Part shown: piece after piece, positions 1-45,815 of the stretch
Layout: every line of letters begins with the position of its first letter
How positions within the stretch are numbered: position 1 is the first letter of the stretch
Assembly (NCBI GenBank): GCA_019309545.1
Contig: JAFDGA010000015.1
Span: 1 to 45,815, forward strand
DNA from: Deltaproteobacteria bacterium
GTDB lineage: Bacteria; Desulfobacterota; Desulfobaccia; Desulfobaccales; Desulfobaccaceae
Direction of reading: 5' to 3'
DNA: 45,815 nt
The notes under the pieces: model-generated
Database searches by the model: none
What the model saw: the letters and a program-made list of their open reading frames with translations, nothing else
Told to the model about the DNA's origin: nothing
Made by a program: the position numbers and the translations under genes

Positions 1-82
1 GCCGGCTTAGCTATATTGCCGTGAACCAGCAAGATCTTCAGAATTTGTAAGATTTAATTATAATTAACTTTGTCGGAATAAG

Positions 83-484
83 CTACATCTTTAATTCTTC
101 CTGGAGACAGTTGTGAAATATCAGGGAAGCATCGCGGTCACCTAGGTAACCGAAGCGCACTCCTACCTGAGTTATGTCACCCGGTTTGGCCACCACCTCA
201 ATGCGTACCAGTGTACCGTCGGCCTGGGTGGCTTCAATCTTTCCAGACAAGGGATCATGCTTCCTTTCCACGGTCTTCAGTCGCAGTTGTTCGACCGTAG
301 CTAAAGTGGCTTCCCAGGTGTGGGTATAAGGATAAGGGTATTCCTTAATCATAGTGCCTTCCAGCCATTTATAGCCCGCCACCCCGGCACCAGCGCCTAT
401 GGTGGCAGCAGTGAACCAGCAGCCGTTGGCCCAAAAACAGCACAAAATTAATCCTAAAATCCGTTTCGGAAGTTTATCTAACAT
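83..484 (-). CDS. DUF3568-family probable lipoprotein
   Basis: Small envelope protein of 133 aa that I place in the DUF3568 family; its function is unknown. The N-terminus is basic then hydrophobic and leads to Cys22 (context ANGC), which suggests export and possibly lipidation, although the lipobox is not ideal. The glycine-rich stretch (IGAGAGVAGYKW) followed by a mixed alpha/beta domain of about 85 residues is typical of the family. I chose the ATG at 484 over the longer frame starting at 520 for two reasons. A purine-rich GGGGAGAGG ribosome site sits just upstream of it, and a promoter at 520-548 would start the transcript downstream of the longer start. It is transcribed away from nothing on its left within the window, so its partners are unknown. 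Confidence 0.8.
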   Translation of the reverse strand: MLDKLPKRILGLILCCFWANGCWFTAATIGAGAGVAGYKWLEGTMIKEYPYPYTHTWEATLATVEQLRLKTVERKHDPLSGKIEATQADGTLVRIEVVAKPGDITQVGVRFGYLGDRDASLIFHNCLQEELKM

Positions 485-519
485 CTCCACCTCTCCCCTT
501 TTTAGGCCGTAATGGCGCA

Positions 520-548
520 TTTATGCCATGATTTCGCACAGCTGTCAA
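520..548 (-). promoter_or_regulatory. Putative sigma-70 promoter of the DUF3568 gene
   Basis: On the minus strand a perfect -35 (TTGACA, 543-548) is followed after 17 bp by CATAAA (520-525). The predicted transcript start, near 513, leaves a leader of about 30 nt before the ATG at 484. This spacing argues against the longer reading frame whose ATG overlaps the -10 element. Confidence 0.55.
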
Positions 549-596
549 TAAAATTCCCGGGACTTGTTATAACTTAGAATTTTTAGGGGCTTAACC

Positions 597-1241
597 CTAG
601 CGGATCGGTTGCTGTTTCTTCCCAAAATCACAATAGGGCAGCAAAGGACACTCGGCACAGCGAGGTTTTTTGGCATTACAGAGCTGGCGGCCATGCCGGA
701 TGAGCTGGTGAGAAAATTTGATCCAGCGGTCCTGAGGCACCAGAGCCATCAGCTCATATTCAATCTTCACCGCATCTTTGTTGCTGATGAGGCCCAATCG
801 GGAGGCGACGCGACTGACGTGGGTATCCACCACAATGCCCGGAACCCCAAAGGCATTGCCTAAAATGACGTTGGCAGTCTTGCGGCCGATCCCAGGCAAT
901 TTTACCAAATCCTCCATCCGGGCCGGGACCTGGCCATCAAACCTCTCCATTAAAACCCGGCCGATTTCCTTAAGATTCTTGGCCTTTTGCCGAAAAAAGC
1001 CGGTGGCATGGATAGCCTGTTCCAGTTCTTCCTGAGAGGCCTGGGCATAATCCCTGGCAGTGGGATAGCGGCGAAACAACCCCGGCGTCACCTGGTTGAC
1101 CTTGACATCAGTACATTGCGCCGACAATACCGTGGCCACTAACAATTCTAAAGGGTTGCTAAAGTTTAGCGCGGTGCGGGCATTGGGGTAATATTGGTCC
1201 AAAAGCTCCAGAATCGGTTCGATTTTTTCCTGTTGATCCAT
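597..1241 (-). CDS. nth: Endonuclease III (DNA glycosylase/AP lyase)
   Basis: Base-excision repair enzyme that removes oxidised pyrimidines and cleaves the abasic site. The protein is about 214 aa, the usual length. The helix-hairpin-helix with the catalytic lysine (LPGIGRKTANV) is followed by the catalytic aspartate in VDTHVSR. The C-terminus carries the family's [4Fe-4S] signature with exact C-x6-C-x2-C-x5-C spacing (CNAKKPRCAECPLLPYC). I prefer the second ATG (1241) because a GGGAGAG ribosome site precedes it. The in-frame ATG at 1259 directly abuts the murJ stop and has no such site. It lies downstream of murJ with no gap, so the two genes are probably co-transcribed and translationally coupled. 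Confidence 0.97.
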   Translation of the reverse strand: MDQQEKIEPILELLDQYYPNARTALNFSNPLELLVATVLSAQCTDVKVNQVTPGLFRRYPTARDYAQASQEELEQAIHATGFFRQKAKNLKEIGRVLMERFDGQVPARMEDLVKLPGIGRKTANVILGNAFGVPGIVVDTHVSRVASRLGLISNKDAVKIEYELMALVPQDRWIKFSHQLIRHGRQLCNAKKPRCAECPLLPYCDFGKKQQPIR

Positions 1242-1259
1242 CTTTTTCTCTCCCGCCAT

Positions 1260-2861
1260 TTAACCAGTCGGTTTGCCCCGCCGTGTCGCCACTTGTCTGA
1301 TCAATTCCGTAAATTCTGGGACCCTAAAGACATAGACCAAAAGGCCATAGATACCTGCCCCGATCAGAATGGTCACCAGGAGGTTGGCAATCTGACCCAC
1401 CAGCCCGGTTCCTAATAAAGTGGTCATGTAGGTATGTAATGGTATGACTAACAGACCCATGATCAGCGAGGCCACTGTCACCTTGCCCAGGCACCAGCCT
1501 AGATAGCCGACCGAATACCCTTTTAATTTACGATACAGGATGGCGCTCAGAAAGACAAAATTAATAATCACGCTCAAGGACGTGGACAAGGCAATGGCCC
1601 GGTGCTGAAAGGCCTCCAGGGTCAGGGTGATAAAAAACAGATTGGCGGCCACGGTGATAAAACTACCGATCACCGGAAAGCGGGTATCATCCAAGGCATA
1701 AAATACCGGGACGACAATCTTGACTCCGGCATAAGCAAACAATCCCAGGGCATAAAGGGCCAGGGCCGCGGCTGTTTGCTGGGTGTCAAAGACCGAAAAC
1801 CGGCCATGTTCGAAGATCAGAGCAATTACTGGTTGGGCTAGGGCCGCCAACCCCGCTGAAGCCGGAACGGTGATGATCATGGCCATGCTTAAGGAAGAGA
1901 CCAATGCGGCTTTTAGGCCTTCCAGATCCCCCTTTGAGGCATAGCGAGAGACTACCGGCAGGGTGGCAATGGCCAGGGCCACCCCAAAGATACCGATGGG
2001 AAACTGCATCAGGCGGAAGGCATAGTTTAACCAAGAGACACTTCCCTGGGCACAACTGGAAGCAAAGAAGGTGTTGATAAAGATATTGAACTGAGTTGCC
2101 GACAAGCCAATCACGGCCGGAGCCATCAGGCGCAGGATGCGATGGAGGCCCTTATCGCGCAGATCAAAGCATAATTGCGGACGATAGCCAACCCGAAACA
2201 GGACCGGTATTTGTCCGACCAGCTGAAGCAGGCCCCCGATCAGGGTCCCCACGGCCATGCCTACAATGGCGGGATACCCGAATCGGGGGGCCACGAAAGT
2301 CAGAGTGACCCCGAAAAGGATGGAGCCCAAATTAAAAAAGCTTGAAGCCAGAGCGGGGATAAAGAACCGCCCCTTACTATTAAGGATCCCCATGACCACC
2401 GCGGCCAGGGAAATCAGGGGCAGAAAGGGAAACATGATCTGCGTCATCAGAGCGGTAAGCCCCAACTTACCGGGCACTTTACCAAAGTCAGGGGCCAGGA
2501 GCCGCACTAGAGGTAAGGAATTGATGATCCCCAAAATGGAGATCACGACGACCAGCAGGCCGATGGTAGTCATGACATTATTGGCTAACCGCCAGGTCCG
2601 TGCCGCCCCCTGACGCTGATCGTAATCGGTGAATACCGTTACAAACGCTGAACTTAGAGCGCCTTCGGCAAACAGATCCCGGAGGAGATTAGGGATCCGA
2701 AAGGCCACCACAAAGGCATCAATGGCGTAACCCGCGCCAAACATTCCGGCAAACACCTGCTCCCGGATGAGTCCCAGGATACGGCTAGAAAAGACTGCCA
2801 CTCCCACGGTGCCGGCCGAGCGGGCGATGGTCCCGGTTTGGCTGGAGACGGTGGGAGTCAT
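1260..2861 (-). CDS. murJ: Lipid II flippase MurJ (MviN family)
   Basis: Polytopic inner-membrane protein of 533 aa that flips the peptidoglycan precursor lipid II to the periplasmic face. The family signature near the N-terminus is present (SRILGLIREQVFAGMFG, then DAFVVAFRIPNLLRDLFAEGALSSAFV), and the whole length is a run of about 14 hydrophobic segments, as expected for the MOP-superfamily fold. No ribosome site is obvious before the ATG at 2861, so the start is taken from alignment of the N-terminus. The stop is immediately followed by the nth reading frame. The pairing of murJ with nth looks like chance operon packing rather than a functional link. Confidence 0.97.
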   Translation of the reverse strand: MTPTVSSQTGTIARSAGTVGVAVFSSRILGLIREQVFAGMFGAGYAIDAFVVAFRIPNLLRDLFAEGALSSAFVTVFTDYDQRQGAARTWRLANNVMTTIGLLVVVISILGIINSLPLVRLLAPDFGKVPGKLGLTALMTQIMFPFLPLISLAAVVMGILNSKGRFFIPALASSFFNLGSILFGVTLTFVAPRFGYPAIVGMAVGTLIGGLLQLVGQIPVLFRVGYRPQLCFDLRDKGLHRILRLMAPAVIGLSATQFNIFINTFFASSCAQGSVSWLNYAFRLMQFPIGIFGVALAIATLPVVSRYASKGDLEGLKAALVSSLSMAMIITVPASAGLAALAQPVIALIFEHGRFSVFDTQQTAAALALYALGLFAYAGVKIVVPVFYALDDTRFPVIGSFITVAANLFFITLTLEAFQHRAIALSTSLSVIINFVFLSAILYRKLKGYSVGYLGWCLGKVTVASLIMGLLVIPLHTYMTTLLGTGLVGQIANLLVTILIGAGIYGLLVYVFRVPEFTELIRQVATRRGKPTG

Positions 2862-2992
2862 CAGGGAGTACCAAAGAAAGAGTGGTTAAAGCAGGTTAGA
2901 CGTGGGTTGGATGGCAAGGCTTTGCCCGGCCATTGGGTCCGGTCGGTGGCTTTGACTTCTTGACAAATGGCTCAGTCTCCCGGCTCAAGTGC

Positions 2993-3412
2993 TCATTTCC
3001 TGACCTGACCCCACCGTCGGTTAAAGTCCAAGTCATCTCCGGAGGGGGGCCCCGAGTCTGGCCCACCGGGATGAAGCAGGGCATAAGGCGGTTGCAACCC
3101 CGGCCACGGGTTGTTAGGATTCAGAAAACTGGAACGGGTGGAGGCCTCGTTGAGGTCCGAGATTCGACGGGTTGGCAGGGTCAGGGATAGATCCAGGTTC
3201 GGTCCAGAGAACGTCCCGGTAACAGTCACCTGCGCCACATGAATAATCAACCATACCAATCCAACACTAGCCAAAAGCCCCAAGGTGGCAAATCCATACA
3301 GCAGAACTCTGGCGCCACTGCGGCGCCGGTGAAAAACACTGGTACTCCGCGGGAAGCGCATGACCGCCTGCAGGGCATAGGCCACTGCTAAAATGACCAT
3401 GGTTTTGACCAC
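2993..3412 (-). CDS. Hypothetical membrane protein
   Basis: I do not recognise this 139-aa protein. Two hydrophobic segments lie in the first 60 residues (around MVILAVAYALQAVM and VLLYGFATLGLLASVGLVWLII), separated by a basic loop (RSTSVFHRRRSGAR). A Pro/Asn-rich tail of about 70 residues follows, probably outside the membrane. I chose a GTG start at 3412 because GAGGAG lies six bases upstream of it; the longer frame (ATG at 3433) would include that ribosome site in its coding sequence. It is upstream of murJ on the same strand with a 130-bp gap in which I see nothing. Codon use resembles the neighbours, so I treat it as a real gene. Confidence 0.55.
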   Translation of the reverse strand: MVKTMVILAVAYALQAVMRFPRSTSVFHRRRSGARVLLYGFATLGLLASVGLVWLIIHVAQVTVTGTFSGPNLDLSLTLPTRRISDLNEASTRSSFLNPNNPWPGLQPPYALLHPGGPDSGPPSGDDLDFNRRWGQVRK

Positions 3413-3587
3413 TGTTTTCTCCTCAGGGAACAAAGGAAGGCGATGCTATTAATATCACATTTAAGAGAATCAGTAAAGCTAATTCCGTGCTTATTCTAAG
3501 CTCTGATTAGCTCTTTCCGACCCGTCTAAGGGCGGGCCATGAAATACCCGGAAAATCGCCTTCCTGATCGTTTTTATCAAATATTTC

Positions 3588-3617
3588 TTGACATTATCAT
3601 ATTTTTCAGATTATCCT
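3588..3617 (+). promoter_or_regulatory. Putative sigma-70 promoter of the response-regulator gene
   Basis: TTGACA (3588-3593) and TATCCT (3612-3617) are 18 bp apart in an AT-rich tract. The predicted start near 3624 leaves a short leader containing CGGAGGA before the ATG at 3648. Confidence 0.5.
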
Positions 3618-3647
3618 TTAAATTAATTAACCGCCTCCGGAGGAAAC

Positions 3648-5063
3648 ATGGCTCACGAGGCCGTACTGGTGGTCGATGATGAGGCCGCCATCCGCAGAGC
3701 GCTCAGCGAACTTTTAGATGCCGAGGGCTACGAAGTGGAGACCGCCGCGGACGGCGAGATCGCCTTACAAATGCTTCAGGAACGAGTCTACGATCTGGTA
3801 TTAGCCGACCTTTTCCTGCCCAAACTGGACGGCATGGAGATCTTGCAATACCTAGTACAACACGCCCCGGAGACGGTCTGCATCATCATCACCGGCCATG
3901 GCACCATCCCTAACGCCGTTGCCGCCATGCGTTTAGGGGCTTATGACTACCTGTGTAAGCCCATCGAAAGCGACGCCCTCCTGATGGTCTTAGACCGGGC
4001 CCTGGAACACCGCCGATTGAAAGAAGAAAATATTAGACTGAAGAAACAGCTTAAGAAAAAATACGGGTTTGATAATATTGTCGGCATTAGTGAGGCAATT
4101 TATAAAATTTTTGATATTATTCGCAAGGTCGCTGACACCGACAGCACAATTTTGCTTCTCGGGGAATCGGGTACCGGCAAAGAACTCATTGCCCGCGCCA
4201 TCCATTATAACAGTGAACGACGGGAAGGCCCGCTGATTGCGGTAAATTGTGCGGCGATTCCGGAAGAACTGCTGGAAAGCGAATTGTTCGGCCACGAACG
4301 GGGAGCCTTTACTCATGCGATTCGGACCCGCTACGGGCGTTTCGAGCAGGCTAACGGCGGCACTATCTTCCTCGATGAAATCGGGGACATGAGCCCCAAC
4401 CTCCAAGTGAAGATCAATCGGGTATTACAGGAACATCAGTTTGAGCGCATCGGCGGACTCAAACCCATCAAAGTCAATATCCGGGTTATTGCCGCCACCA
4501 ATCAGGATCTGGAAAAGTTGGTCCAACAGGGACGGTTTCGGGAGGACCTTTATTACCGACTTAACGTAATTCCCATCAAGATTCCCCCTTTACGAGAGCG
4601 AACCAGTGACATCCCGTTGCTGGTAAAACATTTCTTGAATGAATTTTCAGCCAAAAAGGCAAAAAAGGTCAAAGGCTTCACCCCCGAGGCGATGAATCTG
4701 TTGGTGCAATATTCCTGGCCAGGAAACGTCCGAGAGTTGGAAAACCTGATGGAGCGACTGGTTATTTTAGCCGACCGCGAGATTTTGGAGGTCTCGGACC
4801 TGCCTGAGCGCTTCTTGACCCCTGCCAAAGAAAACCACGTGCTCCCCCTGGATATCCCAGAGGAGGGCATTCAATTAAATGAGGCGGTGTCCGAATTCGA
4901 GCGGCAGTTGATCATTCGGGCCCTAAACAAGACCGGCTGGGTCAAAAACCAGGCTGCCCAACTCCTGCATCTTAACCGGACTACCTTGATTGAAAAGATC
5001 AAAAAACAAAAGATCAGCAAACCCGGTGAAGTCCCCTCTGATTTAACCGTCAAACTTATCTGA
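3648..5063 (+). CDS. Sigma-54-dependent response regulator (NtrC family) with GAFTHA loop
   Basis: Cytoplasmic transcription activator of 471 aa. The receiver domain is residues 1-120, with phospho-acceptor Asp54, Thr82 and Lys104. The AAA+ domain (about 143-375) has Walker A GESGTGKE (172-179) and Walker B GGTIFLDEIG (237-246). A Fis-type helix-turn-helix ends the protein (NQAAQLLHLNRTTLIEKIK). The loop that contacts sigma-54, normally GAFTGA, reads GAFTHA (219-224), so the second Gly is replaced by His223. The start is supported by CGGAGGA just upstream. No histidine kinase gene is adjacent, so it is an orphan regulator here. It precedes the Fwd/Hdr-like cluster on the same strand, but I found no -24/-12 promoter in front of that cluster, so a regulatory link is only a possibility. 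Confidence 0.95.
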   Translation: MAHEAVLVVDDEAAIRRALSELLDAEGYEVETAADGEIALQMLQERVYDLVLADLFLPKLDGMEILQYLVQHAPETVCIIITGHGTIPNAVAAMRLGAYDYLCKPIESDALLMVLDRALEHRRLKEENIRLKKQLKKKYGFDNIVGISEAIYKIFDIIRKVADTDSTILLLGESGTGKELIARAIHYNSERREGPLIAVNCAAIPEELLESELFGHERGAFTHAIRTRYGRFEQANGGTIFLDEIGDMSPNLQVKINRVLQEHQFERIGGLKPIKVNIRVIAATNQDLEKLVQQGRFREDLYYRLNVIPIKIPPLRERTSDIPLLVKHFLNEFSAKKAKKVKGFTPEAMNLLVQYSWPGNVRELENLMERLVILADREILEVSDLPERFLTPAKENHVLPLDIPEEGIQLNEAVSEFERQLIIRALNKTGWVKNQAAQLLHLNRTTLIEKIKKQKISKPGEVPSDLTVKLI

Positions 5064-5187
5064 ATATTGTTAAGCCTCTTTTTGAAAATACGCAATATTA
5101 TCTTATCCCTAATGACCCCTTTGGCCTAAATATTCACGCTTTCCGACTAGATCCCTACGGATTTTATCCCCCAATCAGAGATTATTA

Positions 5188-5196
5188 TGTTATAAT
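5188..5196 (+). promoter_or_regulatory. Putative extended -10 promoter of the Fwd/Hdr-like cluster
   Basis: TGTTATAAT matches the extended -10 consensus TGnTATAAT exactly. No clear -35 is present at 16-18 bp upstream. A transcript start near 5203 would leave 17 nt before the ATG at 5220 and 41 nt before the ATG at 5244. Confidence 0.45.
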
Positions 5197-5243
5197 TATA
5201 CTTCTCTTTATTGGCGATAATGGCGCTGAGCTTTGAGAACCAC

Positions 5244-6536
5244 ATGGCAGAAGTGATCGAATCAGTTATCTGCACGGGTTGCGGTTGTTTATGCGACGAT
5301 CTGGACGTCACGCTCGAAGGCAATCAGATTATCGAGGTGGCCAATGTCTGTCTCTGGGGGGTCAACAGATTCATTGCCAGCAAAAAATTCCATTCCAAAA
5401 AGGACCGCCGCCGCATCCTTTCCCCGCAGCTCCGACGCAAAGGGCGGGCCATGGCGGTATCTTACGAATCCGCCTTGGAAGAGGCCGCCAATATTTTAGT
5501 CCAGGCCCGCCGTCCCCTGATCTATGGCCTTACCAATAATGGTTCCTGGGCCCAGGAGGCGGCCCTTAAACTGGCCTGTCGCTGGCAGGCCCGGCTGGAA
5601 CCGGCGGATCTGCCTTTTATGGCCCCCTATTTTGAGGCTCTGAGCAATCATGGGCTATACTGGACGCCTTTGGAAGAAATCCGGGATGAGGCAGATACCA
5701 TCTTATTCTGGGGGGGCAACCCGATACATTCCTGCCCCCGGCATGTGGTGCGCTATTCGGTGTTTAGCCGGGGGCGGTTCATCGAACGCGGAATAGAAGA
5801 ACGACAGGTAGCCGCCGTGGATATCTATCCCACCGAGACCGCCAAATTCTGTAAGCCTTTCATCCAAATCGACCCGGGACAGGAACTGGATCTGATCAAG
5901 GGGGTAATCGCTGCCTTGACCGATGGATCAGACCCCCCGGCCCGGATTAAAGGAACCCGGAAGCTGGCTAAGTTGCTCTCCGAAGCCAGCTATGGGGTGA
6001 TCTTTGTGGGCCGCGGGGCTAGCTACGGTCCGGCCCGAGAACTTCTCGATCACCTGGCCCGGCTGGTCGTCTGGCTCAATAAGCGGGTGCCATTTACCTT
6101 GTTTCCCCTGGCCAGCGATTTCAATGCCAGCGGCCTTTATCAACTGCTGCTGCGGGAAACCGGCAGTCCCTACGCCCCAGATTTCGGGGACTCCTCGGGT
6201 TTTGCCAGTCATTCTGTCCGGGTGGACTTGCGCGAGGTGGACGCTTTGCTGGTAACCGGCGCTGATCTGTTCTGGTTTTTACCCGAGGACCAGGCCCAGG
6301 AGCTCAAACGCCGGCAGGTGCCGATTGTGGCTCTGTCCCCCTTTGCCAACCGGACCACGGCCCAGGCCCAGGTAGTGTTTCCTGTAGCCTTGGCCGGCAT
6401 TGAAACCGAAGAGATCGCCTATCGCATGGATGGCCTACCGGTGGAATTACCCAGGCTGATTTCCAGCCGTTTCCGGTCTGACCACCAGGTTCTGGCAGAC
6501 CTGGAACAGGCTCTGACCGGTAGGTCAAGAGATTAA
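5244..6536 (+). CDS. FwdB-like protein (formylmethanofuran dehydrogenase subunit B homologue), metal ligand missing
   Basis: About 430 aa, close to the length of archaeal FwdB, a molybdopterin-family catalytic subunit. Cys10, Cys13, Cys17 and Cys36 reproduce the FwdB N-terminal [4Fe-4S] spacing (CTGCGCLCDD, then NVC). Later blocks also match, for example FWGGNP, PRHVVRYSVFSRG and the C-terminal ETEEIAYRMDGLPV. By my remembered alignment, archaeal CHGP, which contains the W/Mo ligand Cys/Sec, corresponds here to Phe125-Met-Ala-Pro128 with no gap up to the next conserved block. The pterin metal ligand is therefore probably absent, and no FwdD (rest of the pterin site) or FwdC follows. I start at 5244 because that places the first Cys where the family has it; ATG 5220 and TTG 5211 are alternatives. 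First gene of the cluster. Confidence 0.85.
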   Translation: MAEVIESVICTGCGCLCDDLDVTLEGNQIIEVANVCLWGVNRFIASKKFHSKKDRRRILSPQLRRKGRAMAVSYESALEEAANILVQARRPLIYGLTNNGSWAQEAALKLACRWQARLEPADLPFMAPYFEALSNHGLYWTPLEEIRDEADTILFWGGNPIHSCPRHVVRYSVFSRGRFIERGIEERQVAAVDIYPTETAKFCKPFIQIDPGQELDLIKGVIAALTDGSDPPARIKGTRKLAKLLSEASYGVIFVGRGASYGPARELLDHLARLVVWLNKRVPFTLFPLASDFNASGLYQLLLRETGSPYAPDFGDSSGFASHSVRVDLREVDALLVTGADLFWFLPEDQAQELKRRQVPIVALSPFANRTTAQAQVVFPVALAGIETEEIAYRMDGLPVELPRLISSRFRSDHQVLADLEQALTGRSRD

Positions 6537-6599
6537 ATATTGCATGTTTTTCAAGCTGACTGACTTTACTCATATGAGCCTTAAAAGGAGGATGTAGCA

Positions 6600-7127
6600 A
6601 TGACTGAAACCACCGGAACAAATCCTGTGGTGCGCCTGGAGACGACTATGGGGCCGATTAAAGCGGAATTATGGCCTGATAAAGCCCCTATAACGGTGGC
6701 CAATTTTTTGACCTATGTCAAAGAAGGGTTTTATGACGGCCTCATTTTTCACCGGGCCACTCCCATGTTTATGGTGCAAACCGGCGGTTTTGAGCCGGGC
6801 ATGGTCTATCGGCCGCCGACGCACCCGCCGATTGATAATGAAGCGGCCAACGGTGAGAAGAACAAACGGGGTACTCTGGCAATGGCCAGGGCTTTTCCCA
6901 TTAAAAGCGCCGCGGCCCAATTCTTTATTAATCTAGTCGATAATCCGAAACTGGATCATAAGGGGCCTGAGCCACAAAACTATGGCTATGCCGTGTTTGG
7001 CCAGGTCATTGAGGGCATGGGAACGGTGGAACGGATGACCACGGTCAAGTTAACGGTTCGGGAAAACCATAAAGATGTCCCCCTGGAAGATATCAAGCTT
7101 ATCCGGGCTATAGTAGAGCAAGAGTGA
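6600..7127 (+). CDS. Cyclophilin-type peptidyl-prolyl cis-trans isomerase
   Basis: Cytoplasmic prolyl isomerase of 175 aa with no signal peptide. The cyclophilin core is visible: FHRATPMFMVQTGGF carries the catalytic Arg and the Gln/Gly pocket. It is followed by RGTLAMAR, AAAQFFINLVDNPKLD and YAVFGQVIEGM. It is preceded by a strong AAAGGAGG ribosome site. It lies between the fwdB-like and fwdA-like genes on the same strand, with gaps of about 60 and 80 bp. That placement could mean help in folding the complex or could be accidental. No active-site loss is evident. Confidence 0.93.
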   Translation: MTETTGTNPVVRLETTMGPIKAELWPDKAPITVANFLTYVKEGFYDGLIFHRATPMFMVQTGGFEPGMVYRPPTHPPIDNEAANGEKNKRGTLAMARAFPIKSAAAQFFINLVDNPKLDHKGPEPQNYGYAVFGQVIEGMGTVERMTTVKLTVRENHKDVPLEDIKLIRAIVEQE

Positions 7128-7210
7128 TCCGGAGGGCCGTGGGAACCTTGTCTGAGCTATCCCGGGGCCAATAATAACAGGTACGGTTCTTTTAATGAAA
7201 ACCAAAAGTT

Positions 7211-8587
7211 ATGATGCGTCTCAAAATTGCTCAAGGTCGCCTGTATGATCCCACCCAGGGTTGGGAGGGGGAGGTGGGAGATCTTTATGTCGAGGGAGAT
7301 CGCATCGTTGCTCCCCTACCAGAAGTAGATCGAGTCATCGATGCTCAGGGACAGATGGTGGTAGCCGGGGGGATTGAGCTGCGCGGCCAGGTCGCCACTT
7401 ATGGCCTGAATTATTTACGTTTGTGGGGCTTGTTGCCATCTGCCCGGGAAATCGGCGAATTATATGCCTCACTGGGATTTACTCATGTCCATGAGCCCTT
7501 TTTGACCTTATATACCGCTAAGTATACCCATCGTGAACTGGCAGCGCTGCCGGTAGTTGACACTTCGGCATCCTTAACCCTGAATATCCGCGACCTGGAT
7601 AAATGGCTACGATTACCGGAACAATTAGGCGAGGTGGGTCAGAACCTGCAATTTTTGTTGGAGCAGACCCGTTCCCTGAACCTGCGGATCATGGAGCCGT
7701 ATGTCCGCTTCCGGCAAGACTATTTTGCGCATCGGAACATCCGCACCGAGGAAATTCTGGAGATTCTGGCCACACTGGCGCAGTCGCATAACCTTACCCT
7801 GACTCTGGAGGCCAGTCCGGGGATTATACGCCTGCCACTACCAGCGCCAACCGCATTCCATCTTGCCGCTCTGGGTCCGGCCCTAATTGAAGATGATCTG
7901 GTCGAGGCAACCCTGGGACATCTGGAAAAAGGAACTACGGTGGATTTAGGACTGATGCCACCGAAAGGTTCACAGAATTTTGCCAACCTGCCGGTTCAGA
8001 TCAATCTGGGATTCTTTCATCCTTTAAACCTTTGTCCCCCCCATTCCCCGGCCGCGGCTCAGCGGGCTTTAGTTCTGGCCTTGAAATATCAAGGGACAAA
8101 TCTGGCCTTTTCCGGCGCGGGCTCCTTCCTGACCCCAATAAGTCAATATTCTCGGATCTTTTCGTGGCTGGCAGACCAGGGCGCCCGTCGGCAGGATTGG
8201 GGAGACAGCCTGCCTTCCCGTGAATATTCGCTGGCCGAATGGGTCAGGATGACGCGGACCTTACCGGCCCAACTATTAGGTCTTACGGAGCGCGGCCATC
8301 TCGGTGTCGGGGCTCGGGCTGATATCGCCGTCTATGACCTGCCCGGAGCCGATAAACGGATCAATTGGGGCCAGTCCTTGAGCCGTTGCCGGTTTTTGCT
8401 TAAGGCCGGGGAAACAGTGATCGATAATTTTAATCTGGTAAAGCCTGAAATCTCCAAGGCTACCTATTATCTTCAGACCGGCATCGAAGCCAGTCCCTGG
8501 CTAAAGGAGGTTTGTCAATATCGCAGTTTTCGTCTGGAAAACCTCTGGGTTCATGACCACCTAGGGAACCACTGGATAGGGATCTGA
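7211..8587 (+). CDS. FwdA-like amidohydrolase-fold protein with degenerate metal site
   Basis: About 458 aa, shorter than archaeal FwdA (about 570 aa). Family blocks are recognisable: GGIELRGQVA near 53-62, THVHEPFLTLYTAKYTHREL, and the C-terminal LLGLTERGHLGVGARADIAVYD. In FwdA the dinuclear metal site uses an HxH, a carboxylated Lys, further His residues and an Asp. Here the HxH positions are Arg58 and Gln60. The Lys of IKLVNP is Arg in LRIMEP, the HLHCNN block is TLTLEA, and the TDHPNG block is FSGAGS. These pairings are my manual alignment. Hydrolysis of formylmethanofuran is therefore unlikely, and a scaffold or altered role is more plausible. The start is uncertain by one codon (ATGATG). 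Its stop lies 2 bp before the next gene. Confidence 0.82.
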   Translation: MMRLKIAQGRLYDPTQGWEGEVGDLYVEGDRIVAPLPEVDRVIDAQGQMVVAGGIELRGQVATYGLNYLRLWGLLPSAREIGELYASLGFTHVHEPFLTLYTAKYTHRELAALPVVDTSASLTLNIRDLDKWLRLPEQLGEVGQNLQFLLEQTRSLNLRIMEPYVRFRQDYFAHRNIRTEEILEILATLAQSHNLTLTLEASPGIIRLPLPAPTAFHLAALGPALIEDDLVEATLGHLEKGTTVDLGLMPPKGSQNFANLPVQINLGFFHPLNLCPPHSPAAAQRALVLALKYQGTNLAFSGAGSFLTPISQYSRIFSWLADQGARRQDWGDSLPSREYSLAEWVRMTRTLPAQLLGLTERGHLGVGARADIAVYDLPGADKRINWGQSLSRCRFLLKAGETVIDNFNLVKPEISKATYYLQTGIEASPWLKEVCQYRSFRLENLWVHDHLGNHWIGI

Positions 8588-8589
8588 TA

Positions 8590-9045
8590 ATGGCCACGGT
8601 CGAGGAAGTCCTGGAATTTCTCCCCCGCACTGATTGTGGACAGTGTGGCATGACCTGTGCTGAATTCGCCGCTCTTTTGGTGTCGAGGGATTTATCCCCG
8701 GAAGACTGTCCGGTGCTGCATGAACCCGATTATGCCGGATATATCGAGGCCCTCCATGAGATCCTTGGGCCAGCCGAAGCGGCTCCGACCGCGGGGATGC
8801 TTATTGACCAGGACAAATGCAATGGCTGTGGCATCTGTGTGGCAGTATGCGAATATCACTTGGGCAACTGTGATGAGGCCCGTTTAGGCCGGGGTCCCCG
8901 ACCTCAGGATAAGGTAGTTTTCCATGTGGTCAATGGCACGGTGGTGGTGGTCCACCAGGATCTTTGTTCCCGCTTAATCCAAGCTGCCGAAAGGTGCAAC
9001 AAGTGCGCCGACCATTGCCCGGTCGGAGCCATCACCTTGTTTTAA
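8590..9045 (+). CDS. Iron-sulfur protein: PF04060-type [4Fe-4S] domain plus ferredoxin domain
   Basis: Electron carrier of 151 aa. The N-terminal module resembles the 4Fe-4S domain (PF04060) also seen in corrinoid/acetyl-CoA-synthase and RnfB proteins, with Cys16, Cys19, Cys23 and Cys40. The first gap is C-x2-C-x3-C rather than the more usual x4. The C-terminal part is a two-cluster ferredoxin: Cys77, Cys80, Cys83, Cys87, and Cys126, Cys136, Cys139, Cys143 (CNGCGICVAVC; CNKCADHCPVGAI). The start is 2 bp after the fwdA-like stop, so translation is probably coupled. It occupies the position where FwdF/FwdG polyferredoxins occur in archaeal operons. I infer that it passes electrons between the Fwd-like and Hdr-like proteins. 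Confidence 0.85.
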   Translation: MATVEEVLEFLPRTDCGQCGMTCAEFAALLVSRDLSPEDCPVLHEPDYAGYIEALHEILGPAEAAPTAGMLIDQDKCNGCGICVAVCEYHLGNCDEARLGRGPRPQDKVVFHVVNGTVVVVHQDLCSRLIQAAERCNKCADHCPVGAITLF

Positions 9046-9059
9046 ATTTAGGGATCAAC

Positions 9060-9551
9060 ATGGCTGAGACCTTAGATATTCAAGCTCTGGACCCGCATTT
9101 TAAAGATGAGGTGGCCCAGGAACCCGGATGCGAGCATCTGCTGCGCTGCTTTTCCTGTGGGGTCTGTACCGCTACCTGTCCGGTTAGTGAGATCGAGCCC
9201 AGCTTTAGTCCCAGCCGGATTATCAGGCAGGTCCTTTACGGTCTGCGAGAGCCGCTCCTCTCCTCCCCGGCCCTCTGGTATTGTGCCCGTTGTGCCAATT
9301 GCTCTTTTCAGTGCCCTCAGGATGTCAGGTTTTTGGATATTATACAGGGTTTGCGGAATATGGCCCGGCGTAGCGGCCAGATTAGCGAGGAGCGGGCTGC
9401 CCAGCTGGCCCGGGGCGAGGAGTTGATTCAGGAACTCAGGCGGCGATTCATAGCCGCCATCCTTTCCGGACCTAAGGAAGCAGAAGATCTCAAGGCCACC
9501 CTGATCCAACTGGCCTCGGAATTGGACATCAATGAAGGAAAGGAGCCGTAG
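9060..9551 (+). CDS. HdrC-like iron-sulfur subunit
   Basis: 163-aa homologue of heterodisulfide reductase subunit C (also QmoC/GlpC-like), an electron-transfer subunit with two [4Fe-4S] clusters. Both cysteine sets are complete: Cys30, 33, 36, 40 (CFSCGVCTATCP) and Cys75, 78, 81, 85 (CARCANCSFQCP). There is no membrane segment, so unlike QmoC it is soluble. I start at the ATG 9060, 15 bp after the previous stop; the longer frame overlaps that gene and adds nothing conserved. HdrC normally pairs with HdrB, whose CCG-motif cysteine domains are not found in this window, so the terminal acceptor is unclear. Confidence 0.93.
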   Translation: MAETLDIQALDPHFKDEVAQEPGCEHLLRCFSCGVCTATCPVSEIEPSFSPSRIIRQVLYGLREPLLSSPALWYCARCANCSFQCPQDVRFLDIIQGLRNMARRSGQISEERAAQLARGEELIQELRRRFIAAILSGPKEAEDLKATLIQLASELDINEGKEP

Positions 9552-9557
9552 ACTTAC

Positions 9558-12500
9558 ATGGCCTGGATCCGGCCATTAGAGCGAGTCGTCAGTCCGCGGG
9601 TGCTGGTTGTCGGCGGGGGCATCGCCGGCATGCAGGCCGCCCTGGATGTGGCCAAGGTAGGGCTACCAGTGACGCTGGTCGAACAAGGCCCTTCCATCGG
9701 CGGACTTATGGCCCAACTGGACAAAACTTTCCCTACCAACGATTGTGCCATGTGTATTCTCTCCCCCCGCATGCTGGAGATCGCCCGCCACCCCTTGATT
9801 GAGATTCTGACCTTGACCCAGGTCGTGCAAATCCAGGGAAGGCCCGGAGATTTTCAGGTAGTTTTATGCCGTCGGCCGCGTTTTGTGGACCTCAGCAAAT
9901 GTTCTGGGTGTGGAGAGTGTACCCGGGTCTGTCCCCGCCGCATCCCGGACCCCTATAATCTGGGTCTCAACCAGACCAAAGCTATCCATGTGCCCTTTCC
10001 TCAGGCGGTCCCATTAGCCGCTTATATCATACCCGAAGCCTGCCGTTATTTTGAGGGCAAGAAATGCGAAGCCTGCATCAAGGTTTGCCAGGCCGGAGCC
10101 ATTGATCTTCATCAGACCCCAGAAATTTTGGTTCAGCAATTTGGGGCTGTCATCCTGGCCACCGGGGTTGGCGTAGCCCCGGCGGATAATTTTCCGGGTT
10201 ATGAAAACCCTGACGTGGTCACCAGCCAGGAATTTGAACGCCTCCTGAGCGCCACCGGTCCGCATGCCGGGAAGTTGCTGCGGCCTTCCGATCAGACCCC
10301 ACCAGGCCGCATTGCCTTTATTCAATGCGTCGGCTCCCGCGACCCCAGAGAAGGAGTAGCCCACTGTTCGGCCGTATGTTGCATGGCCAGTCTCAAAGAG
10401 GCACTGGTGGCCAAAGAGATCAGCGCCACCGAAGTTCAGGCGACCATCTTTTATATGGACATCCGAACCCATGGCAAAGGCTTTGAACGTTACCTGCAAC
10501 AGGCTCAAGACCATGGCGTGCAATTAATCCGCTCCCGGGTGACGGCCGTTGGTCCCCGGCCTCAAGGTGGCGTGGTGATCCGCTATACCGACCCCGGCGG
10601 GCGGCCCGATGAAGACTCGTTTGATCTGGCCGTGTTGGCGGTGGGTTTAAGGCCAACGGCAAGTTCCAGACAATGGGTCCGCCGGTTGGGAATGGGTCTC
10701 AATGAATCCGGCTTTATCAAGACCTCGCTCCTGGTTCCAACCACTACAGAGCGGGAAGGAGTATTTATCTGTGGTACGGCCAGTGGGCCCATGGATATCC
10801 CCGAAGCGGTTACGTCGGCCAGTGCCAGCGCCGCCGCGGCTTCACAATTATTGACCCTAGGTGTACGGACCCGGCCTGCTAAAGCCAAATTGCCCGGACC
10901 CCGCCGTGTTGCTGATTATCCTCCCCGGATCGGAGTTTTTCTCTGCCATTGTGGCACCAATATTGCCAAAGTTATCGATATCGGAAAATTAGCCACGGCG
11001 GTTGAAAAGCTGCCCGCTGTGGTCCATGTCGAAGACAACCTGTTTACCTGTTCGGTTGATTCTACCAAGCGGATGAGCGAAACCATCCGGGATTTAGGAC
11101 TCAATAGGGTCGTGGTGGCCGCTTGCACCCCCCGGACCCACGAGGTGGTATTCCGGGAGGTCCTGGCTGAGGCCGGCCTTAATCCGGGCTATTTTGCCTT
11201 TGCCAATATCCGGGAACAGTGCTCCTGGGTGCACCAGGATGACCAAGCCGCAGCCCTTCATAAGGCCGAACACGTGGTGGCCATGGCCGTCGGTCGAGCC
11301 TGGATGCTGACCCCGATTCAACCCCAAGGCTTCCCGGTGAATCCCAAGGCCCTGGTCCTGGGAGGCGGGGTGGCTGGGATGAGTGCGGCCCTGACATTAG
11401 GCGATCAAGGATTTCACACTTATTTGCTGGAGCGCAGCCGAGATTTAGGAGGAATAGCGCGACAATTACATTTCACCTTGGAAGGCGCAGACCCGCAAAA
11501 GTTTTTACAGGAACTGAAGGCCGAAGTCTACCGCCATCCCAATGTTGAGGTCTTAACCCAGACCGAAGCGGTTCAGGTTAATGGGCATGTCGGGCAATTC
11601 CAGACCTTGGTGCGCCAACAAACCGCGGCGGGACCGCTGAAACGTTGGTTGGATCACGGAGTTACGATCGTGGCCACCGGAGGTAGAGTATTTAATCCCC
11701 AGGGGCGCTATCTTTACGGCACCGACCCGCGCATTCTCACCCAACTGGAGTTGGAGGCCCGGATTAAGGCTAATGATCCCCAGTTGGAAAAGGTCCGGCA
11801 GGTGGTGATGATCCAATGTGTGGGCTCTCGAGAACCCGAACATCCCTATTGCAGCCGGATCTGTTGTTCTGAGGCCCTAAAAAACGCCCTCCTGTTAAAA
11901 GAGCGCTATCCTTTGACAGAAGTCATGATTCTTTATCGAGATCTCCGGGCTTATGGCCTCCAAGAGATTTATTATCAAGATGCCAAACAGCAGGGTGTGG
12001 AGTTTATTCCCTTTGACCCGAAACGACCCCCACAGTTAGAGATTACCAAACGCCGGCAACTCAAGCTCTTAATCAGGGATGAACTCCTGGACCAAGAACT
12101 GAGCCTGAGCGCCGATCTGGTGATCTTGAGTGTCGGGATTGAGCCGGCGGTAGGCAGTGACCAAGTAGCCCGACTCCTGGGACTATCCCAGACCCTGGAA
12201 GGTTTCTTCCTGGAGGCCCATCAGAAATTGCGTCCTGTCGATGTGATTAGCGAGGGCATCTTTTTGTGCGGCCTGGCCCATTATCCCAAGACCCTGGGAG
12301 AAACGGTAGCCCAGGCCCAGGCCGCGGCCATCCGCGCTGCCAGTATTTTGTTTCAAACCGAACTGCTCAGTGGTGAGATGGCCGCCTCGATTACTACCGG
12401 CAAATGCCGACGCTGTCTGCACTGTCTGGAAGTGTGCCCCTTTAAAGCGGTGGGGCTGGAGGCTAACGGTAAACCTACGATCCAAACCGAAGTCTGTCAG

Positions 12501-12605
12501 GGCTGCGGAATTTGCGCCTCTGAATGTCCGGCTGAGGCCATTCAGATGAGCCGCATTTCCGATGCGGAATTGGAGGCCCAGATCGATGCGGCTTTAATGG
12601 CCTGA
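9558..12605 (+). CDS. Large HdrA-like flavoprotein with two FAD modules
   Basis: 1015 aa, about twice the core HdrA/QmoA unit. Module 1 (about 1-450) has Rossmann motif VVGGGIAGMQAA (18-29), the family pair Cys63/Cys66, a ferredoxin set at Cys115, 118, 121, 125, and Cys162, 170, 173, 177. Module 2 starts near 455 with the canonical HdrA N-terminal domain (FLCHCGTNIA, FTCSVDS, ACTPRTHE, REQCSWVH). A second FAD domain follows (LGGGVAGMSAAL, about 599-610), and the C-terminal 2[4Fe-4S] ferredoxin lies near 949-995. HdrA is the flavin subunit that bifurcates electrons in methanogens, and Qmo proteins serve sulfate reduction. The N-terminal half resembles QmoA and the rest canonical HdrA. The ATG lies 6 bp after hdrC. 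Predicted cytoplasmic. Confidence 0.95.
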   Translation: MAWIRPLERVVSPRVLVVGGGIAGMQAALDVAKVGLPVTLVEQGPSIGGLMAQLDKTFPTNDCAMCILSPRMLEIARHPLIEILTLTQVVQIQGRPGDFQVVLCRRPRFVDLSKCSGCGECTRVCPRRIPDPYNLGLNQTKAIHVPFPQAVPLAAYIIPEACRYFEGKKCEACIKVCQAGAIDLHQTPEILVQQFGAVILATGVGVAPADNFPGYENPDVVTSQEFERLLSATGPHAGKLLRPSDQTPPGRIAFIQCVGSRDPREGVAHCSAVCCMASLKEALVAKEISATEVQATIFYMDIRTHGKGFERYLQQAQDHGVQLIRSRVTAVGPRPQGGVVIRYTDPGGRPDEDSFDLAVLAVGLRPTASSRQWVRRLGMGLNESGFIKTSLLVPTTTEREGVFICGTASGPMDIPEAVTSASASAAAASQLLTLGVRTRPAKAKLPGPRRVADYPPRIGVFLCHCGTNIAKVIDIGKLATAVEKLPAVVHVEDNLFTCSVDSTKRMSETIRDLGLNRVVVAACTPRTHEVVFREVLAEAGLNPGYFAFANIREQCSWVHQDDQAAALHKAEHVVAMAVGRAWMLTPIQPQGFPVNPKALVLGGGVAGMSAALTLGDQGFHTYLLERSRDLGGIARQLHFTLEGADPQKFLQELKAEVYRHPNVEVLTQTEAVQVNGHVGQFQTLVRQQTAAGPLKRWLDHGVTIVATGGRVFNPQGRYLYGTDPRILTQLELEARIKANDPQLEKVRQVVMIQCVGSREPEHPYCSRICCSEALKNALLLKERYPLTEVMILYRDLRAYGLQEIYYQDAKQQGVEFIPFDPKRPPQLEITKRRQLKLLIRDELLDQELSLSADLVILSVGIEPAVGSDQVARLLGLSQTLEGFFLEAHQKLRPVDVISEGIFLCGLAHYPKTLGETVAQAQAAAIRAASILFQTELLSGEMAASITTGKCRRCLHCLEVCPFKAVGLEANGKPTIQTEVCQGCGICASECPAEAIQMSRISDAELEAQIDAALMA

Positions 12606-12617
12606 ACCGGAGGGAAA

Positions 12618-13037
12618 ATGATACGAGAAAGTTATTGTGGCCTGTGCGATGACTGTCAGTTAGGGAACCGTGATTTCCTAGAGAGCGTCGCTCAGTTGAA
12701 GGAATATGTAGATCAGTTCCGGGCTGACTGGTGGGTGCATTGTTTTCCCGATGGAGAGGGATTCAGTTTTGCTGAATTTCGCAAAGGTATCAACTGGTTT
12801 TTGTCACATACGGAATGCCCCGGGTGCAAGGGCGGACGAGGATTAGAAAATTGCCCCATCCGCATCTGTGCCCGGCAGCGTCATATCGAGCACTGCTACG
12901 AATGCCCGGACCTCAAAGGCTGTGACAAATTCGATCACCTCCTCATTGAATTTCCGGACCTAAAAATTAATCTCCTGCGGCGCCAGTTAAAGTATAAAGC
13001 ATGTCAGTACCATCGGCACCTGGACCAAGCCAAGTAG
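12618..13037 (+). CDS. DUF3795 cysteine-rich protein
   Basis: 139-aa protein of the DUF3795 family, function unknown. It has the family pattern YCGLCDDC at the N-terminus and CPIRICARQRHIEHCYECPDLKGCDKF in the C-terminal half, with thirteen or so cysteines that could bind metal or a cluster. A GGAGGG ribosome site precedes the ATG, and the gene begins 12 bp after hdrA, so it is the last member of the cluster. The context suggests a role in maturing or regulating the iron-sulfur complex, but nothing in the sequence proves it. Confidence 0.85.
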   Translation: MIRESYCGLCDDCQLGNRDFLESVAQLKEYVDQFRADWWVHCFPDGEGFSFAEFRKGINWFLSHTECPGCKGGRGLENCPIRICARQRHIEHCYECPDLKGCDKFDHLLIEFPDLKINLLRRQLKYKACQYHRHLDQAK

Positions 13038-13101
13038 TAAGGACCAGTATCCCCTTCGAGCTTAGGTAATAGACAGTCCCCACCTCCGCCGACCAACTCC
13101 G

Positions 13102-13947
13102 CTAATCATTATAACTTGGTGGGGGGCTGGGAGGAGGAATTGGTTCCGGGTGGGGCTTTCTTTTAGATCCCGGATGGAGCACCGACATTGGGGCCTGATC
13201 CACCGATGGGAGGCCGGGGCCAGGTTTTTTGATATCAAATTCCACCAACGGAGTTGGCGGCTGGGTTAGATTTTCTGGATCATAATCGTAGCTCAACTGG
13301 AATTCCTCGGTTAAGCTCTTGTACATCGCCGGGGTAATGGGCTTCACCTGGATAGCTTTTTGGGGTTCTACTATCGCAAAGTTCATGGGTTTCAGATCAA
13401 GCAGTTCCCCGGTCGATTTATTTTTTACCGACAGCGGATTAATGGCTTCCAAAAGGTAGACATGATCTTGTTCGTCAAGCTTAACTATCCCATCTGTACC
13501 CCTAACTCCGATAACCGAGGTTGGAGTTTCAATAGTAAAATCTGTTGGGGCGGTCTCAAAGAACTTGTGGACAATAAACCGCATCTTACCGGTCAGGGTG
13601 CGCAACAGACTCTGTCGGCGGCCTGCGGCCTCATCAACGAAGTATTGGGCAATTTCCAGAGTGGTTTTCTCTCCCAGAATCAGGATGCTTTCATCCTGAC
13701 ACCATAATTTAGCCTTAGATTCTACCAAGGTGCGGATCTGGTCCCGAGGGTATAACCGGTCTTTTAGTTTAGCCTTTTGAAAGCTCTCATCCGTGGCGGT
13801 TTTTATCTCCGCCTGGCCGGTGATAGCAATGATCTCTGCCGCTGGTTTTTCATCCTGGGCCACCACCGTATGGGTCATAGCCAGTAAGACAAATAAATAC
13901 CCCCATAAAACCAGACGCCACCTTAAGCCATGCTGATTCTGTTGCAT
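13102..13947 (-). CDS. Secreted FecR-domain protein
   Basis: 281 aa with a signal peptide (basic start, then LVLWGYLFVLLAMTHTVVAQ). A FecR-type domain follows, with the hallmark TPTSVIGVRGTDGIV near residue 150. The C-terminus is Pro-rich (PHPEPIPPPSPPP) and probably disordered. The preceding part (GEKTTLEIAQYFVDEAAGRRQSLLRTLTGKMRF) matches FecR proteins that are not sigma-factor regulators but periplasmic or surface proteins. I chose the ATG at 13947, which has AAGGGA upstream; the longer TTG-started frame at 13986 abuts the preceding gene's stop. It follows the barrel gene directly, so the two are likely an operon and may form one envelope structure. Confidence 0.88.
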   Translation of the reverse strand: MQQNQHGLRWRLVLWGYLFVLLAMTHTVVAQDEKPAAEIIAITGQAEIKTATDESFQKAKLKDRLYPRDQIRTLVESKAKLWCQDESILILGEKTTLEIAQYFVDEAAGRRQSLLRTLTGKMRFIVHKFFETAPTDFTIETPTSVIGVRGTDGIVKLDEQDHVYLLEAINPLSVKNKSTGELLDLKPMNFAIVEPQKAIQVKPITPAMYKSLTEEFQLSYDYDPENLTQPPTPLVEFDIKKPGPGLPSVDQAPMSVLHPGSKRKPHPEPIPPPSPPPSYND

Positions 13948-13986
13948 TACGGTATTCCCTTGCTCCTCTTTTGACAAAAAGGGCAA

Positions 13987-15405
13987 CTAAAAGCTCATGG
14001 ACATCAATATCTGGTAGATGTTTCGGTCATATTCAAAATCGGGGATGTTGGACTGCTGGCTGACGTGAATATAACCAGCAATAACATCTAAATAGTCAGT
14101 CACCGGGCGGCGTAATTGGAAAATTACCTCATAATAATTATCATGCCGCCGGTAGCCAAAGAAGGTATCGTTGTTGTCGCAGTTGGTACGGCCGTATTCA
14201 AAGGAAACCCAGGCGAGAATTTGATAAGGGAACATATAGGATAATTCAGTAAGAACTCGATAAGTATGGCCCGACCAATTTACCCCATCGGCCAGTTCCC
14301 GCTCCCAGATACCGCCAACCCGCCATGCCCCCTTGGCTCCCAGGGCGAGGGTCTGATACAGTCCGACCTGATGTAAATAGCCACTGCGCTTGTAATCCGG
14401 GGTCACCGTATAGCGGAAACTACGGTCCTGGAAAAGGTAAGTCAGGTCCCCGGTCAGGATGGGAGTTTCTATCAAACTCAGTCGTAATCCAGCATTATGA
14501 AATTGCGAAAAACGTTCTTCATGCCAGAAGGTCAGATTATAACCATACGAAGGTTCAATCATTAAGCGTCCACGGTAGTATCTTAAATAAATTTCAGCCA
14601 GATTGTCAAAGAAGTTAAACTGATCTAGATTCATATTGATGCCATAATAGCCGGTATAGCGCAGGCCCATAACCATGTTATCGGTTCTGATCGGCCGGTA
14701 TTCACCCCGCGCCATGATTGGGATACGCCAGTCGGCCTTATGTTTGGCAGTTTTCATAAAAGGTAAAACCGTCTGATCGGGAAGGACCTTGACATTGTCA
14801 TCATACTCAATGCCAGTGTATAGAGTCAGGTCAAAAGGCCGCTCGGGCTCCCGACGCGGAGCTGATAAAGCCATTTCATAGACTCGAAAGGCAGGGGCAT
14901 ATTCGGGGGCCAAACCATAACCTGTGGTTAATGCTGATAACGCCACTTCAGGTCGGTTTTTTTGATAGGCGCAAAGCCCTAGATAGTAATGGACCAAGCC
15001 TTCCTGGGGGGTCTCGGCTTTGGCATCCTCTAACCAACGCCGGGCTTCATCATACTGCCCCAGATAATATAAAGTTGCTCCCAAGTAAAGCTTGCCCCGA
15101 GGAACCTGCGGGTTGATATTTAACGCTTCAGTTAAAGCCACTCGGGCCTGGGGGTAGTCCCGCAGAGCAAAGGAAGTTATCCCTAATAATAGCTTGACTT
15201 CGGCATTTTGGGGGTCGACTGCATCCGCCTCAAGCAATTGTTCCCGAGCTTCACGATATTTACCGTCCAAATAGAACTTGGTTCCTCGAGCCAGAAAGAT
15301 TTCTCCTGCCTCTGAGGCCCAGGAAAGACTGGCTTGCCCATCGGCGCCAACCGCAACTAACCACAACATTAAGAAAAACCTGAGGACAGAACCTGAGAAG
15401 CGCAA
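13987..15405 (-). CDS. TPR protein with C-terminal outer-membrane beta-barrel
   Basis: 472 aa. A signal peptide (VLRFFLMLWLVAVGADGQA) is followed by about four tetratricopeptide repeats (residues about 35-180; for example YREAREQLLEADAVDPQNAEVKLLLG). The remaining 270 residues alternate aromatic and polar residues as in a beta-barrel and end in Phe, the usual outer-membrane assembly signal. The layout resembles surface-lipoprotein assembly modifier-like proteins, but I cannot name a substrate. Translation probably begins at the TTG at 15405, which has AAGGAGAG five bases upstream; an out-of-frame ATG lies between. It precedes the FecR-domain gene with no gap. Confidence 0.85.
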   Translation of the reverse strand: MRFSGSVLRFFLMLWLVAVGADGQASLSWASEAGEIFLARGTKFYLDGKYREAREQLLEADAVDPQNAEVKLLLGITSFALRDYPQARVALTEALNINPQVPRGKLYLGATLYYLGQYDEARRWLEDAKAETPQEGLVHYYLGLCAYQKNRPEVALSALTTGYGLAPEYAPAFRVYEMALSAPRREPERPFDLTLYTGIEYDDNVKVLPDQTVLPFMKTAKHKADWRIPIMARGEYRPIRTDNMVMGLRYTGYYGINMNLDQFNFFDNLAEIYLRYYRGRLMIEPSYGYNLTFWHEERFSQFHNAGLRLSLIETPILTGDLTYLFQDRSFRYTVTPDYKRSGYLHQVGLYQTLALGAKGAWRVGGIWERELADGVNWSGHTYRVLTELSYMFPYQILAWVSFEYGRTNCDNNDTFFGYRRHDNYYEVIFQLRRPVTDYLDVIAGYIHVSQQSNIPDFEYDRNIYQILMSMSF

Positions 15406-15778
15406 ACCATCTCTCCTTATCTATATCTAAAGAACAAATGACTGATTAAATTGATTCTATAATTTAGGTTATTCGTCTTAATAAAGTAATATCTCAGAAA
15501 AGTAAAATTCTCCGCCCTTGTAGCATGGGGTTTTTGAAAAATCAAGTCTTTTTTTAGGTTTTTGGGTTGAACAGATTAGAAAAGACGATACTCAGTCTGG
15601 GCAAGCATGGATAATCGTTATCATTTTGAATAAGCCAACAGGAGACCCGAAAGAGGTTGAACTATTACTCCCCTTGAGGTACCGACCAAAAAACCTGAAT
15701 AGGCGATGGGATTCCCCGACCCTAGTCCGGCGCCAGCCACCGACCAGGCGGGCAATAATTGGATTTTCCCCGGGCTGT
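15406..15778. other. Intergenic region, 373 bp
   Basis: AT-rich spacer without a convincing gene. It contains a plausible minus-strand promoter (15517-15545) for the TPR-barrel gene. I see no tRNA, repeat or terminator in the rest. Confidence 0.6.
15517..15545 (-). promoter_or_regulatory. Putative promoter of the TPR-barrel/FecR operon
   Basis: On the minus strand TTGATT (15540-15545) and TACAAG (15517-15522) are 17 bp apart. The predicted leader is about 105 nt. Each hexamer matches the consensus at four of six bases, so this is a moderate call. Confidence 0.35.
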
Positions 15779-15979
15779 TTAGTTAAAATCCTTGTGCGGT
15801 TCTTTATCCAGTTGTTGATGCCAATCAGGATGATTCACGGCCGCACGCTCCTGAAAAAATTGCTCCAGGCGCTGGCGCAAAACCTGTCCTTCTTCACCCA
15901 TCTGGGCCAAGATGTGGTTGGTCAACGGTGAAAGCTGGTGAGCCACGATAATATTCGAGTGCTTATTTCGCTTCCTCAC
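15779..15979 (-). CDS. Small hypothetical protein
   Basis: 66 aa, not recognised. It is hydrophilic and mostly helical by eye (LTNHILAQMGEEGQVLRQRLEQFFQERAAV), with a charged tail. I place the start at a GTG (15979) because GGAGGG lies at ideal distance upstream. The longer frame to 16027 would put that ribosome site inside the gene. It stands alone between two minus-strand operons. The strong ribosome site and a plausible amphipathic helix are the only evidence that it is real. Confidence 0.45.
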   Translation of the reverse strand: MRKRNKHSNIIVAHQLSPLTNHILAQMGEEGQVLRQRLEQFFQERAAVNHPDWHQQLDKEPHKDFN

Positions 15980-16187
15980 AGTGCCCTCCAATGGCCTTAA
16001 AATCATCGATGCTTGATCGTTCTTCAAGGTTTATGCCAGGGTCCTGAGGATCAGTGGATTACGTCGATTTTTGCCTAGACCACGATCAGGTTTATCTACA
16101 AGTCTATACTATAAATAGGCCTTGCCAAAGCTTGGGGGGTAATGATCAATAATGCACTAGATTTCTGTCTGGAGGAGCGGGTGCGGC

Positions 16188-16212
16188 CCGGGCCTGAAGT
16201 GATCAGGCCCGG
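16188..16212. repeat. Perfect 10-bp inverted repeat
   Basis: CCGGGCCTGA, five-base spacer, TCAGGCCCGG. There is no run of T on either strand after the stem, so it is not a typical intrinsic terminator. It could be a factor-bound palindrome or a transcript-end hairpin downstream of the DUF6485 gene. Confidence 0.6.
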
Positions 16213-16249
16213 TAGGATCAAGGTTCTGGTGGTCTTAATTTAAGGCCAA

Positions 16250-16453
16250 TTATGACTTTTTATGTAAGTTTAGGAAGCGGGCAATGGAGCGATCATAGGT
16301 CCGTTCGACCTCGGGGGGGAAAAAACAGGCCGGGAGTTCACCCATCTGGCGATGATAGTGGAGACATTCGCAACAAATACCCTTGCGTTCGCAAGGTTCA
16401 TAGGTGCAATTACAATACTCCAGGTTTTTTTCACGATTGATGCATTCTTTCAT
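16250..16453 (-). CDS. DUF6485 cysteine-rich small protein
   Basis: 67 aa. It has nine cysteines, with a dense N-terminal cluster at positions 4, 14, 16, 21, 27, 28 and 30 ([22 protein letters not shown]). [22 protein letters not shown] follows, matching what I recall of the DUF6485 family. It probably binds a metal; function is unknown. AGGAGG precedes the ATG. The ATG overlaps the glgA stop in an ATGA arrangement, so the two are translationally coupled, which is unusual for a glycogen gene. Confidence 0.8.
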
Positions 16454-17937
16454 GAGGACCTCCTGATCTCGATTTGTTTTCGGCTCAGAGTCTGGTGATA
16501 AAGTTCTATGTAGGCCTTAGCCGAGCTTTCCCAGGAAAAATCCTGAGCCATGGCATTGTGCATCAATTTAGTCCACAAGGATTTATTCTGATAGGCCCGA
16601 AGGGCTTGTCGCAGAGCGGCCAGAAAGGCTTCCGGTTCATACTCCTTGAATCGGAAACCGGTTCCGGTCCCCTTGGTTGGATCAACTGGCTCAACAGTAT
16701 CCACCAGCCCGCCGGTAGCCCGAACCACCGGGATGGTGCCGTATTTCATGGAATAAATCTGATTCAGGCCGCAGGGTTCATAGCGAGAGGGCATAAGAAA
16801 CATATCCGCCCCGGCTTCGATCAGGTGGGCCAGAGCATTATCATAGGCGATTTTTACCCCTAATTTGCCAGGGTATTTCCGGGCCTCTTGGGTCAGGAGC
16901 TGATGATACTTTTCTTCTCCAGTGCCTAGGATGACCAGAGTGACTTCTTGGGCCATCAGTTGCGGCAGCACCTCGGCCACCAGGTCAAAGCCTTTCTGAT
17001 CGGCCAGGCGCGAGATCATGCCCAATAAGGGGGCCGCGGCCAGTTTGGCCTCCAGGCTAAATTTCTCCATCAGGGCCTTTTTGTTCTTTGCCTTGCCGGC
17101 CAGATTGCTGGGATCGTAATTGGCTACCAGCAAGGGATCGGTCGCCGGGTCCCAATCCCGGTAATCCACGCCATTTACAATGCCGGTCAGCACCTCGGCC
17201 CGGGATTGCAATACCCCTTCCAGCCCATAGCCGAACTCTGGGGTTTGAATCTCCTGACTATACTGGCGACTCACGGTAGTGATGGTATCCGCGTAAACAA
17301 TGCCGCCTTTTAAGAAATTGATGCGATCATAATATTCCAGGCCGTCCATGGAAAACAGCGACCAATTCAGGCCGAGCAAGGGGAACTTGGCGCGGTCGAA
17401 AAGCCCTTGATAGGCCAGGTTGTGAATGGTAAAGACCGAGGCACTGTCGGCTACCGGTTCCAGCCAGGACCAGTCAGTTTTCAGGTAAACCGGCACCAGA
17501 GCCGATTGCCAGTCATGGCAATGGATGATATCCGGCTTAAGATTCAACGCCAGGCAGATGGGCAACACACTGCGGGCCAGGAAGGTATAACGCTCTAAAT
17601 TATCGAAATAATCTCCCCGGGACGTGCCGTACAACTGGCTGCGTTCATAGAATTCATCCCTTTCCACAAAGTAAAAGGGCACTCCTCCCGAATCAGCGGT
17701 AAACAGGTTAAATTCCAACAGGTTCTGACCTAAAATGGCCTTGAGGTTTTCGGCCACCAGAGAAAGGGAATGCTTTCCCTGTTTAATCATGCCATAAAGT
17801 GGCATGACGACCTGCAACTTTAGCCCCTGGCGTTGCAGGGCTAAAGGTAAGGTGCCTGCAACATCGGCCAGGCCACCGGTTTTAGCAAACGGTACTGCTT
17901 CCGGGGTAACAAACAACACGGTCAATTCTTTGGTCAT
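16450..17937 (-). CDS. glgA: Glycogen synthase (GT5)
   Basis: 495 aa, normal length. It transfers glucose from ADP-glucose (or another NDP-glucose) to the growing alpha-1,4-glucan in the cytoplasm. The N-terminal [16 protein letters not shown] is the nucleotide-sugar binding motif. The C-terminal domain has [16 protein letters not shown] and the catalytic E-x7-E region in [23 protein letters not shown] lies upstream of the ATG at 17937. The stop overlaps the start of the DUF6485 gene. No other glycogen gene (glgB, glgC, glgP) is in the window. Confidence 0.96.
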
Positions 17938-17979
17938 TTCACTTTTCTCCTAGAACTTGAAGCAGGATAACCCAATACT

Positions 17980-18801
17980 TTAAGAGTGATACTGATAAAC
18001 CAGGATGATGTCGGAGGCGATGAAGCCTTTTTCCCCTTCTACCAGAGTAAATTCAAATATGTGATCACGGCTGGGCAAATCCTCGGGATAAATACCCGCA
18101 GGCAGGTCCTTCTCCATGAAGAATACCGAAGAATAGGGAGAATCTCCCTGACGCGTATCGGTGACCCAGAGTTTACCCAGGCTATGCATAAAACGGAGAA
18201 AACCATAGGCCTTATCGGGAAGATACTTGGTGCACACCCCCCGGACCCGGCTTCCGGGCTCGCCCCAGCGGGGGCCGCCAGGCTGGGGCGGTTGGGTGGG
18301 CGACAGGCCGGGGATCAGGTAGCCCGAAACAAACAGGTCTGCTTCCCGGCGCAAGGTAGCGGAAACATTGGAAAAGGCAATCAACTCAACCCGACACCCT
18401 TTATTCTGGATCATAGTAACCACATTACAGAAATCACCGTCACCGGTAAGCAGATAGACAATATCCAATCGATCCGATTGGGAGATGATATCCAGGGCCA
18501 TATCCATATCCGCGTTGGCCTTGCCATAGGTCCGGCCGGATTCATCGGTGAACCAGCGGATCGGTTTTTCAATGACTTTAAACCCGAGGTCGCGCAGGGT
18601 GGAAATAAAATTGAGGGTGGCCTTGTAATTGGGATCTGAACTGGCCCGTTCCTCATCAATGGCGACGTAAGCATTGAGACGGACCACTTCGTCGCCGTTG
18701 CGGCTGGCAAATCTTCTAAGTACCTCATACCGCATACCATAGCCGCCATTGCGGACAATATTCATGGAATCTACATAAACTCCTACCTTATTGTTTGCCA
18801 T
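17980..18801 (-). CDS. NYN-domain protein (LabA/DUF88-like) with C-terminal small beta domain
   Basis: 273 aa. The N-terminal NYN/PIN-like domain (about 1-165) shows the acidic active-site blocks VYVDSMNI, KANADMDMALDI and LLTGDGDFCNVV, so it is probably a metal-dependent RNase. A Pro/Gly-rich linker near 170-190 joins a C-terminal domain of about 80 residues (YGFLRFMHSLGKLWVTD, VFFMEKDLP, IFEFTLVEGEKGFIASDIIL). The spacing of these blocks suggests a cold-shock-like RNA-binding fold; that part is inference. AGGAG precedes the ATG. It lies upstream of glgA with a 42-bp gap, possibly in the same transcript. Confidence 0.85.
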   Translation of the reverse strand: MANNKVGVYVDSMNIVRNGGYGMRYEVLRRFASRNGDEVVRLNAYVAIDEERASSDPNYKATLNFISTLRDLGFKVIEKPIRWFTDESGRTYGKANADMDMALDIISQSDRLDIVYLLTGDGDFCNVVTMIQNKGCRVELIAFSNVSATLRREADLFVSGYLIPGLSPTQPPQPGGPRWGEPGSRVRGVCTKYLPDKAYGFLRFMHSLGKLWVTDTRQGDSPYSSVFFMEKDLPAGIYPEDLPSRDHIFEFTLVEGEKGFIASDIILVYQYHS

Positions 18802-18977
18802 AAAATTTTAACTCCTGAACTTTCTAAATTAATCCTGAAACACCAGAGAGCGGTTTTGTCTAATCTGTCACTGTTTATCATCTCCAACAACTGACTGTCA
18901 AAATCTTTTTCCCGGGCTGGAAAGTAAATGCGGATGCCCTGAAAACCCTAAGGGAACTCTGGGAGTCACCAAAACCC

Positions 18978-19006
18978 TTGACAAAAATTGGACTCATTAT
19001 TAATTT
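18978..19006 (+). promoter_or_regulatory. Possible promoter upstream of hrcA
   Basis: A perfect TTGACA (18978-18983) is followed at 17 bp by TAATTT, a weak -10. The AT-rich tract continues to 19023. No CIRCE operator (TTAGCACTC-N9-GAGTGCTAA) is visible here or before grpE or dnaK, so the usual HrcA autoregulatory site is not evident. Confidence 0.35.
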
Positions 19007-19043
19007 TAATAGGATTATATATTTAGGACCTGGCGAACGCAAG

Positions 19044-20078
19044 ATGGGAACCCTGGGAGAAAGGGATACCGCAGTTCTAAATACTGTGATAACCCAATAT
19101 ATCAAGACCGGGGAGCCGGTCGGCTCTCGGACGGTGGCGAAAAAGTCGGGGCTGTTTCTCAGCCCGGCGACTATCCGTAACCTAATGGTTGATCTCGAGG
19201 AGCGTGGTTTATTGACCCAACCCCATACCTCGGCCGGTCGCATCCCCACTCCTTTGGGTTTTCGCTATTATGTAGATTATATTTTGCCCACCCAAGATCT
19301 GGGATTAGCCATTCGCCAACAGATCGCAAGTGGCTTTGTGCCCCCGGCTACCGAGACTCATGACTTGCTCCGCCAGACCTCGCGCATCTTATCGGTGGTC
19401 TCCGGACACCTGGCCATAGTACGGACGCCGCGGTTGGCCTCCACCAGGATCCGACATATTCAGTTCATTAACTTAGGCGGCAGAAATATCCTGGTGGTGT
19501 TGGTGTCGCACGAGGGCCTGGTGCTAAACCGGTTTATTGAAAGTGAGGATAAATTTAGCCAGGACCAACTGGACAAGTTCAGCCGCTATCTTAACAGCCT
19601 GTTGCAAAATTTGACTCTGCTTGAGGCCCGGAGTCGAGTGGTAGTCCAGATGAAGGAAGAAAAAACTCTTTTTGATACCATGCTTTCCCAGGCTTTAAGT
19701 CTGAGTCAGCAGGCTCTGCAAGATGAGGAGGGCGACGAGTTATATATCGAGGGCACCAGCCAGATTCTGGATTATCCGGAGTTTGCTAATATTGATAAAA
19801 TGCGGGCGCTGTTCAAAGCCTTTGAGGAGAAGCACCACTTAATCAAGCTTTTGGACCGGAGTCTGGAAGCTCAAGGAGTCCAGGTTTTTATCAGTCCCGG
19901 AGATAATTTCCCTGACATTGAGCTCAGTCTGGTGGCCTCTCCCTATCAACGCGCTCAATCCCCCGTAGGGTCCCTGGCTGTAGTGGGGCCGATGCGCATG
20001 GATTACGCCCGGGTAGTCCCGGTGGTTAAATATACTGCTTACCTGGTAAGTGACTTACTCGATAAATTGAAGTTGTAA
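19044..20078 (+). CDS. hrcA: Heat-inducible transcription repressor HrcA
   Basis: 344 aa from the ATG at 19044, the usual length. It represses heat-shock genes by binding CIRCE operators and is kept active by GroEL. The winged-helix N-terminus is typical (YIKTGEPVGSRTVAKKSGLFLSPATIRNLMVDLEERGLL, then TSAGRIPTPLGFRYYVD). The GAF-like C-terminal domain follows (IRHIQFINLGGRNILVVLVS; GSLAVVGPMRMDYARVVPVV). A longer frame begins at the TTG of the putative -35 box and is unlikely to be translated. It is followed by grpE and dnaK, a common order in this phylum. Confidence 0.96.
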   Translation: MGTLGERDTAVLNTVITQYIKTGEPVGSRTVAKKSGLFLSPATIRNLMVDLEERGLLTQPHTSAGRIPTPLGFRYYVDYILPTQDLGLAIRQQIASGFVPPATETHDLLRQTSRILSVVSGHLAIVRTPRLASTRIRHIQFINLGGRNILVVLVSHEGLVLNRFIESEDKFSQDQLDKFSRYLNSLLQNLTLLEARSRVVVQMKEEKTLFDTMLSQALSLSQQALQDEEGDELYIEGTSQILDYPEFANIDKMRALFKAFEEKHHLIKLLDRSLEAQGVQVFISPGDNFPDIELSLVASPYQRAQSPVGSLAVVGPMRMDYARVVPVVKYTAYLVSDLLDKLKL

Positions 20079-20220
20079 CCTCAAGGGACAAGGTCCAGCC
20101 AGCTCGGGGGGGCTCCAAATCTGATCTGGATATTTTGGCTGACAATAATTAAAGTTAATTTAGACGAAGGAAATGGTCCTCAGATAATCGTCTGGAAATA
20201 AGCTAAGGAGTATAGCAGGT

Positions 20221-20826
20221 ATGACTGAAACCAGGGATAATGGCTCCCAAACCAACGACGAACAGGTCGAAGCAGCAACCGCTGAAACCACTGAGGCTGG
20301 GGCAGAAGAAACAGAAGGAGTTGATCGGGAAACCATTCTCCGACAATTAGAGGAAAAGACCCAAGAGGCCCAGCAATATTATGAAAGAATGCTGCGGCTG
20401 GCCGCAGAAGTGGAAAATCTAAAAAAACGTCAGGAGCGGGAACGGACCGAATTGGTCCAGTTTGCCAATGAATCCTTGATTAGGGAGCTTTTGCCGGTAG
20501 TGGATAATCTGGAATTGGCATTGGAACATAGCCGCCAACAGGACGCCCCCCCTGCCATGGTGGAGGGTGTCGAAATGGTGTTGCGGGGATTTCTCCAAGC
20601 ACTGGCCAAGTTTGGCGTCTCCCAAATTAACGCCTTGGGAGAAAAATTTGATCCAGCCTATCACAATGCCGTAATGCAACAAGAAGATTCCGAGGCCGAG
20701 GATCAGACCATTATTCAAGAGCTCCAGAAGGGATATCTTTTGCAGAATAGGCTCCTGAGACCGACAATGGTGGTTGTGGCCCGCAATACTTCCGGGACTG
20801 CCACCCAAGCCAATGTTAACAAATAA
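20221..20826 (+). CDS. grpE: Nucleotide exchange factor GrpE
   Basis: 201 aa. It releases ADP from DnaK during the chaperone cycle. An acidic, low-complexity N-terminus (about 1-40) precedes a long coiled coil (EEKTQEAQQYYERMLRLAAEVENLKKRQERER). The beta-wing domain follows, with the family motif FDPAYHNAVMQQEDSEAEDQTIIQELQKGYLLQNRLLRP. AAGGAG lies upstream of the ATG. It is 142 bp after hrcA and 37 bp before dnaK. Confidence 0.97.
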   Translation: MTETRDNGSQTNDEQVEAATAETTEAGAEETEGVDRETILRQLEEKTQEAQQYYERMLRLAAEVENLKKRQERERTELVQFANESLIRELLPVVDNLELALEHSRQQDAPPAMVEGVEMVLRGFLQALAKFGVSQINALGEKFDPAYHNAVMQQEDSEAEDQTIIQELQKGYLLQNRLLRPTMVVVARNTSGTATQANVNK

Positions 20827-20863
20827 AAATAACTCTACTATTTTTGGGGAGGAAATATAACCT

Positions 20864-22762
20864 ATGGCTAAAGTAATTGGCATTGATTTAGGAACCACTA
20901 ACTCCTGTGTAGCAATTATGGAGGGGGGGGAGCCGAAAGTTATTCCTAATGTGGAGGGTAGCCGCACCACCCCCTCGGTGGTGGCCTTTACGGATAGCGG
21001 CGAACGTCTGGTCGGTCAGGTTGCCAAGCGGCAGGCGGTGACCAATCCGCAAAATACCGTATTTTCGGTCAAACGGTTGATCGGTCGGAAATTCAGTGAT
21101 CCCGAGGTCCAAAGGGACATCAAAATCTTGCCGTATAAGATCGTTCAGGCCGATAATGGTGATGCGCATGTGGAGATTCAGGGCAAACAGCATAGCCCGG
21201 CGGAAATCTCTTCCATGATCCTCGGCAAAATGAAACAAACCGCCGAAGAGTATCTGGGAGAAAAGGTTACCGATGCAGTGGTTACCGTCCCGGCTTACTT
21301 TAACGACTCGCAGCGTCAGGCCACTAAAGATGCCGGCCGCATCGCCGGACTCAATGTCCTCAGAATCATCAATGAGCCCACCGCGGCATCTCTGGCTTAT
21401 GGTCTGGACAAGAAAAAAGATGAGAAAATTGCCGTCTTTGACCTGGGCGGAGGAACCTTCGATATCTCCATCCTGGAGATCGGTGAAGGGGTTTTCGAAG
21501 TTAAATCGACCAACGGCAATACTCATCTGGGCGGGGATGATTTTGATCAGCGGGTCATCGAGTACCTCGCCGACGAATTCCGCAAGGACCAGGGCATTGA
21601 TTTGCGCCAGGACCGGATGGCTTTACAGCGCCTCAAGGAAGCCGCGGAAAAGGCCAAAATGGAACTCTCGACCTCCTTGGAGACCGAGATCAACTTACCG
21701 TTCATCACGGCGGACGCTTCTGGTCCCAAGCATATGGTGCTCAAACTGACCCGGGCCAAACTGGAGTCCCTGGTCGATGACCTGATCGAAAAGGTGGTCG
21801 AGCCTTGCCGGATTGCCCTTAAGGATGCCAACCTGTCGGCCCCGGACATTGATGAGATCATTCTGGTCGGGGGCATGACCCGCATGCCCAAGGTCCAACA
21901 AAAAGTCAAAGAGATCTTTGGCAAAGAACCTCATAAAGGCGTTAACCCCGATGAGGTTGTGGCCATCGGCGCCGCTATCCAGGGCGGGGTTCTGAAAGGG
22001 GAAGTCAAAGATGTGCTGTTGTTGGATGTCACACCTCTCTCCTTGGGCATTGAAACCCTGGGTGGAGTATTTACCAAGCTGATCGAGAAGAACACCACCA
22101 TTCCGACCAAACGCAGCCAGATCTTTTCGACCGCCGCCGACAACCAACCCGCGGTGAGCATCCATGTGCTCCAGGGAGAACGGGAGATGGCGGAAGATAA
22201 CAAGACCCTGGGCCGATTTGAGTTGGTGGGGATTCCTCCTGCGCCTCGGGGGGTGCCCCAGATCGAAGTGACCTTTGATATCGACGCCAACGGGATAGTC
22301 CATGTTTCGGCCAAAGATCTGGGTACTGGGAGGGAGCAGTCGATCAAAATCACCGCGTCCAGCGGTCTGACCGAGGAGGAGATCAAACGGCTGACTAAGG
22401 ATGCTGAACTTCATGCTGAGGAAGATAAACGCAAGCGACAGTTGGCCGAGGCCCGGAATCAGGCTGATTCTCTAATCTATACCACTGAAAAAAGCCTGAC
22501 GGAATTGGGTGATAAAGTGGACTCCGTCACCAAATCCGATATTACAGGTAAGATCGATCGCCTCAAACAGGCCATGGCCGGTACCGATATCGACGAAATC
22601 AAAAGGCTCAGCGATGAGCTGATGAAATCCTCTCACAAGTTGGCCGAACAGATCTATGCTCAAACCGCGGGCCCACGGGGAGAAGAGGCAGCCGGAGCTC
22701 AGGAAAAGCCCAAAGGCCCCGAAGAAGAAGTAGTGGAAGCCGAATTCGAGGAAGTTAAATAA
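20864..22762 (+). CDS. dnaK: Chaperone DnaK (Hsp70)
   Basis: 632 aa, full length. ATP-driven folding chaperone. The ATPase domain opens with [13 protein letters not shown] and contains the second phosphate motif [13 protein letters not shown] and the adenosine motif [13 protein letters not shown]. The substrate-binding domain carries [14 protein letters not shown]. The acidic C-terminal tail ends in [13 protein letters not shown], the usual EEVK-type terminus. GGGGAGGA precedes the ATG. A strong terminator follows at 22785-22813. No dnaJ is present in the window. Confidence 0.99.
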
Positions 22763-22784
22763 CCTCGCCACCGCGATGATCAGG

Positions 22785-22813
22785 GTGGGGGGCTGATCGT
22801 CCCCCACTTTTTT
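22785..22813 (+). terminator. Intrinsic terminator after dnaK
   Basis: GTGGGGGG, seven-base loop, TCCCCCAC (one G-U pair), followed by TTTTTT. It ends the hrcA-grpE-dnaK transcript just before the next gene. Confidence 0.85.
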
Positions 22814-22838
22814 GTCTATCGTTTAGGATGCCAGCATT

Positions 22839-24689
22839 ATGTCCCTCCCTTATTCCCGCCTCCTGATGGGGGTGCTGCTCGGAGCGGTAATTCTTATTGC
22901 TGCTTGTATCCCGCCCGAATTACTGTCCAGACCGTTTCGCTCGGAGACTGCTGAAAGGCTTTATAAGGAAGCGGAAAGTTTGTATCAGGCCCATCGCTAC
23001 GCGGAAGCGCAAAACAGCTTTGAACAATACCTCCGCACTTATCCCCAAGGACAGCACCGCCGTCTGGTAATGCTTCGCACTGCTGAAATATCAGGCATAA
23101 GGGGAAATTGGTCAAAGGCTCGGAGCCGCTACGAAAAGCTATTAGAGAGCAGACCCGAGAGCCCTTTAGCCTGGCAAGCCCGCTATGGCATCGGCCAGTC
23201 ATATTTTAAACAGGGTCAATACCAACAGGCCCTCCAGGTATTGGAAGGATTGACTGCCTCAAATCTGAATCCTGAGCTCCGGTTCAAGACTAATGCCTTA
23301 CTCGCTGAATTGGCACTAAAAACCGGCAATGTTTCCCAGGCCTTTGTCCGCCTGCAACTGGCTAATCAAAACTTGGCCTTCGGTGATGTCGAATGGTTCC
23401 AGGATATCAAAACCAGATTAGTAGAACAGGCCCAACCCCCGGAACTGGTCCGTCTGGCGGAACTTTACAGCAATGAACCGCTGAGCGCGGCATTGCTGCT
23501 CCAACTGGTCCGATTGGAACTCCAGAAGGGACATCTGGAAACAGCCCGAGAATGGTTAAATACCTTAATGCAGCGATTTCCCAACAGCCCGGAAACGGCC
23601 ATGGCAGCCGAATGGCTGGGGCCGGAGTCAACTACCTTCATCGCTCCCCAGAACCCGGCGCTGGGCTGCTTGCTGCCGCTGACCGGCGATTACGAAGCGG
23701 TCGGCCGCCGGGTACGTCAGGGGATGGAACTGGCGGCGGACCAGACCAAAGTAGAACTGATCTTTGAGGATTGTCAAAATTCCCCTTCTCTGGCGGCTCA
23801 GGCGGTGGATGCCCTGAGTCAAAACCAAAGAATCCTGGCGGTGCTCGGTCCGCTAACCTCGGCGACCGCCAAAGCCGCGGCTCAAGCTGCTCAGCGACAG
23901 GGCCTGCCCATTGTCACCCTGACCCAAAAGGCAGACATTACCGCTATCGGCGACCTGGTATTTCGTGATTTTCTGACCAGTCGCATGCAGGTCAAGGCAT
24001 TGCTGACCTATATGGTGGTGCAGCGAGGGATCCGGCGTTATGCCATCCTCTACCCTGAATCTGCTTATGGCCAGACGTTCCGCCGCCTTTTTGATGAAGA
24101 AATTGTCAGCCAGGGCGGATTGTTGGTTTCCCAAGTCTCCTACCCGGAAGGGACCCAATATTTTTCCGGGGTTATTGCTACCCTGGCCGAGGCCTATCAG
24201 CCCAGTACCGGCAGTACCCCGGCATTTGAGGCGCTCTTTGTTCCGGATGAGCCGTCCGAAGTCGCGGCTCTGGCCTCACAACTGAAAAGCAGCCCGCTGG
24301 CCGGAATTCAATTACTGGGAACCAATCTGATTCATTCTTCCCACACTTTGCAAACAGCCGCGGCTTCCTTGGAGGGCATTTTATTTCCCGATGCTTTCTT
24401 CCCCCAAGATTCCAATCCGGAAGTTCAGGCTTTTGTCCAGGCCTTTCAGACCCGTTATCAACAAACACCTCAATACCTGGCTGCCCAAGGCTACAGTGCG
24501 GTCAAACTCTTAGCCGACCTGCTGCACCACCACCCCGGCCTGACCCGCCGAGACCTGGCCCAACGGCTGGGAGAATGGCAACCAGGGCCAGGGCTACCCT
24601 GGTTTCAGGGCTTTGATTTCCAACGGGAAGCGCAGTTGGACATTAAAATTCTGACCATTCGGGATGGTCAGTTTGAGCTGGTCCAATAA
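22839..24689 (+). CDS. Lipoprotein with TPR and type-1 periplasmic-binding domain (LpoA/LivK-like)
   Basis: 616 aa. The N-terminus is a lipoprotein signal (LLGAVILIAAC, lipidated Cys about 23). Residues 40-270 form tetratricopeptide-like helical repeats (AEAQNSFEQYLRTYPQG; YKQGQYQQALQVLEG-type units). The C-terminal 350 residues are a periplasmic-binding fold of the branched-chain amino-acid type (LGCLLPLTGDYEAVGRRVRQGMELA; AVLGPLTSATAKAAAQAAQRQGLPIVTLTQ). This domain order is that of LpoA, the outer-membrane activator of penicillin-binding protein 1A, and of related ABC-type substrate-binding lipoproteins. I favour an envelope regulator rather than a transporter, because no permease genes are nearby. 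Confidence 0.85.
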   Translation: MSLPYSRLLMGVLLGAVILIAACIPPELLSRPFRSETAERLYKEAESLYQAHRYAEAQNSFEQYLRTYPQGQHRRLVMLRTAEISGIRGNWSKARSRYEKLLESRPESPLAWQARYGIGQSYFKQGQYQQALQVLEGLTASNLNPELRFKTNALLAELALKTGNVSQAFVRLQLANQNLAFGDVEWFQDIKTRLVEQAQPPELVRLAELYSNEPLSAALLLQLVRLELQKGHLETAREWLNTLMQRFPNSPETAMAAEWLGPESTTFIAPQNPALGCLLPLTGDYEAVGRRVRQGMELAADQTKVELIFEDCQNSPSLAAQAVDALSQNQRILAVLGPLTSATAKAAAQAAQRQGLPIVTLTQKADITAIGDLVFRDFLTSRMQVKALLTYMVVQRGIRRYAILYPESAYGQTFRRLFDEEIVSQGGLLVSQVSYPEGTQYFSGVIATLAEAYQPSTGSTPAFEALFVPDEPSEVAALASQLKSSPLAGIQLLGTNLIHSSHTLQTAAASLEGILFPDAFFPQDSNPEVQAFVQAFQTRYQQTPQYLAAQGYSAVKLLADLLHHHPGLTRRDLAQRLGEWQPGPGLPWFQGFDFQREAQLDIKILTIRDGQFELVQ

Positions 24690-24719
24690 TTTTTTGTCCA
24701 AATGGTTTGAGGTATAATA

Positions 24720-25685
24720 ATGAACGGCATGATTACCCAGGTGCCAGGTTTTCAGGTAGGCCATGTCAGTGATTTCAAAAGTCTGACCGGCTGCACGGTG
24801 ATTCTCTGTCCGCCGGGTACCATCGGCAGTGTGGATGTGCGCGGCTCGGCTACCGGGACCCGGCAATTGGACGCCCTTACCAATTATCACATTGTCAACG
24901 ACGTGCAAGCAGTGCTGCTGACCGGAGGCAGCTCTTTCGGACTGGATGCCGCCGGTGGGGTCATGGAATACCTGGAAGAGCACGGCCGGGGTTTTGATGT
25001 GACCATCACTCGGGTCCCGACCGTGCCCACTGCGGTCATCTTTGACCTCTCCCTGGGGGATTGCCGGGTCCGGCCGGACCGAACTATGGGCTACAATGCC
25101 TGTTTGCAGGCCCGGAGCGATATGGTCAGCGAGGGCAGCGTCGGGGCCGGAACCGGGGCCACGGTAGGCAAACTCTTCGGCCTCCCTCAGGCTACCAAAG
25201 GCGGGCTGGGAACTACCTGTCTTGCCGGTCCGGAGGGCCTATTGGTAGGCGCGTTGGTGGCAGTCAACGCCTTTGGCGACGTGCTGGATTATCATACCGG
25301 CAAGATCATCGCCGGGGCGCGCTCATCTCCACAGAGCAAAGAATTCGTGGGAATGGCGCAAATGATCCGCCAGGGGGTGGTACGGCAAAATTTTGGGGAG
25401 CCTAACACCACTCTGGGAGTGATTGCCACCAATGCCCGTTTGACCCGCGAACAGGCCCACAAAATAGCCCAGATGGGTCACAATGGCCTGGCCCGGGCCA
25501 TATCTCCGATCCATACCCTGTTTGACGGCGATATCGTTTTTGCGCTTTCCAACCCCCAGATAGAAGCAGACCTCCACGTAGTGGGTTTGCTGGGAGAAGA
25601 AGCCCTACGCCTGGCCATTGACCGAGCCATCAAGTCGGCCCACGGCCTGGGAGTCTTGCCTGCTTACCAGGATTTAACGAGGTAG
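24720..25685 (+). CDS. P1-family peptidase (DmpA/BapA type, S58)
   Basis: 321 aa, N-terminal-nucleophile hydrolase of the DmpA/ornithine-acetyltransferase fold. Such proteins cut themselves and then act as aminopeptidases on small or beta-amino-acid peptides. Glycine-rich conserved blocks are seen: LLTGGSSFGLDAAGGVMEYLEE, EGSVGAGTGATVGK and GALVAVNAFGDV. The autocleavage site is Asn229-Thr230 in PNTTLGVIATNA, with Thr230 as the presumed nucleophile. There is no signal peptide, so it is cytoplasmic. GAGG lies seven bases before the ATG. It follows the lipoprotein gene by 30 bp and may share its transcript. Confidence 0.93.
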   Translation: MNGMITQVPGFQVGHVSDFKSLTGCTVILCPPGTIGSVDVRGSATGTRQLDALTNYHIVNDVQAVLLTGGSSFGLDAAGGVMEYLEEHGRGFDVTITRVPTVPTAVIFDLSLGDCRVRPDRTMGYNACLQARSDMVSEGSVGAGTGATVGKLFGLPQATKGGLGTTCLAGPEGLLVGALVAVNAFGDVLDYHTGKIIAGARSSPQSKEFVGMAQMIRQGVVRQNFGEPNTTLGVIATNARLTREQAHKIAQMGHNGLARAISPIHTLFDGDIVFALSNPQIEADLHVVGLLGEEALRLAIDRAIKSAHGLGVLPAYQDLTR

Positions 25686-25881
25686 CCGACATCTCACTAA
25701 GGATAAGTACTGTTTTCCAGCCTCTTAGAGAGCCTAACCCAGACTCCCTAAGAAAAATTGATCAAGGTAAGAGCGGGATATCCCACCCGAGTCAACGACT
25801 GGTACCTGGGCAACTGCTCGCCACCAGGAGGACCCATCAACTAACCCTCCTACCCCCTAGTCCGCCTGACTACTACTTGAG

Positions 25882-25903
25882 AGGGCATGAAAAATCATGC
25901 CCT
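25882..25903. repeat. 9-bp hairpin between convergent genes
   Basis: AGGGCATGA, loop AAAA, TCATGCCCT. It lies between the convergent P1-peptidase and MetA-type barrel genes. There is no T tract on either side, so a terminator role is only possible, not shown. Confidence 0.5.
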
Positions 25904-25914
25904 ACTCGGTAATT

Positions 25915-26922
25915 CTAATTAAATTCATACACAAAGGAAAATATCGGGGTAACCGCGGCGTCCGTTTCTTTCCCGGCGACATCAATGTTGACCCCCAAAG
26001 CGAAATACAGCTTCTCCCAGGCCATGTACTCGATCCCGGGCAAAACGCTTACCAGGGCCGCGGGAGACATATTGGGTTTAGGCCCGATCAGCCGGCCGGC
26101 GTCCCAAGTGCTGGTCAGTTCCAACAAGCCGATCCACTTCTCCGTAAAGACCCATTCCGCCGCCAGATTAAGGGTAACAAAATCGCGCGGGTGATAATGC
26201 ACCTGGGGGGTATGACCCAGCGGATCCGAATCCGGCTCACCATCGGCAGTGAAATCCGTGGGCATGGAATACCACAGGTTGCCATATAAATAAAAGGGCT
26301 TTATCCACTTCGAAGTATTTAACCCTAAGGTAAAGGTATAGGCCCCGCCGCCTAGTTCATCGGTACCCAGATTGCCCGGTTTAAGATGGCGGAAGTGACC
26401 GGTGGGAAAATCAATCGCCCCCAGGGCGGTGATCGTCGGCCATGTCGCGGTTTCTGCTACTAACTGATATTTGGCGGTCAGGTTAAGATCGCCGATCCCC
26501 CCGAAATCCGCAGAGCGTTCTCCCCCCGGCCCCGGCTCGTTGACATCGCTGGCCCAGTTATGGGTGTAAGTTACCATGTCGATAAAGACTTCCATATTTT
26601 CGATGGGCCCATAGGTTAACTTGATGTCCTTGGAAAAATTGGTGAAATCGCCGCCCGCGGATTCTCGCTGCCAGCTCGGGCTAAAGCTGTCCACCACGCA
26701 ACTAACCGCGAAAGTCGGTTGAATAGCCCAGCTGCCCACATCTGGAGGCACCGCGGTATCGGTGATTATCGGGCCGAAAGTAGCCGGTGGTTCTTCCCAA
26801 GCAGTGGCTGAGGCCGCGGCCATGCTGGCTTCCGACTTTGTGGGCGGCTCTCCCCAAACCGTTGCCGGCAGCAACAGCCAGTTAACCAACAACAGCGTTA
26901 GCCAGAATCGGGTTTGCTTCAT
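25915..26922 (-). CDS. Outer-membrane barrel of the MetA/phenol-degradation transporter type
   Basis: 335 aa. A signal peptide (FWLTLLLVNWLLLPATVWGE) is followed by an Ala-rich linker and a beta-rich domain ending in FSFVYEFN, consistent with outer-membrane insertion. Repeated amphipathic strands (NLTAKYQLVAETATWPTITALGAIDFPTGHF; FVTLNLAAEWVFTEKWIGLLELTSTW) fit the PF13557 family often labelled MetA-pathway transporter. No phenol-degrading genes are nearby, so the substrate is unknown. CCTAG-flanked AAGGAGAA lies upstream of the ATG. It may be co-transcribed with the zinc-ribbon gene 15 bp upstream. Confidence 0.8.
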   Translation of the reverse strand: MKQTRFWLTLLLVNWLLLPATVWGEPPTKSEASMAAASATAWEEPPATFGPIITDTAVPPDVGSWAIQPTFAVSCVVDSFSPSWQRESAGGDFTNFSKDIKLTYGPIENMEVFIDMVTYTHNWASDVNEPGPGGERSADFGGIGDLNLTAKYQLVAETATWPTITALGAIDFPTGHFRHLKPGNLGTDELGGGAYTFTLGLNTSKWIKPFYLYGNLWYSMPTDFTADGEPDSDPLGHTPQVHYHPRDFVTLNLAAEWVFTEKWIGLLELTSTWDAGRLIGPKPNMSPAALVSVLPGIEYMAWEKLYFALGVNIDVAGKETDAAVTPIFSFVYEFN

Positions 26923-26937
26923 CCTAAGTTCTCCTTT

Positions 26938-27120
26938 CTAGTGATTTTTTTTGTCGCTGGCAAGGCCAGCGGGTTGAGTAAAATAGGGCGCAAAGAGATC
27001 AACATCTAACCGGACCATCAGATGACCACAGTAATCGCAAATGGCCAGGTGGTCATCAACCCCGGCGATGCGAGTTTCGGTAACCTGGCAGTTAGTACAC
27101 TGATAACAATATAAGGGCAT
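26938..27120 (-). CDS. Small zinc-ribbon protein (FmdB-like)
   Basis: 60 aa. Two CxxC pairs (CYQCTNCQ near the N-terminus and CDYCGHL in the middle) form a zinc ribbon like that of FmdB-type putative regulatory proteins. The rest is short and uncharacteristic. AAGGA precedes the ATG. It lies between the STAS-like gene and the barrel gene on the same strand, with small gaps, suggesting one transcript that starts at the structured RNA region near 27.65 kb. Confidence 0.75.
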   Translation of the reverse strand: MPLYCYQCTNCQVTETRIAGVDDHLAICDYCGHLMVRLDVDLFAPYFTQPAGLASDKKNH

Positions 27121-27147
27121 GGTTTCCTCCTTGGAAATACAATAATA

Positions 27148-27474
27148 TCAACCACCTGTAGCAGATTTGTCATGAATAGTTAAGATCTTCCACCCTTCCC
27201 CACCCTGGTGCCAGCCTAATCTAGGACATTCGCGACAGAGGGCCAACTTTTTTTCAGCAATGATTTGCTCCAGTCCTTCTTCCAGAAGCTTTAGGCTCTC
27301 CTGGTTTGCCTTGTGGATTTGTTGTAAATCAATGATGATGACCGGAAACAAAGTCAGGCCGGACCGGGCCGCTCCCAGGATCACATGAACCTCAGCAGGG
27401 TTGAGCCAGCCCGCAGGCAAAAGTCTTAGCTGACCATGCGAGACTTGTAAATGGAGTTGGAAATCTTTAGGCAT
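27148..27474 (-). CDS. Hypothetical protein, possibly STAS-like
   Basis: 108 aa, not confidently recognised. The central stretch VIIIDLQQIHKANQESLKLLEEGLEQIIAEKK alternates a hydrophobic strand and an amphipathic helix, as in STAS or anti-anti-sigma folds. The N-terminus (LQVSHGQLRLLPAGWLNPAEVHVIL) would supply the preceding strands. A purine-rich AAGGGGG lies four to five bases before the ATG. It follows, on the minus strand, a promoter-terminator RNA unit at 27543-27682. The gene could be controlled by read-through of that terminator. Confidence 0.5.
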   Translation of the reverse strand: MPKDFQLHLQVSHGQLRLLPAGWLNPAEVHVILGAARSGLTLFPVIIIDLQQIHKANQESLKLLEEGLEQIIAEKKLALCRECPRLGWHQGGEGWKILTIHDKSATGG

Positions 27475-27542
27475 CAGACCCCCTTGTCACCGGACGTCAA
27501 GATGATGTTGCGGGTGGAACTGGTCAACCGCCGGGCGAGAAT

Positions 27543-27591
27543 AAAAAAACCACGAGGGTCAAGGCATTTCAATGCCTCCTTACCTTCGTGG
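27543..27591 (-). terminator. Strong intrinsic terminator inside the leader
   Basis: On the minus strand an outer stem CCACGAAGG with CCCTCGTGG (one mismatch) encloses an inner stem AGGCAT with ATGCCT, and is followed by seven T residues (27549-27543). Position between promoter and gene suggests attenuation or the end of a small RNA. Confidence 0.8.
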
Positions 27592-27647
27592 CTTAGAATC
27601 GGCGTCTTTCGCCGTAATCAGCGGCAGGGATTCGTTCCCTTGATATA
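27543..27647 (-). ncRNA. Structured leader or small RNA of unknown class
   Basis: Minus-strand unit with three hairpins in order: AGGGA/TCCCT (27626-27640), CGGCG/CGCCG with loop AAAGA (27600-27614), and a large terminator hairpin (27543-27591). An alternative pairing, GCCG with CGGC, would compete with the second hairpin. Two sigma-70 promoters lie upstream, so an RNA of about 105 nt is expected, or a 5' leader of about 175 nt if the terminator is read through into the STAS-like gene. I compared it from memory with c-di-GMP-I, cobalamin and Moco riboswitches and found no convincing match. Confidence 0.55.
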
Positions 27648-27654
27648 ACACCAT

Positions 27655-27682
27655 TTTATAAGACTTCCACTGGCTCTGTCAA
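27655..27682 (-). promoter_or_regulatory. Proximal promoter of the structured RNA
   Basis: On the minus strand TTGACA (27677-27682) is 16 bp from TATAAA (27655-27660), or 18 bp from the overlapping TAAAAT. The predicted start is near 27647. Confidence 0.7.
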
Positions 27683-27729
27683 CCCTTTTTTCCGCACTCA
27701 GAACTTGTTTTAATTGCGATGCAGTTGCA

Positions 27730-27758
27730 TTAATAACACGACAATAAAACATTGTCAA
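27730..27758 (-). promoter_or_regulatory. Distal promoter with the same -35 block
   Basis: On the minus strand TTGACA (27753-27758) is 17 bp from TATTAA (27730-27735). The 14-bp block AAAAAGGGTTGACA is identical to the one at the proximal promoter, 76 bp away. Confidence 0.55.
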
Positions 27759-27917
27759 CCCTTTTTGGAGATAAAGCCCAAAATTTTTCGGCGCCAGTCG
27801 GGAAATAAGCCGATACCTATTGCTCTCCCGCCTTTTTCCTTGAAAATAGCCGGGTTTTGGCATGGATTTTAAGACTCTTAGTTGGCAGCAAGATTGGGCA
27901 TTTTTTGGAAAAAAAAC

Positions 27918-27946
27918 TTGACAACTCCAATGCCCCGAATTATTAG
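27918..27946 (+). promoter_or_regulatory. Promoter of the HMA-feoA-feoB operon
   Basis: TTGACA (27918-27923) and TATTAG (27941-27946) are exactly 17 bp apart. It diverges from the structured-RNA promoters. The leader to the first gene would be about 145 nt. Confidence 0.6.
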
Positions 27947-27968
27947 TGCTAATGAATAGCAATTGCTA
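27943..27968 (+). promoter_or_regulatory. Candidate operator at the feo promoter
   Basis: TTAGTGCTAA overlaps the -10 element. The perfect 12-bp palindrome TAGCAATTGCTA (27957-27968) lies at the expected transcript start. TTAG/CTAA half-sites resemble those of DtxR-family metal regulators more than Fur boxes. This is inference from pattern only. Confidence 0.4.
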
Positions 27969-28096
27969 AAAAACAAGATCGGGCAATGGACAGACTATGC
28001 CGAATTTGTTGCCCGGGGTGGTTTTCAGTTGTTTTCTTTGTGGAAAAAAATATATATTTATAGTTTGGCGCCTATAATGTTTAAGGAGATCAAATC

Positions 28097-28455
28097 GTGG
28101 CCGATTTTAACACCCTGTTGGATTTGCGGTCCGGTATTACCGGCATCGTGCATCACCTTCCGGGACGGGTGCGGCTATGGTTTTCTCCTGGCCATCTGAA
28201 GCACGCCGACCAGATTGATTTAGCGGCTTTTGAAAACCATGGCACCTTTATAAGGTATAAAAGTAAATCCTTAGGGCCTTTTCGGTTACCATTACCTATG
28301 ATCCGGAGAAATTGCCGCTCCCTTGGGGGAAAGCCTTTATTAATCAGGATAACGCCGCGGAGCGAGAAATCAGCCGGCGCCTGGCTGACCATCAAAAACC
28401 TCTTTCGGTAACCGATAGGGCCAAGCCTGCTAGTAAGGCGACAAAAAGCCGATAA
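28097..28455 (+). pseudogene. Frameshifted HMA_2-like heavy-metal-associated protein
   Basis: Reading begins at a GTG with AAGGAG upstream and gives GITGIVHHLPGRVRLWFSPGHLKH, the N-terminal signature of small HMA_2-type proteins. The frame continues to TFIRYKSKSLG. The expected continuation, FSVTITYDPEKLPLPWGKAF, is then in the -1 frame and runs to a stop at 28455. A single-base change in the run near 28278-28286 (GGGCCTTTTC) would restore one protein of about 119 aa. Both halves resemble family sequence, so the disruption is recent, an assembly error, or (less likely) programmed. Genes of this type occur next to feoA in related bacteria, as here. Confidence 0.65.
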
Positions 28456-28536
28456 GGAATTGGAATGATCCCGTAACCTGGGTAGTTCCCGGGGCAAATG
28501 CTAAAATTAAGGATCAGGAGGTCAAGATAAATCAAT

Positions 28537-28764
28537 ATGTGTCCCCTATGTGCGGTTGAGAATGGCCAAATGGTGGAAGTCATGCATATCCGCGGCGGCC
28601 GTGGTATGACTGGCCGCTTGGCAGTGATGGGTATTTTCCCTGGAACCAGATTAAGGATGGTCCAAAATGGCAAGCCCGGCCCGGTGATGGTAGCTCTTGA
28701 TGAAAAACGGTTTGGCATCGGTTATGGGATGGCCCACCGCATTTTTGTCAGACCCGTGGAGTAA
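28537..28764 (+). CDS. feoA: Ferrous iron transport protein A
   Basis: 75-aa cytoplasmic SH3-like protein that supports FeoB. Family features are GQMVEVMHIRGGRGMTGRLAVMGIFPGTRLRMVQNG and the closing FGIGYGMAHRIFVRPV. A Cys pair near the start (MCPLCAVENGQ) is a common variant. AGGAGG lies upstream, at a slightly long distance. It is followed 77 bp later by feoB. Confidence 0.93.
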   Translation: MCPLCAVENGQMVEVMHIRGGRGMTGRLAVMGIFPGTRLRMVQNGKPGPVMVALDEKRFGIGYGMAHRIFVRPVE

Positions 28765-28841
28765 ACCTTGGAACTTGCCTAACCTGACTTTTCCAAAGTC
28801 CAAACCAAAAATTATATATACATTGCCAGTAGGAGGAATGG

Positions 28842-30848
28842 ATGGCCGACGTAACCATCTGTTTAGGTGGTAGTCCCAATGCCGGTAAGACCACTGTCTT
28901 TAACAAACTGACCGGGGCCCGCCAGAAGGTGGGTAACTGGCCAGGAGTAACGGTCGAAAAGAAAGAGGGCGAATACTCTTATCAGGGTAAAACCATTCGG
29001 GTGGTTGATCTGCCCGGCACTTACAGTCTTTCCGCCTACTCCCTGGATGAACGCATTGCCAGCGACTTTCTGGTCAAAGAGCAGCCGGATGTCACCGTAG
29101 TGATCGTTGATGCCTCGATCCTGGAAAGCAACCTCTATCTTCCTATAGAGTTGTTGGAGTTAGGGGCCAACCTGGTGGTTGACCTGAATATGATGGATGT
29201 GGTGCGGCATAAGAAGTGGCAGTTAGATGTGGAAAAACTCTCCCACTCTTTGGGAGTGCCGGTAATCCCTACAGTGGCCAAAAAAGCCGAAGGGGTAGAA
29301 TCTTTACGCCAGACCATCCTGTCGGCTCGTGATCGTCGGCCGCCACCTTTAAAGGTTAATTATGGTCCGGAGGTGGAACCGGCTCTGAATGAATTGACTG
29401 ACCTGATCCAGCGCTCTAGAGATGGCTCTATTAATGCCCCCAGCCGCTGGCTGGCCCTCAAGCTCTTAGAAAACAACGCGCAGATCAAAGATTGGGTCTG
29501 GACCCTTCCCAAGGGAGAGGAAATTCTGCGTAAGGCTGAGGACTTAACCGCAGCCTTAAACGACCGGTTGGGGCGTGACCTGGAAACTCATCTGGTAGAA
29601 CGACGTTATAGTTTCATCTCCGGCCTGGTGAAAAAATGTTTTCGTAAGCCCCTGGGACCGGAGGAAAGGATCTCCATTTCGGATAAAATTGACCAGGTAG
29701 TCCTCAACCGCTGGTTGGGCATCCCGATTTTTCTGGTTTTCATGTGGCTTACTTTTAAACTGGTTTTTGATCTGGGTAATCCCCTGGCTGATTATATCGA
29801 TACCGGATTCAGCTGGCTGGCAGGGCAGACCACCGCTCTCCTGGGCGACACCTGGTTTGCTTCCTTATTAAGCGAAGGGATCATCGGCGGGGTCGGTTCG
29901 GTTCTGGTCTTTTTGCCCAACATCTTGATCCTCTTTCTGATGATCGGTATTTTGGAAGACTGCGGCTATATGGCCCGGGCCGCTTTTGTCATGGACCGCT
30001 TCATGCAGCGGCTGGGGTTGCACGGCAAATCCTCAATTCCGATGATCCTCGGTTTTGGCTGCAATATCCCTGGGATTATGGCCTGTCGGACCCTGGAATC
30101 TCCCAAAGACCGTATCTTAACGGTGTTAATCAATCCCTTTATGTCCTGTTCGGCCCGCTTACCGATTTATGTCTTATTTGCCGGAGCCTTTTTCTCCCAA
30201 CAGTCAGGCGCGGTGATCTTCGCCCTTTATCTCTTGGGCATCTTAGTGGCCATTCTGACCGCCTTATTATTCAAAAATCTCTTCTTTAAAGGGGAATCCT
30301 CGCCGTTGATTATGGAGCTGCCGCCGTATCGTCTGCCCACCGTCAAAAACATCATAATGCATATGTGGCACCGGGCCAGCATGTTTATCAAACAGGCCGG
30401 CACCATTATCATGGCCGGAGTGATCTTGATCTGGTTGCTGGCCTCCATGCCGATGGGGGTGGAATATGCCAGTGAGCAGAGCTGGATCGGTCAGTTCGGG
30501 AAATTAGTGGGACCGCTTTTTAGCCCAGCCGGCTTCGGCTTCTGGCAGGCCGCGGTGGCGCTGATTTTTGGCATTGTGGCTAAGGAAGTGGTGGTCGGCA
30601 CCCTGGGAACCCTGCTGGCCAGCGGCGAAGAGGGATTGAGCAATGTCTTACCGCAATATTTTACCAGCCTCACGGCCCTCTCCTTTATGGTCATGTCTCT
30701 GCTTTATATCCCCTGCTTTGCTACTATTGGAGTAATTAAAAGCGAGACCAACTCCTGGAAGTGGACCGGTCTGGCCGTAGGCTGGAGTCTGCTGGTGGGC
30801 TGGACGAGCGCGGTGTTGATCTATCAACTAGGACAGTTGTTCGCTTGA
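28842..30848 (+). CDS. feoB: Ferrous iron transporter B
   Basis: 668 aa. An N-terminal GTPase domain has G1 GSPNAGKTTVFN, G3 DLPGTYSLSAYS and G4 NMMD. A helical regulatory domain follows (about 170-270), then a polytopic inner-membrane domain with the repeated gate-like blocks (ILEDCGYMARAAFVMDRFMQRLGLHGKSSIPMI; INPFMSCSARLPIYVLFAGAFF). It imports Fe2+ under anoxic conditions. AGGAGG precedes the start; an out-of-frame ATG lies four bases earlier. No feoC is seen. The operon has a metal-regulator-like palindrome at its promoter. Confidence 0.97.
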   Translation: MADVTICLGGSPNAGKTTVFNKLTGARQKVGNWPGVTVEKKEGEYSYQGKTIRVVDLPGTYSLSAYSLDERIASDFLVKEQPDVTVVIVDASILESNLYLPIELLELGANLVVDLNMMDVVRHKKWQLDVEKLSHSLGVPVIPTVAKKAEGVESLRQTILSARDRRPPPLKVNYGPEVEPALNELTDLIQRSRDGSINAPSRWLALKLLENNAQIKDWVWTLPKGEEILRKAEDLTAALNDRLGRDLETHLVERRYSFISGLVKKCFRKPLGPEERISISDKIDQVVLNRWLGIPIFLVFMWLTFKLVFDLGNPLADYIDTGFSWLAGQTTALLGDTWFASLLSEGIIGGVGSVLVFLPNILILFLMIGILEDCGYMARAAFVMDRFMQRLGLHGKSSIPMILGFGCNIPGIMACRTLESPKDRILTVLINPFMSCSARLPIYVLFAGAFFSQQSGAVIFALYLLGILVAILTALLFKNLFFKGESSPLIMELPPYRLPTVKNIIMHMWHRASMFIKQAGTIIMAGVILIWLLASMPMGVEYASEQSWIGQFGKLVGPLFSPAGFGFWQAAVALIFGIVAKEVVVGTLGTLLASGEEGLSNVLPQYFTSLTALSFMVMSLLYIPCFATIGVIKSETNSWKWTGLAVGWSLLVGWTSAVLIYQLGQLFA

Positions 30849-30998
30849 TTCAGCTAAGATTACTTTATCGGTCCATCGGTTAAATGACCGAATAGGGTCA
30901 CTTCCTCCTGAGGAGCTCTAATTTAGCCGCTTCTGACCGGCAATTTCAGTTCTTCATCAAGATTCTGCCCGATAAGGGACAATGACGTCAAAGTAAGG

Positions 30999-31026
30999 TT
31001 GACTAACCGGTGCAATCTGCTAAAAT
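30999..31026 (+). promoter_or_regulatory. Promoter very close to the nucleoside-phosphorylase start
   Basis: TTGACT (30999-31004) and TAAAAT (31021-31026) are 16 bp apart. The predicted transcript start (about 31033) lies within 3 nt of the ATG at 31036, which would make the mRNA almost leaderless. Confidence 0.45.
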
Positions 31027-31035
31027 CCATGGACA

Positions 31036-31788
31036 ATGCCTAATAATCCGGAGCTGGAGGATGAGGCGGTAGTCATTGCTCCCCGCCGGGGTCGAGGCGA
31101 AGATTCGGTGTCGCCGCGGGTAATAATGACCTTTGTCCGCCGGGATTACCAATATCTTTGCCGTCTGGCGGGTGCCCAGGGAAGCAGACGCGAGTTCGCC
31201 GACTGCCCGTTTCGGCAGGGGGTTTGGAACGGACGGCCTATTACCATTGTTGGTCCGGCTCCGGGAGCCCCCTATGCCGTGTTAGTGATGGAAAAATTGA
31301 TTGCTCTGGGGGCACGGGCCATCCTGGGGCTGGGTTGGTGTGGCTCTCTGCAGGCCGGTTTATGCATAGGCGACCTGGTAATTCCGACCGCGGCGCACAG
31401 CGAAGAGGGTACCTCTATCCATTACCCCTGTTGCGGACCAGAATCCGGTCCTGATCCAACTCTGGTTCAACTGCTGAGCCAGGAATTGTGTCGCGGCGGT
31501 CATGCTTTTCGCACTGGCAAAGTTTGGACCACCGATGCCTTTTATCGGGAAACCGTCCATAAGGTCAAAACCTACGGAGAGCGAGGTATGCTGGCGGTGG
31601 AGATGGAAATGTCGGCGCTGTTCACCGTGGGACAGTTCCGCCAGGCGGCCGTGGCCGGGTTGCTAATAGTCTCCGATGAATTATTTACGCTGACCTGGCA
31701 ACACGGATTTCGCAACTGGCGATTACGTCAGGCCCGCCAACAAGCTGCCCAGGTGGCCTTAGCGACCCTGGCGGCCTGGGAAAATTAG
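31036..31788 (+). CDS. Nucleoside phosphorylase family protein
   Basis: 250 aa of the PNP/UDP-phosphorylase superfamily, which splits nucleosides with phosphate (or hydrolyses related thio-nucleosides). Conserved blocks are GARAILGLGWCGSLQAGLCIGDLVIP (phosphate site) and AVEMEMSALFTVGQFRQAAVAGLLIVSDEL (ribose site, with the Glu-Met-Glu and Ser-Asp pair). The first 30 residues are not conserved. There is no clear ribosome site, and the promoter nearly abuts the ATG. A later GTG (SVSPRV) is possible. It heads a run of same-strand genes reaching tyrA. The substrate cannot be read from the sequence. Confidence 0.88.
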   Translation: MPNNPELEDEAVVIAPRRGRGEDSVSPRVIMTFVRRDYQYLCRLAGAQGSRREFADCPFRQGVWNGRPITIVGPAPGAPYAVLVMEKLIALGARAILGLGWCGSLQAGLCIGDLVIPTAAHSEEGTSIHYPCCGPESGPDPTLVQLLSQELCRGGHAFRTGKVWTTDAFYRETVHKVKTYGERGMLAVEMEMSALFTVGQFRQAAVAGLLIVSDELFTLTWQHGFRNWRLRQARQQAAQVALATLAAWEN

Positions 31789-31793
31789 GAACA

Positions 31794-32870
31794 ATTAACC
31801 CGATCAAGCCAACATTACGCCTCCTAGCCATTGATGTCGGCGGCGGCACTCAGGATATCCTGTTGTGGGATGCAGACCAGCCCCTGGAAAATGCCGTCAA
31901 GCTGATCCTGCCTGCCCCTACCCAGATAATCGCCCGGCGTATTCAGCGGCTGACTGCGGCCGGAGCTGACCTCTTTCTCACTGGCCGTCTCATGGGCGGC
32001 GGGGCCGTAAACCGAGCCATTCGAGGGCATCTGGCGCAAGGACTCAAGGTTTATGCCCGGCCAGAACCCGCCCTGACCGTTGCTGACAACCTCGATCGGG
32101 TTAAGGCCTTAGGCCTTAAGCTGGTGGACCAGCCGCCGCAGCAAGCAGCAGTGGTAACTCTGGGCGACGTCGACCTGGACGCCATAAATCGGCTGCTGGC
32201 TGACTTTGAGGTTACCCCGCCGAATGGTTATGCCCTGGCCGTGCAGGATCATGGTTTCAGCCCTCAACTCAGCAATCGGCGGTTCCGTTTTCAACATTGG
32301 GAAGCTTTTCTGCAGCAGGGCGGCCGGTTATCGGATCTGGCCTACAGTTCTCCACCGACTTATCTTACCCGGATGGCCGCCGGATTGGAAATCCTCCCCG
32401 GCGCTCTAGTAATGGATACCTGTACCGCAGGTATCAGGGGGGCGTTGCTCGATCCCCAGGCCCAGGCTCACCAAGAGAACGGCCTGGTAGTGGTTAACAT
32501 CGGCAACGCCCATACTTTTGCGGCTCTGGTCCGAAAGGACCGGTTGTGGGGCCTCTATGAACATCATACCAGGTTGTTGAATCCCGCAAAGTTAGCTGAT
32601 CATTTAAGCCGTTTTCAGGCCGGGACTCTATCCAATGAAGAGATTTATCAAGACCAGGGCCATGGCTGCGCCATTGCCCCGGATTATCTTAATGGACCGG
32701 CTTTTCGCTTCACGGTCATTACCGGCCCCCAGCGGCGGTTAGGCGAGGGTTTCCCGGCTCATTTTGCCGCGCCCTTGGGAGATCTGATGCTTACCGGTTG
32801 CTTTGGATTGGTGGCCGCGTATCTCGAATTTCAGGGTCTTAATCATATCCATGGAATTAGGCGATTATAA
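31794..32870 (+). CDS. DUF1786 protein (actin/Hsp70-like ATPase fold), unusual start
   Basis: About 358 aa if begun at ATT 31794. The conserved N-terminal phosphate loop LLAIDVGGGTQDILLWD lies at 31821-31871, yet the first ATG/GTG/TTG in this frame is the TTG at 31863, inside that block. Between the upstream in-frame stop (31677) and the motif only CTG, ATT and ATC codons occur. AGGA (31787-31790) precedes ATT 31794 and ATC 31803, and the gene is coupled to the phosphorylase stop. Later blocks (VMDTCTAGIRGALLD, GLVVVNIGNAHTFAALV) support the family. Function is unknown. The exact start is inferred. Confidence 0.75.
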   Translation: MNPIKPTLRLLAIDVGGGTQDILLWDADQPLENAVKLILPAPTQIIARRIQRLTAAGADLFLTGRLMGGGAVNRAIRGHLAQGLKVYARPEPALTVADNLDRVKALGLKLVDQPPQQAAVVTLGDVDLDAINRLLADFEVTPPNGYALAVQDHGFSPQLSNRRFRFQHWEAFLQQGGRLSDLAYSSPPTYLTRMAAGLEILPGALVMDTCTAGIRGALLDPQAQAHQENGLVVVNIGNAHTFAALVRKDRLWGLYEHHTRLLNPAKLADHLSRFQAGTLSNEEIYQDQGHGCAIAPDYLNGPAFRFTVITGPQRRLGEGFPAHFAAPLGDLMLTGCFGLVAAYLEFQGLNHIHGIRRL

Positions 32871-33339
32871 TTATACCGAAGAAATACTAGAGGATGAGCT
32901 AACCTCTTGGGTTGAAGCTGAATTTGCCACCCTGGTATTACCGGCGGTTTTGGAGCCAGGAAAAAACCGACGCCGGGTCAACCTTACCAGGGACGGGCAA
33001 TGGTTGGAAATCGATATTTGCCAGGAGTATCTCTGCCCCGAACCGCGCTGGATCCTGCGGGCCAGAATGAATATTTTGTTCGATCAGCAGATTGCTATTA
33101 TAACCTGTCTGCATGTCCTCCAGGGCCTGCGGGCTCAGGGTTTAGGGCGGCAGATGCTGGCCCGGTTGGAGAATCTATCCCGCCAGCTACAGATAACGCG
33201 GATATTGATTGATACCCCGACCCAGGAGGGCTGGAAATTTTTTAAACATCAGGGCTATCGAGAAGTAAAGTCTAAATCAGTGATGGTCAGCCATGGTCAG
33301 CTTTATTCCGTCCGGTTGGAAAAACTGCTTAGCGAATAG
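32851..33339 (+). CDS. GNAT-family N-acetyltransferase
   Basis: 162 aa from the ATG at 32851, overlapping the DUF1786 gene by 20 bp. The acetyl-CoA motif is LRAQGLGRQMLARLENLSRQL, followed by ITRILIDTPTQEGWKFFKHQGYREV, the usual GNAT end. The N-terminal half (FATLVLPAVLEPGKNRRRVNLTRDGQWLEIDICQEY) is not typical and may form part of the substrate site. The substrate is unknown. The 12-bp gap to the next gene suggests co-transcription. Confidence 0.8.
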   Translation: MELGDYNYTEEILEDELTSWVEAEFATLVLPAVLEPGKNRRRVNLTRDGQWLEIDICQEYLCPEPRWILRARMNILFDQQIAIITCLHVLQGLRAQGLGRQMLARLENLSRQLQITRILIDTPTQEGWKFFKHQGYREVKSKSVMVSHGQLYSVRLEKLLSE

Positions 33340-33351
33340 TGGAGTTGTAGA

Positions 33352-34197
33352 ATGGAGATCCGATTCTGGGGCACCCGGGGTTCCATTGCCGCGCCTGGCT
33401 CTCTCACCGTCGAATACGGCGGCAATACTACCTGCGTAGAAGTCGTACTCGGTTCCGGAGAGCGAATTATCATTGATGCCGGCAGCGGCATCCGGGCCCT
33501 GGGGGATCATCTCTTAAAATCAGAGCAGCCGATAACTTTGTTCTTGCTGATTACCCATAGCCATTGGGATCATATCCTGGGATTTCCATTCTTCGCCCCG
33601 ATCTATAATCGGCATACCAAAATTTGGGTTGATGGCTGCCCTCGGGGCTTCTGGGGGCTGGAAGCGGTTTTTGATAGTCACCAGGCCAACGGCTTTTTCC
33701 CGGTCGCCTTTAATGAACTTAAGGCCCAGATCCAACCTTTAGGGATAATCACGCACCGTCCGCTTGAGATCGGAGATGCGGTTATCGAGGGCATCGAACT
33801 CAACCATCCCCAGGGGGGCATGGGTTTCCGTTTTCGGGGAAAAGACCATACTTTTGTATTTTTAACCGACAATGAACTTGACCCCCAGGCGCCGCCAGGT
33901 AAGCAGTTAAGAGATTATGCCCACTTTGCTCAAGGCTGTGATCTACTGGTCCACGATGCCCAGTATACCCCAGAGGAAATTGCCGCTCGCCGGGGCTGGG
34001 GGCACTCCACCTACAAAGAGGCGGTAGAACTGGCTCTGGCCGCCGGTGCCCGCCGCCTACGCCTGTTTCACCACGATCCGGCCCGAACTGACGCCCAGAT
34101 CAAGGAGATCGTCAGCCAGGCGCGGCAATTGCTCGCCTCGCATTCTGGCAACCTGGAGATTGATGCCGCCCGGGAAGGGGAAGTTATTTTATTATGA
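33352..34197 (+). CDS. Metallo-beta-lactamase-fold hydrolase
   Basis: 281 aa. The HxHxDH zinc motif is complete (His69, His71, Asp73, His74 in THSHWDH). The family opening IRFWGTRGSIAAPG and TTCVEV, with IIDAGSGIRALG, marks the subgroup related to RNase Z-like and cyclic phosphodiesterase proteins. Further ligands are the His in ELNHPQGGMGFRF and the Asp in VFLTDNE. A late HDAQYTPEE and WGHSTYKEAVELA also fit this subgroup. Cytoplasmic. The substrate is not evident. Confidence 0.92.
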   Translation: MEIRFWGTRGSIAAPGSLTVEYGGNTTCVEVVLGSGERIIIDAGSGIRALGDHLLKSEQPITLFLLITHSHWDHILGFPFFAPIYNRHTKIWVDGCPRGFWGLEAVFDSHQANGFFPVAFNELKAQIQPLGIITHRPLEIGDAVIEGIELNHPQGGMGFRFRGKDHTFVFLTDNELDPQAPPGKQLRDYAHFAQGCDLLVHDAQYTPEEIAARRGWGHSTYKEAVELALAAGARRLRLFHHDPARTDAQIKEIVSQARQLLASHSGNLEIDAAREGEVILL

Positions 34198-34304
34198 GGT
34201 GACAGGCGTGGCTCCAGGCACCGTTTTACCCTGACAGAAGCAAAAATTCATCCAGCCAAGTCGAATCTGACCTCAACCCCTTGCCGTATAAGGATAATCT
34301 AGAG

Positions 34305-35162
34305 ATGACTACTAACGAAGCCCCGACCTTCCAGGCGCCGCCGCTAAGCGACTGCGATTATGCCAGATGTTTCAATCTCTTCAAGCAAATTTCCAGTGAA
34401 TGGCAGTCGATGCAGGAATGGCTGACCGACGACTTTATGCCCCGGGTTAACTGGTCTGGACCGCTGGAAATTTTGAGTATCGGCAGCGGCACGGGGGATT
34501 TTGATCTGCAACTGATGACCCTGCTTTTGCAACGTTGGCCGATTCGGGCCTATCTGGCCATTGACCCTAATGTTGACCATAATCAGGTATTTCAGACCAG
34601 GTTTTGGGAAAGCGGCCTGCCCATCCCGGATTTTCAAATTCTGTCCCAAACCTTCCCGGGCCCGCCGCTCTCCCGGAAGTTTGATCTGATCCATTTAACC
34701 CATTGTCTCTACTATGTCCCCGATCGCCGTCAGGCGATCCTGAGTGCGGTCAAACTCCTTCAGGACCACGGCTGTCTGTTAATTTTTCATCAGACGCCGT
34801 TGGGAATCAATGAAATCCAACGCCGTTTTCTGAAGCGGGCCAAAGGAGATGTGAAGGAGATGTTCTCTTCCCGGGATATTTATGGATTATTGAAAGAATT
34901 GCCGATTTCTTTTAAATTTGATATTGTAGATGGTGTTTTGGATGTTTCGGATTGCCTGGACCCAGAATCCCCCCAAGGCCAGCAACTGATCAATTTCTTT
35001 TTAGAATGCCGGGCCGATACCTTGCCCTCCGGTTTTCGGCAAGAGGTTATTGCCTTTATCAAAGAGTTGGCCTTTGAAGACCAGGGGCGTCCGGTTATCT
35101 TCCATCCGGTAGGGGTTTTTAGCATATATAAGCCAGATTCAGAGAGGGACGGATGCGATTGA
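34305..35162 (+). CDS. SAM methyltransferase resembling histamine N-methyltransferase
   Basis: 285 aa. Class I methyltransferase with motif I LEILSIGSGTGDFDLQLM (SAM site near 58-65). From memory it aligns over its whole length with animal HNMT: CFNLFKQISSEWQSMQEWL with SFRRFLNHSTEHQCMQEFM, FDLIHLTHCLYYVPD with WDFIHMIQMLYYVKD, and VLDVSDCLDP with TMDISDCFID. HNMT Glu28 is matched by Glu32, but its histamine-contacting Gln143 and Asn283 appear as His and Pro. So the fold family is likely shared and the substrate probably differs. I chose ATG 34305, with AAGGAT upstream, over TTG 34281. Overlaps the next gene by 10 bp. Confidence 0.85.
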   Translation: MTTNEAPTFQAPPLSDCDYARCFNLFKQISSEWQSMQEWLTDDFMPRVNWSGPLEILSIGSGTGDFDLQLMTLLLQRWPIRAYLAIDPNVDHNQVFQTRFWESGLPIPDFQILSQTFPGPPLSRKFDLIHLTHCLYYVPDRRQAILSAVKLLQDHGCLLIFHQTPLGINEIQRRFLKRAKGDVKEMFSSRDIYGLLKELPISFKFDIVDGVLDVSDCLDPESPQGQQLINFFLECRADTLPSGFRQEVIAFIKELAFEDQGRPVIFHPVGVFSIYKPDSERDGCD

Positions 35163-35446
35163 TAATCCGAATCAAGCAAATTAAGGGTCACTGCCCGGTT
35201 TATCAGGAGGGGGATACCTTTGTCCTGGAGGAGGGTTATATACTCCAGCCCGGGCCTGCCGGTCGCATCTGCATGCATTCCCTGGCATCGCTCATGCCTT
35301 ATTACGTTGCTCTGGCCCACGGGGTCGACCCGATCAGTCTGGGGCTCAGCCCTGGAGACCCGGAAGTGGCCTATGTGCAATGTCTCGATCCCATGGAGAC
35401 CACCGGGGGCGGGACCGTTCTGTTGGCTATCACTCGCCAGGATTAG
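35153..35446 (+). CDS. TIGR04076-family protein
   Basis: 97 aa, function unknown. The pattern RIKQIKGHCPVYQEGDTFVLEEGYILQPGPAGRICMHSLASLMPYYVALAHGVDP is characteristic of TIGR04076 proteins, including the conserved GxCPVYxxGD and CMHSLASLMPY. The start overlaps the methyltransferase end, so it is translationally coupled. aroK follows after 4 bp. Confidence 0.85.
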   Translation: MRLIIRIKQIKGHCPVYQEGDTFVLEEGYILQPGPAGRICMHSLASLMPYYVALAHGVDPISLGLSPGDPEVAYVQCLDPMETTGGGTVLLAITRQD

Positions 35447-35450
35447 GTAG

Positions 35451-36020
35451 ATGGAAAGCCTTGACTTTAGTGAAGCAATGTCAAACATCGTGTTAATCGG
35501 TTATCGCGCCTCTGGCAAGACCACTGTCGGGCAGCAGGTGGCCCAATCCCTTAAACGGGTTTTCGTGGATTTGGACCAGGTTTTAGAACAGGAGGCCGGA
35601 GAAACCATTGCCGAACTGGTGGCTCGGGAAGGCTGGCCGGAATTTCGGCGGCGGGAAAAAGCACTGGTCGCCCGTTATGCTGAACAATCGGGACTGGTGA
35701 TGGCCACCGGCGGCGGCGTAGTGACCGATGCGGAAAACATTGCCCGCCTCAAGAAAAATGGCCTGATTATCTGGCTGGACGCCGAACCAAAGATTATCCA
35801 GGCTCGCCTTGCCCAGGATCAGGCTGAAGTCGCCAGTCGACCCGCTCTGACCGGCGGTCAGACGATATATGAAGTAGAAGAAGTTCTGGCAACTCGCCAA
35901 CCCCTTTACCAGGCTGCGGCGGATGTGATAATTTCTACCTCGCAATTGTCCATCGACCAGGTGGCGGATCAGATAATCGAGGCAGTCCGGCAGCAGGAGG
36001 CTAAAACTGGTGGGCGGTAA
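35451..36020 (+). CDS. aroK: Shikimate kinase
   Basis: 189 aa. It phosphorylates shikimate at the fifth step of the chorismate pathway. Walker A is GYRASGKTT, and the shikimate-binding DLDQVLEQ, FRRREK and ATGGGVV motifs follow in order. The lid region has RPALTGG. ATG 35451 (GGATTAGG upstream) gives a nine-residue extension before the usual MSNIVLIGY, so ATG 35478 is an alternative. The end overlaps aroC by 11 bp. Confidence 0.95.
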   Translation: MESLDFSEAMSNIVLIGYRASGKTTVGQQVAQSLKRVFVDLDQVLEQEAGETIAELVAREGWPEFRRREKALVARYAEQSGLVMATGGGVVTDAENIARLKKNGLIIWLDAEPKIIQARLAQDQAEVASRPALTGGQTIYEVEEVLATRQPLYQAAADVIISTSQLSIDQVADQIIEAVRQQEAKTGGR

Positions 36021-37062
36021 TACTTTTGGTCAGATTTTTCGGGTTACTACCTGGGGAGAGTCCCACGGCCCGGCTCTGGGCGCGGTTATCGACGGCTGCC
36101 CCCCCAAATTGCCTCTCGCCGCGGCCGATATCGAGGCCGAATTGTCCCGCCGCCGGCCCGGAGCTTCCGCCTTTACCTCGTCCCGGAAGGAGCCGGATCG
36201 GGTGGAGATTCTGTCCGGGGTTTTTGAAGGCCAGACCAGCGGCACGCCCATCAGTCTGATCATCTACAACCGGGATGTCAGAAGTGAGCCTTATGAACCC
36301 TTGCGCCAAGTGTTCCGACCGGGTCACGGTGATTTTACTTATTGGCGTAAATACGGCATTCGCGATCATCGCGGCGGCGGCCGCTCCTCAGCCCGGGAAA
36401 CCGTAGCCCGGGTCGCGGCCGGGGCGGTGGCTCAAAAGATTTTAGACCAGGAGGGCATCCAGGTCCTGGCTTTTACCCTGGAGCTAGGCGGAATCCGGGC
36501 ACAAAATTTCGCTTTGGAGCAGATCTGGGATAATCCCTTTTTCTGTCCGGATGCCACTATCATAGAAGCCATGGCCGCTCGGGTGCAGGCGGTCCGGGAC
36601 CAGGGCGACTCTCTGGGCGGACTGGTGGAAGTACGGGTCCAGGGCTGTCCAGCCGGTCTGGGGGAGCCGGTGTTTGATAAACTGGACGCCGCCTTAGCCC
36701 AGGCCGTGATGTCGGTGGGAGCGGTCAAAGGAGTAGAAATCGGCGCCGGGTTTGCGGCCGCGCGGCTGTTAGGTTCAGAACATAACGATCCCCTTACCCC
36801 CTCCGGTTTTGCCAGCAATAATGCCGGGGGTATTTTGGCCGGGATTTCCAACGGCGACGAAATAATCCTGCGGGCTGCGGTCAAGCCCATTCCTTCTATT
36901 GCCCAGCCCCAACAAACTATTGATCTTCATGGTCAATCCCAGACCATCAGCATTACCGGGAGGCATGATATCAGTGCGATTCCCCGGATTGTGCCAGTCA
37001 TCGCCGCCATGGTGCGGCTGACGCTGGCTGACTTTCTATTACGACAGAGGACCATCATATGA
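36010..37062 (+). CDS. aroC: Chorismate synthase
   Basis: 350 aa, normal length. It removes phosphate from EPSP to give chorismate and needs reduced FMN. Conserved parts are FRVTTWGESHGPALGAVIDGCPP, the arginine-rich LSRRRPGA, GHGDFTYWRKYGIRDHRGGGRSSARETVARVAAGAVA and KPIPSI. The GTG start overlaps aroK and has AGGAGG upstream. The stop overlaps tyrA in ATGA form. aroK, aroC and tyrA therefore form a tightly coupled aromatic block. Confidence 0.98.
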   Translation: MGGNTFGQIFRVTTWGESHGPALGAVIDGCPPKLPLAAADIEAELSRRRPGASAFTSSRKEPDRVEILSGVFEGQTSGTPISLIIYNRDVRSEPYEPLRQVFRPGHGDFTYWRKYGIRDHRGGGRSSARETVARVAAGAVAQKILDQEGIQVLAFTLELGGIRAQNFALEQIWDNPFFCPDATIIEAMAARVQAVRDQGDSLGGLVEVRVQGCPAGLGEPVFDKLDAALAQAVMSVGAVKGVEIGAGFAAARLLGSEHNDPLTPSGFASNNAGGILAGISNGDEIILRAAVKPIPSIAQPQQTIDLHGQSQTISITGRHDISAIPRIVPVIAAMVRLTLADFLLRQRTII

Positions 37063-37865
37063 GTATCCGAGTAGGCATTGTTGGCGGTCAGGGCCAGATG
37101 GGCCAATGGTTCAAAAGATTTTTTGAGGAACAGGGTCTGGAAGTCCTGGTAACCGGGTCTTCAACAACACCGTTTTCTCCGGAAGTGGCCCGCCAGGTCG
37201 ATGTCGCCATAATCTCTGTACCTATCCACATCACTGAAAAAACTATTCGGGAAATTGCCCCTTGCCTGCGTCCCGAGGCCCTGCTCATGGACCTGACCTC
37301 CTTAAAAAAAGACCCCATGGCTGCCATGCTGGAATACTTTCCAGGCGAAGTGGTGGGCACCCACCCCTTGTTCGGACCGGGCTTGGAGTCTATCAAAGGC
37401 TCGATCATGGTTTTATGTCCGGGGCGGGGCGAGCGCTGGTTTAACTGGCTCCATGACTTGCTCGCCAGAGCCGGAGCCATTGTGCAAATCACCACCCCGG
37501 AAGAGCATGATATCATGATGTCAGTGGTCCAGGGCTTGACCCACTTTATTCTGATTGCCATGGGTACCACCCTGCGAACCCTAAATACCAAAGTCAACGA
37601 GTTGGAGAATTTTGCCACTCCCACTTTCCGGAAATTATTCGGCCAGGTGCAGCACCTGTTTAATCAAAAATCTGATCTCTACGCCTGCATCCAATTGCGC
37701 AATCAGGCCAACCAGGTGATTCTGGCCGCGTTTGAGGCGGCTGTCGCTGATATCCGCCGGATCGTGGTCAACCAAGATGCGGCCAGCCTGATCAGCCTTC
37801 TGGAAGAAAACCGCCGCTTTTTTAACGGCTTCAGATTGGTAGAGCCGATGGTCAAAGATCAATAA
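37059..37865 (+). CDS. tyrA: Prephenate (or arogenate) dehydrogenase
   Basis: 268 aa. NAD(P)-dependent oxidative decarboxylation of prephenate on the way to tyrosine. The Rossmann motif VGIVGGQGQMGQWF is at the N-terminus. The conserved THPLFGPG and the helical dimerisation domain with QGLTHFIL follow. It lacks a chorismate mutase domain and a C-terminal ACT domain, so it is monofunctional and may escape Tyr feedback. NAD versus NADP use cannot be read from this. It ends the aromatic block. Confidence 0.92.
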   Translation: MSIRVGIVGGQGQMGQWFKRFFEEQGLEVLVTGSSTTPFSPEVARQVDVAIISVPIHITEKTIREIAPCLRPEALLMDLTSLKKDPMAAMLEYFPGEVVGTHPLFGPGLESIKGSIMVLCPGRGERWFNWLHDLLARAGAIVQITTPEEHDIMMSVVQGLTHFILIAMGTTLRTLNTKVNELENFATPTFRKLFGQVQHLFNQKSDLYACIQLRNQANQVILAAFEAAVADIRRIVVNQDAASLISLLEENRRFFNGFRLVEPMVKDQ

Positions 37866-38088
37866 GTGGCGGCGGCTACAGAAGTGCCATACACTTGCGA
37901 AAATTTGCGGAACCACCAGGCCGGTTATACGGTTTTCTGTTTCCAGTTTTCTGTTTTCTGTAAAATAATCGATAACATCAATTAATCCATATCAATAGTG
38001 AGTCTCATAATTGTTTACCCTTCGGAGTCAACCGTAGGGGGGCTTACCCGCCCCTTATATGTTACCAAATTAACCCGAAAATAACTAA

Positions 38089-39378
<1,290 letters not shown>

Positions 39379-39403
39379 AACTCAAGTTCGGCCTCCTGAA
39401 TGG

Positions 39404-40098
39404 GTGAAACTTGGGTTAGAGATCTTGCAGAAGCATATTGCCGATAACTCGGTGGATCTGATCTATATCGATCCCCCCTTCAACTCCAAGCGGGGTTATA
39501 ATATCTTGTTTAAAGAGGCGGATGGCACCGCCTCTGATGCCCAGATTAAGGCGTTCGAAGATTGCTGGCACAGGACCGAAGCCGCCGAACCCAGCTTCCA
39601 GGAATTAGTCGATACCGCCCCTCCGGCTCTGGTCGAAATGATGAAAAACTTCCGGGGCTTCATCGGCGAAAATAACAATCATGGCCTATCTGACCATGAT
39701 GGCCATTCGGCTGGTTGAACTGCGACTGTTTTAAAAGAGACCGGCTCTTTTTATCTGCACGCCGGGTCCACGATGTCATTTTTTATATAGCAAATCCGAA
39801 AAAACCTGGACCTGGAACAAAATATTCACTCCCTATGAAAAAGATTACGTTGAGAGGCGTTATAGAAAAACTGACCCAGACGGTCGAGTTTGGTATGATG
39901 ATAATTTAACAGCTCACAGGGGGGCAGGACCGGTTCACGAATGGAAAGGCGTGACCCGGCCTAGCTAGTTTCCGGGGAAAACATGCGGCCTCCTCGAACC
40001 CTGGCGACGTGGTGTTGGTCGCCTTCTGCGGGTGCGGCACCACCATTGATGCCGCTCAGAAACTGGGCCGTCGGGGGTGGTTTATTAATCAATCCTGA
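39404..40098 (+). pseudogene. Decayed site-specific DNA methyltransferase gene
   Basis: Fragments of one adenine/cytosine-N4 methyltransferase in different frames. First is DNSVDLIYIDPPFNSKRGYNILFKE with the DPPF catalytic motif (39404-39718). Next is MAYLTMMAIRLVELR in another frame (from 39685). Then come WTWNKIFTPYEKDYVERRYR and WYDDNLTAHRGAGPVHEWKGV (about 39800-39950). Last is NPGDVVLVAFCGCGTTIDAAQKLGR, the SAM-binding end (about 40000-40090). At least three frame changes or stops occur. The whole is far shorter than an intact gene, so internal DNA is lost. It begins 25 bp after serS. No restriction gene remains. Confidence 0.85.
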
Positions 40099-40117
40099 AT
40101 TATAAAAGACCGCCCGA

Positions 40118-40924
40118 TCAAGGGCTGAGCCGCGCTATGAGCTTTTCTACCAGAAACAGGGTGGATTCCAGGTCTAGATAGGAGCTGATCTGGGCATCGA
40201 ACAGCAGATGCGTCTGGGCCACAAATCCTTCCGCGGCATCGGCTTCATAAAACATTAGCAATATCGGCACCCGCGGCAGCGGCCAGAAGACGAGCGCCAC
40301 ATCGGCGGTCGTCACCTGGGAAGCTGGTTTAGCTCCCAGGGCCGCGGCCTGTGATTGCAAATGCTCCACCTGGCCGGTAATTTGGGCTGCCAACCCCTCC
40401 TCCAGGCGCTTCTGGGTCTTGACTTTGGAGACTGAATTGGGCAGATCCTGAAAAGTAATCCACTTGCCGGTAGGAAGCTGCTGGCCCTGGGAGGCAATAT
40501 AATTGTAGAGCAGGATGGCGTCCCAGGGATCTTCGGAAACCTCCGGGGGATAACGCAGTTCATCTTTAAATACCTGCAGGGGCTGGCCAAAGTAAGGGAT
40601 GATTAAATAGGGTCTGCCATCCTCTTGGCTGTAATCAGCCCCCAATCCCGGCGCCAGCGCGGCAAAATCGAGGGGCGCTACTTTCTCATGCAAGGCCTCG
40701 GCGGCAATGGCCACTGATTCCCGGCGTCGGCTAATGCCTGTCTCTTGCTGGGTTTTTATGGTTTGCGCCAACTCTCGCCCCCGGGCCGACAGATGGTGAC
40801 ATTTTTCCAGATCTTCGCCTTCTTTGATAACCGCGGTGGCAAAGGCCAGACAGCTCTTATGGCCGCACTCTCCGCAATTGCTCTGGGGTAGGACTTTAAA
40901 AACATCGAGTACCGAAAGTGCCAT
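40118..40924 (-). CDS. DUF3786 protein with N-terminal PF04060 [4Fe-4S] domain
   Basis: 268 aa. The N-terminus has the cluster ligands Cys17, Cys20, Cys25 and Cys42 (SNCGECGHKSCLAFATAV, then KCHHL), like the module in the Fwd/Hdr-like cluster but with the usual x4 spacing. The remaining 200 residues (YLIIPYFGQPLQVFKDELRYPPE; WDAILLYNYIASQGQQLPTGKWITFQDLPN) match DUF3786, a family of unknown function common in anaerobes. It starts 17 bp after the universal stress protein on the same strand. Confidence 0.85.
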   Translation of the reverse strand: MALSVLDVFKVLPQSNCGECGHKSCLAFATAVIKEGEDLEKCHHLSARGRELAQTIKTQQETGISRRRESVAIAAEALHEKVAPLDFAALAPGLGADYSQEDGRPYLIIPYFGQPLQVFKDELRYPPEVSEDPWDAILLYNYIASQGQQLPTGKWITFQDLPNSVSKVKTQKRLEEGLAAQITGQVEHLQSQAAALGAKPASQVTTADVALVFWPLPRVPILLMFYEADAAEGFVAQTHLLFDAQISSYLDLESTLFLVEKLIARLSP

Positions 40925-40941
40925 GATTCCTCAATCCGAAA

Positions 40942-41787
40942 TTAACGGCTGCAGATCAGAAACGCCAGGTCCAGCTCGTGGAGAATTTTTTCCGTGGTGG
41001 TCCCCAACAGGATATCCTTGATGCGGTGATGGCCATGCGCTCCCAATACCACCAGGCCGAAATTTTGCTCCCGGCTCAGCTCCAGAATGGCCGCCTCAGG
41101 TTTGCCGGTGCGGCCCTCCAGGCTGAGGTTCAGGCCATATGGATGCAGATAGGACTGGGCTTCCTTCAGGTTAGCCGCGGTTACCTCGGCGTCACCCACC
41201 GATAGGATGGTAAGCGCCCCCCCGGTCAGAGCCGCCAACTGGGCCACCTGACGTAACCCACAATTTGCCGCCAGGCTACCGTCATAAGCCAACAGATAAG
41301 GCCCCCCCGGACGCCAGGAGGCGGCCACCGGAGGCAACAACACCGGCGCCCAGGATTTCTTGAGCACCCGACGAGTAGTTTCGCTCAGCCGCCAGGTTTT
41401 TGCCTCGGGTTGGCGCACTCCCCGACCCATGACCACCAAATCAGCGGACCGGGAAGCCTTCACCAACTCTTCCATTAAATCCCCCCGGACCACCTCCAGG
41501 CCCGAGGCATTTCCCCCTACCAGGCGAGAAAATGACGCGGCTACCTGTCTGCCCCGCTCCTCCTGTTCAGCCTCAATCTCGGCGATCAGGGCCGGATCAA
41601 GCAGGGACGGAGTTTCCGCCCCCATCTCCAGGCCCGGCGACCAGGTAGCAATCTCTGGCCCGACAAACCTTTTGACAAACAGCCCCCGGACCCGGCCGCC
41701 ACCAAGCCCGGCCAGGGATACCGCCAGTTGCAGGTTACGGTCGGCCTCTTCACTGCCATCGCAACAGACCAGGATATTTTTAAACAT
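40942..41787 (-). CDS. Universal stress protein with two UspA domains
   Basis: 281 aa, a tandem of two UspA folds. Domain 1 opens with FKNILVCCDGSEEADRNLQLAV and domain 2 with GPYLLAYDGSLAANCGLRQVAQLA. Only domain 2 keeps a clear ATP-binding pattern (LGAHGHHRIKDILLGTTTEKIL). Domain 1 carries an insertion of about 25 residues (KRFVGPEIATWSPGLEMGAETPSL), which is unusual. It probably responds to stress or energy state in the cytoplasm. The downstream DUF3786 gene is likely co-transcribed. Confidence 0.92.
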   Translation of the reverse strand: MFKNILVCCDGSEEADRNLQLAVSLAGLGGGRVRGLFVKRFVGPEIATWSPGLEMGAETPSLLDPALIAEIEAEQEERGRQVAASFSRLVGGNASGLEVVRGDLMEELVKASRSADLVVMGRGVRQPEAKTWRLSETTRRVLKKSWAPVLLPPVAASWRPGGPYLLAYDGSLAANCGLRQVAQLAALTGGALTILSVGDAEVTAANLKEAQSYLHPYGLNLSLEGRTGKPEAAILELSREQNFGLVVLGAHGHHRIKDILLGTTTEKILHELDLAFLICSR

Positions 41788-41876
41788 ACAATCCCCCTGG
41801 TTCCTGGGTTGTTCTAAACTGATCTACGGTTAGCCCATAATCGCCAAAATCATTCTTCATGCCCTTGAGAATGCTC

Positions 41877-41905
41877 TTGACAGACTCCCATAATTTTCCT
41901 AAATT
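41877..41905 (+). promoter_or_regulatory. Promoter of tRNA-Glu
   Basis: TTGACA (41877-41882) and TAAATT (41900-41905) are 17 bp apart, with a predicted start just upstream of the tRNA at 41915. Confidence 0.65.
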
Positions 41906-41914
41906 TAAATCAGT

Positions 41915-41990
41915 GGTCCCATCGTCTAGCGGCCTAGGATACTGCCCTCTCACGGCAGAGACACGGGTTCGAGTCCCGTTGGGACTACCA
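41915..41990 (+). tRNA. tRNA-Glu (anticodon CTC)
   Basis: A 76-nt cloverleaf with encoded CCA. The acceptor stem pairs GGTCCCA with TGGGACT, with G-U as the first pair. The anticodon stem is CTGCC/GGCAG with loop CTCTCAC, giving anticodon CTC, which reads GAG. The T arm is ACGGG, TTCGAGT, CCCGT. It stands alone; no other tRNA is nearby and no clear terminator follows. Confidence 0.96.
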
Positions 41991-42114
41991 TTTCATACCC
42001 CATAAAACCAATATTTTCAATAATAAAAGTAGTCAACTCGACTGTCCCCAATCTTTACCCAAAACCTTTTCGGAGCAAGATTATTTCCATATTCCTCTCC
42101 AGGAGTGATGTTTA

Positions 42115-42297
42115 GTGAACGCGAGCTTATTAAAATTCACGCTGATCGTCATGTTGTCGGCGTCCGTGGATTCCTGTATTGCAGCGCCTATAACTCCGCC
42201 GGCTCCTCAGGCTGACGATCATGTCGTCCAGGGCGGCTCATTGGCCGCCGAAGGGAAGATCTGCCTTCCCTGGGCCCTTCCCAATGACAAAAAGTAG
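42115..42297 (+). CDS. Tiny secreted or lipoprotein-like protein
   Basis: 60 aa from a GTG, with GGAG nine bases upstream. The N-terminus looks like an export signal (LLKFTLIVMLSASVDSCIAAP), with a Cys that could be lipidated. The rest is a short Pro/Ala-rich and Gly-rich tail ending in KICLPWALPNDKK. I do not recognise a family. The reading frame is short, so the evidence is only the signal-like N-terminus and the ribosome site. Confidence 0.35.
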   Translation: MNASLLKFTLIVMLSASVDSCIAAPITPPAPQADDHVVQGGSLAAEGKICLPWALPNDKK

Positions 42298-42461
42298 GGA
42301 CGTGAGTTATGCCACCTGGAGAGTACCATAAATTGTCCCCTACCCTTCAAATATTATCTCATTGATTGCAAATAGTTATTATAACTAGGCCAGCCGACCC
42401 CCCTGTGGTTCATTTCACGAACCATCTTCAAGCATAAAGATTTTCTTTCTCAGCCCTCGGG

Positions 42462-43913
42462 TTACTTGCGGTAGAATTCGGGGATAAACAGGATGATGAC
42501 GGTAAAGATTTCCAGGCGGCCCAGCAGCATACACAACATTAGCACCCACTTGGCGAAAGCGGGAATCATGGCATAGTTATCGGTCGGGCCCACCGCGCCA
42601 ATACCGGGGCCGATATTGCCGATACAGGCCAGAACCGAGGCAAACGAAGTGACTACGTCCACACCTGAGGCCGCCACCAATAATGTGGAGAGAAACAGCA
42701 GCCCCAGCCAGAGGATGAAGAACCCCCAAATGCCGCTCAGGACATCGGTCGGAACCACCCGCTTGCCGAGCTTGACCCGGATCACGGCCCGAGGATGGAT
42801 AATACGAATGATTTCCTGATACGAATGTTTAAGTAACAACATGATGCGCATGCATTTCATGCCACCCCCGGTAGAACCGGCCGAGCCCCCGATAAACATA
42901 CAGAGCAGCAGGATGCATTGCGGCAGCGAGGGCCAGAGCTCAAAATCAGCCGTGACGTAGCCGGTAGTGGTAAGGATGGAGGCAACCTGAAAGGAGGCAT
43001 ACTGCACTGCCTGGCCCAGGGACGGATAATTGTCCTGGTAAACGCTGATGGTGGTGACGATGCCAAAGATCAGAAATAGCCCCAAGAAAAAACGGCATTC
43101 CGCATCTCGCCACATAACCAGCGGCTTACCCCGGAGAAGCTGGAAGTGGAGGGAAAAGTTGATGCCCGCAATCAGCATGAAGATGGTGATGACCGTTTGG
43201 ATGTAGGCGCTGTCGTAGTAGGCGATGGAGGCGTTTTTGGTGGAAAAGCCGCCGGTGGCCATGGTCCCAAAAGTATGACAGAGGGCGTCAAACAGGCTCA
43301 TGCCTCCGAACACCAGCAAGACGGCTTCAATCAGGGAAAACAGCAGATATACCTGCCACAGTAACATGGCCGTATCCTTGATCCTGGGAGTGAGCTTATC
43401 CGGGACCGGACCCGGCACCTCGGCTTTATAGAGCTGCATCCCGCCGACACCTAAGAACGGCAGGATCGCCAGCGACAGGACAATGATGCCCATGCCCCCC
43501 AGCCAGTGGGTCAGGCTCCGCCAGAATAGTAGGCCTTTGGGGACGCTTTCGATGTCGGTCAGGACTGAGGCCCCGGTGGTGGTAAAGCCTGAGAAAGACT
43601 CGAAGAAACAGTCTACCGGACTGCTAAAGACCCCGCTCAGGAGAAAGGGCAAGGCACCGAAACTTCCGGCCGCCAGCCACCCCAGGGCGGTAATGACCAT
43701 GCCCTCCCGGTGACTGAGGAATCCTTTGGAATTGTCATTTTTGAAGGAAATATAGAGAGATACACCGATGACCACGGTGATTGCCATCGAATGGAGCAAG
43801 GGCACCAGTCCGGTGTCCCAGTAATATAATGAGAAACCCAGTGGAAAGAGCATACACAGGCCGATACAGACGATCAGCGCGCCGATGATGTGCAAAATGT
43901 ATCGCCAGCGCAT
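42462..43913 (-). CDS. trkH: TrkH-family potassium uptake protein
   Basis: 483 aa, polytopic inner-membrane K+ channel-like transporter. The four pore repeats are present, seen in GFTTTGASVL, FGTMATGGFSTKNASIAYYDS, TTTGYVTADFELWPS and the related region near ASVLACIGNIGPG. The cytoplasmic loop GGSAGSTGGGMKCMRIMLLLKH is typical. Ribosome site GGAG overlaps the end of trkA, whose stop is 1 bp before this ATG. trkA and trkH thus form a coupled two-gene operon that supplies both the channel and its gating ring. Confidence 0.96.
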   Translation of the reverse strand: MRWRYILHIIGALIVCIGLCMLFPLGFSLYYWDTGLVPLLHSMAITVVIGVSLYISFKNDNSKGFLSHREGMVITALGWLAAGSFGALPFLLSGVFSSPVDCFFESFSGFTTTGASVLTDIESVPKGLLFWRSLTHWLGGMGIIVLSLAILPFLGVGGMQLYKAEVPGPVPDKLTPRIKDTAMLLWQVYLLFSLIEAVLLVFGGMSLFDALCHTFGTMATGGFSTKNASIAYYDSAYIQTVITIFMLIAGINFSLHFQLLRGKPLVMWRDAECRFFLGLFLIFGIVTTISVYQDNYPSLGQAVQYASFQVASILTTTGYVTADFELWPSLPQCILLLCMFIGGSAGSTGGGMKCMRIMLLLKHSYQEIIRIIHPRAVIRVKLGKRVVPTDVLSGIWGFFILWLGLLFLSTLLVAASGVDVVTSFASVLACIGNIGPGIGAVGPTDNYAMIPAFAKWVLMLCMLLGRLEIFTVIILFIPEFYRK

Positions 43914-43914
43914 C

Positions 43915-45279
43915 CTAGAAATACTCCAGTTTGACCATTAGGGACTTTTCGACCAGCGGGATATTCTGACGGGTGGAGAGAATCATGACCCGATCCTGTG
44001 GTTGGATGACAGAATCTCCGGTAGGAATGATGACCTTTTCGCCACGCAGAATACATAAGACCAGGGCGTCGGCAGGAAATTTTAATTCTTTCAGCGGGGT
44101 GCCAACAATGTCCGAGGTTTCCAGGGCAATCGCTTCCAGGACCTCCGCCTGTTCGCCTTTAAGGGAGACAATGGAGAGGACTCGCCCCCGGCGGATATAA
44201 TGCAATATGGAGTAGATGGCCGCCAGTCTGGTGCTGACGATGTGGTCGATGCCGACGGTCTGGACCAACGATATATAGGCAAATTTATTGATTCGGGCTA
44301 AAGTTTTGTAGGCCCCCAGCCGCTTGGCCAATAGGCAGGAGAGAATGTTCATCTCCTCATCTCCGGTGAGCGCCATGATCATGTCCATGCTGCCGATATT
44401 TTCTTGATCCAACAACTCCTGATCAGTGCCGTCCCCGTGCAGCACAATGATCCGGTTTAACTGGGCCGAAAGATATTGGCTGCGCTCCAGGTCGCATTCG
44501 ATTAATTTGGTATTGTAGTTTTTGTTATCCAGGGCCTGGGCTAGTCGCAGGCCGATTTTGCCGCCGCCGACAATCAGGATGTTCCGGAGGGAATGCACCT
44601 GACCGCCAAAAAGTTTCAGAAACTTCTCCAGGTCCTTTTTTTCGCAGACAAAATAAACCAGATCGTGGGCCTTGATCCTATCTGTCCCCTTAGGAATAAT
44701 CAACTGGTCGTTACGGATGAGGGCGGCAATGATGAGCCGTTTTCCGCCTATCTTGTCAGGGAGGTGCAATAGCTTAAGATCATTCAAGGGACTATCTGCC
44801 TGCAAGTATTTTCCCACCATCACGATACGGCCCCCGGCAAACTCATTGATCTCTTCAACATCCGGAGCGCTCAGGTAACTGAGAATAGATTTAATCACCT
44901 CTACATCGGGATTGATGACCATGTTAATATTGAGGGGCTCTTTGGCCAAAGCCTGGCGGTAAGCATTGTACTCCTCGCTGCGAATACGAGCCACCTTGGG
45001 AATGCCCGGAGCCAAAAAGTTGGCAAAAAAGCAGACGATCAGATTGGCTTCGTCGCTATCCGTGACCGCCAGAATTCTTTCGGCGCTTTTAATACCCGCC
45101 ACTTCCAGTACTCGGGGATCAGAACCGGAACCATGGAGAACTTGGACATCGAGATGATCGCTAACCCGTTTAAGGGCTTCGGGGTTTTTATCGATGACCA
45201 CCACTTCTTTGTTTTCCAAGGCCAGTCTCTGGGCGATGTGGAATCCCACCTCCCCAGCGCCGACGATGACAATTTTCAA
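43915..45279 (-). CDS. trkA: Trk system potassium transport protein TrkA
   Basis: 454 aa cytosolic gating subunit with two RCK units. N-domain 1 starts MKIVIVGAGEVGFHIAQRLALENKEVVVID. N-domain 2 starts NILIVGGGKIGLRLAQALDNKNYNTKLIECD. Each is followed by an RCK-C domain (for example GTPLKELKFPADALVLCILRGEKVIIPTGDSVIQPQDRVMIL). Both bind nucleotide (GxGxxG). The start is a TTG at 45279 with AAGGAG eight bases upstream; no better ATG exists. It is first in the operon with trkH. Confidence 0.96.
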   Translation of the reverse strand: MKIVIVGAGEVGFHIAQRLALENKEVVVIDKNPEALKRVSDHLDVQVLHGSGSDPRVLEVAGIKSAERILAVTDSDEANLIVCFFANFLAPGIPKVARIRSEEYNAYRQALAKEPLNINMVINPDVEVIKSILSYLSAPDVEEINEFAGGRIVMVGKYLQADSPLNDLKLLHLPDKIGGKRLIIAALIRNDQLIIPKGTDRIKAHDLVYFVCEKKDLEKFLKLFGGQVHSLRNILIVGGGKIGLRLAQALDNKNYNTKLIECDLERSQYLSAQLNRIIVLHGDGTDQELLDQENIGSMDMIMALTGDEEMNILSCLLAKRLGAYKTLARINKFAYISLVQTVGIDHIVSTRLAAIYSILHYIRRGRVLSIVSLKGEQAEVLEAIALETSDIVGTPLKELKFPADALVLCILRGEKVIIPTGDSVIQPQDRVMILSTRQNIPLVEKSLMVKLEYF

Positions 45280-45596
45280 TATGGCATCTCCTTATTCTTC
45301 CGGTTATTGAAAACTGCAATATTTCCGCCCATGAGGGCCGGTGTCTACCCTTATAGGCGGCGTTCAAGGCCCAAGCCTTGGAGGTTAGTCTGATTAATTC
45401 AAGCATTAATAATATTATTATAATGTTTATCATTCAACCTTAAGATTTAAAAAGAGGGTGAGCAGTTTTCCCAAATTTTCTTCAGTATTGGCCACCCAAA
45501 GGTTATATTGTTATCTCAGGAGTGAGACCTAGGTTGAAAAAATGGGAGTGTTATCCTAATATAGATATAAATGCCTCCTGATAGGCGGCGAAATTG
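45280..45596. other. Intergenic region, 317 bp
   Basis: AT-rich spacer between trkA and the IS1 remnant, holding a putative trkA promoter (45409-45437). I see no gene, tRNA or convincing repeat. The left end of the insertion sequence is not recognisable, in keeping with a truncated element. Confidence 0.6.
45409..45437 (-). promoter_or_regulatory. Putative promoter of trkA-trkH
   Basis: On the minus strand TTGAAT (45432-45437) and TATTAT (45409-45414) are 17 bp apart in an AT-rich block. The leader would be about 125 nt. Confidence 0.35.
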
Positions 45597-45815
45597 TCAG
45601 GTTGTCACCACGTGCTGGGTGGGGGGTATCACATTGGAGTAGACGGACCAATCATCGGTGTAGTAGGTGCATCCGGGCCTCGCGATGCGTTCCCAAAGTC
45701 TCTCACAGGTAACATGATCACGGCCACCCACCACCCAGGCGACACAACGCCGTGCGTCACGATCATAGGCTTTCCAGATCCAACACTTGTTTTTTTTGAT
45801 TGCAGGAAATGCCAC
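45597..45815 (-). mobile_element. IS1-family transposase remnant, cut by the window edge
   Basis: 72 codons in frame, open at the right edge. The stretch CWIWKAYDRDARRCVAWVVGGRDHVTCERLWERI, then YYTDDWSVYSNVIPP, matches the DDE domain of the IS1 transposase (InsB). The frame stops just after HVVTT, where intact proteins continue through the last catalytic Glu region, so the 3' end is missing. It is therefore an inactive fragment. Its 5' part lies outside the window. Confidence 0.8.

Follow-up and report, generated by a model that had tools for sequence, protein, structure and literature searches.

What is the role of a gene cluster that places homologues of archaeal Fwd and Hdr proteins side by side in a bacterium with the appearance of a sulfate reducer? 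The Hdr-Fwd supercomplexes of methanogens are the link between electron bifurcation and carbon dioxide fixation, and the preliminary description of this DNA saw in the bacterial cluster a reduced and repurposed relative of such a complex. The cluster lies at positions 5220–13037 of the window, by which we mean the whole stretch of 45,815 nucleotides that was analysed, in a Desulfobacca-type genome whose closest relative is Desulfobacca sp. STE_27. The sulfate reducer marker DsrA (567 bits) is present in the same genome, in keeping with what had been surmised of the host. No published description of the gene set was found in the open-access literature, and a search of a plasmid collection gave no match.

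The cluster and its conservation

All seven genes are on the + strand and have the homologies that were first assigned to them. The FwdB-like gene (5244–6536, with an alternative in-frame ATG at 5220) matches TIGR03129 (E 4e-93) with 312 bits, slightly under the equivalog cut-off of 328 bits. It is followed by an accessory gene for a cyclophilin-type peptidyl-prolyl isomerase (6600–7127), which only some relatives carry at the cluster, then by a FwdA-like protein of 458 amino acids with an amidohydrolase fold (7211–8587; TIGR03121, E 1e-38) and by an Fe-S protein matching PF04060 and Fer4 (8590–9045). The Hdr part comprises an HdrC-like protein with two CxxCxxCxxxC motifs (9060–9551; TIGR03290, E 2.5e-21) and a double HdrA (9558–12605; HdrA2, E 5e-288 in three stretches), in which matches to HdrA of the PDB delineate two HdrA units, with two FAD-type Rossmann domains and several [4Fe-4S] motifs. 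A cysteine-rich DUF3795 protein with 12 cysteines (12618–13037) closes the series; it stands directly after the double HdrA in families f1 and f2 of the survey described below. The intergenic gaps are, in gene order, 63, 83, 2, 14, 6 and 12 bp, so that the spacing of 2–15 bp originally given applies to the last five genes and not to the first two gaps. The upstream gene for a sigma-54 response regulator (3648–5063) was excluded from the parts because it does not stay beside the cluster in relatives.

Conservation was surveyed in 395 genomes of the phylum, 31 of them carriers, and 27 loci were read. FwdB, FwdA and the Fe-S protein are together in 27/27 of these loci: the gene order is conserved in related Desulfobacterota, and the PF04060 protein is the invariant partner of FwdB. 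HdrC and the double HdrA are next to this trio in three families (f1, f2 and f71), Hdr genes do not adjoin it in f13 and f3, and beyond the Hdr set the surrounding genes differ between relatives. This conserved order, taken with genus-level dN/dS ratios of 0.03–0.18 in the five genes compared, argues that the cluster is not the product of chance. The carriers form a group of mostly sulfate-reducing bacteria; a tie to sulfate reduction as such was rejected, five f13 carriers having no DsrA match above cut-off.

A second operon, unlinked to the first and located on contig C14 of the same genome, encodes a polyferredoxin whose best match is FwdF, an HdrA-MvhD fusion and an extra HdrA. In f2, f71 and f40 these three genes adjoin the Fwd-like cluster, and two arrangements occur (f40 has the polyferredoxin and HdrA-MvhD beside FwdB and FwdA, but is without HdrC there); in f1 the one operon is not linked to the other. 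A selenocysteine in the f40 polyferredoxin, hinted at by one TGA, was dismissed, the reading of the genes showing no internal stop. Across the 395 genomes there are 31 carriers of the Fwd-like genes and 29 of the polyferredoxin operon, with 26 common to both (hypergeometric 2e-32, a value uncorrected for kinship). Judged by gene content and position, the FwdF-like polyferredoxin and the HdrA-MvhD fusion belong to the gene set; HdrA, HdrC, MvhD and a FwdF-type polyferredoxin are thus encoded with FwdB and FwdA, linked in relatives and unlinked in the host genome. As the polyferredoxin, HdrA-MvhD and a further HdrA lie beside the cluster in relatives and on C14 here, the set is less reduced than was first thought: the epithet "repurposed" may be retained, "reduced" only in part.

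Loss of the carbon dioxide chemistry

The AF2 model of FwdB folds as FwdB (TM 0.88 to the FwdB of 5t5i), and the [4Fe-4S] cysteines C10, C13, C17 and C36, numbered from the 5244 start, are kept, the Fe-S cysteines being present in 29/29 homologues of the clade. The W/Mo ligand Cys118, together with His119, Arg288 and His290 (M. wolfei numbering), is replaced. In the clade the first three are found in 0/29 homologues each, to be compared with 16/16, 16/16 and 15/16 archaeal Fwd proteins, respectively. A Mo site lost and an Fe-S cluster kept is the pattern of Mo-free scaffolds with a molybdoenzyme fold, and we infer that FwdB is without the metallopterin cofactor. As for the FwdA-like protein, its model folds as FwdA and its metal ligands (HxH, Lys, His and Asp) have all been lost. 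The full ligand set is kept only in the sister clade f40, so that some members may still be hydrolases.

No TIGR03122 match for FwdC stands above cut-off in the 31 carrier genomes, host included; the matches under it are mostly large ORFs, rejected as FwdC since they resemble glutamate-synthase-type GXGXG domains; f13 and f3 also contribute a few small ORFs. No lone Molydop_binding ORF that could be FwdD was found in 5 genomes. Neither the formyltransferase Ftr (31 genomes) nor MfnB, of methanofuran synthesis (20 genomes), was found, positive controls being detected in both cases. HdrB, the subunit with non-cubane clusters, and CCG proteins generally are absent from the gene set and from the locus; elsewhere in the same genome, contig C20 has an HdrB-like gene within a distinct operon of the HdrABC-MvhD-MetV type. 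The early remark that FwdC, FwdD and HdrB are lacking was therefore right for the first two, not found elsewhere either, and right for HdrB at the locus, not in the genome. The suggestion that electrons from bifurcation reduce carbon dioxide is contradicted, because FwdB has lost its metal ligand and catalytic residues and FwdA its metal ligands, and the methanofuran pathway is missing. On the evidence of its residues and gene content, the bacterial set is not a formylmethanofuran dehydrogenase, and the automatic annotation under that name in carrier bacteria is misleading.

A putative electron-transfer complex

With the residues of the carbon dioxide chemistry gone, the machinery probably now serves the acetyl-CoA pathway as a complex for electron transfer. 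We lean towards understanding the set as a bacterial equivalent of the archaeal Hdr-Fwd assembly, with a Fwd core that would neither reduce carbon dioxide nor handle formyl-methanofuran, and with a link to the acetyl-CoA pathway and CO dehydrogenase (CODH). The sequences by themselves show a conserved set in which the metallopterin ligand and catalytic residues and, in this lineage, the FwdA site have been lost, the Fe-S and flavin motifs being intact. Acetyl-CoA synthase is present in 29/31 carriers versus 269/395 genomes overall, and cdhA-cdhB are near the cluster in the f40 and f3 subclades, not in the host's own lineage. It is this neighbourhood in two subclades, with the co-occurrence, that suggests the CODH link. 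An 835-aa ORF of f40 that matched HdrC, a candidate HdrC fusion, was identified as CdhA.

The products of the seven genes and of the C14 operon would form one complex, in which a two-electron donor would pass electrons via MvhD to the HdrA flavins, and these would split or merge them by flavin-based bifurcation or confurcation. As to a partner of MvhD, the formate dehydrogenase gene found on contig C23 has no Hdr gene alongside. The [4Fe-4S] cluster of FwdB would receive electrons by way of the polyferredoxin, HdrC and the PF04060 protein. FwdB and FwdA would then be a scaffold for docking and electron relay, like NuoG in complex I and ElpA in Elp-Hdr, and would exchange electrons with some low-potential carrier in the acetyl-CoA pathway, the likeliest being the ferredoxin of CODH. 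More specifically, and with a confidence that falls just short of even, we may be dealing with an undescribed bifurcating or confurcating supercomplex of acetyl-CoA-pathway Desulfobacterota, where a dead Fwd core is the hub between the Hdr/MvhD flavins and the CODH ferredoxin pool.

It might be argued, although we consider it rather unlikely, that the set is an enzyme with a new task: the old metallopterin and FwdA cavities would bind a new substrate or cofactor, Hdr would drive a new redox reaction there, and FwdA would be a binding subunit except in f40, where it would work as a hydrolase. Position 290 of FwdB is Asp in 27/29 homologues and many further residues are invariant, a conservation of the pocket that seems to exceed the need of a bare scaffold and would count against the scaffold model. 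The family-specific invariant residues of FwdA (His92, Ser119 and Asp245), the complete metal site of the f40 protein and genus-level dN/dS values of 0.14 and 0.18 point the same way. Yet there is no candidate substrate, most lineages are without the metal ligands, and the variable neighbours beyond the Hdr set do not favour this view.

A carbon dioxide reductase or formate dehydrogenase still at work, holding Mo or W without the cysteine ligand, is highly improbable: the FwdB fold is intact and some molybdenum enzymes, such as arsenite oxidase, have no protein ligand, but His119 and Arg288 are lost too, and FwdD, which supplies half of the cofactor site, is missing. In Fhc, loss of the D subunit goes with loss of the metallopterin (PMC11656701). 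Fhc itself, the bacterial formyltransferase/hydrolase of methanofuran-linked C1 oxidation, has a FwdB likewise without cofactor, and the fold search with the FwdA model gave FhcA as first match. That our set should belong there is nevertheless scarcely credible, as it has no Ftr/FhcD, no FhcC above cut-off and no MfnB, and the FwdA metal site is lost in the host protein; this gene content rules out membership for the host lineage, and the FwdB tree, where the bacterial set is a clade of its own and Fhc groups with archaeal Fwd, is also against it. Almost as remote is the thought of unrelated genes, merely adjacent and devoid of joint function. HdrC, the double HdrA and the polyferredoxin operon are indeed non-adjacent in f13 and f3, as are the two operons in f1, but the same set is found rearranged and together in f2, f71 and f40, and the operons are co-distributed even where unlinked.

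Comparison with known systems

Understood as an electron-transfer complex, the set may be compared with Fdh-Hdr-Fmd of Methanospirillum hungatei (PDB 7bkb) and Elp/Mvh-Hdr-Fmd of Methanothermobacter. It shares with them homologues of FwdB, FwdA, the FwdF-type polyferredoxin, HdrA, HdrC and MvhD, the first two with the same predicted folds. It differs from them in having no FwdC, FwdD, HdrB or methanofuran, and neither W/Mo ligand nor FwdA metal site, while its HdrA is doubled, its MvhD is fused to HdrA and a PF04060 Fe-S subunit is added. The notion of a repurposed relative of the archaeal complex is supported, as are the conserved gene order and the absence of FwdC and FwdD elsewhere. If the electron wiring was kept while the carbon dioxide chemistry was lost, then the Hdr-Fwd assembly can be uncoupled from methanofuran and reused, and we have a testable candidate for low-potential electron movement in the acetyl-CoA pathway of sulfate reducers, Desulfobacca and Desulfacinum hydrothermale among them.

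NuoG of complex I has a molybdoenzyme fold without Mo cofactor. ElpA, in the ElpABC-Hdr complex of Methanothermobacter marburgensis, is also without it (PMC12350162). The bacterial set would resemble both in giving a Mo-free subunit of this fold a structural and electron role in a redox complex; theirs is an FdhA- or NuoG-type protein, whereas here it would be FwdB with FwdA. Fhc of Methylorubrum extorquens (PDB 6s6y) has the same FwdA/FwdB pair, with FwdB devoid of metallopterin; unlike Fhc, the bacterial set has a FwdB of separate clade that keeps its [4Fe-4S] cysteines, Hdr partners, no FhcC or FhcD and, in the host protein, no FwdA metal site. Finally, FwdB2-FwdD-FeS loci lie beside cdhA-cdhB in Archaeoglobi, Nitrospinae and Chloroflexi. 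In contrast with the set described here, they have FwdD, mostly keep Cys118, have no adjoining FwdA and belong to a separate FwdB clade. They share with it the homology of FwdB, adjoining CODH genes and the PF04060 partner (39% identity, full length), so that FwdB-type modules with a common Fe-S partner appear tied to CO dehydrogenase in both domains.

A conserved gene cluster in Desulfobacterota

The cluster at 5220-13037 consists, as the preliminary description had placed them, of seven genes, every one on the + strand, and family scans assign their products to FwdB, a cyclophilin, FwdA, a PF04060/Fer4 iron-sulphur protein (FeS), HdrC, a double HdrA (HdrAA) and a DUF3795 protein. FwdB, for which 5220 and 5244 are both possible starts, reaches 312 bits with TIGR03129, slightly under the equivalog cut-off of 328, and FwdA, with 133 bits, is far under the 393 of its family model. 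The intergenic gaps are 63, 83, 2, 14, 6 and 12 bp in gene order, so that the close spacing of 2-15 bp claimed for several of them holds for the last four and fails for the first two. The genome, 2.43 Mb long and 99% complete, is that of a Desulfobacca relative; it carries DsrA and, on contig C1, a CODH/acetyl-CoA synthase operon. A sigma-54 NtrC/AtoC-type response regulator gene (3648-5063, same strand), with its end some 160 bp before fwdB, is a possible regulator; it is not retained beside the cluster in relatives. Further along the window, 22839-24689 encodes an LppC-like periplasmic-binding domain fused to TPR repeats, between dnaK (20864-22762) and a peptidase S58 gene.

The window's FwdA-like protein, used as query against 395 genomes of the phylum, defined 31 carriers, and FwdB, FwdA and FeS stood together in 27 of the 27 loci read. 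Conservation of gene order, proposed as a check, extends beyond this triad in part of the relatives: the family and order to which the window belongs (f1, f2) have FwdB-(cyclophilin)-FwdA-FeS-HdrC-HdrAA-DUF3795, and f71, with Desulfacinum hydrothermale DSM 13146 among its members, retains FwdB-FwdA-FeS-HdrC-HdrAA, but f40 is ordered HdrA-HdrA-FeS-FwdB-FwdA, and f13 and f3 have the triad only. Between the window and its nearest relative, dN/dS is 0.14 for FwdB, 0.18 for FwdA, 0.03 for FeS and 0.10 for HdrC; these genes are therefore maintained, not decaying.

Loss of the catalytic sites

Aligned to archaeal FwdB, the Desulfobacterota clade has Cys118, His119 and Arg288 (M. wolfei numbering) in 0/29 members each, against 16/16, 16/16 and 15/16 in archaeal Fwd; position 290, His in the archaeal enzymes, is Asp in 27/29, and the four [4Fe-4S] cysteines are retained in 29/29. 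Judged from this alignment, the FwdB catalytic site of the clade is lost. The predicted fold of the window's protein is still FwdB-like (TM 0.88), the NuoG fold being also among the matches. In the window's FwdA the HxH, Lys, other His and Asp positions, which we take to be metal ligands on the basis of known FwdA structures (the alignment itself gives conservation only), are lost; archaeal Fwd and Fhc (formyltransferase/hydrolase complex) sequences in the set keep them. Its predicted fold is that of FwdA/FhcA (TM 0.80-0.84), with a clear fall to the next. Within the clade only f40 departs from this, with the full FwdA ligand set; at L079, L080, L081 and L084, loci of f40, FwdA keeps every metal-ligand position while FwdB has lost the W/Mo ligand.

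The metallopterin lies where subunits B and D meet, and in Fhc its loss accompanies the absence of D (PMC11656701). The absence of FwdC and FwdD noted in the window extends to the genomes: no FwdC exceeds the cut-off in the 31 carriers, and five genomes searched for a separate FwdD gene gave none. The formyltransferase Ftr is absent in 31 genomes and MfnB, of methanofuran synthesis, in 20, both being detected in methanogen controls.

A tree of 61 FwdB sequences, its root not fixed, gives four groups (support as value pairs): the Desulfobacterota clade (99/93), archaeal Fwd (99/95), Fhc (100/99) and a shorter FwdB2 (100/100). Because Fhc joins archaeal Fwd (99/97), the loss of the FwdB metal ligand looks, in these sequences, separate from that in Fhc. 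One Planctomyces-labelled FwdB of the Fhc clade (L115, 9950-11278) has Cys118, His119 and Arg288, in which it differs from most Fhc-type FwdB in the set.

A wider Hdr-linked gene set

In f2 the cluster runs on into genes for a polyferredoxin (~298 aa), an HdrA-MvhD (FlpD) fusion (~796 aa) and an HdrA (~550 aa), which in f71 and f40 sit upstream and in the window's genome lie on contig C14, unlinked to the cluster. The top family of the polyferredoxin is FwdF, its closest solved relatives are mostly FwdF chains, and the MvhD part of the fusion matches MvhD of archaeal complexes. Among the 395 genomes the polyferredoxin occurs in 29, the FwdA-like gene in 31 and both in 26 (hypergeometric probability 2e-32, kinship ignored); in G352, one of three genomes that are apparent exceptions, FwdB lies at a contig end. 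The cluster had been read as a reduced relative of the archaeal Hdr-Fwd supercomplex, which is apt as to FwdC and a separate FwdD, but a FwdF-like polyferredoxin, HdrA-MvhD and HdrA belong to the set; found in relatives and on C14, they place the system closer to the archaeal assembly than the window alone reveals.

Two additional Hdr gene clusters are present in the window's genome, HdrA-MvhD beside MetV-MetF-like genes named by eye (L155, 2-3202, contig C14) and HdrC-HdrB-like-HdrA(1478 aa)-MvhD-MetV-like (L174, 1548-8807, contig C20). Contig C23 carries at ~20800-22800 (L172) a formate dehydrogenase-like gene that has a TGA codon in frame, possibly for selenocysteine, near a 616-aa ORF that looks NuoE/F-type by eye.

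Association with CO dehydrogenase

Acetyl-CoA synthase is found in 29/31 carriers, versus 269/395 genomes overall, the two others being a 78%-complete genome and G080, also without the polyferredoxin. DsrA had no match over the cut-off in 6/31 carriers, five of them in f13. Archaeal-type cdhA-cdhB lies near the cluster in f40 (L051, L079) and f3 (L052). It also often adjoins FwdB2 loci of Archaeoglobi, Nitrospinae, Chloroflexi and Dehalococcoidia, where FwdB2, usually with Cys118, accompanies FwdD and a PF04060 Fe-S protein that is homologous to the window's FeS protein over the full length, with 39% identity (L111, 9541-14626; L112, 6139-12029; further L110, L118, L134, L140, L136 and L103). 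Lacking FwdA, these loci have the look of a CO2/formate module linked to CODH. A tie between the FwdB-FeS pair and CO dehydrogenase thus exists in both domains; for the lineage of the window it consists in co-occurrence only.

A relay core or a new reaction

The evidence in the sequences comprises the gene set, its conservation, the lost residues, the retained Fe-S and flavin motifs and the lack of a methanofuran pathway. We may picture the products assembling as one complex, in which electrons would enter through MvhD, be split or merged at the HdrA flavins, and pass by way of polyferredoxin, HdrC and FeS proteins to the cluster of FwdB. FwdB/FwdA would then serve as a core for docking and relay and would exchange with a carrier of low potential, which is probably ferredoxin; we lean slightly towards this scaffold. 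Its main rival, in which the old pocket has acquired a new reaction, draws on the conserved Asp290 and on invariant residues, and seems to us rather unlikely.

For FwdB/FwdA as a docking and relay core, NuoG is a precedent. Another is ElpA, which belongs to an Hdr complex and is a truncated FdhA that lacks the cofactor (PMC12350162). In the open-access literature that was searched, we found neither a description of such a bacterial gene set nor a paper pairing formylmethanofuran dehydrogenase with Desulfobacca. The fwdDBA-ftr-fwdC genes of the Hakuba Actinobacteria, in which Cys118 is present (PMC7325909), are a different case from the Desulfobacterota set.

Follow-up and report, generated by a model that had tools for sequence, protein, structure and literature searches.

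A FwdB-like protein without its metal ligand in an HdrA-linked gene module of Desulfobacterota

The locus and its FwdB-like protein

Following the forward strand of the window (the whole stretch of 45,815 nucleotides that was analysed), we see a run of genes that opens with a FwdB-like protein of 430 aa lacking the metal ligand (‘FwdB*’; 5244..6536, +), identified by the TIGR03129 profile, phmmer, MAFFT alignment and tree placement. A cyclophilin-type peptidyl-prolyl isomerase (6600..7127, +), found at this point in some relatives only, separates it from a FwdA-like protein of 458 aa (‘FwdA*’; 7211..8587, +). Beyond these lie FeS151, a 151-aa Fe-S protein carrying PF04060 and two ferredoxin-type motifs (8590..9045, +); an HdrC-like protein with two [4Fe-4S] motifs (9054..9551, +), assigned by profile match and cysteine conservation; HdrA1015, a 1015-aa HdrA-type flavoprotein comprising two HdrA-like units and a C-terminal 2x[4Fe-4S] region (9558..12605, +); and a DUF3795 protein (12618..13037, +) that accompanies the module throughout the order. 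Elsewhere in the window, a 268-aa protein (40118..40924, −) carries an N-terminal CGECGHKSC-type Fe-S motif, similar to the PF04060 part of FeS151.

The host assembly is Desulfobacca-type (2.43 Mb, 99% complete, 96 contigs), with two Desulfobacca MAGs as kin at 80–81% protein identity; it looks like a sulfate reducer, since contig C9 encodes Sat-AprA-QmoABC (read by eye).

FwdB* occupies the open reading frame 5211..6536 (+), within which the ATG at 5244 gives the residue numbering used in the original prediction. It matches FwdB of M. wolfei (5t5i_B) over its full length (phmmer against PDB chains, E = 2.8e-63), and scores 312.3 bits against TIGR03129; this lies under the curated cut-off of 327.8, a threshold passed by two positive controls, L060, a canonical Desulfobacterota FwdB (526.6 bits), and L037, a sequence from ANME-1 (429.3 bits). 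As originally predicted, Phe-Met-Ala-Pro stands in place of the W/Mo ligand motif: residues F125-M126-A127-P128 (codons ttt-atg-gcc-ccc; 5616..5627, +) replace Cys118-His-Gly-Pro, the two tetrapeptides being paired without gaps by phmmer against 5t5i_B and again by MAFFT in an alignment of relatives with five PDB FwdBs. Sequencing error or misalignment at the motif was considered and rejected, given independent assemblies and ungapped alignments; two further Desulfobacca assemblies (L032, L042) also read FMAP, so Phe125 is not an assembly artefact. A search of the alignment for Cys or Sec at the ligand position found neither in FwdB*, selenocysteine being ruled out as there is no TGA at the site. 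Nor is any substitute Cys conserved beyond those of the N-terminus: Cys112, Cys164 and Cys203 were checked, residue 112 being Arg in 24 of the 30 clade members described below and position 164 being variable.

The N-terminal cluster site, on the other hand, is exactly as had been claimed. Cys10, Cys13, Cys17 and Cys36 (5271..5351, +) align with the conserved [4Fe-4S] ligands and are present in all FwdB* proteins and in every archaeal FwdB aligned over that part. A fifth residue in this stretch, Cys15, occurs in all bacterial relatives and is not diagnostic, because many active archaeal FwdBs have it too.

Residue changes in FwdB* and FwdA*

Inspection of the ligand column across Desulfobacterota homologues, a check that the original prediction had proposed for all bacterial homologues, reveals that the loss is lineage-wide. 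The clade as we define it holds 30 FwdB* homologues (family groups f1/f2, f40, f13 and f71), none of which retains the ligand Cys; instead they carry FMAP, FKAP, FTAP, LMVP, WKAP, LMAP, LLSS, LLSP, LLTP, LWET, VLEA, LLQA or MLEA. The Cys is also missing from two f3 sequences, whose branch is very long. Every archaeal FwdB aligned keeps it (CH, then G, N or S), as do two Desulfobacterota FwdBs of group f34, in which CHGP is retained; the sampling covers one archaeal phylum besides Desulfobacterota. Two loci (L061, L070) encode yet another divergent FwdB-like type near FeS151-like proteins, its ligand site reading CQGK or RQGE; the source genome of L070 carries FwdB* too.

The changes extend well beyond the motif. 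Seven CHGP-bearing FwdBs served to define invariant positions; among those that none of the 30 members retains are E105, D112, C118, H119, G120, R142, R187, R288 and H290. Two of these, His119 and His290, are described as lying around the metal in FMDs (PMC11656701). His290 (M. wolfei numbering) is replaced by Asp292 (6117..6119, +), an Asp in 30/30, and Ala347-His348 by Trp344-Phe345 (6273..6278, +), with Trp likewise in 30/30 and mostly Phe in the H348 column; these aromatic side chains would be expected to fill the cofactor pocket. Part of the core is retained (W156-G157-N159, R166, R170, D193 and R394). Such coherent loss, together with newly fixed residues, fits metallopterin loss, without amounting to proof of it. 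The gene itself is under purifying selection, with dN/dS of 0.12–0.28 over eight pairs, and on these values pseudogene status was rejected for FwdB*. One relative has an internal TAG in its FwdB* frame (G166, L043 13653–14900), either an error or a pseudogene.

FwdA* is degenerate in its turn, scoring 133 bits against TIGR03121 (cut-off 393). The binuclear metal site of FwdA calls for four His, an Asp and a carboxylysine, a set that FwdA* does not hold: HxH has become R58-G-Q60, the carboxylysine Lys is Arg, the Asp is Ala and a His-rich stretch is deleted, with one His column (L060 His236) still His. Across the order to which the window belongs these losses hold, save for isolated exceptions in individual columns. 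As a control, the FwdA of L060 matches M. wolfei FwdA at E = 6e-151 and has all its metal ligands. At both f34 loci (L060, L068) a canonical CHGP FwdB, of a Desulfobacterota lineage separate from the Cys-less clade, adjoins a full-length FwdA with the complete ligand set.

Group f40 departs from this picture. Its FwdA* proteins (L053, L054, L055, L063, L064 and L076) keep H57, H59, Lys and Asp while their FwdB* partner is without the metal ligand, suggesting that loss of the W/Mo site preceded that of the Zn site. With these residues kept, the f40 A subunit may still bind metal, and f40 may represent an intermediate stage of the complex's decay; outside it, no conserved metal-binding set is found in FwdA*.

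In the 99%-complete host assembly FwdC went unrecognised, a weak GXGXG match being all that turned up, a stand-alone FwdD was not found (PF01568 matching only large open frames of 544–957 codons), and formylmethanofuran formyltransferase (Ftr/FhcD) gave no match. In known FMDs the metallopterin lies at the B–D interface, and in M. extorquens loss of D with loop remodelling removed it (PMC11656701).

Module layout and origin

The electron-transfer genes linked to FwdB* are conserved at their cluster ligands. FeS151 has 12 Cys in 36/36 sequences, giving room for three [4Fe-4S], and a dN/dS of 0.03–0.14; the HdrC-like protein has eight Cys in 22/22 sequences, and nearly all Cys are kept in HdrA1015 (18 sequences). 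The HdrA2 and HdrC profile matches in these linked genes fall below curated equivalog cut-offs.

The neighbourhood is conserved across family groups f1, f2, f71 and f40. It is at its fullest in f71, where eight genes stand together: a FwdF-like polyferredoxin, HdrA-MvhD, a short HdrA, FwdB*, FwdA*, FeS151, HdrC and HdrA1015. Several f2 genomes place the polyferredoxin and HdrA-MvhD after the DUF3795 gene, downstream of HdrA1015; f40 has polyferredoxin, HdrA-MvhD and short HdrA near FeS151-FwdB*-FwdA*; and f13 and f3 bring together only FwdB*-FeS-FwdA*. The window's own genome carries the polyferredoxin, HdrA-MvhD and short HdrA on a separate contig, C14. The polyferredoxin finds its best matches in FwdF (NCBIfam, 4.9e-27; PDB 9sfi_T and 5t5i_F), and co-occurs with FwdB* in 27 of 395 genomes (29 and 33 carriers) against 2.4 expected, a figure uncorrected for relatedness. 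In G080, a FwdB* genome that is 99% complete, no polyferredoxin was matched at E 1e-40. We see no HdrB-type protein in the set of genes conserved in the module, and therefore no obvious terminal substrate site. On C14 (L104 5701–17149) an HdrA-MvhD-MetV-MetF set adjoins the polyferredoxin/HdrA-MvhD/HdrA half in convergent orientation; in the flanks of the relatives examined no MetF/MetV was found, and a link to these genes was dropped as evidence.

In a maximum-likelihood tree built without the columns of the trait, the bacterial Cys-less set groups with the f3 pair inside (96/96) and is sister to a Cys-bearing ANME-1-type clade (98/89; both jointly 100/99), CHGP-bearing bacterial FwdBs being placed elsewhere. 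Transfer from archaea followed by one ligand loss in bacteria would be the simplest reading, although the long branches warn against detail. At L037 9983–12409 the nearest archaeal relative, a Cys-bearing ANME-1 paralogue with a CHN motif, precedes a 366-aa amidohydrolase-like ORF that is not FwdA; this is another FwdB-amidohydrolase pair.

Interpretation and comparison with known systems

The original prediction assigned FwdB* an electron-transfer or structural role rather than formate chemistry, and this is still the best reading, because the pocket residues are replaced and the neighbouring FwdA* is degenerate. We think it probable that FwdB* is a pterin-free, non-catalytic protein of the FwdB/MopB fold which, with FwdA*, makes up a remodelled core within a bacterial Hdr-type complex. 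What we observe directly is the loss of both catalytic residue sets alongside conserved cluster ligands, purifying selection, gene order and co-occurrence. The gene products (FwdF-like polyferredoxin, HdrA-MvhD fusion, short HdrA, FwdB*, FwdA*, FeS151, HdrC and HdrA1015) would then form a physical complex, with the HdrA flavins as the point of entry or exit for electrons and the MvhD domain mediating docking. Electrons would travel via the polyferredoxin, FeS151, HdrC and the one [4Fe-4S] cluster that FwdB* has, without ever reaching CO2 or formate; the FwdB* cluster would act as a relay or docking site between polyferredoxin/FeS151 and the flavin-iron-sulfur parts of HdrA/HdrC. The ancestral route from polyferredoxin to the FwdB cluster would thus be retained as wiring and scaffold, its CO2-reducing and formyl-condensing ends removed, probably in the service of ferredoxin- and flavin-based bifurcation or confurcation in acetate- or C1-oxidising sulfate reducers. 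That the direction and partners of electron flow, and the absence of pterin, are as drawn here is what we infer. Counting against this reading are the location of the polyferredoxin half on another contig in the present genome, the lack of a polyferredoxin match in G080, the reduced FwdB*-FeS-FwdA* arrangement of f13/f3 and the retained FwdA* ligands of f40. The more specific history, in which sulfate reducers acquired an archaeal FMD that then lost both catalytic sites and became the electron-conducting core of a multi-HdrA flavin-bifurcating machine (a bacterial Hdr ‘ghost-Fwd’ complex), is one that we regard as about as likely as not.

Loss of the Cys is not by itself proof of cofactor loss, as AioA and IdrA bind Mo-bisPGD without an amino-acid ligand (PMC10100899). 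FwdB* might in the same manner still bind Mo/W-bisPGD and catalyse another redox reaction, a proposal to which W156, G157, N159, R166 and R170 of the conserved core, all kept, lend some support, as do other large molybdopterin oxidoreductases encoded in the genome, which probably makes the cofactor for that reason. Set against this, replacements affect the whole CHGP loop, R187, R288, H290 and A347/H348, bulky residues having taken the place of the last two, and a stand-alone FwdD-like subunit to cover the cofactor was not found; what carries the argument for cofactor loss is that, beyond the Cys, other pocket residues and FwdD have gone as well, and we regard ligand-free binding as quite unlikely. 

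A working enzyme of another kind, with a new ligand or substrate site in the FwdB pocket or the FwdA barrel, is also unlikely in our view. The invariance of Asp292 and Trp344 over deep divergence is more than plain filler needs, f40 FwdA* retains its H57, H59, Lys and Asp, and the module shows no HdrB-type protein to supply a terminal substrate site; yet the remaining FwdA* proteins are without a conserved metal-binding set and the conserved Cys of FwdB* are the N-terminal ones only. It is very improbable that FwdB*/FwdA* are what is left of an acquired formylmethanofuran dehydrogenase, decaying and functionless. Degeneracy in the two catalytic subunits and an internal stop in one relative (L003/L043) speak for this idea, but the selection data largely refute it; the frames are intact in nearly all of about 30 genomes, the four Cys are invariant and the new residues Asp292 and Trp344 are fixed.

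Were the preferred pterin-free, non-catalytic role correct, FwdB* would add another, separate case in which a MopB fold lost its Mo/W cofactor and became wiring, one for which both a sister lineage in archaea that bears the Cys and a candidate intermediate (f40, its FwdA ligands largely present) are available. It would also urge caution in taking FwdA/FwdB annotation in Desulfobacterota as evidence of formylmethanofuran or CO2 chemistry, and point to a conserved HdrA assembly of sulfate reducers that awaits characterisation. We found no paper describing the module in the open-licence literature; precedents for a non-catalytic role of this sort are FhcB, Nqo3 and a Cys-less archaeal clade associated with HdrA.

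FwdB* resembles FwdB/FmdB (M. wolfei, 5T5I) in its full-length alignment and N-terminal [4Fe-4S] Cys set, and its surroundings resemble those of FMD in having a FwdA-type neighbour, with a FwdF-type polyferredoxin and HdrA in the module. It differs in having no Cys/Sec ligand, in its other replaced site residues and in its sub-threshold TIGR03129 score; unlike FMD, moreover, there is here no recognised FwdC, stand-alone FwdD or formyltransferase. The Hdr-Fwd supercomplex of M. hungatei (7BKB) unites the same gene types, HdrA, polyferredoxin F and FwdA/B, in one assembly. That assembly reduces CO2, whereas the module described here has lost the two Fwd active sites and shows no HdrB.

The parallel drawn at the outset with FhcB (Methylorubrum, 6S6Y) stands in part. 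As a precedent for pterin loss FhcB is valid (PMC11656701, PMC10100899), being a FwdB relative without metallopterin whose D subunit was lost and which serves as scaffold; FwdB*, for which no stand-alone FwdD was found, may be comparable in these respects. It is, however, another kind of inactive relative, because FhcB (6s6y_B, 361 aa) matches only from query residue 71 and appears to be without the N-terminal Fe-S region, the ligands of which FwdB* keeps. The partners differ too: FhcA is an active subunit in a C1 pathway and FwdA* is degenerate, with no FhcD/Ftr match and the FwdC family unrecognised.

Nqo3/NuoG and ActB are likewise MopB subunits acting as wiring or scaffold after the loss of Mo/W-bisPGD, as proposed for FwdB*, albeit on other superfamily branches and in other complexes. 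A Cys-less ‘Molybdop’ clade lies beside type II HdrA-MvhD-FdhB in ANME-2/3, Methanolobus and Methanosarcina (PMC12054007); it too has a MopB fold without the key Cys, and has been proposed as a non-catalytic structural part of an HdrA complex. On a comparison by description only, that clade is archaeal, lies near FdhG/FhcB and is paired with FdhB, while FwdB* is bacterial, nested in FwdB near Cys-bearing ANME-1, and paired with FwdA*, HdrC and the polyferredoxin.

Follow-up and report, generated by a model that had tools for sequence, protein, structure and literature searches.

The window analysed here, a stretch of 45,815 nt read on the forward strand of contig JAFDGA010000015.1 (assembly GCA_019309545.1), comes from a genome (G000) that belongs to the family of Desulfobacca, a sulfate-reducing bacterium. 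A row of genes on one strand (Table 1) encodes a FwdB-like subunit (FwdB'), a peptidyl-prolyl isomerase, a FwdA-like protein (FwdA'), an iron-sulfur protein (FeS protein), an HdrC-like subunit, a double HdrA and a DUF3795 protein. A gene for an NtrC-type sigma-54 activator (3648-5063) closely precedes FwdB' in the same orientation, and the region upstream of FwdB' was therefore searched for a sigma-54 promoter; none stood above chance (192 matches in the window versus 195 expected).

Table 1. Coordinates of the genes and codons discussed in the text (window positions)
Feature	Position	Strand	Evidence or remark
FwdB-like subunit (FwdB')	5220..6536	+	start ATG 5220 or 5244; TIGR03129 E 3.6e-93; PDB FwdB 5t5i_B E 8e-63
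Cyclophilin-type peptidyl-prolyl isomerase, between FwdB' and FwdA'	6600..7127	+	PF00160; in some Desulfobaccales only
FwdA' pseudo-amidohydrolase (main finding)	7211..8587	+	TIGR03121 E 1.1e-38; FwdA structures matched by sequence; model and fold matches
Codons R58 to Q60, replacing H57 and H59	7382..7390	+	
Codon G65, replacing formate-gate Lys64	7403..7405	+	Gly in all short FwdA' sequences examined
Codons H92 to H94, HxH on strand beta-2	7484..7492	+	both His invariant in ligand-lost lineages
Codon R159, replacing carboxylysine K178	7685..7687	+	
Codon E200, replacing H231 (beta-5 end)	7808..7810	+	
Codon A220, replacing H271 (beta-6 end)	7868..7870	+	
Codon A303, replacing D385 (beta-8 Asp)	8117..8119	+	
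FeS protein: PF04060 Fe-S domain (residues 11-42) and FwdG-like two-cluster ferredoxin (residues 73-150)	8590..9045	+	Pfam; PDB
HdrC-like subunit, two [4Fe-4S] motifs	9057..9551	+	TIGR03290 E 2.5e-21
Double HdrA, 1015 aa, two flavin halves, type II-like	9558..12605	+	K409/E356 equivalents in both halves
DUF3795 protein	12618..13037	+	PF12675 E 5.6e-10; next after double HdrA in most Desulfobaccales

FwdA' comprises 458 amino acids counted from the ATG at 7211. It matches TIGR03121 in its N- and C-terminal blocks with 132.8 bits, below the NCBIfam equivalog cut-off of 392.75 bits, and the solved FwdA/FhcA chains are also matched by sequence. An AlphaFold model built from an alignment of 21 relatives (pLDDT 88.2, pTM 0.90) finds its best solved fold match in FhcA (6s6y_E), with Z 38.2 and 448 of 458 residues aligned. 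Since the FhcA/FwdA structures as a group are matched with Z 36-38 (rmsd 2.5-2.8) across 448-454 of the 458 residues, the FwdA-type amidohydrolase fold is kept over the full length of the protein. The next family in the fold search is dihydroorotase with Z 27, and a generic amidohydrolase was ruled out on this difference. The model and the C-terminal TIGR03121 block agree with an earlier note on this DNA, which had proposed that the overall FwdA fold and the C-terminal signature are retained.

For FwdA of M. wolfei we take the metal ligands, as is usual in the amidohydrolase family, to be H57, H59, K178, H231, H271 and D385; the numbers were obtained by counting on the printed sequence, and H57, H59, K178 and D385 were mapped onto FwdA' by sequence. 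The [Zn-Zn] centre of FwdA is coordinated by four His, one Asp and one carboxylysine, and the formate-gate residue is Lys64 (PMC11656701). None of the six ligands is present in FwdA', where the corresponding positions are R58, Q60, R159, E200, A220 and A303, all of them inside 7360-8140. The earlier note had read the HxH pair as Arg58/Gln60, the carboxylated Lys as Arg and the His- and Asp-bearing blocks as substituted; the HxH pair is exactly as it stated, and the other positions turned out to be R159 for the lysine and E200, A220 and A303 for the two blocks.

Among 395 sampled genomes of the phylum, 31 match the family profile (E 1e-25); they belong to Desulfobaccales (f1, f2) and to four further lineages, designated f40, f13, f3 and f71. 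The genes for FwdB', FwdA' and the FeS protein adjoin one another in all these lineages, in differing order. After the trio come HdrC, double HdrA and DUF3795 in almost every Desulfobaccales locus whose flank is long enough; one locus (L068) has an unrelated gene after HdrC. The fullest order, found in f71, is HdrA, HdrA, FwdB', FwdA', FeS protein, HdrC and double HdrA. On the other side of the trio f40 carries two HdrA-type genes, one of them fused to an MvhD domain, and no Hdr genes were seen beside the trio in f13 and f3. In one f40 locus (L071, 10851-13355) FwdA' is followed by a protein that has both prismane/CO dehydrogenase and CODH_A_N domains. Five Desulfobaccales genomes with a completeness of 90% or more (G005, G014, G015, G016 and G023) gave no match to the family, so the module is dispensable in those genomes. 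A scan of genome contigs with the single FwdA' protein gave no match; the spread outside the phylum rests on one scan of genome contigs with an alignment query, which returned 21 loci, all from MAGs titled Desulfobacca, Syntrophobacterales/Syntrophales, Desulfobacterales, Deltaproteobacteria or simply bacterium.

FwdB' scores just under the TIGR03129 cut-off; the position of Cys118, the W/Mo ligand, is occupied by F/M (LPFMAPY), and the four cysteines for [4Fe-4S] are kept. The same combination occurs in FwdB' of every member of the short family covered at this position, f40 and f71 included. With the FwdA' ligands lost and FwdB' devoid of Cys118, the earlier claim that both active sites of the pair are altered holds. 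FwdB' of one Desulfobaccales MAG (G011, L098:6812-6814) contains an in-frame TAG with the alignment running on both sides of it, either a sequencing error or early decay, and one f40 genome (G133, C67:7535-8746) has a second FwdB-type gene, above the TIGR03129 cut-off, away from the trio. The C-terminal part of the FeS protein finds its best solved matches among FwdG-type proteins (9sfi_U, E 1e-8; 5t5i_G, E 1e-6). Two HdrA halves make up the double HdrA, and the N-terminal domain is missing from the first of them. It has been reported that K409 and E356 are the key residues for bifurcation and that type II HdrA is defined by two thioredoxin-reductase domains (PMC12054007); in each of the 11 double HdrAs checked, both halves carry the two residues.

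The six MAG genomes of f40, a subsurface lineage, encode a short FwdA-like protein which is 33-34% identical to the FwdA' of the window and is adjoined by FwdB' and the FeS protein, the same gene trio as in the window. All six ligands are kept in five of these six relatives, and the remaining one (L073) has Gln in place of H271. The model of f40 FwdA matches FhcA with Z 38.0, and the gate position is Gly here too. Because these relatives from the same subfamily keep the ligands, the loss in FwdA' is neither chance nor an artefact of alignment. In a tree of 35 rows (midpoint root; L076 and L138 flagged as long branches) f40 groups with canonical FwdA (99/96), opposite the ligand-lost lineages. 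Ligands have been lost in Desulfobaccales, f13, f3 and f71, with leftovers that differ by lineage: both beta-1 His are kept in one f3 row (L076), the beta-6 His is kept in f13, and f71 has, in order, A/C, H, Y/F, P, R and R/Q, retaining the second beta-1 His. In Desulfobaccales the loss is near total but not absolute, since the first His persists in L062 and the D385 column is occupied by Asp in L064. K178 and H231 are absent from all four ligand-lost lineages, as is D385 apart from the Asp in L064. The loss is stepwise and in part repeated. The ligand-complete f40 protein with the same gene trio would make up, together with FwdA', a before-and-after pair for the passage from a formyl-handling enzyme to an electron-transfer scaffold.

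FwdC gave weak matches only, none above cut-off, in the window genome or in the other module genomes; Ftr/FhcD was not found in the window genome and, among 18 genomes searched, occurs in two f34 genomes only, and 17 of the 18 have formate-THF ligase. With FwdC and Ftr missing and formate-THF ligase present, a methanofuran route is unlikely in the window genome. Neither FwdD nor an FdhB F420 subunit domain was detected among the operon proteins (5220-13037). The two f34 genomes (G229 and G271, loci L077:5345-6979 and L078), from the same phylum, encode a canonical FhcA with all ligands, an FhcB with the equivalent of Cys118, FwdC and Ftr, and this bacterial set looks catalytic.

The apparent absence of a metal site might in principle come from misalignment, some ligands being shifted in the sequence with the old site still there. 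One full alignment set H231 on H217, which made the mapping of H231 and H271 ambiguous, and the assignment to E200 and A220 was therefore based on strand positions in the models and on the ligand-complete relatives. In two AlphaFold models beta-5 spans residues 196-200 and beta-6 residues 215-219; E200 closes beta-5 and A220 directly follows beta-6, each one residue on from H199 and H219 of f40. H217 is placed inside beta-6, three residues ahead of the ligand position, and was judged off-site; five ligands would be missing even if it were counted. At the level of fold matches and strand positions, to which the superposition suggested in the earlier note was confined, no shifted but intact ligands are seen, and we consider misalignment very improbable. 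That FwdA' is a decaying pseudogene is hardly credible. The lost ligands, the freely variable D385 position and the in-frame TAG in FwdB' of the G011 relative might be read in that way, but the FwdA' matches have no internal stops and the gene order is conserved. Moreover, dN/dS of FwdA' is 0.16-0.36 for pairs of Desulfobaccales, at up to 27% protein divergence; these values, well below 1, contradict decay in the lineage of the window. For f40 pairs dN/dS is 0.13-0.21. It follows from the Desulfobaccales values that the gene is kept under purifying selection; together with the intact frames they rule the pseudogene out.

Among 16 Desulfobaccales, with a protein median entropy of 1.31, four of the former ligand sites fall below the median (mostly R, 0.99; Q/P, 0.90; R/S, 0.70; mostly E, 0.67), A220 is near it (1.42) and A303 well above it (2.09), so that the D385 site drifts and the four conserved sites have settled on new residues. 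Fair conservation at the former active site, which the earlier note proposed to check, is found for R, Q or P, R and E but does not extend to A220 and A303. One guess is that a salt bridge between R159 and E200 has replaced the metal; the pair is common, but L069 and L070 have S and E. The four conserved sites and the near-invariant H92, H94 and E162 are at least as compatible with a pocket that has been retained as with a passive scaffold. It is conceivable, though rather unlikely, that the site has moved and that FwdA' binds a metal or another ligand through H92 and H94 with E162, H217 or D245, in a new catalytic or cofactor role. H94 is His in every ligand-lost sequence of Desulfobaccales, f13, f3 and f71, versus Asn in f40 and F/M in canonical FwdA; H92, Thr in canonical FwdA, is invariant together with G65 across the rows of the short family examined, and E162 is invariant outside f3, a pattern that amounts to a correlation. 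Yet H92 coexists with the intact old site in f40, H92 and H94 sit midway along a long strand (residues 90-98) and not clearly at the barrel mouth, E162 is replaced by Phe in f3, and H217 is variable in f13. A refitted barrel, in which the zinc site was abandoned, H92/H94 and E162 form a new putative metal or cofactor site and FwdA'/FwdB' perform new chemistry as an electron-handling module on the double bifurcating HdrA, is in our view unlikely. Neither do we put much trust in FwdA' and FwdB' being assembly factors or chaperones for an Hdr complex instead of its stable subunits, which we rate as quite improbable: a peptidyl-prolyl isomerase gene does separate FwdB' from FwdA' in several Desulfobaccales, but many loci are without it, and the four cluster cysteines of FwdB' and its FwdG-like ferredoxin partner are those expected of an electron-transfer subunit.

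We consider it probable that FwdA' derives from a FwdA-type amidohydrolase and is now a subunit without catalytic function, and that the dead FwdA/FwdB core serves an Hdr-type bifurcating complex as its scaffold and as a conduit for electrons. From the linkage of their genes, FwdB', FwdA', the FeS protein, HdrC and the double HdrA may form one soluble complex. FwdA' would brace FwdB' and serve for assembly and docking, not as a formyl hydrolase, and electrons would pass to or from the bifurcating flavins through the [4Fe-4S] cluster of FwdB', the FwdG-like clusters and HdrC/HdrA. The lack of catalysis, the shared complex, the electron route and the scaffold role are all what we infer; it looks as though an ancient enzyme complex has been put to new use as an electron-transfer scaffold. 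The f13 and f3 trios without Hdr neighbours and the five near-complete genomes without the module speak against this reading. Of the earlier description of a pseudoenzyme kept for structure, the first half is supported by the fold and the ligand loss, and the second is plausible, qualified by the conservation of the new residues and by the beta-2 HxH. The change in FwdB that the note mentions is indeed there, but a simply broken Fwd complex does not fit the missing FwdC/Ftr and the partnership with a FwdG-like ferredoxin, HdrC and double HdrA. On the scaffold reading, the dead scaffold subunits of Hdr complexes, so far represented by FwdB-like proteins, would also include FwdA and would occur in bacteria that lack a methanofuran route. 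It is also a warning that annotation in these genomes is poor ground for inferring formylmethanofuran dehydrogenase.

In the open-licence literature we found no report of a FwdA pseudoenzyme or of a FwdB-like/HdrA operon in Desulfobacterota. Earlier cases of dead subunits are known among FwdB-like proteins: FhcB, a FwdB-type subunit without the W/Mo ligand, serves as a scaffold in Fhc (PMC10100899), and archaeal clusters combine type II HdrA with a molybdopterin-fold protein lacking Cys118, for which a structural role has been proposed (PMC12054007). With archaeal FwdA/FmdA (5t5i, 7bkb, 8rja) FwdA' shares a near-full-length fold, the N- and C-terminal signatures and FwdB and FwdG-like ferredoxin partners, but it is about 110 residues shorter, lacks the dinuclear-metal ligands and the Lys64 gate, and is encoded in a genome without FwdC/Ftr. 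The Fhc complex of methylotrophs (6s6y) likewise contains a FwdB-type subunit without the W/Mo ligand, and its FhcA is the closest structural match; however, FhcA and FhcD are catalytic there, whereas here FwdA' is ligandless, FwdB' keeps its [4Fe-4S] cysteines and FhcC/FhcD are missing. The type II HdrA - Molybdop - FdhB clusters of ANME and methanogens resemble the present locus in a double HdrA with both pairs of bifurcation residues and an adjacent Cys118-less molybdopterin-fold protein (PMC12054007); the present one is bacterial, adds FwdA' and the PF04060/FwdG-like protein, and has neither an FdhB domain nor HdrB in the operon. The putative complex is best regarded as a type II-like HdrA to which a dead Fwd core is attached; it would be the bacterial counterpart of the HdrA-Molybdop clusters of archaea, extended by a FwdA subunit. 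In the Fdh-Hdr-Fmd supercomplex of Methanospirillum hungatei (7bkb) Fwd-type subunits are also linked with Hdr, here by genes, but the Fmd part works there, and in the present case neither active site should work, to judge by the residues. Human CRMPs (4b3z, 4cnt), non-enzymatic relatives of dihydropyrimidinase, are pseudo-amidohydrolases which have the amidohydrolase barrel in common with FwdA' but differ in family and partners, with Z about 24 versus 38 for FwdA/FhcA.
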